Translations under genes and position numbers: made by a program | Shown here: positions 1-34,787 of the stretch, one piece after another | Position numbering within the stretch: the stretch's first letter is position 1 | Layout: every line of letters starts with the position of its first letter | Notes under the pieces: model-generated | The model's database searches: none | The model's input: only the letters and a program-made list of their open reading frames with translations | What the model was told of the DNA's origin: nothing | IMG/VR virus record: IMGVR_UViG_3300006641_000088 | Location: 1 to 34,787 of that record | DNA: 34,787 nucleotides | Direction: 5' to 3' (one strand) | From: a virus

Positions 1-639
1 ACTGATAGAATAACGCTGTAGTTCATTTAGAACGCGACGGTAATCAGGAAAGTATTTAGTGATGACTTCAACTAATACTTTCTCATCAAACTCAACATTC
101 TCTTGATTCAGAATTTGCTTGACACGCTTCAGAAGAAGCGTCGCCATCTTTGCTTTCTGCCCATTATGTAGTTTGAAGTCAATTACAGTGCATCGAGAAT
201 GAAGAGGCTCGATGATTCTGTTCTTGTAGTTACAGGTGAAGATGAATGAACAGTTACCAGCGAACTCTTCAATCACACCACGAAACGCAGGCTGAGTTGA
301 ATTTGGATTCAGATAATCCGCCTCATCAATAATAATGACCTTTCGACCACCAATCAACGAAACAGAAGATGCGAATCCTTTGATCTTCGTTCTCAGAGTG
401 TCAATACCAGACTCATCCGATCCGTTGATCAGAATATAGTCTGCGCCGATTTCTTCGCACATTGCTTTCGCCACAGTTGTTTTACCAACGCCTGCAGTTC
501 CAGCAAGAATCATATTGGGGATTTCTTTTCGATCAACATATTGTTGAAATGTATTCTTCATTGTCTCAGGAAGAATACAATCTTCAACAGTCCTGGGTCG
601 ATATTTCTCGACCCAGAGTATTTGGTCAACATCATTCAT
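1..639 (-). CDS. gp44: Sliding clamp loader large subunit, gp44-like (3' end cut by window)
   Basis: AAA+ ATPase of the T4-type clamp loader, which opens the gp45 ring and loads it on primer-template DNA. I translated 213 codons before the window edge. Visible are an N-terminal LWVEKYRP motif typical of clamp-loader ATPases, Walker A GTAGVGKTT (about residues 47-55), Walker B VIIIDEAD (about 101-108) and an SRC motif (LHSRC) where the arginine finger sits. The start is the ATG at 639, preceded by CAGGA about 9 nt upstream. The C-terminal collar domain lies outside the window. It follows gp45 and the DsbA-like gene, and gp62 would be expected next, beyond the edge. The family assignment is firm. 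Confidence 0.95.
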   Translation of the reverse strand, partial: MNDVDQILWVEKYRPRTVEDCILPETMKNTFQQYVDRKEIPNMILAGTAGVGKTTVAKAMCEEIGADYILINGSDESGIDTLRTKIKGFASSVSLIGGRKVIIIDEADYLNPNSTQPAFRGVIEEFAGNCSFIFTCNYKNRIIEPLHSRCTVIDFKLHNGQKAKMATLLLKRVKQILNQENVEFDEKVLVEVITKYFPDYRRVLNELQRYSIS

Positions 640-654
640 AATATAAATTCCTGA

Positions 655-906
655 TTAGGAAAACAATTGATCGTATGCTTCGGTAACTTCTTCGTTCTCT
701 GCAACAACTTCCTGCAGATTTCGCTTATGATAAATCCTTGCAAGTTTACGAGTCACCTTCGGCACAATCTCAAACTCATCTTTGATATCAGCAAAGATTT
801 CTTTCACGAGATCGCGTTCAGCTTCAATGCGAGTATACGCATTGCTGATCTCATCAAACTTACCTTTCAGTTTTGCCTTATCCGTGGGATTCAATGTAGT
901 CAACAT
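655..906 (-). CDS. dsbA: DsbA-like dsDNA-binding / late transcription protein
   Basis: A protein of about 83 residues between gp45 and gp44. Its C-terminal half (IYHKRN, then an acidic VVAENEEVTEAYDQLF stretch) resembles T4 DsbA, a small double-stranded-DNA-binding protein linked to late promoters; this is recalled similarity, not a search. An upstream in-frame ATG at 912 overlaps the gp45 stop, but GGAG lies only 2 nt before it. The ATG at 906 has the same GGAG at 7 nt spacing, so I prefer 906. Length fits DsbA (about 89 aa). The alternative is an unrelated small replication accessory protein. Confidence 0.55.
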   Translation of the reverse strand: MLTTLNPTDKAKLKGKFDEISNAYTRIEAERDLVKEIFADIKDEFEIVPKVTRKLARIYHKRNLQEVVAENEEVTEAYDQLFS

Positions 907-908
907 AA

Positions 909-1592
909 TCATTCTCCAAACTTAGAAAAACCTTGCTCAAGAGCGATCCAATAAAGGAGGCTTTCATCTTCATTTACAAACTTACAAACGCCACGAGAAG
1001 AAATCATAACCTGATAGTTGTCAGGAATAATCTTCAGATTCTCAACTTTGATAGCAACGGTGAACGGAGCATCAAATGCACCATCAACATCAATGCTCGC
1101 ATCATCAACGATTTGACCTTTGACGTCAGTCGCCGTGAGTGAAACGCCATCATCTTCACTTTCGCCACGAATCACAATGTTCGGACACTTCAGAACATTC
1201 GCAGCAGAGAAAAGGAAGTTCAGCGTTTCTGCACTCAGAGTGAATTGAGCATCAAAAGTATCAGCAAGCACTCTACGCTCAGGTGGAGCAAGAATCAAAG
1301 TGGGAGAAGTAAATCGCTGACGAATTTTCGCACGACCACTCAGACTATTGAATTCAAGAAACTCTTTACCAATATCAACCTCATTATCAGTTGACATAGA
1401 AAGCAAACTCAATGCTTTGTTGAGATCATAGATTCCAAACTCATGGGGAAACTTCTCAGCAACAGTCGCCTCAGCAAGAACTGCTTTGTTGGGAGAAATC
1501 GTGCGCAGAAGTTTCCCAGGCTTTACAATAATCCCTTGATTGATTGTTGAGAAATTTTTCAGAACTTTTACAGTATTATCAGACAGTTTCAT
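909..1592 (-). CDS. gp45: DNA polymerase sliding clamp, gp45-like
   Basis: Trimeric sliding clamp, 227 aa (T4 gp45 is 228). The N-terminus MKLSDNTVKVLKNFSTIN is close to T4 gp45 (MKLSKDTTALLKNFATIN), and AIYDLN/GIYDLNKAL and the ending WIALEQGF also match the family. In T4 the clamp tethers the polymerase, activates late transcription through gp33 and gp55, and binds the DNA alpha-glucosyltransferase. The start has GGAGG about 7 nt upstream. It has its own sigma70-like promoter (1620-1649), downstream of a modification operon whose dioxygenase and glycosyltransferase carry a possible clamp-binding tail. The stop overlaps the region of the next start. Confidence 0.96.
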   Translation of the reverse strand: MKLSDNTVKVLKNFSTINQGIIVKPGKLLRTISPNKAVLAEATVAEKFPHEFGIYDLNKALSLLSMSTDNEVDIGKEFLEFNSLSGRAKIRQRFTSPTLILAPPERRVLADTFDAQFTLSAETLNFLFSAANVLKCPNIVIRGESEDDGVSLTATDVKGQIVDDASIDVDGAFDAPFTVAIKVENLKIIPDNYQVMISSRGVCKFVNEDESLLYWIALEQGFSKFGE

Positions 1593-1619
1593 AACGAACC
1601 TCCATTACAAGAGAACAAT

Positions 1620-1649
1620 ATTATACTACGAAAGACCACATAATGGCAA
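1620..1649 (-). promoter_or_regulatory. Sigma70-type promoter before gp45
   Basis: On the minus strand, TTGCCA at 1649-1644, an 18-bp spacer, then a perfect TATAAT at 1625-1620. The predicted start of transcription near 1613 leaves about 20 nt before the gp45 ATG. It overlaps the last codons of the dNMP kinase gene. It would let clamp expression be independent of the upstream modification operon. Confidence 0.6.
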
Positions 1650-2252
1650 CAGTTTTTCAATTTCATTTTCTAGATCTTCGATACTCCCATCGTTGTTAAT
1701 TGTGTAATCAATTCCTTCAGAACCAATCCAAGCCCATTCACTGTAATGAACTTGAGGAAAGTTTTCTGCCATTACATTTAAATCGCGTTTCGTGTTTACA
1801 TCCATAGCAGGAAGATACCAGATTGGATCTGGACCTTTCTTGACTCTAATTATCATTCCACCATCTTCTTTGATCTTTTGAATTTCATTTGGAAAGCGAA
1901 CATCAGCAATTACATAATTCTTACTGTGATTCATTCTGCGGAACATAGAATATACCCAAATGTTTTCATCAAATACATCTCTTCCAGATTCAGTCCCCAT
2001 CAGTTGCAGCGCAGACCTTGGTGTGAATTCATAACCAAATCGATTTGACCACCAAGGATCTGCGCGCTCACGCCATCCACGAGAATAATCAGTGTCGCCT
2101 TCAAGCAGTTGACGATCCCAACCAAAGACAACTGATACTGCATCCTTCACAGAATTAGCAAAACTTTCTTTGACAAACCCACGTTTGTTTACGAGATAAT
2201 CAGCGCAGGTTCCCTTTCCGCTTGACATGAAACCAACGAAACCAAGTATCAT
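1626..2252 (-). CDS. gp1: Deoxynucleoside monophosphate kinase, T4 gp1-like
   Basis: Predicted dNMP kinase, 208 aa, giving dNDPs for DNA synthesis; T4 gp1 phosphorylates dTMP, dGMP and hydroxymethyl-dCMP. Seen: P-loop GFMSSGKGT at residues 7-15, ALQLMGTESGRDVFDENIWV in the region matching T4 gp1's MQALGTDLI, YVIADVRFPNE, and an ending INNDGSIEDLENEIEKLL close to T4's ITNDGSLEELFSKIKNTL. An open frame extends 40 codons upstream, but the internal ATG at 2252 overlaps the previous stop as TGATG and has AGGA 8 nt upstream, so I start there. The position after two glycosyltransferases suggests a role with modified nucleotides, but a general kinase is equally possible. Confidence 0.85.
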   Translation of the reverse strand: MILGFVGFMSSGKGTCADYLVNKRGFVKESFANSVKDAVSVVFGWDRQLLEGDTDYSRGWRERADPWWSNRFGYEFTPRSALQLMGTESGRDVFDENIWVYSMFRRMNHSKNYVIADVRFPNEIQKIKEDGGMIIRVKKGPDPIWYLPAMDVNTKRDLNVMAENFPQVHYSEWAWIGSEGIDYTINNDGSIEDLENEIEKLLPLCGLS

Positions 2253-3052
2253 CACATTGATCCTACATGTTGCGCGACAGCTGGCATATCTCCTGTAAAT
2301 GCGTATGTTCCGATATGATGAGTTTTCATCCAAGGACATAGCCAAACCTGACCGCCAATCTTTCTCCACCATTGACAGAACATATAGTCTTCAGAAAGAT
2401 AGCGCTCAGAAGCACCAGCATCAATATATGTGTCGAAAAATGCATGAATGTTGCGGGTTCCATCGAAGTTTTGCTGACCAACATGATCAGGTCTATATGA
2501 CTTTTCAGGATATGCTTCTTTAAATTTATCAAACACTTCGCGCTTAATCAGCATAAATCCAGTGCCAATTTCCATTACTTCAAGTGGTTCACCAACGCTG
2601 AATTGACTGGTACCAGCAACAGCATTGAATACATAATCGCCAGTCACTTTCTCAAGTTCTGCTGGTGAAATGTCAGGATTACGTTTAATTGCTTGGATAA
2701 CTGATCCCCATTTGATTGATTTCTTGGGATAAGGTCCGCCAATGATTTCTTTATCAAGAGCGAGAAGCGCAATTACATCTCTCGGATCAAACTCAATATC
2801 TGAGTCAATAAAAAGAAGATGCGTGAATTTATCAGCTCTCAGAAACTCATCAGCAAGATAGTTTCTCGCGCGAGTGATAAGAGATTCATTGAAGATGAAC
2901 GAGAATCGAACCTCAATACCATAACTGTTACAGACGCTTTGTAGATCGAGACAAGACTTCACATACATCCCATGAGCCATACCACCATACATTGGTGTAG
3001 CCACAAACAGTTTGTTCTTGCGCAGTTTCTCAACAGAAATTTCTAGTTGCAT
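2252..3052 (-). CDS. GT-A-fold glycosyltransferase (Anp1/family 2-like)
   Basis: 266 aa with the look of a GT-A glycosyltransferase: a KLFVATPMYGG beta-strand start, an N-ES-I-RARN stretch (residues 55-64), and LLFIDSDIEF with an acidic DSD (83-85) as the metal/nucleotide-sugar site. Similar proteins are common in marine T4-type phages and resemble Anp1-like mannosyltransferases (recalled). It follows the GT-B gene after 42 bases and overlaps the kinase start by one base (TGATG), so the four genes are likely one transcript. Unlike its two upstream neighbours it ends in AQHVGSM and lacks the LESLFG tail. It might extend a sugar already placed on DNA, or act on virion or host glycans. Donor and acceptor are unknown. 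Confidence 0.72.
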   Translation of the reverse strand: MQLEISVEKLRKNKLFVATPMYGGMAHGMYVKSCLDLQSVCNSYGIEVRFSFIFNESLITRARNYLADEFLRADKFTHLLFIDSDIEFDPRDVIALLALDKEIIGGPYPKKSIKWGSVIQAIKRNPDISPAELEKVTGDYVFNAVAGTSQFSVGEPLEVMEIGTGFMLIKREVFDKFKEAYPEKSYRPDHVGQQNFDGTRNIHAFFDTYIDAGASERYLSEDYMFCQWWRKIGGQVWLCPWMKTHHIGTYAFTGDMPAVAQHVGSM

Positions 3053-3094
3053 ATTAACTCCAAAGTGTAAAAATCAAACCACAAAACTATATAG

Positions 3095-4423
3095 TCAACC
3101 GAATAGGCTCTCCAAAGAACTAACCACGTTCAACTTTTCTTTGAATCCGAAATGATCGTACCAAACTGAATCAACAGTATCATTTAATGACTCAGTGTAC
3201 TTGCCAGTTTTTGTTTCTGCTTCGTCAATAGCAAGAGAAATATACTGTGATGCGATTTCTTTGCGATCAAACTGTTTCACAAATTCAAAATTGTTTGAAA
3301 CAATTTCTTCATAATCAGCCTGACTCATTGACAGAAATTTATTGCAAAGATCACCGAACTCTTTTGGTGTTGCATCCCACGGAATCATAAGATAGTTCTT
3401 ATTTGGTTTCAACAAACCAATTCCTTTCTCATTATCAGAAACACCAAGATTACGAGCGATTGGAACAACACCCATAAGCATAGCATCAACCACAACACGA
3501 TTGAAATGTTCACCATACGTTTTCGACCATGAAGGATCTAGCAGAAATTTTACACGATTGAGAATTTCGTCGCGTTTTTCTTCAGAAACGAAACCAACAT
3601 ATTCCATTCCATAATCTAATGCATTCTGCCAGATTGGTTTTCCAATTCGATCTTCAGTTGCTTGCGGGTCACGATTCAATGTGCAATAGTATTCTGCTTT
3701 ACACTTATCTTTTGATGACATGTATGATCGTTCTATACCATCACCAGCAATAACAACTTGACCGTTAATATAAGGAACTGCAGCTACAAGATCATCAACA
3801 CGCTTCCAACGCTTGAATGTTTGAAGTGAAAAGATTGTATTTGTTTTCTTACCAAAAGATGTTTCTTGTTTCTTTGAAATGTCCTGTGGATTCAGAATCA
3901 AGGCACGAGGAATATTCATTGCTTCTGCTTGATTAAATGCGCTAGGATGAACGCAAGCAAGTGCTGTAATGTGTTTACGAAGATGATGAATCCATGGATA
4001 GTTCTTACGAAGATTACCATCGTGCACGATTACAATATGTTTCGCTTTCACCTCTTTGAACATTCGAAGCCAAGATTGTTTTCCTTCTGACTCCTGGCAT
4101 TTGAAACCAAAGATAGATTCCCAAATCACAATGTCATACTTGTTTGCTAGTTTAACAAATTTAGCCACATCGTCATCGTTGATGAAAGACAGGTAATTAC
4201 CACGCCATCCTTTACCCTGATGAACTGGAATACCAGTGCCGACGCCAATATCATATCCATCAGCGCTGTAGTCGTCAGAGAATTTGCCGCCAGTTTTCGT
4301 CGGACGAAGATAAACAAATCCAGTTTCGTGACCAAGATCTTTGAAACCAGCAATCAATTGCTCAGTATGTGAAATGATCCCACCGAAATTATTAAAGTCA
4401 TGAACAACAGTCAATACTTTCAT
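3095..4423 (-). CDS. GT-B-fold glycosyltransferase with possible clamp-binding tail
   Basis: 442 aa. The N-terminal Rossmann half starts KVLTVVHDFNNFGGIISHTEQL (glycine-rich acceptor loop). The C-terminal half has FKRWKRVDDLVAA (about 203-214), VIAGDG (225-229) and YGEHFNRVVVDAMLMGVVPI (303-322), the GT4-type donor-site region. The final residues are SSLESLFG. The last seven match the end of the adjacent dioxygenase except for S/T, but the proteins are otherwise unrelated. The start lies 3 nt after the dioxygenase stop, so the two are probably translationally coupled. T4 alpha-glucosyltransferase, also GT-B, is reported to bind the gp45 clamp. I infer that this enzyme glycosylates hydroxylated bases in DNA. 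A virion or host-surface glycosyltransferase is the alternative. Confidence 0.75.
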   Translation of the reverse strand: MKVLTVVHDFNNFGGIISHTEQLIAGFKDLGHETGFVYLRPTKTGGKFSDDYSADGYDIGVGTGIPVHQGKGWRGNYLSFINDDDVAKFVKLANKYDIVIWESIFGFKCQESEGKQSWLRMFKEVKAKHIVIVHDGNLRKNYPWIHHLRKHITALACVHPSAFNQAEAMNIPRALILNPQDISKKQETSFGKKTNTIFSLQTFKRWKRVDDLVAAVPYINGQVVIAGDGIERSYMSSKDKCKAEYYCTLNRDPQATEDRIGKPIWQNALDYGMEYVGFVSEEKRDEILNRVKFLLDPSWSKTYGEHFNRVVVDAMLMGVVPIARNLGVSDNEKGIGLLKPNKNYLMIPWDATPKEFGDLCNKFLSMSQADYEEIVSNNFEFVKQFDRKEIASQYISLAIDEAETKTGKYTESLNDTVDSVWYDHFGFKEKLNVVSSLESLFG

Positions 4424-4426
4424 ATA

Positions 4427-5749
4427 TCACCCAAACAGACTTTCAAGTGTGCTTTCTTTATGATACGCTTCTGGATGATATTTAGCAACCATTTCTCGAC
4501 CACCATTCAGCTCCAAATAATCATACCACTCTTTTTCGCTCCACATTCCAGCGGAAACGCCATTCCATTTTTTAGTCCAGAGTTTATGCTCTGAATTTTT
4601 CCTACGATCTTCAACGAATCTGTATCTTAGATTTTCATATTCCCAGGAACCAAGTTCAACCATTTTCTTTCTGAAGTAACAAACCAAAGAAACACGATCA
4701 GAAGTTGGAGACTCGAGAACGATGGGTGTATTACCATGAATGATTTCATGATTGTTTACCAGAAGCAAATCACCAGGTCTTACATTTACTGCGATACGAT
4801 ACTCAGGAAATATCAGATATCCCCCAGTGTAATTACCATCATTCGATAGAACAAGAAGATTACTCAGACCTGTATCCAAATCACCAGCATCACGATGAGC
4901 AGCAGTTCTGAATGTTTTATTCACTGTGACAGTTGTGAATACAGTCCCAGGAATAACAAACTTGGAATCAATTTTATTACATTCTTCTTTCTGTGCTTTC
5001 CAACGATTAGGAAGAAGTTCTCTGAATCCTCTACTCAATGTTTTGAGGAACGGAAATGCCATCTGAAACTTTTCATAGTTGTGTTCAGTGTAAGAAGTTG
5101 CACGACCATAAGGAATGCGTGGGTATCGATCAAAGTAACCAGCAATGCCAGAGTTTACTGGATTCGCATACGTCGTGTCTGAAATATATTTGTCAAGAAT
5201 TCTTTTTGCTTCTGCTCTGAGTTTATCAGTTGATGATACTTTTTTTCCTACTGTAGAAACCCACTCATCAAATTTAAATTCATCATCACCAGTTTCTGAC
5301 GCAAGCCAAACAAGACCACGAGTTGTTTCTTCGTTTTCGTACATCGCTTTCATTTCAGAAGCAGTTTGATTTACTGTTTCTTGTAATGATTGATTCGGTG
5401 GTTGATAAACTGTCGTGAGCGCTGAGAGTAACCTATATTGATATTCAGTTACCCATTCACGATTCAAACACTTTTCATCTTTTGGACCAGAAGCAAGACC
5501 ACGATTTTGAGATAGCGTAGCTGCTTCATGTAATCCGAGATATGCTTGACGCTGTTCTTTTTCACCAAAGAAATTTTTCCGAAACTTGAATGCGATTCGA
5601 TCTTCAGATAATTCGCTGGTTGAGAATCCAGCAACACCGTAGCAATCTGTATCTTCTTCGATCAGAACATCATAATGAGATTCATCGAGGAACTGACCGA
5701 GAAGATGTTCGCAGTCAAGTTTTGTATCTGCAACAATCACTCTAACCAT
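4427..5749 (-). CDS. TET/JBP-like 2OG-Fe(II) dioxygenase with possible clamp-binding tail
   Basis: 440 aa. A double-stranded beta-helix dioxygenase core lies at about residues 265-365: iron ligands H285 and D287 (AHRDAGD), GNYTGGYLIFPEY (305-317), RPGDLLL (324-330), distal H338 in HEIIHGNTP, and R352 in SDRVSLVCYFR as likely 2-oxoglutarate anchor. The H-x-D / H / R spacing (53 then 14 residues) is close to trypanosome JBP1 (H189, D191, H239, R255, recalled). TET/JBP enzymes hydroxylate 5-methylcytosine or thymine in DNA. About 260 N-terminal residues are unrecognised and may bind DNA. The protein ends STLESLFG. It is first in an operon with two glycosyltransferases and a kinase. GGAG lies 5 nt before the ATG. 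No DNA methyltransferase is in the window, so thymine or 5mC made elsewhere could be the substrate. A protein or small-molecule hydroxylase is not excluded. Confidence 0.72.
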   Translation of the reverse strand: MVRVIVADTKLDCEHLLGQFLDESHYDVLIEEDTDCYGVAGFSTSELSEDRIAFKFRKNFFGEKEQRQAYLGLHEAATLSQNRGLASGPKDEKCLNREWVTEYQYRLLSALTTVYQPPNQSLQETVNQTASEMKAMYENEETTRGLVWLASETGDDEFKFDEWVSTVGKKVSSTDKLRAEAKRILDKYISDTTYANPVNSGIAGYFDRYPRIPYGRATSYTEHNYEKFQMAFPFLKTLSRGFRELLPNRWKAQKEECNKIDSKFVIPGTVFTTVTVNKTFRTAAHRDAGDLDTGLSNLLVLSNDGNYTGGYLIFPEYRIAVNVRPGDLLLVNNHEIIHGNTPIVLESPTSDRVSLVCYFRKKMVELGSWEYENLRYRFVEDRRKNSEHKLWTKKWNGVSAGMWSEKEWYDYLELNGGREMVAKYHPEAYHKESTLESLFG

Positions 5750-5766
5750 AATATCTCCAAATGAAG

Positions 5767-5800
5767 TGAGGGGATGATATAATTATATATCATCCCCTCA
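5767..5800. promoter_or_regulatory. 34-bp inverted repeat overlapping the -10 box; candidate operator
   Basis: Two perfect 15-bp arms (TGAGGGGATGATATA and its complement) flank a 4-base centre (ATTA). The centre coincides with the -10 hexamer of the dioxygenase-operon promoter. Transcription from that promoter would begin inside one arm, so its own transcript would not contain the whole hairpin; a protein-binding operator is therefore more likely than an RNA element for that transcript. A transcript arriving from upstream would contain the full stem, which could act as a processing site or a weak terminator; there is no real U-run after it. Confidence 0.65.
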
Positions 5801-5810
5801 GAGTTGTCAA
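5782..5810 (-). promoter_or_regulatory. Consensus sigma70 promoter of the dioxygenase-glycosyltransferase operon
   Basis: The minus strand has TTGACA (5810-5805), a spacer of exactly 17 bp, and TATAAT (5787-5782): 12 of 12 consensus bases. The expected transcription start is near 5775, about 26 nt before the dioxygenase ATG at 5749. It is the best-matching host-type promoter found in the window and suggests strong early expression unless the overlapping inverted repeat is bound. Confidence 0.8.
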
Positions 5811-5816
5811 ACTATA

Positions 5817-6098
5817 TCAGGCGGAGATCGCATCCCGATAGAGAGTCTGACGCGCACGAGCCAGATGTCGGCTCTTCATGCTTTGCGTGTAAGCTCGCGA
5901 GGGTTGCCCCATGCGATAAGCAAACGCTTGACGACCATCAGACAGAGTTACACGGTTCGTGTAAATCACATGCCCTTCATTGCGAAGAACATAGACCGCA
6001 TCAGCGACGTTCTTGATTTTGAACATCGTTCGCGCTGCGCGAGTCGTCATCTGATTGCCTTTGCTCAGATAGTTGAGGATTGACTTAGTTGCACTCAT
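5817..6098 (-). CDS. Small winged-helix-like protein
   Basis: 93 aa from the ATG at 6098, chosen because GGAG stands 6 nt before it; two further upstream in-frame ATGs lack such a site. The N-terminal part reads as a small winged helix: SILNYLSKGNQMTTRAARTMF, then NVADAVYVLRNEGHVIYTNRV, where helices are followed by a beta wing; RQAFAYRMGQPS follows. The C-terminus is basic (SMKSRHLARARQTLYRD). Similar small proteins are common in marine T4-type phages (recalled), with no assigned function. It follows the AAA+ gene by 39 bases, and the palindromic promoter region starts 16 bases after its stop. It may be a transcription factor for that operator, but this is only a neighbourhood argument. Confidence 0.7.
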   Translation of the reverse strand: MSATKSILNYLSKGNQMTTRAARTMFKIKNVADAVYVLRNEGHVIYTNRVTLSDGRQAFAYRMGQPSRAYTQSMKSRHLARARQTLYRDAISA

Positions 6099-6137
6099 AT
6101 TACACTCCATTGCTTTCATCAAATTACACCAAACCGA

Positions 6138-7340
6138 TTAGAAAGCATTCGTCGGTTCGGTGGTTTCACCCTCGGCAGGGGCAGGCTGCTCACCATGAGC
6201 ATTCTGGTCGACTTTGGTATACAGGTCAAGGAAAGAGTTCTTGGTATCCTCATCGAAGCGATTCAGACAGAGTTGAACTGCCTTCATTCGATCCTTGAAG
6301 ATACTGAATGCCTTCGCGATATGCACGAGGCGACGAGTAGAAATGATTTCGTTCACAGCACCAGTCTCGAACGAAGAACGGATAATATCCGCCCAGATCA
6401 CCAGTTTCTCCTCGAAATCTTTATCGGAACATCCAAGTTCAGCAAACACTTTCGAAAGAATTTTACTTTCGACCGTGTTACTAGGATACTCCTGCTCAAC
6501 TGTAATAGCAAACCTTTCTAGGAATGCTTCGTTAAGAACGTTCGCGCCGATGAAGCGACCATCGTCAGAACCTTTGCCCTTGGTGTTCGCAGTCGCGATC
6601 ACGTTGAACCCAGGCGCAGGATGGATGATTTCACCAGTCTTCTTGTCGAAGAATGGTTTGCCCTCGAGAATCGGCTGAAGGCAGAGCAGACGCTCAGAAC
6701 CATAGTCAGTCTCATCGAGAAGCAGAACCGCACCACGACGCATGGCGACGATTGCAGGACCTTCACGGCGGATAGTGTTACCATCGATCAGCTCATAGGA
6801 ACCAATCAGATCGGTCTCATCGGTCTCTCGCGTGATATTGACCCGAATCATCTCACGCTTCAGAGCAGCGCAAACTTGTTCGACCATGAACGTCTTCCCG
6901 TTACCAGACAATCCAGTGATATACACGGGATAGAAGATCTTCGACGAAATTATGTTCTTGAGGTCGGAGAAGAATCCGAACGGAACATAAGTCGAACTGC
7001 GCTCAGGGACGAACGATTCGCTGACGTTATCAGCAGTGCGCCGACGACTGGTCATCGATACTACCTGCTGAGGCGAAGTCTCAGCGACGCTCGCGACCTC
7101 AACGATCTTGGGCGCAGGCTTCACCTTCGCCTTGGTCGGCGAGTTAACGCTGATCGAATACCACCCACGAGAAACTCGACGGGTCAGGTCAGAGAAGATG
7201 AATCCAGGATTCGGATACCCATTGTCTTTAGCGAATTTCGCAATCACGGAACCACGGAGCTCCGCAACTTTGAACTCTGCCCGAAGTTGAGTCAGGAACT
7301 CTTCGCGAGCGACGGCGGAAGAAAACACAGTAGAACGCAT
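6138..7340 (-). CDS. cobS-like: MoxR/CobS-like AAA+ ATPase
   Basis: 400 aa. An N-terminal segment (about 1-62) may be a small helical adaptor, followed by a Pro/Lys/Ser-rich linker. The AAA+ core shows Walker A GLSGNGKT (143-150), Walker B VLLLDE (205-210), a sensor-1 region VIATANT (247-253) and an arginine finger in LERF (274-277). NVLNEAFLERF is typical of MoxR/CobS ATPases. It is paired with the VWA protein encoded upstream, as CobS is with CobT. In marine phages such genes are annotated cobS, but a remodelling ATPase acting with a VWA partner is as likely as cobalt chelation; no other cobalamin gene is present. G+C is high: 39 of 60 bases at 7081-7140. Confidence 0.85.
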   Translation of the reverse strand: MRSTVFSSAVAREEFLTQLRAEFKVAELRGSVIAKFAKDNGYPNPGFIFSDLTRRVSRGWYSISVNSPTKAKVKPAPKIVEVASVAETSPQQVVSMTSRRRTADNVSESFVPERSSTYVPFGFFSDLKNIISSKIFYPVYITGLSGNGKTFMVEQVCAALKREMIRVNITRETDETDLIGSYELIDGNTIRREGPAIVAMRRGAVLLLDETDYGSERLLCLQPILEGKPFFDKKTGEIIHPAPGFNVIATANTKGKGSDDGRFIGANVLNEAFLERFAITVEQEYPSNTVESKILSKVFAELGCSDKDFEEKLVIWADIIRSSFETGAVNEIISTRRLVHIAKAFSIFKDRMKAVQLCLNRFDEDTKNSFLDLYTKVDQNAHGEQPAPAEGETTEPTNAF

Positions 7341-7367
7341 TATATAAACCTCTTTCCAAGTCAGACT

Positions 7368-7396
7368 ATTATCGCCTATCTGGCGACAAAAGTAAA
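7368..7396 (-). promoter_or_regulatory. Sigma70-like promoter before the AAA+ gene
   Basis: TTTACT at 7396-7391, a 17-bp spacer and GATAAT at 7373-7368 on the minus strand, about 28 nt upstream of the ATG. The -35 box is part of the repeated element at 7391-7428. A small inverted repeat (TCGCC 7372-7376 / GGCGA 7382-7386) overlaps the -10 and spacer. Confidence 0.5.
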
Positions 7397-7428
7397 ATTA
7401 AAAAACTCATTACCAATCAATAACTTAG
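7391..7428 (-). repeat. 38-bp promoter-associated repeat, copy 1
   Basis: Begins 1 base after the stop codon of the VWA gene and matches 9628-9665 at 29 of 38 positions without gaps. Conserved blocks on the minus strand are CTAAGTTA, TGATT, AGTTTTT and AATTTTACT. A 7-bp central stretch differs completely. Both copies end in the -35 box of a promoter for the next gene. Confidence 0.7.
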
Positions 7429-7429
7429 C

Positions 7430-9580
7430 TCAAGCAGCGATACTTTGGGAGAACTTCTGAGCCAGGATCTTGCGATTAACCTTCGAAGACTGCTCACCAA
7501 CGAATTGCTTATAGATCTTCGTCTTTTCATTCCTATAAGGAATATTCTTTGCAGCAGCCTTCTCGCGATTGATCACCACCAGGTAGTATTGATCGAACCC
7601 AGCCAACGGAACCGAAGCATGTTGATCAACAGTCAGATTCTTCCTATGGGTGGAATCGTCGGCGATCAAACCTTGCTTCTTGTAGGTCCTCAGAACATTC
7701 CGAAGGTCTTGATCTTCGCCGATAAAGAATCCATAGAGATTGGTCCCAGTGACTTCTTTCAACCATTGAAACATGCAAGACTGGTGATGGGTGTTCGTGT
7801 ATTCATAATTATTTTTTTCTCTGAACTGAAACCGATCTTGCGTGATTCCATCCTGAATCTGAATGGTAGGAACATTCCAACCAGACCACCCGAATCGCAT
7901 ATCAGCATTACCCTCGCCATCAGTCAGGAAGATAGTATTCAGAACATCGACGCGATGCTTATCCTGAAACTCTTTCAGGATCTTGCGCGCAGCAACAATC
8001 GTCGGAATAATCGGCGTTGACTGCAGCGTCAGATACGTTCCATAATGGTCGAACCAATAACCTGACTTGCCGATATAACGATAGGACTCAGAAAACAGAC
8101 AAAGCATACGGAATGCATTGGTGTAATCTTCGACACTCATCTCGCTGGTGAGAAACTCAACCAGATTCAGTTTGTAGTCTTCCTCGCGAACATATCCGAA
8201 ATACATCGAACGTTCGTCAGAAGGGTCAAAACGACCAATCCTATCATCAACCAAACCATCGCTGTAAAAACGGCTGTCGTTGGTGAAACCATAGACTTTG
8301 AACGGAATGTTAACTTTCTTACAGAACGACGCGAGAACCAGGACCTGCTGAACTGCATAGTTCATACGGTGACCGCGCATCGATGCTGACATATCCAGGA
8401 ACATCACCATTCCGTGGGATTTGCCCTTAGCAACTCGCGTCACCTTGCGGAAGATGTCGTTCGTGAACTTATACTTCGCGAGGTTGCGAGTATCAAGTTC
8501 ACCAGTCTTCGCAGTCAGCGAGCGAGTATACTGGCTGGCGTTTTTGCGCATCTCGAATTCCTGGACGAGAAGCGCAATGTAGTTGCGATACTCTTTCAAG
8601 AATCCAGTTACTGATTCCTTTTCAATTTCGTCAACGTTGAAGTCTTTCAGCGCATGCCGATACTCATCATATACCTTCTTAGAGGGAATGATGATTTTGT
8701 CAAGATTGACTTTCGGAGTGTGAAGGACAGCCATTGCTTTAGAACCACCAGCGACCAGCTGCGATTCCATCTCACGGAACACTTCATCAGTCACTGACGT
8801 CGGGTTGAAATCGCTTTCACAAGCAACTTCGTTTTCGTCAGTTTCGTCATCCGTTTCGGCGTCGTCGAACTCACCCTCGTCGTCAGCCATGACGCTGGGT
8901 TGATCTTGGGTCGCCTCAGACTCCATCTCATCCTGTTCTTCATCATCAGAATCGTCAGACGAATCTTCAATGAAGTCGCGCAGTTCAGCAACGTTCTGAA
9001 TCTTGTCTTCTTCTTTTTGCTGAACATAGTCGTAGATTTCAGAAGCAAGAGTCACGACCTGTTCCCAGGTCTCGATTACATCAAGACGGGACAGGAACCG
9101 AGTTTCCTCTTCCTTCGAAAACCGAACGAAGATGAGGTGCCCGAGTTTGTACTTGATATTGATACGATCGATCAGATTGAGATCGTCAATATTCTTTAGC
9201 TTCTTCACGCCGAAGTAATCGCGCTCGTGGAGTTGCTTATAACCTTCAGCGAAGGAACGCCCAAGACCAGGATACCGACGACGCTGAAGGCGATCGGTGC
9301 GAACGTCCTCAACGACGTTCAGGAACGTCTTGAAGTTGGGGCGAGGGTCAGTCGTCACCGAAGTATGCCAACCATCAGCTGGCGTATTCAGTGCGTGACC
9401 AACTTCGTGCCCCATGATCGCGTCGTACAGGTCGCCGCTCATCTCTTTCCAGACTGGGCAAACAAGTTTACGATCTTGGGGACTGAAATAGGGGATATTG
9501 ACGCTGTTGTCATGAACCACGTCAATATTTTCTACCGCCATCAGCTTGGCGAGAAGCGATTTACTTTCTACTATAGCCAT
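7430..9580 (-). CDS. cobT-like: CobT-like VWA protein with N-terminal HExxH metallopeptidase motif
   Basis: 716 aa. N-terminal part: IMGHEVGHALNTP with HExxH at 58-62, followed by NVVEDVRTDR (88-97), which could give the third zinc ligand, as in metallopeptidase-like CobT/VWA proteins. A very acidic linker (about 203-257, mostly D/E/S) is typical of CobT. The C-terminal von Willebrand A domain has MIDAS residues D396-S398-S400 in MVMFLDMSASMRG and a later FLTDGEGNADM. It is upstream of the AAA+ gene, with its own copy of the shared promoter element. AAA+/VWA pairs work as chaperone-like complexes that remodel or metallate partners; the HExxH suggests proteolysis is possible. Target unknown. 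Confidence 0.85.
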   Translation of the reverse strand: MAIVESKSLLAKLMAVENIDVVHDNSVNIPYFSPQDRKLVCPVWKEMSGDLYDAIMGHEVGHALNTPADGWHTSVTTDPRPNFKTFLNVVEDVRTDRLQRRRYPGLGRSFAEGYKQLHERDYFGVKKLKNIDDLNLIDRINIKYKLGHLIFVRFSKEEETRFLSRLDVIETWEQVVTLASEIYDYVQQKEEDKIQNVAELRDFIEDSSDDSDDEEQDEMESEATQDQPSVMADDEGEFDDAETDDETDENEVACESDFNPTSVTDEVFREMESQLVAGGSKAMAVLHTPKVNLDKIIIPSKKVYDEYRHALKDFNVDEIEKESVTGFLKEYRNYIALLVQEFEMRKNASQYTRSLTAKTGELDTRNLAKYKFTNDIFRKVTRVAKGKSHGMVMFLDMSASMRGHRMNYAVQQVLVLASFCKKVNIPFKVYGFTNDSRFYSDGLVDDRIGRFDPSDERSMYFGYVREEDYKLNLVEFLTSEMSVEDYTNAFRMLCLFSESYRYIGKSGYWFDHYGTYLTLQSTPIIPTIVAARKILKEFQDKHRVDVLNTIFLTDGEGNADMRFGWSGWNVPTIQIQDGITQDRFQFREKNNYEYTNTHHQSCMFQWLKEVTGTNLYGFFIGEDQDLRNVLRTYKKQGLIADDSTHRKNLTVDQHASVPLAGFDQYYLVVINREKAAAKNIPYRNEKTKIYKQFVGEQSSKVNRKILAQKFSQSIAA

Positions 9581-9603
9581 ACGTTACTCCTCTCAACACG
9601 GTC

Positions 9604-9633
9604 ATTATACCCTAGAACGGTCTCAGAAGTAAA
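9604..9633 (-). promoter_or_regulatory. Sigma70-like promoter before the VWA gene
   Basis: TTTACT (9633-9628), an 18-bp spacer and a perfect TATAAT (9609-9604) on the minus strand, about 24 nt before the ATG at 9580. Its -35 box lies in copy 2 of the 38-bp repeat. GAGAGGAG follows as ribosome binding site. Confidence 0.65.
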
Positions 9634-9665
9634 ATTCAAAAACTATAATGGAATCAGTAACTTAG
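9628..9665 (-). repeat. 38-bp promoter-associated repeat, copy 2
   Basis: Matches 7391-7428 at 29 of 38 positions. It lies in the 97-bp gap between the 93-aa gene and the VWA gene, the same relative position as copy 1. The AT-rich AGTTTTT/AATTTTACT blocks could be an UP-like element or an activator site next to the -35 box. Confidence 0.7.
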
Positions 9666-9677
9666 TGATAGGAAGGT

Positions 9678-9959
9678 TTATTTACGAGTTTCGGCGTTAA
9701 CATAGATCGTGTTCGTCTTTTGCAGCAGCGTCATCCTATAGAGCCACGCTTTGGCGTCTTGTTCGAACAACCCTGGATGTGAGTGGACTTCTAATTTGTC
9801 TGGTATATTGCCTGACGTTTCGTGTTTCGCGCAAAGCAATCCCGCTTTTTGGCAAGCATCATATTCGCGCATGATTTGTTTGAGAGCGATTTCATCATTG
9901 TGATCGAGTTGAACGAATTCTAAATTTGGTTTCATGTAATATCTGTAAAGAAATGCCAT
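9678..9959 (-). CDS. Unknown 93-aa protein
   Basis: I do not recognise this gene. The start at 9959 is supported by GGAGAAGG shortly upstream, formed by the last codons of the deformylase gene, whose stop ends 1 base before the ATG, so the two are likely translationally coupled. The predicted protein is soluble, has two cysteines (CQKAGLLC, a CxxxxxxC pair), several histidines (KHET, VHSHPG) and no membrane segment. It is the last gene before the 38-bp repeat and VWA promoter. The cysteine/histidine pattern could bind a metal, but nothing else supports that. Confidence 0.7.
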   Translation of the reverse strand: MAFLYRYYMKPNLEFVQLDHNDEIALKQIMREYDACQKAGLLCAKHETSGNIPDKLEVHSHPGLFEQDAKAWLYRMTLLQKTNTIYVNAETRK

Positions 9960-9960
9960 G

Positions 9961-10536
9961 TTACCTTCTCCGTTTCATTTTACTCTGAATGATTTTGAGT
10001 TTGGTTTGTGGGATCCTAGAAGTATATAGTATTCCGTCCAGATGATCGTATTCATGTAATGCGCAACGAGCATCGATTCCATAGAATGTTGATTGCATTT
10101 GGTTACCGAAATGATTTGTGAACTGAACTACAATTTCAGTTGATCTTTCAACATCTAAATACAAACCTGGAAAAGTTATGCATCCTTCTTTCTCTTTTCT
10201 TTTCACATCAGATTGGCTGATAATAACAGGATTGAAAAGAGTCATCACATCCATCTTTCGTTGATCTTGCTGTTTATTCAGCTGTATAAGTCCCATACAG
10301 AACACACGATAAGGAATACCAACTTGTGGCGCAGCAAGACCAATACCTCCGTTCTTTCCCATCGTTTCAGCCAATGACATTGACAAATGAATTGGATCGA
10401 TTGGTGGATTGTTGAACTCAAATTCTTGAGCTGGTTGTTTTAAAATAGGATCATATTTGTCAACCAATTCATACAAAGTGTAATCAACCATTTGACCGTT
10501 GACAAACTTTACAATACGTTCACCTTTTGCTTTCAT
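9961..10536 (-). CDS. def: Peptide deformylase
   Basis: Metal-dependent removal of the N-formyl group from new proteins. All three family motifs are present (ATG-10536 numbering): GGIGLAAPQ (63-71), EGCITFPG (117-124, metal ligand C119) and HEYDH (161-165). The basic tail (KLKIIQSKMKRRR) extends past the usual C-terminus. The ATG at 10536 has GAG 8 nt upstream and is 1 base after the gp46 stop; a GTG at 10545 would add three residues. Deformylases are common in marine T4-type phages, where those of cyanophages have been linked to photosystem protein turnover; with no photosynthesis genes here, a general role in phage or host protein maturation is more neutral. Confidence 0.94.
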   Translation of the reverse strand: MKAKGERIVKFVNGQMVDYTLYELVDKYDPILKQPAQEFEFNNPPIDPIHLSMSLAETMGKNGGIGLAAPQVGIPYRVFCMGLIQLNKQQDQRKMDVMTLFNPVIISQSDVKRKEKEGCITFPGLYLDVERSTEIVVQFTNHFGNQMQSTFYGIDARCALHEYDHLDGILYTSRIPQTKLKIIQSKMKRRR

Positions 10537-10537
10537 A

Positions 10538-12250
10538 TTATACACTCAGCTGTGAGAAATTTTTGACCTTTTCGAATTTGAGAATATGATGGAATTTATC
10601 AACCAACACGTCACCCTTATGTGATATAACATATATATTGACGTCAGACCCAAGCGTGTGTAGCAATTTCATAAACTCCTCTGTTCCTGAAGAATCCAAC
10701 GAACTATCAAACACTTCATCAAGAACCAGTATATTTGTATTCATACTGTTTTTGATTTTAGATACTGATCGCCAAGTCAAAAGCAATGCCAAGTCAATGC
10801 GCATTCTTTCGCCTTCAGAAAAATTCTGATAACTGAAATCGTCGCGATGCCTTGACTTGATTGTTTCCTTAAATTCTTCATCAATTTCAAAGTTGACAAA
10901 GAAGTTCATCGACGACAAATACTTGTTGACTAGTTTGTTAATGATCGGCAAATACTGTTTGATGATCTTTGCTTTGATTCCACTGTCCTTCAGCAATAGA
11001 CTAGCAACTTCGATGTACTGTTTCTTGTTGGCGAACTCTTTTCGTTGGTTCTCCAACTCTTCCATCTTCTCAACCAATTTCTTAGAGATATCAAGCATAT
11101 CATCGCTGATTTCTTTCTTCTGTTTCAGATCAAAGATTTCAGCTTGGACTTTACTTTCATATTTCCTAAGTTGTTTGATTGTTGCTTCCATGCTTTTGAT
11201 TTCAGCATTATGCTCATTGATCTTTCTTTGTGTTGTTAGTGCATTTTTCAGCTTATCTTCAACACTCTTTCTCTGATCGCGGAGAGCTGTCAATCCATCA
11301 TCGTATTTGGATCGTTCTTCGTTAAATTCTTTGATCTTCTTTTGCTTATTCTTTATTGACTGGTCGCATGTTGGGCACGTAGAGTTTTCTTCAAAGAACT
11401 TTATGTTCTTATTAATTTTATTCAGATTTGATTCAATCTTAATTTCATAGGAATCAAATGCTTTCTTTTTACTCTGTAAAGAATCAAGATTATCATTTAA
11501 CTTTTTACTCATGACATCGCGATGCTTGACAACGAGTTCAAGTTTTTCTTCCCAAGATGCAACTTCTTCCTGGAGTTTTACCAGTTCCTTTTCTTTCGCT
11601 TCAACTTGTTCTTTGTTATTCTTCTTCGCTTCCTCAACATATTTTTGTTGTAGTTCTATTTGCGATTTAGTTGTATCGATGTTTCTTTTGATTTCTGATG
11701 CTTCGTTCTTTAATGTAGATATTTTATCCTTTACCACTGAATTCATCGATGAGAATATTTGAATGTCAAGCAGATCTTCAATAATCGCGCGACGATCACC
11801 AGCAGTCAGCTGCATAAACGGAACGAACGAAGAACTGCCGAGAATAACGATCTGAGTGAATGCTTTCAGATTGAACCTGAGAATATTCTTTTCGAGATAA
11901 TCTTGATAGTCTCTTGAGCTGGCGTCTTGATTGATCATCACACCATTACAATAGATCTCAAACTTATTTGGTTTCAAACCTCTGATGATCTTATAGTTCT
12001 TAGCTGAGATGCTGAACTCAACTTCAACTACACATTCTTTACCATTGATTGAATTGACAAGCTGTGGTTTGTTGATGTTACGAAAAGATTTACCAAACAA
12101 TGCAAATGTGAGTGCATCAAGCATAGTGCTTTTACCAGCGCCATTCTCACCAACGATCAATGTCATCTGATGTTTGTTCAGGTAAATCTCAGTGAATAAA
12201 TTTCCCGTAGACAGGAAATTTTTATATCGAACAGTTTTGAAAAATATCAT
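10538..12250 (-). CDS. gp46: Recombination nuclease subunit gp46 (Rad50/SbcC-like ATPase)
   Basis: 570 aa, close to T4 gp46 (560). Walker A GENGAGKST at 34-42, two long coiled-coil arms (about 165-290 and 300-410), a zinc-hook apex CPTCDQ (C292, C295), the ABC signature FSEGERMRIDLALLL and Walker B NILVLDEVFD. With gp47 it resects DNA ends for recombination-dependent replication and host DNA breakdown. The start overlaps the gp47 stop by 4 nt (ATGA), a coupling usual for this pair. Confidence 0.97.
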   Translation of the reverse strand: MIFFKTVRYKNFLSTGNLFTEIYLNKHQMTLIVGENGAGKSTMLDALTFALFGKSFRNINKPQLVNSINGKECVVEVEFSISAKNYKIIRGLKPNKFEIYCNGVMINQDASSRDYQDYLEKNILRFNLKAFTQIVILGSSSFVPFMQLTAGDRRAIIEDLLDIQIFSSMNSVVKDKISTLKNEASEIKRNIDTTKSQIELQQKYVEEAKKNNKEQVEAKEKELVKLQEEVASWEEKLELVVKHRDVMSKKLNDNLDSLQSKKKAFDSYEIKIESNLNKINKNIKFFEENSTCPTCDQSIKNKQKKIKEFNEERSKYDDGLTALRDQRKSVEDKLKNALTTQRKINEHNAEIKSMEATIKQLRKYESKVQAEIFDLKQKKEISDDMLDISKKLVEKMEELENQRKEFANKKQYIEVASLLLKDSGIKAKIIKQYLPIINKLVNKYLSSMNFFVNFEIDEEFKETIKSRHRDDFSYQNFSEGERMRIDLALLLTWRSVSKIKNSMNTNILVLDEVFDSSLDSSGTEEFMKLLHTLGSDVNIYVISHKGDVLVDKFHHILKFEKVKNFSQLSV

Positions 12251-13311
12251 ACTTCCAGACTTTGCGCCTCATTATAAATTTCACGCATTAGATTCTTGAT
12301 TCTCATACTGTCTAGATTTGTTTCTAGCGAGTCAATATACTTATCAAGAATCGTCATCGTATCTTCTGCTTCGTCAATTACATCTTCTTCTGATATTTCA
12401 GAGTAATCAACAAAGTCTTCAACAATAGAAACATCCAGCGGCGATGACTGATATAGTTTATCAAAAAATACATCAAACATGTATGGATTTGTTTTGTTTG
12501 ATACGATTACCTTTACGATTTTATCTTTGTATTTGCTGAAATCTTTCTCTTGAATTTTCTCGAGTGTTTCTTGCGTCTCATCGTAGATGATTTTGTGAAA
12601 CATCTTGTGTGGGTTTTCATAGAACTCAAGACTGAGATCATTCAGATCGAGAATATGAAATCCTCGTTCGTCATCATAATCAGCCCAAGTCATTTCCCCT
12701 GGCGTTCCAACATATACGATCTGACCATCACTGGATTTGTGATGAAAGTGACCACTCAAAACGAGATCATACTTCTGTAGTATATTCCTATCCATACCTT
12801 CAAGGCAAACATTTCCTCGGTCCATTTCAAATCCAGACAATTCAAAATGACCAAAGCAAATTTTAGATTTACTGTTCTTTATGAAATCGTAAATCTTATC
12901 TTCGTTGTCTTTACAAATCCAAGGAATGAAATCAACATCAACACCATAGAAGGATCGCGTTACAGGTTCAGAGTATACTGTGATGTTTGAGTATTCATTC
13001 AACAACAAAGAAGATGAATTGATATCAATGGTGTTCTTATACGTTGCGTCGTGATTACCGATGATCGTATACAGTTTGAAGTCTTTATTTACATCATTGA
13101 AAAAATATTTCTTCGACAGAAACAAAGATTGAAAATTGATAAACTTCCTACGGTCAAACAAATCACCCAGCTGAACAATAATCTCTATGCCATTTTCACG
13201 AAGGAACGGAAACATAACTTCGTTGTAGAATTTGGCATAGAGATTATGAAAGTGAATATTATCCGACCTCATCCCGAAGTGTGTGTCGCCAACAATACAA
13301 ATCTTAGACAT
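12247..13311 (-). CDS. gp47: Recombination nuclease subunit gp47 (Mre11/SbcD-like)
   Basis: 354 aa, near T4 gp47 (339). Metallophosphoesterase motifs in order: GDTHFGM (8-14), QLGDLFDRR (47-55), IGNHD (about residue 86), and later SGHFHHK. It is the nuclease partner of gp46. AGGAG lies just upstream of the ATG at 13311. A sigma70-like promoter (13336-13364) in the gp55-gp47 gap suggests expression separate from the gene upstream. The C-terminal region is acidic and less conserved, as in the family. Confidence 0.97.
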   Translation of the reverse strand: MSKICIVGDTHFGMRSDNIHFHNLYAKFYNEVMFPFLRENGIEIIVQLGDLFDRRKFINFQSLFLSKKYFFNDVNKDFKLYTIIGNHDATYKNTIDINSSSLLLNEYSNITVYSEPVTRSFYGVDVDFIPWICKDNEDKIYDFIKNSKSKICFGHFELSGFEMDRGNVCLEGMDRNILQKYDLVLSGHFHHKSSDGQIVYVGTPGEMTWADYDDERGFHILDLNDLSLEFYENPHKMFHKIIYDETQETLEKIQEKDFSKYKDKIVKVIVSNKTNPYMFDVFFDKLYQSSPLDVSIVEDFVDYSEISEEDVIDEAEDTMTILDKYIDSLETNLDSMRIKNLMREIYNEAQSLEV

Positions 13312-13335
13312 CGTAACTCCTAAAAGTTTTACGAT

Positions 13336-13364
13336 ATTATATTACGAGAGTACATGTAAATCAA
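13336..13364 (-). promoter_or_regulatory. Sigma70-like promoter before gp47
   Basis: TTGATT (13364-13359), a 17-bp spacer and a perfect TATAAT (13341-13336) on the minus strand. The -35 box overlaps the stop codon of gp55. About 24 nt separate the -10 from the gp47 start. Confidence 0.6.
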
Positions 13365-13945
13365 AGTTTATCGAGGTCTTCCTCTTCTTCAAACAATTCT
13401 TCAAGTAGACTTAGCTCTCGTTCTTTCTGCTTTTTCTTCTTGGTGACCTTCTTTATATTGTTCTTTTCTTCATAGTTATCAATGAACTCTGAAATGTTTT
13501 CATAAAGTTCAAATTGTCTACCTTCGCCTTCACCATCCATTTCACTTAGTTCGAATTGTTCATAGTCGCCAAGGATGGATAGTTCTTCGGTTGATTTGTA
13601 TTTCACATACAGTTGCTTTCGTTCTTTGTTGATTCTTTGAATGAAGGCGAAGTAAATTATCTGAGTGAAATATGCGAATGGGTTTTTACCAATGGTAGGA
13701 TCAAAGTTGTCAATGTATAGAATACAGTTCTTTATTGCATCACCAACCATGTCTTCTCTAAACGTATACGAATAGAAATTTGGTTTCCTTGATAACTTCT
13801 CAGCAATCATCATAATACATCTAGCGATGTAGTCTGGAATTACAGGTCTTTGTTTCCCTGCGTTCTTTGCTATTTCACAGCTCTCTTTAAATTCAATCAT
13901 TGCTTGAAGAAAATCTTCATTGTTCACATAATGATTTTTAGCCAT
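13361..13945 (-). CDS. gp55: Late transcription sigma factor gp55
   Basis: 194 aa (T4 gp55 is 185). The segment NFDPTIGKNPFAYFTQIIYFAFIQRI followed by KERKQLYVKYKS is the sigma-2-like core of gp55, which directs host RNA polymerase to TATAAATA late promoters such as those found before structural genes here. The C-terminus, LSLLEELFEEEEDLDKL, is hydrophobic then acidic, and would serve as the clamp-binding end through which gp45 activates late transcription in T4. AGGA is 11 nt upstream of the ATG, and a TATAAT stands in the gap before it without a clear -35. Confidence 0.93.
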   Translation of the reverse strand: MAKNHYVNNEDFLQAMIEFKESCEIAKNAGKQRPVIPDYIARCIMMIAEKLSRKPNFYSYTFREDMVGDAIKNCILYIDNFDPTIGKNPFAYFTQIIYFAFIQRINKERKQLYVKYKSTEELSILGDYEQFELSEMDGEGEGRQFELYENISEFIDNYEEKNNIKKVTKKKKQKERELSLLEELFEEEEDLDKL

Positions 13946-14001
13946 TTTAACTTTACATCCTTTTTCAATAGTATTATAATAGAGTGTCGTTTATGAAAAT
14001 G

Positions 14002-14412
14002 TCAGTGTACAGGAGTCTTAGGATTCTTACTAACCTTCCTGAATAACTTGAGAACCTTTCGTTCTTGCTCACTCTCTTCTCGCGCTCTTTCTTCTTCTTC
14101 CATTTGTTCCATTTCTTCTTTTCTTATCGTTATCCACATTGATTTGTGATAGTCTTTCATCTCATCTGAGATATCAGTAATAAACATTATCGTATTTTTA
14201 AACAAAGTGATTTCTTGCGCAGAGTCTTCAACGACAGTTTGCTGCAGCCAAGGATAGAGATAAAGTGTTTGTCTAAGGGATTCAATGTTCGATTCAGTAT
14301 GTAACACAAGAACATCACTAATCGTGATTGTTGTTTCCGTTTCTGATATATAGTTGGCTAAAATATCAATGTTAACCATCGTTCTAATAAACTTAAGATT
14401 CTTTTCTGCCAT
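14002..14412 (-). CDS. Unknown 136-aa protein between uvsW and gp55
   Basis: I do not recognise this protein. It begins inside the last codons of uvsW (20-nt overlap) and AGGA is 7 nt before the ATG, so it is very likely translated and coupled. The N-terminal 90 residues alternate hydrophobic strands and helices. The C-terminal third is a charged helix (KEEMEQMEEEERAREESEQERK) followed by a basic tail (KLFRKVSKNPKTPVH). There is no membrane segment. Marine T4-type phages usually carry a small hypothetical gene here. It is not gp33, whose clamp-binding C-terminus is absent. Confidence 0.75.
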   Translation of the reverse strand: MAEKNLKFIRTMVNIDILANYISETETTITISDVLVLHTESNIESLRQTLYLYPWLQQTVVEDSAQEITLFKNTIMFITDISDEMKDYHKSMWITIRKEEMEQMEEEERAREESEQERKVLKLFRKVSKNPKTPVH

Positions 14413-15895
14413 AATCCAATCCTACTTTATAAGTTGATACCTTGAACTTTTCTTGATGATATATTTTCATGCGTTCGATGTAGTGTTTCATGGCAAAGTT
14501 GAGATCTTCACTATCAGTGCGAAGATCATCAACAATATCATATAGAAATGCTTTCTCTTTATTGTCTCCGAGCCTTAGACCTCTACCAATTGATTGTAGG
14601 TTTCTAATTTTAGATTTACTTGGTGAAGCGAATATAATATTGTGAAGATTACGAATAGATACACCAGTTGAAAACGTCCCATAAGATGCTACGATAATTG
14701 CATTGTTTTCTTTTTCTGTAATGTGACGAACTGAATCTCGAATCTCAACTTCTGTTTCACCTGATATAAAGAACACTTTTCTATCGCCTTTCACTTTTTC
14801 TTCTATGATTGCGTGTAAGATTTTTCCATGCTTTTCAACGAATTGAAAAAGTATAAGTGTGTTTCCTTCAAGTGATAATGCAAGATTAGCGATGTAATTG
14901 TTTCGAACTTGGTTTGTAACAATGAAATCAATTTCTTTCTGGTAATCATAGTTGTTTACCTGCGCACAAATTTCTGGTGGATATTTGAGAATCAAACATT
15001 TTATCTCGAACTGAGATAAACGATTTTTATCAATGAGTTCTTTGGTGGTTGTGATTCTTTGAACTGGACCGAAGTATGCTTCAAGAGTTAGTTTATGGAC
15101 CTTAACATCATCAATGGTACCAGTGGTTCCTATCCTGTATTTAGCGTTGATTAAACTCGTCATTATTTGCGCAAGCGATTGAGCTTTGAATGTGTGCGCT
15201 TCATCGCCAATGATAAAATCGAACTGTTCAAAATATTCTTTTGGTTGATCATAGATCGATTGCCAGGTAGAGATAGTCAGTTCTTTCTTTTCTGTTTTAT
15301 CTTGTCCTGCATATACTTTCTTACACTTCTTGTCAACATTCCATCCATTCTTACTGGAGTAATCTTTGAAGTCATTATACATCTGTTCAACAAGAGAAAC
15401 AGTAGGAACAACCAAAAGACCATGCTTACATTCAGAGTCAAGTAAATATCTTGATATGATGTAAATGATCAGCGACTTACCTGATGCTGTTGGAGAGAGT
15501 AAGACTGATCGTTCGTTTCTAATTGCATGAGCAACAGCACGAATCTGATCATCGTATGCCTTTATTTTCTTACCATAAGAATGCAGGTTCAATGATTCGG
15601 CATACTCTTCTGCATCACTTATTCGAAAGCCATTGTCGTGAACAAGAGCATCATCAACAATAAGTTTGATATCTCGTTCTTTACAAAAGGAAGATAGATA
15701 ATCGAGTAGTCCGATATAGAAGTGAGAATTCTTTTTGTTAAATAATCGTATTTTGCCATCCCACACTCGCTTCTTATACATTGGTGAAAATTGATAATTT
15801 GGTGCAAAAAACGTGAAGTAGTTGCTAACGTCTTCAGCAATTGAACCGCTACAATTTAATTTCACATAGACTTCATTAATTTTTTTTATTTGCAT
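14393..15895 (-). CDS. uvsW: DNA/RNA helicase UvsW
   Basis: About 500 aa from the ATG at 15895 (MQIKKINEVYV); 15 further upstream codons are open but overlap the uvsY end, so I exclude them. Superfamily 2 motifs: LSPTASGKSLI (Walker A), FIIGDEAHTF (DEAH box), GTTGTIDD (motif III) and SIGRGLRLGD (motif VI). The N-terminal segment with KKRVWDGKIRLFNKK matches the small UvsW substrate-binding domain. In T4 it unwinds R-loops and branched DNA and shifts replication from origin to recombination mode late in infection. It follows uvsY with a 14-base gap. Confidence 0.96.
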   Translation of the reverse strand: MQIKKINEVYVKLNCSGSIAEDVSNYFTFFAPNYQFSPMYKKRVWDGKIRLFNKKNSHFYIGLLDYLSSFCKERDIKLIVDDALVHDNGFRISDAEEYAESLNLHSYGKKIKAYDDQIRAVAHAIRNERSVLLSPTASGKSLIIYIISRYLLDSECKHGLLVVPTVSLVEQMYNDFKDYSSKNGWNVDKKCKKVYAGQDKTEKKELTISTWQSIYDQPKEYFEQFDFIIGDEAHTFKAQSLAQIMTSLINAKYRIGTTGTIDDVKVHKLTLEAYFGPVQRITTTKELIDKNRLSQFEIKCLILKYPPEICAQVNNYDYQKEIDFIVTNQVRNNYIANLALSLEGNTLILFQFVEKHGKILHAIIEEKVKGDRKVFFISGETEVEIRDSVRHITEKENNAIIVASYGTFSTGVSIRNLHNIIFASPSKSKIRNLQSIGRGLRLGDNKEKAFLYDIVDDLRTDSEDLNFAMKHYIERMKIYHQEKFKVSTYKVGLDYGRKES

Positions 15896-15909
15896 GATCT
15901 CAATAAAGA

Positions 15910-16350
15910 TTATCTTTGTCCTTGTATGAACTTCTCCCAATCCATATATGCACGAAGCTGATACGTTCGAGCACCAAGTTCTTTTACAATAGAGGTGCAG
16001 TAATCAGCAATAGCATCATGCTTCGCTTTCTTCATCAGAATTATTTGCAAATCTTCATCTGACTCTAAGTATGTAGTCACGTCAGATTTGAGTAAAAAGC
16101 GAAAAGGCTCCCAGCCTCTTTTCTTGAGTTCTTCGTCATCAAGTCTACCGAGATAGTATTCGGTCTTGATCTTCTTCATTCTATGAAAATCAAACAGACA
16201 CTTCTTAGACAAAAGATTCTGTTCTGTAAGAATTTTAGTGTAACGAGAATGAAGAATTGGTATTCTTAGGATTTCTTTGCCAGGTTCAGTATCATCTACC
16301 TTCGCATCACGTTCCCACATTTCAATTACATCATCAATAGTTGTTGGCAT
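15910..16350 (-). CDS. uvsY: Recombination mediator UvsY
   Basis: 146 aa (T4 UvsY is 137). The profile matches UvsY: an early HSRYTKIL helix, RMKKIKTEYYLGRLDDEELKKRGWEPFRF, LKSDVTTYLESDEDL, and a final ELGARTYQLRAYMDWEKFIQG. UvsY loads the recombinase UvsX on gp32-coated single strands. GAGAG lies about 8 nt before the ATG. A good sigma70-like promoter (16378-16406) overlaps the end of the structural gene upstream, marking a switch from late structural to recombination genes. Confidence 0.92.
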   Translation of the reverse strand: MPTTIDDVIEMWERDAKVDDTEPGKEILRIPILHSRYTKILTEQNLLSKKCLFDFHRMKKIKTEYYLGRLDDEELKKRGWEPFRFLLKSDVTTYLESDEDLQIILMKKAKHDAIADYCTSIVKELGARTYQLRAYMDWEKFIQGQR

Positions 16351-16377
16351 GCTATGCTCTCAAAACAAATATCCTAT

Positions 16378-16406
16378 ATTATAAACTAAACTCTTTGCAA
16401 TGTAAA
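16378..16406 (-). promoter_or_regulatory. Sigma70-like promoter before uvsY
   Basis: TTTACA (16406-16401), a 17-bp spacer and a perfect TATAAT (16383-16378): 11 of 12 consensus bases. It lies across the 3' end of the tube-like gene and about 28 nt before uvsY. Confidence 0.7.
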
Positions 16407-16940
16407 GTAAGAATACCGAAATATTGCATCACATAGAATAGGACTATCAGGCGAGAATTCTTCACTCAGATCAATAGTGCCAACTGAAATTGGAAACAGA
16501 TCAATAAATTTGAAACGAATGTTAGGATTGTTTTTATTGGTGTTTACAGTAAGAATAGCGTCACTGTATTGTGGTAACTTTTCCAAACTCTCATCAAGAA
16601 CCAATCCACCAGGAATCGCATTTCTTTTAAGAGATTTTAAATTTTTATATTGATCAAAATTTTCTGGGAAAGTCATAGCTGTAATCCAATCATATAAACT
16701 TTGCCATGACTTGTAATCTTCATCAACAAGAAATGAAATTCTGAACTCATCATACATGATTTTATCGCCAGGGATAGGAAGATCAGAAAATGGTGTAGCG
16801 AATTGCGTTGGATTCATTGAAACACCAGGAACATTTACATTCTGACAGAAATAAGTGACTTCAGGAATTCTTGAAAAAGAAAGCCTGAATTTATTACCGA
16901 TTGCTAAACTTAAATTTTCTGGCTGATAGGGTTGTTTCAT
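16386..16940 (-). CDS. Tail-tube-like structural protein (second gp19-type fold)
   Basis: 184 aa. The pattern resembles the gp19 tube protein in this window: an early F-x-x-x-F-x-R-I-P-E-V segment, CQNVNVPGVSM, TPFSDLPIPGDK, YDEFRISFLVDEDYKSWQSLYDWI (gp19 has VNVINDEDFVIRNSLERWI) and a long beta-rich end. T4 gp19 and gp54 share a fold. Marine T4-type phages often have a tail-completion gene (gp3) here. I cannot decide between tube initiator, tail terminator and baseplate component. It has its own exact late promoter and a GAGGG ribosome site, and stands between capsid and uvsY. Confidence 0.75.
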   Translation of the reverse strand: MKQPYQPENLSLAIGNKFRLSFSRIPEVTYFCQNVNVPGVSMNPTQFATPFSDLPIPGDKIMYDEFRISFLVDEDYKSWQSLYDWITAMTFPENFDQYKNLKSLKRNAIPGGLVLDESLEKLPQYSDAILTVNTNKNNPNIRFKFIDLFPISVGTIDLSEEFSPDSPILCDAIFRYSYFTLQRV

Positions 16941-16960
16941 ATTTCCCTCGCATTATTGAG

Positions 16961-16968
16961 TATTTATA
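16961..16968 (-). promoter_or_regulatory. T4-type late promoter (TATAAATA)
   Basis: Exact T4 late consensus on the minus strand, 20 nt before the ATG at 16940. The preceding terminator's U-run touches it. gp55 would recognise it, with clamp-dependent activation. Confidence 0.8.
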
Positions 16969-16995
16969 TAAAAAGAAGGGGAGCCGAAGCTCCCC
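16966..16995 (-). terminator. Intrinsic terminator after gp23
   Basis: Minus-strand stem GGGGAGC / GCTCCCC (7 bp) closing a TTCG tetraloop, followed by TTCTTTTTATAT. A GC-rich stem, a stable UUCG loop and a U-run are the standard signs of rho-independent termination. It follows the capsid gene, about 48 bases past its stop. Confidence 0.9.
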
Positions 16996-17042
16996 TGTCT
17001 TTTGATCGCTTTATTGTTGTTATTATGCGATCATATCACATG

Positions 17043-18356
17043 TTACTGAAGATTAGTAACAATAAACTTACGATAGTACACGTTGCTGTTATTGGCAAGT
17101 GAACCGTCGAACACAGTGGTTCCTTTCGCGAAGGGATTCATGACCATGCCGTAGCGGGTCTTGAAGCCGATTCTTGGTTGGAAACTATCAGGATCAATTG
17201 CACGAACCATCTGCAGAGGAACATAGGGGCAATAGAACAGACCTGCGTCATATACTGCTGAACCTTTGTATCCAGAAACAACATAGTTCTGAGTTGCAAT
17301 TGAGTAGGGGTCAATGTAGACCTTAACGCGACCGAACAGCGTACCAACAAAGGTATTACCAGTTGGGTCAACATCAAGATTGGTTTGACCAGTGAGACCT
17401 GATTGATAATCAAGCAGACCAGACATCGCGAGTGCAGAAGCAACGTCGCTAGATGTGATCAGAAGATTACCCTTTCCTCTACGAGTTTCTCTCGCAATCT
17501 TGTTCAGATCACGCTCGATAGCGAAAATCAGGTTCTTGTACTTCTCAACCTGCCATCTACCGTCGATGTCTGAGCTACCAGTTGCGAGGTTCATGGTACC
17601 AGCATCAGCAGGACCGCCGACCTTAGCAATTGAATATACTGAACGTACAACTTCTCTGTTGATTTCAGCAAGAATTTCTGTTGACAGAATATTGCTGAGT
17701 TCAGTCTCTGCGTCCAGACCATGAACTGCCTTGAGATCTTGAGCAAGTTCGATTGAGTAGGATGCTTTCAGCTGACGGGTCTTAGCAGTAACAGTTACTT
17801 TCTCGATTGAGAAACCCATTTCTGCGCTGATATTTCCTTCGCCAGTGGCAGTGGAAAGACCAGTGCCAGTGTTAGCCAACAGGAAAGTTGTGCTATTTGC
17901 TGGGTTAACAGTTGATCCAGAAAGTCCAAGATGCTCACCAGTTCCTGCGAACGCTGTATTAGCTTCGTTGTAGAACGCTTCTGTACCCAGTGTTTGACCA
18001 CCATATACTGATCTCATTGCGAAAATCAGACCAGTAGGACCATTCATTGGCTGAACACCAGCGATGTCGTATGCCATAAGATTTGGCAGTGAACGACGGA
18101 TCAGGCTGATCAGAATAGGATCATAACCTGCGCCAGGACCACTTGATGTTGCTGCGCCAGTGAAACCACCAGTCGCGCCAACAACGTTCGTTGGGGTTGC
18201 TTCGTTAAGAATACCAGCTTCTTCGCGGAACGCTCTTTCTTGATTCTCCAGAATTGCCGCAGTCACTGCCCGACGATGGGGGTCAGAAATCTTTGGGAGT
18301 TCGGGATGGTCAAGAACTGGCGACCACTTCTTTTGTAATGTTTCGGTTAAAAACAT
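17043..18356 (-). CDS. gp23: Major capsid protein gp23
   Basis: 437 aa, the size usual in marine T4-type phages (T4: 521). Family segments include LIRRSLPNLMAYDIAGVQPM, TGLIFAMRSVYG, SAEMGFSIEKVTVTAKTRQLKASYSIELAQDL, LSTEILAEINREVVRS and MVMNPFA near the end. The N-terminal arm contains AGILNE/ATP (E52), a good (L/I)xE site for the gp21 protease, so the mature protein would start at A53. AGAGG is about 9 nt before the ATG. It lies 14 bases after gp22 and probably shares its late promoter. A strong terminator follows. Confidence 0.98.
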   Translation of the reverse strand: MFLTETLQKKWSPVLDHPELPKISDPHRRAVTAAILENQERAFREEAGILNEATPTNVVGATGGFTGAATSSGPGAGYDPILISLIRRSLPNLMAYDIAGVQPMNGPTGLIFAMRSVYGGQTLGTEAFYNEANTAFAGTGEHLGLSGSTVNPANSTTFLLANTGTGLSTATGEGNISAEMGFSIEKVTVTAKTRQLKASYSIELAQDLKAVHGLDAETELSNILSTEILAEINREVVRSVYSIAKVGGPADAGTMNLATGSSDIDGRWQVEKYKNLIFAIERDLNKIARETRRGKGNLLITSSDVASALAMSGLLDYQSGLTGQTNLDVDPTGNTFVGTLFGRVKVYIDPYSIATQNYVVSGYKGSAVYDAGLFYCPYVPLQMVRAIDPDSFQPRIGFKTRYGMVMNPFAKGTTVFDGSLANNSNVYYRKFIVTNLQ

Positions 18357-18370
18357 AATAGTGTGCCTCT

Positions 18371-19543
18371 TTATTTAATTAAAGTTCTTGATATTGCCTT
18401 AACATAATCACTCATTACTGCAGAAGTTACTTCAGGATCTTCCTGAGGAGCATCTTCGTGTAATGTTTCGATCAAAGAAACTTGATCTTTTCCAACTTTC
18501 TTTGAGAAATAGCTCTCTTTGATTACTTCGAGCTTTTCCCTATACTCACCATCTGCGGTGAACTCTACACCCTCTGCGAGTGTCTTCATCTTCTCAATTT
18601 GAGTGGTCGTCAGACCTTCACAAACTGAAAGGAGAATTTCTTTCTTTTCGCCTTCTTGAATCTGCTTCCACATCTCAATGTTTCTATTGAGTACAGTTTG
18701 AAGTTCTTCTTGAAGTTCATCAACTTTAGCAGTAAGTTCTTCAACGACGTTAACCTGCTCTTCGGGAATGTCGATGTAGTTTTCTGCGAATAGATTACGA
18801 AGACCATTGATAAAGTCTTCAACAATTTCTGAACGAAGACCAGATTGAATTGCAACTTTGTGCTCTTCTTTCCATTCATTGATTGCGTATCCAAGATAAC
18901 TGTCAATGTTTTCTTCGAGATCTGCTTTAATTTCTTCGATTGATTGTTCAGCTGCTTCGAGAATTTCTTCTTCGAGCTGCTCAACAACAGTGATTGCTCT
19001 AGCAATAACAGCTGATTCGAAAATTGTAGCTGCTTTTGCTTTGAAATCTTCAGAAAGATTTTCGTCGCCGAAAAGCGCAGTCATATCTTCTTCGATTCCA
19101 AGATCTTTCATTGCTGTGCGAATCATTTCGATTTTAGCTTCTCTTGCCTCAGCAATTTCTTCTTCGGTGAGTTCGGCTTCTTCTTCTTCAACTTCTTCAG
19201 AAAGCTCAGCTTCAAGTTCAGCGAGTTCTTCTTCTGAAAGAGAATTGAGATATTCATCGAGCTCTTCTTCAGTGAAGAGAAGATCTTCATCAGATTCTTC
19301 TTCTTCCTTTACAGTGCCCTTTGATGGTTCTGCAGCGACTGGCTTATCAGCTGGTCTTGCTGGAACTTTGGTAGCATTTGCGGATGCTTTCTTACCAACA
19401 TCACCACCATCGGGTTGTGAATTTGTAGAGCCGCCAAGATCAACGACTTCGCCTTCTAGTTTTTTGGTTCCTTCAGCTGGTGCGCTTGATTTCGATCCAC
19501 TCAGAATTTCAGCGGCAGCTTCTGCTAATGTTTTAATTGCCAT
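18371..19543 (-). CDS. gp22: Prohead scaffold core protein gp22
   Basis: 390 aa. Extremely acidic, with long helical stretches: a Glu-rich segment (about 95-145) with repeated EEEL/ELEAEL units, then coiled coil to the end with EWKEEHKVAIQSGLRSEIVEDFI and LTAKVDELQEEL. This matches the gp22 scaffold, which fills the prohead and is destroyed by gp21; several (L/I)xE sites are present. It is longer than T4 gp22 (269) but usual for marine relatives. It is transcribed from an exact late promoter 28 nt upstream, with AGGAG before the start. Confidence 0.93.
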   Translation of the reverse strand: MAIKTLAEAAAEILSGSKSSAPAEGTKKLEGEVVDLGGSTNSQPDGGDVGKKASANATKVPARPADKPVAAEPSKGTVKEEEESDEDLLFTEEELDEYLNSLSEEELAELEAELSEEVEEEEAELTEEEIAEAREAKIEMIRTAMKDLGIEEDMTALFGDENLSEDFKAKAATIFESAVIARAITVVEQLEEEILEAAEQSIEEIKADLEENIDSYLGYAINEWKEEHKVAIQSGLRSEIVEDFINGLRNLFAENYIDIPEEQVNVVEELTAKVDELQEELQTVLNRNIEMWKQIQEGEKKEILLSVCEGLTTTQIEKMKTLAEGVEFTADGEYREKLEVIKESYFSKKVGKDQVSLIETLHEDAPQEDPEVTSAVMSDYVKAISRTLIK

Positions 19544-19570
19544 GAGGTTAAACTCCTGTCCTTATAGTTT

Positions 19571-19578
19571 TATTTATA
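19571..19578 (-). promoter_or_regulatory. T4-type late promoter (TATAAATA) before gp22
   Basis: Exact consensus on the minus strand in the 39-bp gap between gp21 and gp22, 28 nt before the gp22 ATG. It should drive scaffold and capsid. Confidence 0.8.
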
Positions 19579-19582
19579 TAAA

Positions 19583-20227
19583 TTACAATTTGGAAATGAA
19601 GTTGGCGAATTGACGCAATTTAACTTCTTCCAATTGCTTTTGCTTTGCCCTTTTAATTTGCTTTTGCATTTGTTCAATCTCCATTTCTTGGAGAACACCA
19701 TTCATAAAAACCCATTCTTTATTTTCCATAATACCACGAACAAACGCATCAGGCGCTGAGGGGTCAGCAACTATATCTGCCGCTGTGGCTAGATAAAAGT
19801 CATCTTGGACCAACTGATAACCATTTGATGGTTTCAGTGATCCCATTCCTCGAGAAGATACACCTAATTTTGCACCTTCATCGATTAAATTCTTAACAAT
19901 ATTACCATAAGGTGTACCAAGAATTTTGGCTTTCCCAATGTAGTTATTACCATCTTCTCTAAGAGAAACGATCATATGTGAAACGCGATCGAGATTAATA
20001 GAGGGTGAATCGGGATGTCCTAGTTCACCAAATGCTCTCTTTTCGTTGATGTATTCTTTCTCGTATCTTTTTACTTCGCGCTCCATGATGGGCTTTGGAT
20101 AAACCCTACCATTTCTGTTCTTCTGTTCTGATTGCATGAAGACGCCTTCAATGAAATGGCTTTTCTGCCCATTGTTCTCTTCAACGAGATATTTGACTTC
20201 TTCGACTGTTTCGATGATTAGTTTCAT
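19583..20227 (-). CDS. gp21: Prohead core protease gp21
   Basis: 214 aa (T4: 212). Serine protease of the phage prohead type: FIEGVFMQSEQKNRNGRVYP, GELGHPD with the catalytic histidine, GNIVKNLIDEGAKLGVSSRG with the catalytic serine, and ADIVADPSAPDAFV. It cleaves core proteins and capsid after (L/I)xE during maturation. The C-terminal helix (EMEQMQKQ.. KQKQLEEVKLRQFANFI) is the propeptide-like tail. Its start lies 1 base after the stop of the basic 96-aa gene (TAAAATG), suggesting coupling. Confidence 0.96.
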   Translation of the reverse strand: MKLIIETVEEVKYLVEENNGQKSHFIEGVFMQSEQKNRNGRVYPKPIMEREVKRYEKEYINEKRAFGELGHPDSPSINLDRVSHMIVSLREDGNNYIGKAKILGTPYGNIVKNLIDEGAKLGVSSRGMGSLKPSNGYQLVQDDFYLATAADIVADPSAPDAFVRGIMENKEWVFMNGVLQEMEIEQMQKQIKRAKQKQLEEVKLRQFANFISKL

Positions 20228-20228
20228 T

Positions 20229-20519
20229 TTAGAGTCCCATTGATTTCCGTTTCATTAAAGATCGCCTTCTTTTAATTAAAGATCTGGCTGCTTTTGATTT
20301 TCTTTTTATTTTTGCTTTTCTTGCGCCCATTTTTCTATGAAGTTTTTCCGCTGGTGACATTCTAACAAGTCTACCACCGCGCAATGTAAATCCTTTTACC
20401 GCAGAAAATTTTTTCCTTCTTTGTACCTTTCCGCCGCGAATTCTTACCTTCACGACTTTCGTTCTACCCAAGTTCATCACATTACCTTCACTAACGAACT
20501 GTTTAAATGTTTTGCTCAT
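20229..20519 (-). CDS. Highly basic prohead core / internal protein
   Basis: 96 aa, with 18 Lys and 16 Arg (35%). The first residues, MSKTFKQFVSEG, resemble the capsid-targeting sequence of T4 internal protein III (MKTYQEFIAEA, recalled), with VSE/G as possible gp21 cleavage site. The rest is rich in basic repeats (GARKAKIKRKSKAARSL, KRRRSLMKRK) fit for binding packaged DNA. Comparable basic proteins occur between gp20 and gp21 in marine T4-type phages. It overlaps the upstream gene by 4 nt (ATGA). It may occupy the place of gp67/gp68 core proteins; the exact equivalence is uncertain. Confidence 0.8.
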   Translation of the reverse strand: MSKTFKQFVSEGNVMNLGRTKVVKVRIRGGKVQRRKKFSAVKGFTLRGGRLVRMSPAEKLHRKMGARKAKIKRKSKAARSLIKRRRSLMKRKSMGL

Positions 20520-20980
20520 TGTAGATTCTTAAATGCGAATGCTGATGCTTTTGCTAAATTTTCTGGATTTGCGTTAATAAGTTTTGATAACTTATCTTTG
20601 TTTCCAGGTGTCATTTGATCGTGAAGGTTTAATAAATTTGTTGCTGTAGTAACATTAACTCTTGTTCTGCTGCCATTCTTAAACTTCACATCACGAATTT
20701 CATTGTTTTGTACAATAGTTTGTAATTGTTGTATTACTCTATTTTCAAATAAATTTCGTTCTTCACCAACAGAAACAACACCTTTCTTACCACCGTAAGG
20801 AACGCTGAATGTTAACTTCAACTTGCTGTTATAATAAAGAGCTACTCTTTCTCCTGTTGGAAAATCTCTAACTCCTGTTCTGCGTAAAACAAGAACAAGA
20901 GGTGGATCTTTTAACCCTTCACTAAGAGACTCTCTTTTGTAGGGAGTCTCATACTTTTTTCGTAACTCTTCAAATAGCAT
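20516..20980 (-). CDS. Unknown head-region protein with candidate gp21 cleavage site
   Basis: 154 aa, not recognised. The N-terminus is charged and helical (MLFEELRKKYETPYKRESLSEG) with LSE/G at residues 19-22, fitting gp21's (L/I)xE rule. The middle is beta-rich (PPLVLVLRRTG, RVALYYNSKLKLTFSVPYGGKKGVVSVGEE) and the end is helical (LSKLINANPENLAKASAFAFKNL). It sits among core genes, 6 bases after the acidic core gene, with a possible late-promoter variant 39 nt upstream. It may be an internal or core protein. Confidence 0.75.
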   Translation of the reverse strand: MLFEELRKKYETPYKRESLSEGLKDPPLVLVLRRTGVRDFPTGERVALYYNSKLKLTFSVPYGGKKGVVSVGEERNLFENRVIQQLQTIVQNNEIRDVKFKNGSRTRVNVTTATNLLNLHDQMTPGNKDKLSKLINANPENLAKASAFAFKNLQ

Positions 20981-20986
20981 TAGGAA

Positions 20987-21454
20987 TTAGTTTCCTTTTT
21001 TGACCATTTTGCCAGTATTATTTATCGCATTACGAAAATGACGTTCTTCTGCTTCCGTATCGTTTGCCAAATTTGCATTAAGAGCTTTCTTCAGATGTGA
21101 CATAACTCTTGATCCGTGAGTTTTCACTATTTCTTTTTTAATTGCTCTTGCTTTTATTAAACTATTTTCACCATCTTGAGCATGTTGTTTAACATACTTA
21201 TTGTAAAGAGCGCGAATTGATGGGGCGCCTTCCATAAGCTCAAGTTCTTCTTTCATATTTTCATCGTCTTCTTCATCATCCATTTCATCTTCGTCTTCAT
21301 CATCTTCTTCGTCTTTGCTTTCAAGCATTGCTTGAGCAACTGCAATCTTTTCTTGCTCTAGAGCGAAGATGACTTTGCTTGCAATTTTTTCTTGAATCGC
21401 TTCTTTAAATGCAACAGCATTTTGTTCTGCAATTAAATCTACTAATCTGCTCAT
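20987..21454 (-). CDS. Acidic prohead core protein (gp67/gp68-like)
   Basis: 155 aa. An N-terminal helix (LVDLIAEQNAVAFKEAIQEKIASKVIFALEQEKI) is the pattern of T4-type core proteins encoded after the portal, followed by a run of Asp/Glu (about residues 48-72) and a basic helical C-terminus (SHLKKALNANLANDTEAEERHFRNAI). Several possible gp21 sites occur (LIAE/Q, LME/G). It starts 1 base after the portal stop, with an exact late promoter 39 nt upstream inside the portal gene. Its charge opposes that of the 96-aa basic protein two genes later. Confidence 0.75.
   Translation of the reverse strand: MSRLVDLIAEQNAVAFKEAIQEKIASKVIFALEQEKIAVAQAMLESKDEEDDEDEDEMDDEEDDENMKEELELMEGAPSIRALYNKYVKQHAQDGENSLIKARAIKKEIVKTHGSRVMSHLKKALNANLANDTEAEERHFRNAINNTGKMVKKGN
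21019..21026 (-). promoter_or_regulatory. Late-promoter variant (GATAAATA)
   Basis: Seven of eight bases of the late consensus, 39 nt before the 154-aa gene start, the same distance as the exact copy at 21493-21500 from its gene. It is inside coding sequence, so it may be chance. Confidence 0.4.
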
Positions 21455-23146
21455 CTATTTTCTCCCAGAAAATAATTCTTGTTGGGCTTTTATATTTATA
21501 TCATCAAGCGGTTGATCAACTTGCTGCTGCGAATCCATGCCTTGTTGCAACATTGCATTTGGATCTTGCGTTGGAGTTTGCGCAGGCGGAGGTGGACCTT
21601 GCGTTGGATCTTGGGGAATTTGTCCAGACATCCCAGGAGGCATCATTTGCTGTGGATTTTCTTCAAACTCTTCATCCATTTCTTCTTGCATCTGTTCAAT
21701 TTCATCTTCATCCATATGAAGAACATTTTCTTGAACCCACTTTTTAGAAAAGAAACGACCAATGTATGGATCTACTTGTACAAGAATTGCTAATCTGTTT
21801 TGTAGAAGTTCAGCTTCTTTCAATTCATAGAAATTGTTATCTTTCAAGAAGTCATAATGAATGTCTTGCTTAAACTCTTCCCATTCTTCAAGAGAACAAA
21901 TACCCTTGAGTGATAATTGCTTCGAAAGCAAATCGTCAAACAGAATACTGAAACGATCACGAAGTTTATTAATGAACTTCATGAACTTCAGTTCATCACG
22001 AGTAATCTCAGTTGATCTTCCTAAACTGAATCCAGTTGTAGGCTCAATTCTGGAAATTGGAACGGATAATGCTTTGTATAATTTATTCTGGAAATATTTG
22101 ACGTCTTCTAGCTCACCAAGATTTTGTCCAGCGGGAAGTGTGGTGATTTCAGTGTTCTTATCACCATGCCTTGGGATCCAGAAATCTTCAAGGATAGATT
22201 GAAATCTTCTATCGTCTCGAACATCACCAGTGGTTGGATCGTATACAAGTTTGTTTCTAAACTTCATCATCATGTTTTGCAGATATTGTTCTGCTTTGAT
22301 TCTTGGCATCTTACCAACGTCAACATAGAACACACGTCGCTCTGGTGCGCGCGAGAGTCTGTAAATTACAATCGCATCTTCAACGAAACGTAATTGATTG
22401 AGTGGTCTGATTGCTTTATGCAAATATGACAGAACAACTTGCTTAGATGGATCTGTCAATCCTGATGTAACATATGCAATAGAATCTTTCGCGAATGTAA
22501 TCGCACCAGCAGATGGACCGATTAGTTGTGGAATGTTACCATTGTCAATTTTGGTTAGATTCTTATCGTTGTAGATGTAGAACTCATCAATTCTATCTAC
22601 AATATCACGTCCATCTTGATCTTTCTTTTTTACAACGTTGCGTATTTTTCGAATTCTTCTTGGGTCGATATAGATGAGTTTTTGAATACCGTCTCTAGGA
22701 TTATCCTTATCAATGACTACATGATAATAAATCCTACCATCTATATACCATTTACGAAAAATGTCAGCACCATCATTACCAAAGTTTAAGAGTTTTAATA
22801 TATTTTTAAATTCATCTCGAATTTTTTCTTTGATTGCGTCTTTTTGTTCTAAATCATCGAGAATGATGCTGACTGATTTAGATTGTTTATCGTGCACGAC
22901 AGCTTCGTTCGTAATGTCATCAATTGCTGATTCTAGTTCTGGCTGAATTGCCATCGTACGATATTTTGTGACGAGATCAATTTCAGATCGATATGATCCG
23001 TCGATATCAACGAAGAATCCATAAGATCCAGTCGTAGCAATACTAACAGAACCATCATCCGCAACTGGTGTGATTGGTGTCTGTGTCTCTACATCGACCT
23101 GTTCTTTGTCGCGTACAAGTTCAAATCCGAATAATTTAATTGCCAA
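21455..23146 (-). CDS. gp20: Portal vertex protein gp20
   Basis: 563 aa (T4: 524). Typical portal stretches: LVTKYRTMAIQPELESAIDDITNEAVV, YHVVIDKDNPRDGIQKLIYIDPRRIRKIRNV, RLSRAPERRVFYVDVGKMPRIKAEQYLQNMM, GDVRDDRRFQSILEDFWIPRHG and GFSLGRSTEITRDELKFMKFI. The dodecamer is the DNA gate and neck attachment site. The C-terminus has a long Pro/Gln/Met-rich tail (about 495-545), unlike T4. The start codon is TTG at 23146 (MAIKLFG), supported by GGAG 7 nt upstream; no ATG fits. A perfect hairpin lies just upstream. Confidence 0.97.
   Translation of the reverse strand: MAIKLFGFELVRDKEQVDVETQTPITPVADDGSVSIATTGSYGFFVDIDGSYRSEIDLVTKYRTMAIQPELESAIDDITNEAVVHDKQSKSVSIILDDLEQKDAIKEKIRDEFKNILKLLNFGNDGADIFRKWYIDGRIYYHVVIDKDNPRDGIQKLIYIDPRRIRKIRNVVKKKDQDGRDIVDRIDEFYIYNDKNLTKIDNGNIPQLIGPSAGAITFAKDSIAYVTSGLTDPSKQVVLSYLHKAIRPLNQLRFVEDAIVIYRLSRAPERRVFYVDVGKMPRIKAEQYLQNMMMKFRNKLVYDPTTGDVRDDRRFQSILEDFWIPRHGDKNTEITTLPAGQNLGELEDVKYFQNKLYKALSVPISRIEPTTGFSLGRSTEITRDELKFMKFINKLRDRFSILFDDLLSKQLSLKGICSLEEWEEFKQDIHYDFLKDNNFYELKEAELLQNRLAILVQVDPYIGRFFSKKWVQENVLHMDEDEIEQMQEEMDEEFEENPQQMMPPGMSGQIPQDPTQGPPPPAQTPTQDPNAMLQQGMDSQQQVDQPLDDINIKAQQELFSGRK
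21493..21500 (-). promoter_or_regulatory. T4-type late promoter (TATAAATA) before the core genes
   Basis: Exact consensus on the minus strand inside the last codons of gp20, 39 nt before the acidic core gene. It could feed the core genes and gp21. Confidence 0.7.
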
Positions 23147-23166
23147 ATTCGTGCTCCAATAGATAT

Positions 23167-23187
23167 GGGGGAGGATTTTCCTCCCCC
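23167..23187 (-). terminator. Perfect hairpin between gp19 and gp20
   Basis: A 9-bp stem (GGGGGAGGA / TCCTCCCCC) with a 3-base loop, following the gp19 stop by 15 bases. The minus-strand sequence after it (ATATCTATTGG) has only a few U, so it may be a leaky terminator or a processing or stabilising stem that sets the high yield of gp18-gp19 transcripts. A degenerate late-type box (TATAAGTA, 23197-23190) lies just upstream. Confidence 0.6.
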
Positions 23188-23202
23188 TCTACTTATATCA
23201 CA

Positions 23203-23793
23203 TTAACTAAGAGCGCTTCCAATAGCACCGAGAATGCTGCTCACGGCGCTATCGGCATCAGGTGTAGTCCAATACTGGTACGCAAAGGTAACTGAGAATT
23301 CTTCAACCTGATCGTTTGCTGACCAATTAACTTCGATTGGAGAAATATCAATTGGGAACATTCCGTAGAATTCATATTCCTTGATTCTTTCCCCACGCTT
23401 ACCGTATTGAACAACGGAAGCATCGACTCCATATCCACCGTCCACAATACTCGCAACTGGATTTCTGATGTTCTGAACTGGGTCATTGATTGCGCCGATC
23501 CATCTTTCCAGTGAATTCCGAATTACGAAGTCTTCGTCGTTGATTACGTTGACTGTCCACTCGGGATATGTTCTGTTGCCTGCGAGCTTAACTTCTCTAC
23601 CAAAGTAAAACACAGGAGCCTGACCGATAGTTGTTCCTGGCAGCTGCGCAGTGTTACACATAAATCTAAACTTTTCATCCACTCTGTTTCCTGATTTAGA
23701 GAAGCCAGGAAAATTCATCCTGACTTCAAACAGGTTTGGTCTCGCACCATCACCAGTTATTTGTTGACGAAAGTCGTTTACATTGAACGCCAT
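23203..23793 (-). CDS. gp19: Tail tube protein gp19
   Basis: 196 aa (T4: 163). Pattern of the contractile-tail tube: an N-terminal NVNDFRQQITGDGARPNLFEVRMNFPGF, FMCNTAQLPGTTIGQAPVFYFGREVKLAGNRTYPEWTVNVINDEDF, RNSLERWIGAI, and YEFYGMFPIDISPIEVNW, FSVTFAYQYW at the end. Hexamers stack into the tube through which DNA passes. GGAG lies before the start, 22 bases after the gp18 stop, so it is co-transcribed with the sheath. Confidence 0.96.
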   Translation of the reverse strand: MAFNVNDFRQQITGDGARPNLFEVRMNFPGFSKSGNRVDEKFRFMCNTAQLPGTTIGQAPVFYFGREVKLAGNRTYPEWTVNVINDEDFVIRNSLERWIGAINDPVQNIRNPVASIVDGGYGVDASVVQYGKRGERIKEYEFYGMFPIDISPIEVNWSANDQVEEFSVTFAYQYWTTPDADSAVSSILGAIGSALS

Positions 23794-23815
23794 GTTATTC
23801 TCCTATAGGATTCTA

Positions 23816-25528
23816 TTAAAACTTACCAACGATTTCATTGAATTCTACACCAGTTCTAACCGCAACGAAGTTCAACTGAACGAAGTTGATGCTTCTAGCA
23901 GGCTTGACGTAGATATCGCCAACAAACTCATTTCTATCAATAATATCAGCAGTGTTATTTGTTTCATCGCAAACAACTCTGAAGTCATAAATTCCACGAC
24001 GACCTTGTACAGTTCTCAGGAAGGGTTCAACCAAACTTACAAACTGCGCTCTGGTGAATTCATCATTGAATTCGAACAGACTTGCTCTTGCTGCTCTTGA
24101 AATTGCTTTCTCGAGAACAATAAACAATCTTCTGACGTTAATTCTATCGAATGCAGAAGGTTTGTTTGAAAGAGTCTTATCCCCAAACAGTAGAGTTCCT
24201 TCTCCAGGTAGAGAAACAACAGGGTTCACACCAGCCTTGTAAAGCGTATCTCTTTGTGTTTGGTTTGGATTGAACGCCAGCTTAACGACATTCTTGATTG
24301 CTCCTCTCTGGAATCCAGCAGGCGAGAACCAAGGATCTCTTTCTCTATCTGTTCTAGCACAGAGACCAGCGATATCGCCATTGAGTGGGACCCAACGATA
24401 TCGGTCATTGTACTTGTCATACATTTGCTTCCAACCACTATCGTGAACTCCATAAGAGTTTCTTGTCGCTAAATTGGTTGCGGTAGCTGCAATAGAAGTT
24501 GCTGGGGAAGTTCCGATAACATCTGAGTATTTCGCAGAGATAAATGCAACACAATCTTTTCTAGATTCTGCGAGATCAAGGAGAGACCCAGCAACACCTT
24601 TATCGTGCCCGTCAGCTGCGATAACTAAAGATAGATCAATATTTTCTTTATCGAGATAAAGATCATATGCATCTTCAAGGCTACCTTGAGTTACAGTGCC
24701 ATCAGACCCACCAATAAATCTGACGGTTAAGTTCGCTGAGTCTGCACCAAACGTGTTATTTAACGCTATACTTCCCCAGTTAGAAATAGCAGTTCCCGTT
24801 GGGTGGTTAATCCAATAAACGTATTTTGACTTGTTGTACAATACATCCTTATAATAATTTGTTGAACCATCGTCATTTTTTGCATCGCTTGCTTTTGACA
24901 CATAACTAAATTTTTCAAGAACAGTGGCTGGAGTTCCCGTGAAAACGCCACCAGCGTCTACAACAACAATATGCATTTCATCATTGGCACCGCTCTTTCC
25001 AGAAACATATGTTGACGTTCCTGGAGCGGTATCGAAAAGACCTTTATGCGCCCAGTTGGTGAATGCCGTGTTTGATGGGCAAATAGAAATTTGCAAAGAA
25101 TTTCCTTTTTCGCCAGCATATCTTGCAGCAAATGCTGTATTAGCTTCATTTCCAGCATTAGACGAATTGTCATAGTAGCTTGTGAAATATTTTGATTCAT
25201 CAACAATTAGAACAGCGTTTGCTCTGCCGCCTGCTGGATCTGAATTCGCAACTGCGTTATTTGATGTTGTACCAACAGCTCTAACGACTAATAGGTCATT
25301 AGAATATGCAAGGAAACTTGCGGCTGTAAAAAATACGTTTGCTGTGCTATTATCGGGTGCACCAAAGATTGAAACCAATTCGGTTTCGCTGGTGAGTTGT
25401 ACGATTGAATTCGCTGGACCCCACTTGAAAGCACCAGCAATGGCGCCAGTAGATACTGAAACCGATGGGATTGACGCAGTTAAGTCAATCTCAGATACAT
25501 TTATACCAGGTGAAACTTGAAATGCCAT
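23816..25528 (-). CDS. gp18: Tail sheath protein gp18
   Basis: 570 aa (T4: 659; marine relatives are often shorter or variable in the outer domains). The start MAFQVSPGINVSEIDLTASIPSVSVSTGAIAG is diagnostic. The middle contains less conserved protruding domains. The C-terminal assembly domain has INVRRLFIVLEKAISRAARASLFEFND, RAQFVSLVEPFLRTVQGRRGIYDF and GDIYVKPARSINFVQLNFVAVRTGVEF. It contracts to drive the tube through the envelope. AGGAG before the start; an exact late promoter lies 38 nt upstream. Confidence 0.98.
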   Translation of the reverse strand: MAFQVSPGINVSEIDLTASIPSVSVSTGAIAGAFKWGPANSIVQLTSETELVSIFGAPDNSTANVFFTAASFLAYSNDLLVVRAVGTTSNNAVANSDPAGGRANAVLIVDESKYFTSYYDNSSNAGNEANTAFAARYAGEKGNSLQISICPSNTAFTNWAHKGLFDTAPGTSTYVSGKSGANDEMHIVVVDAGGVFTGTPATVLEKFSYVSKASDAKNDDGSTNYYKDVLYNKSKYVYWINHPTGTAISNWGSIALNNTFGADSANLTVRFIGGSDGTVTQGSLEDAYDLYLDKENIDLSLVIAADGHDKGVAGSLLDLAESRKDCVAFISAKYSDVIGTSPATSIAATATNLATRNSYGVHDSGWKQMYDKYNDRYRWVPLNGDIAGLCARTDRERDPWFSPAGFQRGAIKNVVKLAFNPNQTQRDTLYKAGVNPVVSLPGEGTLLFGDKTLSNKPSAFDRINVRRLFIVLEKAISRAARASLFEFNDEFTRAQFVSLVEPFLRTVQGRRGIYDFRVVCDETNNTADIIDRNEFVGDIYVKPARSINFVQLNFVAVRTGVEFNEIVGKF

Positions 25529-25565
25529 TTTATTCTCCTAATTTTATGGAAGGCGCCATTCATAG

Positions 25566-25573
25566 TATTTATA
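25566..25573 (-). promoter_or_regulatory. T4-type late promoter (TATAAATA) before gp18
   Basis: Exact consensus on the minus strand in the 56-bp gap between terminase and sheath genes, 38 nt before the gp18 ATG. It should drive gp18 and gp19. Confidence 0.8.
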
Positions 25574-25584
25574 AAATTACATTT

Positions 25585-27240
25585 TTAGTCATTTAAAGGA
25601 TTCACTACGAACCAAACCTCATTTCCCATTTTTGTCAATTGCCTATCTATTACACCATATTTATCTTCAAATTCTTGTTCGTATGTTGAAAATATTGGCG
25701 CGACTAACTGTTGTTCTATTGCTCTCATTTCTTCTTCATATAATCTTTTTCTCACGTCAACGTTTGTTAATTCTCTAAAGAATGGTTGAGTTACCAACCA
25801 ACCAAACAATACAAAACACATAACCATATCGTCATGTTTACCATCTTCTGCTGCATATGTTCCATTCTTTTTCAGAATGAAACAAGAAAATTCTTCAATC
25901 ACCTCAAAGTCGTTAATGACGAGTTCATAACTTTCAATCAATGCTTTGATTGAGTTACAACCAACAGTTTTAGTTCTCTTGGTCGTACGAATACCCATCG
26001 TTCTTGTTTTGTTCAACTCTGAAATCGTAGCATCGCCTCGACTCTCTTCAGTAAAGAACATGTTCTCATATTCAAGATCGTGATAAAGAATATCCGCAAC
26101 CTGACCGCCAGAATCATTATTCTCGATCAGCAAATAGGCTTCGTTGTAATACTTCGCAGCTTGGAATATGACGTTGGGAAATAGTAATGGCGAGATGAAT
26201 GCATTCTTGTATTTAGCCACCATCTTGTATGGTTTCTGAGTGATGTCAATGACAACAAACGCAGAAGCATCAAGACCATTCCCTCTTGCTGTATCTGCAA
26301 TCAGAACATAGTTATGATCTTTAACAACTTCTTCATGAATATCCATTCCATCAAGGATACGCATGATTGCTTCTGAGAATGTCATTCTTTTTAGCGCAGT
26401 TCCAGAAATCAATGTGCCAGAGCTTCCTAAGAATTCGCACTCAACTTCTTGTAAATACTTCTGTTCACCCAGTGCATTCCGTTGATCCTGCGCCCATGCC
26501 TCATCTCGACCAGGAACATCACGCCAGTTCGCTTCGAAGTATTTGAAGCCATTTTGATTGTTTGTTGCATCAGTCCACATTCTATAGAAGTGATTCATGC
26601 CATTTGGTGTTGATGAGATAAGAATCTTAGACGTCTTACCAGAAGAAATCGTAGGATAAACTGACGTGAAGAATTCTTCAGCAATGTTTGTTGGAACGAA
26701 TGCAAATTCGTCGAGATACAGAAGGTTGATACTGTAACCTCGAATTGCCGATGATGCAGTAGAGTCTGCCATCACTCGACAATTGTTTTCGAGTTCAATA
26801 TCACCTTTGTTCCAAGTCTTCACACCTTGCTGAATCCATAACGGCAATGCTTCGTATGCTAATTTGATTCGACTCAGAATTTCTCTGGCTGTTTTTGCTT
26901 TGTTTGCCAGAATAGCAACAGTCTTGTCTTGATTGAATAGTATATACCAAAGCAGATAACCAACGACCATAGTTGTTTTACCAACCTGTCTTCCTGCTTT
27001 GATGATGACTTGACGTTCATCGTGGAATGTTGTAATCGCTTTTTTCTGAAAATCATAAAGCGAGATGCTCACGAATCCACGGTCAATCGTAACGATCTTT
27101 ACATAGCGTTCGATAAAATAGATTGGATCTTGCGAACAATGAATGTATTCGTCTAACTCATCTTGAGTCAGAGAGACTTGTACACCAATCGCTTTTAGTT
27201 TTGGTGAACCAAGATAGTTCTTTACATTAAGTATCGCCAT
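25585..27240 (-). CDS. gp17: Terminase large subunit gp17
   Basis: 551 aa (T4: 610). ATPase: KAGRQVGKTT (Walker A, 81-90), NLLYLDEFAFV (Walker B, about 172-182) and the coupling motif LISSTPNG. Nuclease: an acidic YVLIADTARGNGLDAS strand, ENNDSGG, and DGKHDDMVMC near the end, the RNase-H-like metal site. It pumps and cuts concatemeric DNA at the portal. It starts within the last codons of gp16 (14-nt overlap). No intein or split is visible, and all motifs are continuous. Confidence 0.98.
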   Translation of the reverse strand: MAILNVKNYLGSPKLKAIGVQVSLTQDELDEYIHCSQDPIYFIERYVKIVTIDRGFVSISLYDFQKKAITTFHDERQVIIKAGRQVGKTTMVVGYLLWYILFNQDKTVAILANKAKTAREILSRIKLAYEALPLWIQQGVKTWNKGDIELENNCRVMADSTASSAIRGYSINLLYLDEFAFVPTNIAEEFFTSVYPTISSGKTSKILISSTPNGMNHFYRMWTDATNNQNGFKYFEANWRDVPGRDEAWAQDQRNALGEQKYLQEVECEFLGSSGTLISGTALKRMTFSEAIMRILDGMDIHEEVVKDHNYVLIADTARGNGLDASAFVVIDITQKPYKMVAKYKNAFISPLLFPNVIFQAAKYYNEAYLLIENNDSGGQVADILYHDLEYENMFFTEESRGDATISELNKTRTMGIRTTKRTKTVGCNSIKALIESYELVINDFEVIEEFSCFILKKNGTYAAEDGKHDDMVMCFVLFGWLVTQPFFRELTNVDVRKRLYEEEMRAIEQQLVAPIFSTYEQEFEDKYGVIDRQLTKMGNEVWFVVNPLND

Positions 27241-27634
27241 TCTTTATTTTCTGTAACAGATCACTTGTAGAGCCGACGAAGATTGCTTTGTCAACATTAA
27301 TGTTTTGCTGTTCAACTTTCCCATCAATATCTTTTCTCATTTTATGAAGATTCATCAGCTTGTCGCTAACATCCCCAATGTTTTTAATCAGAGTCGCAGC
27401 AACTTCGTATGCTCTTGGATGCTGCGACTCATTTGCGACAGAAAGAATCCCGCTGATTGCATGCTTACCAGTGTCAATCAAATCATAAAGGTTTGATCTT
27501 GTATATTCATAATCTGACTCAAGATCATTACCATAAGATTGAACATGTTGCGGTTTCACTTCAACAATTGGTTTTGTTTCAGATTCAACAGGTTCAACGT
27601 CAAATATTTCAGCGAGTTTATCTTTAGTTTCCAT
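27227..27634 (-). CDS. gp16: Terminase small subunit gp16
   Basis: 135 aa (T4: 164). An N-terminal DKLAEIFDVEP leads to an acidic, flexible region, then YEYTRSNLYDLIDTGKHAISGILSVANESQHPRAYEVAATLIKNIGDVSDKLMNLH, the coiled-coil oligomerisation core of gp16, and a polar tail. It recognises DNA for packaging and regulates gp17. Position just before gp17 supports this. Its ATG overlaps the stop of the beta-helix gene by one base (TAATG). Confidence 0.92.
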   Translation of the reverse strand: METKDKLAEIFDVEPVESETKPIVEVKPQHVQSYGNDLESDYEYTRSNLYDLIDTGKHAISGILSVANESQHPRAYEVAATLIKNIGDVSDKLMNLHKMRKDIDGKVEQQNINVDKAIFVGSTSDLLQKIKNGDT

Positions 27635-29706
27635 TAAACACTCTTAGTCACCAATGGCTTATTAAACTGAGTTCTGAAATAGTTGTTTATGGAATTTGCT
27701 GTGTAGTTCTCATCCCATGAGCCTTTTCTATTCTCTCTGGCTCTTTCTAAGAATGTAATACATGCATGATATCTTCTTGCAGTTAACTTAGCGTCTGCTT
27801 CTGATAAATTGAAAGTCCCTGTTGATCCGCCATATAGATTAGAGTTTTGTAACACATACCAAACATTTGGTGCATTCGCTCTTCTGAATTCGATCGGAGC
27901 TGCGAAATCAACAGTCACATTTTCGTCTGGAACATATGTCGGATCGACATGTTGCATATACGAAACGATATCTTTTTCCCAAGCATTCGCCTGCCATCCC
28001 AATGCTGTTGCGATGTTTGCTAAATCATTGTATACTGTGCTAGCAGTATCTTTGCCAGAAGATTGCCAAGCGCTATTAGCAAATTCACGCCAACCAGCTG
28101 GTGCGTAGTAATGATTACCGCCAGTATTAGCGGTACCAATTTCAAATTGTGTGTTTGAGGAAGAGACACTAACCCAACTAGCACCAGTGTTAAGTTTAAC
28201 AAAGGCATTTCTTCCAACTTTTGCAGATTGAACATTACCTGTTGCTGCACTAGTTTCTATTCTGACAATTGAATTATGTTTGTTTATTAAAACATTATCG
28301 TCAATATACATAATTCGCGCATTTTCTTTCGGTGTTCCCCCAGGAGACTGAGGTATCCCCATTGCGTACAACATGCCCTCGCCGCCATTACTTTGTCGGT
28401 GAAAATGTAAAACTAAATTTGACCTGATTATTGCGCCTTCTGGATCACCAACGCCTGTAAGAATACCAGTTCCATATGCGCCAGGTGGCACCATATGATC
28501 GTCATGCAGTACAAGGTTATTTTCTACAGGAGCATTTTGAAAATAAAGTCTACTCGCCTCAGAACCTCCAATTGCTAATGCTGATTGATTCCATAAAAAC
28601 GCATTATTTCTAGCAGTTCCACCAACGCGCATTTGAACACACCCACCACCACCGCCTCTTGAAATTAAATTACCCTCAAACTCAATTTCTTTATATGAAG
28701 AAAGATAGGAGTTTCTATCAAAAAATGTTCTTGACGGTTGAACTCCTGATCCGACTGGTAATGCGTTTCTAGAACCTGTAGCGACAACACCACCAGTCCA
28801 TGTTGATGGTTTTCTTGGATTTTCTTTATACCCATTCATGTCGAAAACGCATTCTGATATCCAATTTTTATCTGTCTGAGAAATATATAATCCTTGCACG
28901 TGTGGATCTCTAAGAACATTATTACTATCTCTGTATGCTAATTGAAATGCGTTGTTGATTACGCATCTTCTAAGAATGTAATTCGACTCATCACCAGTAG
29001 AGCTAAGAAATTGAGTGGACCCAATTCCTAATCCTTGCGTCCTAATATCTTCTAAAAGAATATTTCTTGCTCCATATTGGACTTGGAGGAAAGACTCGCC
29101 ATATGGAGAATTATCTAAGAAGTCAAGAGAGAAAAAATAAAAATTGCTTTGTGAAATAGTTCCCCAAATTAATGAACTGATGTTCATGTTTGCGATTTTA
29201 GGTCTATCGATTGTAATATCCCCATATGCGCCAAAAACTCTTCTTTCTTTGAAAGTTGGTCCGCCGCCAGTTCCTAATGCTAGAAGCAACCCACCTGGGT
29301 ATGAATTTCCTGATACTAATGTTGATAAATCGATCGTATCCCCACGTTTGAATAATAACCAATCTGGAACTCTTGATGCAGCAGTGCCAGTTGGAATGCA
29401 TCTGGCTGCAGTATAAGCAGGCGTTAATGAAGCATATGGATAAATTTGACCTGTTGGCTGCGTTGGATCGGAACCAATCGCAGCATCAGTTGGGAGATAA
29501 TATCCACGACCATATTGATTGTTGCTAGCTGTTGTATCATTACCATCGGAAGTTGAAACATAAACTATTCTAGAGTTTTGAGATAAAAATTGATTTGGTA
29601 TTACCCAACCATCATTGTCAAATAATATTCCTCTTTTAGTTTTTGTTCCTGGTGGAACATCAGTTTTAGTTTTCCCGAAAGCGAGTATTCTGGTGAACGA
29701 TTTCAT
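27634..29706 (-). CDS. Beta-helix tail spike / fibre protein
   Basis: 690 aa, not part of the standard T4 set. The central region (about 130-500) has the look of a right-handed parallel beta-helix: repeated N-x-x-L/I/F turns such as NILLEDIRTQG, NYILRRCVINNAF, NWISECVFDMNG, EIEFEGNLISRGGGG, ARNNAFLWNQSALAIGG, VENNLVLHDDH and AIIRSNLVLHF. VYVSTSDGNDTTASNNQYGRG at about residue 49 is typical of beta-helix glycan-binding or cleaving spikes. It is coupled to the collagen-like gene (5 bases upstream) and gp16 (TAATG). It is probably an adhesin, with possible polysaccharide lyase or hydrolase activity that I cannot assign from motifs. Confidence 0.8.
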   Translation of the reverse strand: MKSFTRILAFGKTKTDVPPGTKTKRGILFDNDGWVIPNQFLSQNSRIVYVSTSDGNDTTASNNQYGRGYYLPTDAAIGSDPTQPTGQIYPYASLTPAYTAARCIPTGTAASRVPDWLLFKRGDTIDLSTLVSGNSYPGGLLLALGTGGGPTFKERRVFGAYGDITIDRPKIANMNISSLIWGTISQSNFYFFSLDFLDNSPYGESFLQVQYGARNILLEDIRTQGLGIGSTQFLSSTGDESNYILRRCVINNAFQLAYRDSNNVLRDPHVQGLYISQTDKNWISECVFDMNGYKENPRKPSTWTGGVVATGSRNALPVGSGVQPSRTFFDRNSYLSSYKEIEFEGNLISRGGGGGCVQMRVGGTARNNAFLWNQSALAIGGSEASRLYFQNAPVENNLVLHDDHMVPPGAYGTGILTGVGDPEGAIIRSNLVLHFHRQSNGGEGMLYAMGIPQSPGGTPKENARIMYIDDNVLINKHNSIVRIETSAATGNVQSAKVGRNAFVKLNTGASWVSVSSSNTQFEIGTANTGGNHYYAPAGWREFANSAWQSSGKDTASTVYNDLANIATALGWQANAWEKDIVSYMQHVDPTYVPDENVTVDFAAPIEFRRANAPNVWYVLQNSNLYGGSTGTFNLSEADAKLTARRYHACITFLERARENRKGSWDENYTANSINNYFRTQFNKPLVTKSV

Positions 29707-29710
29707 ATTA

Positions 29711-31483
29711 TTACCCGAATGATATTAATTGAGCGAATGTTGTATATACAAAATTCCTATTCATTATACTATATGAGATGATATCAGTTTTATTTGGATT
29801 CCCGTTCGGAGTGACTCCGCCTAACCAGGTTATTGTTTGCGCGACTCCTCCAATTTGCACAGCATTTGGTAGATATGCAGTTCCTCCTTGGTTCAGAACT
29901 ATAGTCAAGCCAATTGCGGTATTTGCTGGCAATGCTGTATTTGCGAAATTTGCAGTAAAATTGCTTGCAATTTGAGAGTGCACAAACACAGTATTGTTTC
30001 CATTAGCGCAATCGTGAGTTACGACTCCGCTCGAGAATGTTAAATCTTTAATAAACTCATAAGTGACAAATCCTTCTCCTGGCACACCAATCGGACCAAC
30101 TGGACCAACCACACCTTGTGCCCCAACGCCACCAGTTGAACCTTGTCGACCTTGTGCTCCTTGCGCTCCTTGAACACCAGTAGAACCAGTTGCTCCTTGC
30201 GCTCCAGCGGTTCCCTGGGCACCAGCAGATCCTTGAACGCCAGTGGCTCCTTGAGCGCCAGCAACACCTTGCGCTCCTGTTGCTCCAGTTGGTCCAGGCG
30301 CTCCAGTCGCGCCAGTTGCACCAGGAGCTCCTGTTGCCCCAGATGATCCAGTTGGACCTGTTGGTCCAGTTAGTCCTGTTGCTCCACTTGCTCCCTGAGC
30401 GCCAGTAGGACCAGCAGGTCCTTGCGCTCCTGGCGCTCCAGTTGGTCCAGTTGCTCCTGATTCTCCAGTTGCGCCAGGAGCACCAGTTGCACCTGATTCT
30501 CCAGTTGCGCCAGGAGGACCAGATTCACCAGCAGCTCCTTGTGCGCCAGGTGCACCAGATGCTCCTTGTGCGCCAGCGGGTCCAGTTGGTCCTGGCGATC
30601 CAGCAGTTCCCTGAGCGCCAGATGCGCCTTGCGCGCCAACAGGACCAGGAGGACCAGCTGGTCCAATCGGACCAGGATCACCAATGTCACCAGTTCTTGC
30701 TAAAGTGACTGAGATTGATTCGTTATTTGCAAAAGAATTAGTTGTATTTGAAAAACTTGCGCAATTTACTGTAAAATAACCAACATTTTCAATAACATCG
30801 TCGATTGTGTACAATACATAGTTTCCAGTATTCGACAGCGAAGTTATTTTAAAATGCCCTTTAATAGATGATGTAGAATCATCTATAGTTCTCATATATG
30901 TTTGAATATCAATTGTACCAACACTCTGGTCATCAATATACATTTGAGTCGCTGACGTCAAATTGGCATTATTGAATTTAACTTTTCCGTCGCCTGGGTC
31001 GCTTTCGGTTGTGTTTGTTAAAAACGTATAATCAAAACTTGCTCCACCAAATCCGCCAGCTTCTCCAGGAGCTCCTTGTGCTCCGCCCCCAGCTGCCCCC
31101 TGAACGCCTGGTGCACCAGGTGCACCCTGAGCGCCAACACCCAAAGCGCCTTGTGCACCCTGCGCTCCAGGAGTTCCCGATGCGCCTTGAGCGCCTTGTG
31201 GTCCAGACGTTCCTGGTGCACCAGCTGCACCAGGTGCACCAGTAGCACCAGTTGCACCAGTTGCACCAGTAGCACCAGTTGCACCAGTTGCACCAGTCGC
31301 TCCTGGCGATCCTGGAGTACCAGGAGTCCCTGGTGCACCCTGAACACCTTGCGCACCACTACCACCACCACCGCTGGCATAAAGTTCATCAAAATTCTGA
31401 TTGACTTTTGTGAATGCGGTCCTTAACTTATCGCCAGTTCCATCATTCGCAGATGTTCCAACATTAATTGTTTGTTTTGCCAT
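29711..31483 (-). CDS. Collagen-like fibre protein
   Basis: 590 aa. An N-terminal module ([30 protein letters not shown], 6-35) is common at the start of marine phage fibre proteins and probably anchors to the virion. Then come Gly-X-Y repeats (about 43-141), a globular beta domain (about 147-262, ending VTLARTGD), a second Gly-X-Y block (about 265-467) and a C-terminal domain (about 468-590). Alternate blocks would form triple-helical rods between globular knobs, giving a trimeric fibre. Phage collagen repeats lack hydroxyproline, with Gly-Ala-Gln and Gly-Ala-Thr/Pro frequent. It lies 5 bases after gp15 and before the beta-helix gene. Confidence 0.88.
30083..30691 (-). repeat. Gly-X-Y coding repeats, block 2
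   Basis: About 203 residues of Gly-X-Y triplets with Ala, Pro, Thr, Gln, Glu and Ser. At DNA level it is a degenerate 9-base repeat; it also gives long false open frames rich in Leu/Val on this strand and Ser/Gln on the other. Confidence 0.85.
31061..31357 (-). repeat. Gly-X-Y coding repeats, block 1
   Basis: About 99 residues, including seven consecutive GAT units (near residues 61-79) that are nearly identical in DNA, indicating recent slippage or unequal exchange. One or two interruptions ([12 protein letters not shown]) break the register. Confidence 0.85.
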
Positions 31484-31488
31484 TTTAG

Positions 31489-32334
31489 TTATCCGTCGTT
31501 ATCGTCTACTGATATTGTTGCGTTATCTGTGAACAATATTGTACTGTCAGCCACTTCAAAGTTTCCGATATATGGTTGTTCTTGTATAATATCTGTGAAC
31601 CCATAATCACTATTAGCGTTCGCAGAATATGGATCTGGAACAACTGCTTGATAAACGTATTGTGTATTTGCGATATCATAATCGTATGTATTCGCAATAG
31701 CTTTCCGAATGATTTTCGCAGTGGAATCTTCAGTCGCAAAGAAAAATGTTTTCATTGTAAACCTCAAAGTCCAAATCAATATTCTTGTTGTTGTATCTGG
31801 ACCTTCGTATTCTGGGTTATAATCAATTGAATCTAATTGAACAGGAACATCTAATGCAATATCATAGCCATCAAGGTAATTCAATGTCATTACATAATCT
31901 GGTGCGAAAAACGGAAGGATCTGTTCAACGATTTGCGTTCCATCTTCAACGTTCCTCACATAGATGTTCAATTCAAATCCTATGTTGTAAGGAACGGGTC
32001 CATAGACTTTGGATACAGTGGTTTCATCATTCGCATTGACTTTGGTTACTGTATTGAACTTTGATAATTTTCTTGATGAGTCATATGAAAGAGAAGTCAT
32101 TTCAAATGACATTCTTGGTAATTGAACTTGAGTTGCTTTTGCTAATTCAGGTTCTGAAAACAATCTTGAAACAAAGTTTTCTTTTCCAGAATATGACACT
32201 GGTACTGTTTGCCTTCCATGCTCTTCGGTACCATCTTTACTATACTTTAACAGTGTGATGTTATTGAATAGATTCCCAAAAGAAACAACATTCTTTCTTA
32301 TGATTCTGTGATAGAAATGATTAGTGCTAAACAT
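31489..32334 (-). CDS. gp15: Tail sheath stabiliser / completion protein gp15
   Basis: 281 aa (T4: 272). Family segments: [68 protein letters not shown], and [34 protein letters not shown]. It caps the sheath and joins tail to neck. The C-terminal 60 residues are polar and variable. The start overlaps the gp14 stop by one base (TAATG). Confidence 0.92.
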
Positions 32335-33197
32335 TATAATTCACCAAATGGATTGCTTTCAGTAAAATCTATAATGCTTGATGCTTCTGTTTCAATTTGT
32401 CTATTGTTATCAATTAGATCTGAAACATTGTCCATCTCATCAACGCTCAACATAGTGTATGCTGCGTTCGTTGTTACGCCACGAATAACAGTATTCACTG
32501 CAAACTCGCCAACAATGCTTCGAAGATCAAGTTTCAGCGTTGGTTTGTCCCATGCTGTGACTTCAGCAGTTGCCGTAGCGTTTGCATAACTATTTCCTTG
32601 GTATACAATTTCATTGGTTTGATACGTCAATGTTCCACCACTTTGCATTGAGAATCTATATGAAGAAGCATTCAGTAATTGCATATCGTCAACTTCCGTC
32701 CAACCAGTATCCATATTGTCATTATTGAATCTGAAGAATTCACAATTCAATTTAAAACCGTAGAAATTATTCTTACCAAAGGTGAAGAAGAAATGCTCTT
32801 CCTCAACGAATTTAATTTCAAACAGAGCTTGGAAATTTTTGAGCCAAAGTAAATCACCTTCGCGTGGTCTTGGATAATCAGCGATAGGAATGACTTTCTT
32901 ATAGGCTCTGTGTGGAAGAATGAAGCTGACTTCTTTTCTAACTTCCAATCCAAATTTACTAAAAAACTCTCCCCCATCAAACCCATCAACATTGTTAATG
33001 TAAACTTCCATTGGGTATGCAGCGCTGAACTTCTTGGTCGGATCATCACCAAACAATAAATCAATCTCAGAATCTGAATCTCTAGGAATATAGTACGAAT
33101 CTATTCCGTAGATCTTTACAACTTCTCCGATTAAATCTTCGTAGAGAAGTTGTTCAGGTCTTGAATTAAAATTGTTAAAGTAATTACTTGTTGCCAT
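32334..33197 (-). CDS. gp14: Neck protein gp14
   Basis: 287 aa (T4: 256). Seen: SNYFNNFNSRPEQLLYEDLIGEVVKIYGIDSYYIPR, DLLFGDDPTKKF, AYPMEVYINNVDGFDGGEFFSKFGLEVRKEVSFILPHRAY and PREGDLLWL, the gp14 pattern. It completes the head neck with gp13. Its coding is continuous and its start overlaps the gp13 stop by one base (TAATG). Confidence 0.93.
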   Translation of the reverse strand: MATSNYFNNFNSRPEQLLYEDLIGEVVKIYGIDSYYIPRDSDSEIDLLFGDDPTKKFSAAYPMEVYINNVDGFDGGEFFSKFGLEVRKEVSFILPHRAYKKVIPIADYPRPREGDLLWLKNFQALFEIKFVEEEHFFFTFGKNNFYGFKLNCEFFRFNNDNMDTGWTEVDDMQLLNASSYRFSMQSGGTLTYQTNEIVYQGNSYANATATAEVTAWDKPTLKLDLRSIVGEFAVNTVIRGVTTNAAYTMLSVDEMDNVSDLIDNNRQIETEASSIIDFTESNPFGEL

Positions 33198-33952
33198 TAT
33201 CCAACCAAGAAGCCTGGTGGCTCTTCATGAACTTCACGCAAATCTTCTTCGAGTTCTTTTATTTCTTCTACAGCTTCATCATAGATCTGCTGACCATTCA
33301 TCATAATGCCACCAGGCAATTGAACCCCTGTAAATTTTTTGAGATTATTTCCCCACTGACGCTTAAACAATGCAGTGGTGTATTTCAGAAGCCAAGTTTC
33401 GCTCCAAAATTCAGATGAGTTATCTACATCTAATTTTTGATAGCATTCAAACACAATATATTTACCAACAGCTATTTGACTTTCCCAATTAAAGTCAACG
33501 AATATTTTATTATCTCTACGATTGAATCGAATCGGAGTTTCACCAACGAGAATCATTTCCAATGTTCTGAGATGTGAGCGCACCATCGTGTAATAGAGAT
33601 AATCAGCAGAACTGAAGTCATACAATTCATTCAAACGTAACTGATAGTTCAAATCAAAAATGTTGAAGTCGCTACCAGTATAAATTGAATCGCTTTGAAG
33701 TGGAAATATCCGAGTCACACCAATGATTGAATCAGGACATGTAATATACTTATTCGTAACATCATTGGCAGTGACTTGGTGTTTGTAATAAACTAAATTG
33801 GTTCCATCAGTATGATATGATTGAAACTTTGATATCGCGTCGTCTATTCTATCTTCAAGCTGATCTTCGTCAACGTTGATTTCAATAACAGGAAATCCAA
33901 GCGCACGTAAACAGTAATCTTTAAGTGTAGTTCTGTTTGTTGGTTTTGCCAT
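33197..33952 (-). CDS. gp13: Neck protein gp13
   Basis: 251 aa (T4: 309). Typical gp13 stretches: TLKDYCLRALGFPVIEINVDEDQLEDRIDDAISKFQSYHTDG, NKYITCPDSIIGVTRIFPL, FNIFDLNYQLRLNELYDFSSADYLYYTMVRSHL and WLLKYTTALFKRQWGNNLKKFTGVQLPGG. It forms the ring under the portal. A late-promoter variant (AATAAATA, 33982-33975) and GGGA lie before it. Confidence 0.94.
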   Translation of the reverse strand: MAKPTNRTTLKDYCLRALGFPVIEINVDEDQLEDRIDDAISKFQSYHTDGTNLVYYKHQVTANDVTNKYITCPDSIIGVTRIFPLQSDSIYTGSDFNIFDLNYQLRLNELYDFSSADYLYYTMVRSHLRTLEMILVGETPIRFNRRDNKIFVDFNWESQIAVGKYIVFECYQKLDVDNSSEFWSETWLLKYTTALFKRQWGNNLKKFTGVQLPGGIMMNGQQIYDEAVEEIKELEEDLREVHEEPPGFLVG

Positions 33953-33966
33953 GTTATTCCCTGAAA

Positions 33967-34787
33967 TTAATATCTATTTATTAGATCAAACAATTTCAAT
34001 TCTACCGCATCTAATCTATTTTTCAATGTATTGTTCTCTGCGATCAATTCTTTAATTGCTTCTACAAGCAAAGGAACAGTCTTTTCATATTGAATTGTAT
34101 AGTATCTATCATCGGCTGGTGCTGGTCTAACAGCTTCTTCCAACGCAACCAACATTTCTTGAGCCGAAAGACCAACAAATTTTCTATTGGTGTCGAATCC
34201 TAACCTTTTACCTTCTTCATTGAAATTAAAGAAGAATCCATTCAGTGATGATATACGAACTAATGGATTATCAATGTTTCCAAGTTTATTTTTCAGTCTG
34301 TCGTCAGAAGCGAATGCAGTAATATCGTTGTTTGCGAAAATATTGTTTGCGTATAATGTAGCGCTTGATGGAATAAATCTGAGTGAAGGTTCAGTGTTAT
34401 CTATCAACAATGATTGTCCACTACCAGCTCCAGCAACAAATGTTAAGTAATGAGAAGATGTCGATGTGCTGGCTGCAACAGTGACTGTTGATGGTGCTGT
34501 TCCTGGTGCGCCTTGAGCGCCAGCTGCGCCTTGAGCGCCATCTGGACCAGGAGATCCTTGACCAAGATCTCCCTGAGCACCAGCAGATCCCTGAGCACCA
34601 GCAGCACCTTGTGCACCAGCAGCACCTTGTGCACCTGCAGCTCCCTGAGTACCAGCACCTTGTCGACCTTGCGCTCCTTGGACTCCCGCTCCCTGAGCAC
34701 CTGCTGCTCCTTGAGCACCAGCTGATCCTTGGCTACCAGCAGCACCTTGTGCACCAGCAGCACCTTGTGCACCTGCAGCTCCCTGAG
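33967..34787 (-). CDS. Collagen-like fibre with C-terminal S74 self-cleaving chaperone domain (5' end cut by window)
   Basis: The reading frame is open from the right window edge to the stop at 33967, about 273 codons. From the edge to about 34500 it encodes Gly-X-Y triplets, mostly GAQ/GAA. A short linker (TAPSTVTVAASTSTSSHY) and a beta segment follow, then ASDDRLKNKLGNI. S-D-D-R-L-K fits the Ser/Lys dyad (Ser, then Lys at +5) of the intramolecular chaperone (peptidase S74) of endosialidase-type fibres. GLSAQEMLVALEEAV and the final coiled coil (LLVEAIKELIAENNTLKNRLDAVELKLFDLI) also match. Release would cut before the Ser at about 34308. The true start is outside the window. Confidence 0.82.
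   Translation of the reverse strand, partial: QGAAGAQGAAGAQGAAGSQGSAGAQGAAGAQGAGVQGAQGRQGAGTQGAAGAQGAAGAQGAAGAQGSAGAQGDLGQGSPGPDGAQGAAGAQGAPGTAPSTVTVAASTSTSSHYLTFVAGAGSGQSLLIDNTEPSLRFIPSSATLYANNIFANNDITAFASDDRLKNKLGNIDNPLVRISSLNGFFFNFNEEGKRLGFDTNRKFVGLSAQEMLVALEEAVRPAPADDRYYTIQYEKTVPLLVEAIKELIAENNTLKNRLDAVELKLFDLINRY
33975..33982 (-). promoter_or_regulatory. Late-promoter variant (AATAAATA) before gp13
   Basis: Seven of eight late-consensus bases, 23 nt before the gp13 ATG and overlapping the last codons of the upstream fibre gene. The position is right for a late promoter of the neck-terminase operon. Confidence 0.5.
34500..34787 (-). repeat. Gly-X-Y coding repeats in the right-edge fibre
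   Basis: Almost pure GAQ/GAA/GSQ triplets with near-identical DNA units, continuing past the window edge. Short interruptions (GAGVQG, GDLGQGSPG, GAGTQG) shift the phase. Confidence 0.85.

Follow-up and report, generated by a model that had tools for sequence, protein, structure and literature searches.

The locus and its genes

The stretch of DNA analysed here (hereafter the window) spans 34,787 bases, is held in IMG/VR as virus record IMGVR_UViG_3300006641_000088, and belongs to a T4-like phage, with genes for gp44, gp45 and late-type structural proteins, nearly all of them on the minus strand. It is a fragment, and its own DNA polymerase gene lies outside. The features of concern are the following:

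1..639, minus strand: large subunit of a gp44-type clamp loader, truncated at the window edge (PHROG 168, E=2e-87; Gp44_lid)
909..1592, minus strand: gp45-type sliding clamp, proposed docking partner (PF09116, E=4e-8; PHROG 223, E=3e-60)
2252..3052, minus strand: conserved gene between glycosyltransferase and clamp, PHROG 1574 (unknown function); product ends in HVGSM, without a clamp tail
3095..4423, minus strand: GT-B glycosyltransferase (GT), 442 residues, probable DNA glycosyltransferase (PF00534, E=1e-7; AlphaFold2 model)
3098..3121, minus strand: C-terminal tail of the glycosyltransferase, SSLESLFG, proposed gp45-binding peptide (translation, tail profile, homologue alignment)
4427..5749, minus strand: TET/JBP-type 2-oxoglutarate/Fe(II) DNA dioxygenase (TET), 440 residues (PF12851, E=2e-24; H285, D287, H338, R352; AlphaFold2 model)
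4430..4453, minus strand: C-terminal tail of the dioxygenase, STLESLFG, proposed gp45-binding peptide (translation, tail profile, homologue alignment)

The TET and GT genes are adjacent, with a 3-base gap, and the start of the gp45 gene lies 1.5 kb downstream from the stop codon of the GT, the distance given in an earlier note on this DNA; the gp45 product matches the T4 and RB69 clamp structures (1czd, 1b77). In phage DLP6 the gene in a position comparable to that at 2252..3052 has a weak match to Anp1 (GT-A type, E=0.003). At the other end of the window (33967-34785) lies a tail fibre gene with a collagen-like GAAGAQ repeat, cut by the window edge.

The assignment of the dioxygenase is supported by a PF12851 profile match of 85.9 bits (cut-off 34.9), by an HxD...H...R set of residues (H285, D287, H338 and R352) invariant in the alignment, and by an AlphaFold2 model that matches CcTet, NgTET1 and human TET2. 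The GT matches only PF00534 and PF13692 in Pfam, with no match to PF11440, the family of the T4-type DNA alpha-glucosyltransferase, and the T4 enzyme (1ya6, 1xv5, 1y8z) is among the top structural matches of its AlphaFold2 model. Together, the two enzymes probably modify phage DNA. As to the base concerned, a PF00145 C5-methyltransferase was not found in 26 related TET-phage records (G001, DLP6, C48C1, Cr30 and 22 others), nor a T4 gp42 homologue in G001, and the base oxidised by these TETs could be thymine, in a JBP-like manner, or 5-methylcytosine made some other way. A methyltransferase of C48C1, considered as a possible member of the TET pathway, was rejected as such, being an N6-adenine D12 enzyme.

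Two unrelated enzymes end in the same tail

Translation shows that the dioxygenase ends in KESTLESLFG and the GT in VVSSLESLFG, while BLASTP found no significant match between the two proteins outside this tail, as the earlier note had described. Both tails lie at the extreme C-terminus, are hydrophobic and acidic, and fit the pattern [ST]L[DE]x[LMF][FLY]. Their LESLFG codons (CTT GAA AGT CTG TTT GGG in the dioxygenase, TTG GAG AGC CTA TTC GGT in the GT) differ at all six positions, always synonymously, so that this part of the note, too, stands codon by codon. A profile built from 13 tails of polymerases, gp33 and gp55, and from no TET or GT, ranks the two enzymes first and second among the 163 window ORFs (TET, 18.8 bits; GT, 16.8 bits), against a best background score of 13.1 bits in 19,481 internal windows.

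In the AlphaFold2 models each tail is joined to its catalytic fold by a flexible segment of low pLDDT. The last ten residues of the dioxygenase have a pLDDT of 60, with a short helix at 435-439, and the GT has a pLDDT of ~40-50 over residues ~410-442, of which 437-441 form a short helix. Such low-confidence ends containing a short predicted helix are as expected of a peptide that would become ordered on binding.

The tail resembles the clamp peptide of T4-type polymerases

Three T4 proteins carry C-termini of this kind: the polymerase gp43 (KASLDFLFG), gp55 (SLDFLYEAND) and gp33, whose TLDFLL end, cited in the earlier note, is indeed found in the T4 genome. The closest match to the window tails, the gp43 end SLDFLFG, had not figured in that note; it is near-identical to SLESLFG. 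The tails of gp43, gp55 and gp33, all established binders of the clamp, are interchangeable (PMC2988020), and cryo-EM places the clamp-interacting peptide (CIP) of T4 gp43 (892-SLDFLF-897) in an inter-domain pocket of gp45 as a single helical turn (PMC12746103). Related ends occur on the polymerases of T4-like cyanophages (STLEFLFS, ATLDFLFA, ITLEFLFA, NTLEFLFG) and of TET-bearing T4-like phages (ATLDSFFA in DLP6, AATLEDFFG in C48C1, ADLSSLFD in Cr30 and ETLDCFFS in G001). A tail matching that of the polymerase of the same genome was found in the relatives G001, C48C1, DLP6, L214, L284 and L361.

How selective the pattern is can be seen when [ST]L[DE]x[LMF][FLY] is sought at most five residues from the stop codon in every six-frame ORF of 60 residues or more. 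Among the 611 ORFs of T4 it retrieves gp43, gp55 and gp33 only; in the 197-kb relative G001 (857 ORFs), only the polymerase, the TET and the GT; in C48C1 (714 ORFs), only the polymerase, a D12-type (Dam-type) adenine methyltransferase and the TET; and in DLP6, the polymerase and one 60-residue antisense ORF. A looser pattern adds the TET (TLGDFFV) and a TAGT-family glycosyltransferase (DLSSFFN) in DLP6, and, in Cr30, the polymerase (DLSSLFD) together with the TAGT-like enzyme AGS81007 (DLSKLF); it also matches a few other ORFs, several of them antisense and probably due to chance.

Conservation of the tail and its association with gp45

The tail is kept in nearly all of ~60 TET and ~50 GT-B homologues of the tailed clade, down to ~60% identity, in variants such as STLEDLFG, STLDDMFG and SSLEDLFG. 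Its leucine and final phenylalanine are invariant in the 26 TETs and 25 GTs aligned, while neighbouring positions vary, and because the tail stays constant at ~60% identity while its neighbours change, selection is needed to explain it. This, with the six differing codons, bears out the earlier suggestion of selection on the peptide, with no recent duplication.

A gp45 gene is present in 16 of 25 contigs with a tailed TET and in none of the 24 with a tail-less one (Fisher p=8e-7), an association that is only a correlation, since many of these contigs are fragments. Phages HTVC112P, P12024L and S-CBWM1 (139 kb) likewise have a TET without the tail and no gp45. The earlier expectation that relatives would keep the tail, and that homologues from genomes without a T4-type clamp would be devoid of it, thus agrees with what is seen, and the proposal that both enzymes ride on gp45 gains comparative support from conservation, gp45 co-occurrence and the match to polymerase tails.

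The residues of the clamp itself did not discriminate. Of five hydrophobic pocket residues of RB69 gp45, three positions are still hydrophobic in the window gp45 (F109 is replaced by A and W199 by S); other aligned clamps also have no equivalent of RB69 W199, yet their polymerases keep the tail. Nor does the tail occur on every modification enzyme, a generalisation that was considered and rejected: it is wanting in the Cr30 TET, in most cyanophage Dam enzymes, in the S-B43 CmoX and in the Melnitz C5-methyltransferase, though gp45 is present or expected. The end of the Cr30 TET (KF301602 59353-60681), TGATLF, looks like a truncated form of the tail; the same phage has a gene for an amino acid:DNA transferase (PF18724).

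Tailed proteins across IMG/VR

Three tail-anchored patterns, of the form [ST]L[DE][DE][LF]FG followed by a stop, were run across IMG/VR, all counts below being among the matches listed. They yielded at least 356 distinct tailed proteins, of which at least 299 belong to the cluster of gp43 polymerases (at least 291 by direct match) and most of the others are DNA-modifying enzymes; a scrambled-tail control of equal information returned 10 stretches, only one of them in a long ORF. Among the matches listed are at least 12 TETs, at least seven GT-B and at least five TAGT enzymes, at least six proteins of another GT family, weakly matched by PF13524, at least three members of the T4 AGT family (PF11440), at least four N6/N4 methyltransferases (some with weak Pfam matches) and at least one Dam-type enzyme. 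The remainder comprise at least three endonuclease-like ORFs, a few proteins not assigned to a family and at least 11 short chance ORFs.

Several such proteins can share a contig. The polymerase, TET and GT-B are all tailed in L214 and L284, as are the polymerase and GT-B in L399, where the TET has a variant tail (ADLADFFA); L361 combines a tailed polymerase, TET and TAGT, and L229 a tailed polymerase, C5-methyltransferase and GT. Contigs with a homologue of the T4-type dCMP hydroxymethylase carry a tailed AGT or TAGT (L345, L406, L492 and L327). C5-cytosine methyltransferases and homologues with ends of a similar kind (NLEEFFA, QLDEFMV, QLTDFML) adjoin tailed glycosyltransferases at L219:2913-4145(-), L327:5530-6741 and L345:98-1294(-).

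Tailed or near-tailed proteins with no Pfam match are encoded at L289:5782-6795(-) and 6762-7859(-), L348:235-1323, L387:1761-3098(-) and L068:9838-10413 (in a Pfam scan covering all but the 365-residue L289 protein). With ends TLEEFFG, TLESFMQ, SLEEFFG, SLDELFG and TLDHMFV, they are candidate DNA-modification or replisome enzymes, and the tail may thus offer a sequence handle for unknown DNA-modification enzymes, for instance those of L289, L348 and L387.

What the tail is for

Taken together, these data make it very probable that the last seven residues of the TET and the GT are a gp45 clamp-binding peptide, which would couple modification to replication. The experimental binding of T4 alpha-glucosyltransferase to gp45 also counts in favour. 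On the other side stand the two pocket positions that the window gp45 does not share with RB69, the modification enzymes that are tail-less in spite of a known or expected gp45, and the fact that the T4 enzyme binds gp45 with no tail of this kind. Other explanations nevertheless merit consideration. All bacterial hosts have a beta clamp (DnaN), and its binding motif, QL[SD]LF, resembles xL[DE]xLF, so the tails might bind it instead of phage gp45. The tail is, however, the same as that on the gp45-binding T4-type polymerases, gp33 and gp55, and phages without gp45 have tail-less TETs even though a host beta clamp is available to them. We therefore regard binding to the host clamp as improbable, if still the best placed of the alternatives.

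A slightly poorer prospect is that the tail acts independently of any clamp, as a docking signal (a TET-GT contact, for example) or as a C-terminal degron. TET and GT are adjacent and have a common substrate, and protease signals can be short hydrophobic C-termini, though no result of this analysis speaks in its favour. The same tail occurs on DNA polymerases and other enzymes, and a degron on a polymerase makes little sense. Moreover, contigs L004-L020 keep the TET tail, with no GT-B or TAGT homologue found beside the TET.

The idea that the tail is a functionless passenger, carried between genes by recombination at their 3' ends (through gene conversion, or insertion at the 3' end of the polymerase gene), fares no better than docking or degradation, in spite of two observations in its favour. 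The first concerns endonuclease-like ORFs lying directly after the polymerase gene and bearing a copy of the polymerase tail (L234:4643-5458(-), L401:2166-2789(-) and L452:4583-5044(+); matches to GIY-YIG/SegE, T5orf172/MUG113 and, weakly, SinI), as if insertion at the 3' end of the polymerase gene had duplicated the tail. The second is the right breakpoint of a gene swap in L003, where the TET and the flanks are each 95% identical to those of the window and the GT-B is cleanly replaced by an unrelated TAGT-family GT (PF20691; 1955-2767, the window counterpart being 3095-4423) that ends in HTLEHLFG. The swap itself, in which a nonhomologous enzyme again bears the tail, speaks for clamp binding. 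Its left breakpoint is at the TET stop codon and its right one within the final 12 bases of the GT tail, so that a portion of the tail may have been the site of joining; the TAGTs of DLP6 and Cr30 have tails of their own. Against this explanation stand the six codon differences between the TET and GT tails and the constancy of the tail in families diverged to ~60% identity, which lead us to reject gene conversion as its origin. A chance likeness of two C-termini can be set aside altogether, given profile scores higher than in any of the 19,481 background windows, the tail's presence in nearly all relatives and a nearly empty scrambled-tail control.

A model for modification at the replication fork

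Under the clamp-binding reading, a short extension would keep the tail peptide outside the catalytic fold, and its leucine and terminal hydrophobic pair would enter, as one helical turn, the hydrophobic inter-domain pocket of a gp45 protomer. As the ring has three protomers, modification enzymes could sit on gp45 next to the polymerase or behind it, and new DNA would then be oxidised and afterwards glycosylated on leaving the replisome, with early protection from host nucleases as the likely benefit. Binding to gp45, this order of events and the benefit are what we infer from the sequence comparisons and models above, as is the coupling of oxidation and glycosylation to replication.

Beyond the window, it seems likely, though less firmly so than for the two tails themselves, that T4-type phages in general couple modification to replication by means of a shared clamp tail of polymerase type. 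TET dioxygenases, at least four glycosyltransferase families, and C5-cytosine and N6/N4 methyltransferases, though unrelated, would each have acquired or kept the tail, and gp45 would serve as a toolbelt at the fork. The ability of phages to modify almost all target bases ahead of host nuclease attack is usually credited to diffusion and enzyme levels. If the strategy is as proposed, the replisome itself would carry oxidising, glycosylating and methylating enzymes, these viruses would chemically disguise their DNA during copying, and the single case of T4 alpha-GT and gp45 would extend to several enzyme families. Clamp tails as such are already known. The open-access literature searched yielded nothing that connects the clamp with TET or GT tails, which is weak evidence of novelty, and no mention of tailed TETs, several tailed GT families or tailed methyltransferases; the literature found on the phage TET/TAGT pathway makes no mention of clamp tails.

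Comparison with known systems

The nearest known counterpart is the T4/RB69 CIP (also SCBM, PIP-like) of gp43, gp55 and gp33, with which the window tails share their C-terminal position, the pattern [ST]L[DE]x[LMF][FLY], a place outside the fold and a genome that encodes gp45. The difference lies in the bearers, which are polymerase and late-transcription factors in T4 and RB69, and DNA-modification enzymes, predicted from sequence, in the window.

T4 alpha-glucosyltransferase (AGT, PF11440) is likewise a GT-B DNA glycosyltransferase tied to the clamp, and its fold is among the closest solved to that of the window GT. Experiments report that it binds gp45, as the earlier note had stated, and found that clamp binding does not set the share of alpha-glucosylation or the alpha/beta ratio in T4 (PMC13216743). 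Unlike the window GT, which has no PF11440 match, T4 AGT ends in FKEQFDIITK, with no such tail, and must therefore bind gp45 another way; tailed PF11440 members do exist elsewhere (L416, L345 and L406).

Phage TET/TAGT hypermodification (PF12851, PF20691) employs the same dioxygenase family, and the adjoining GT slot can hold a TAGT, as in L003, whereas the window pairs its TET with a GT-B enzyme that has no assignment to TAGT. In eukaryotes, a short peptide tethers the DNA-modifying enzyme DNMT1 to the sliding clamp PCNA, and the enzyme acts on new DNA. The phage tails, if they bind gp45 as proposed, would form a parallel to this arrangement, one of analogy only, for the enzymes, the clamp family and the peptide are all unrelated.
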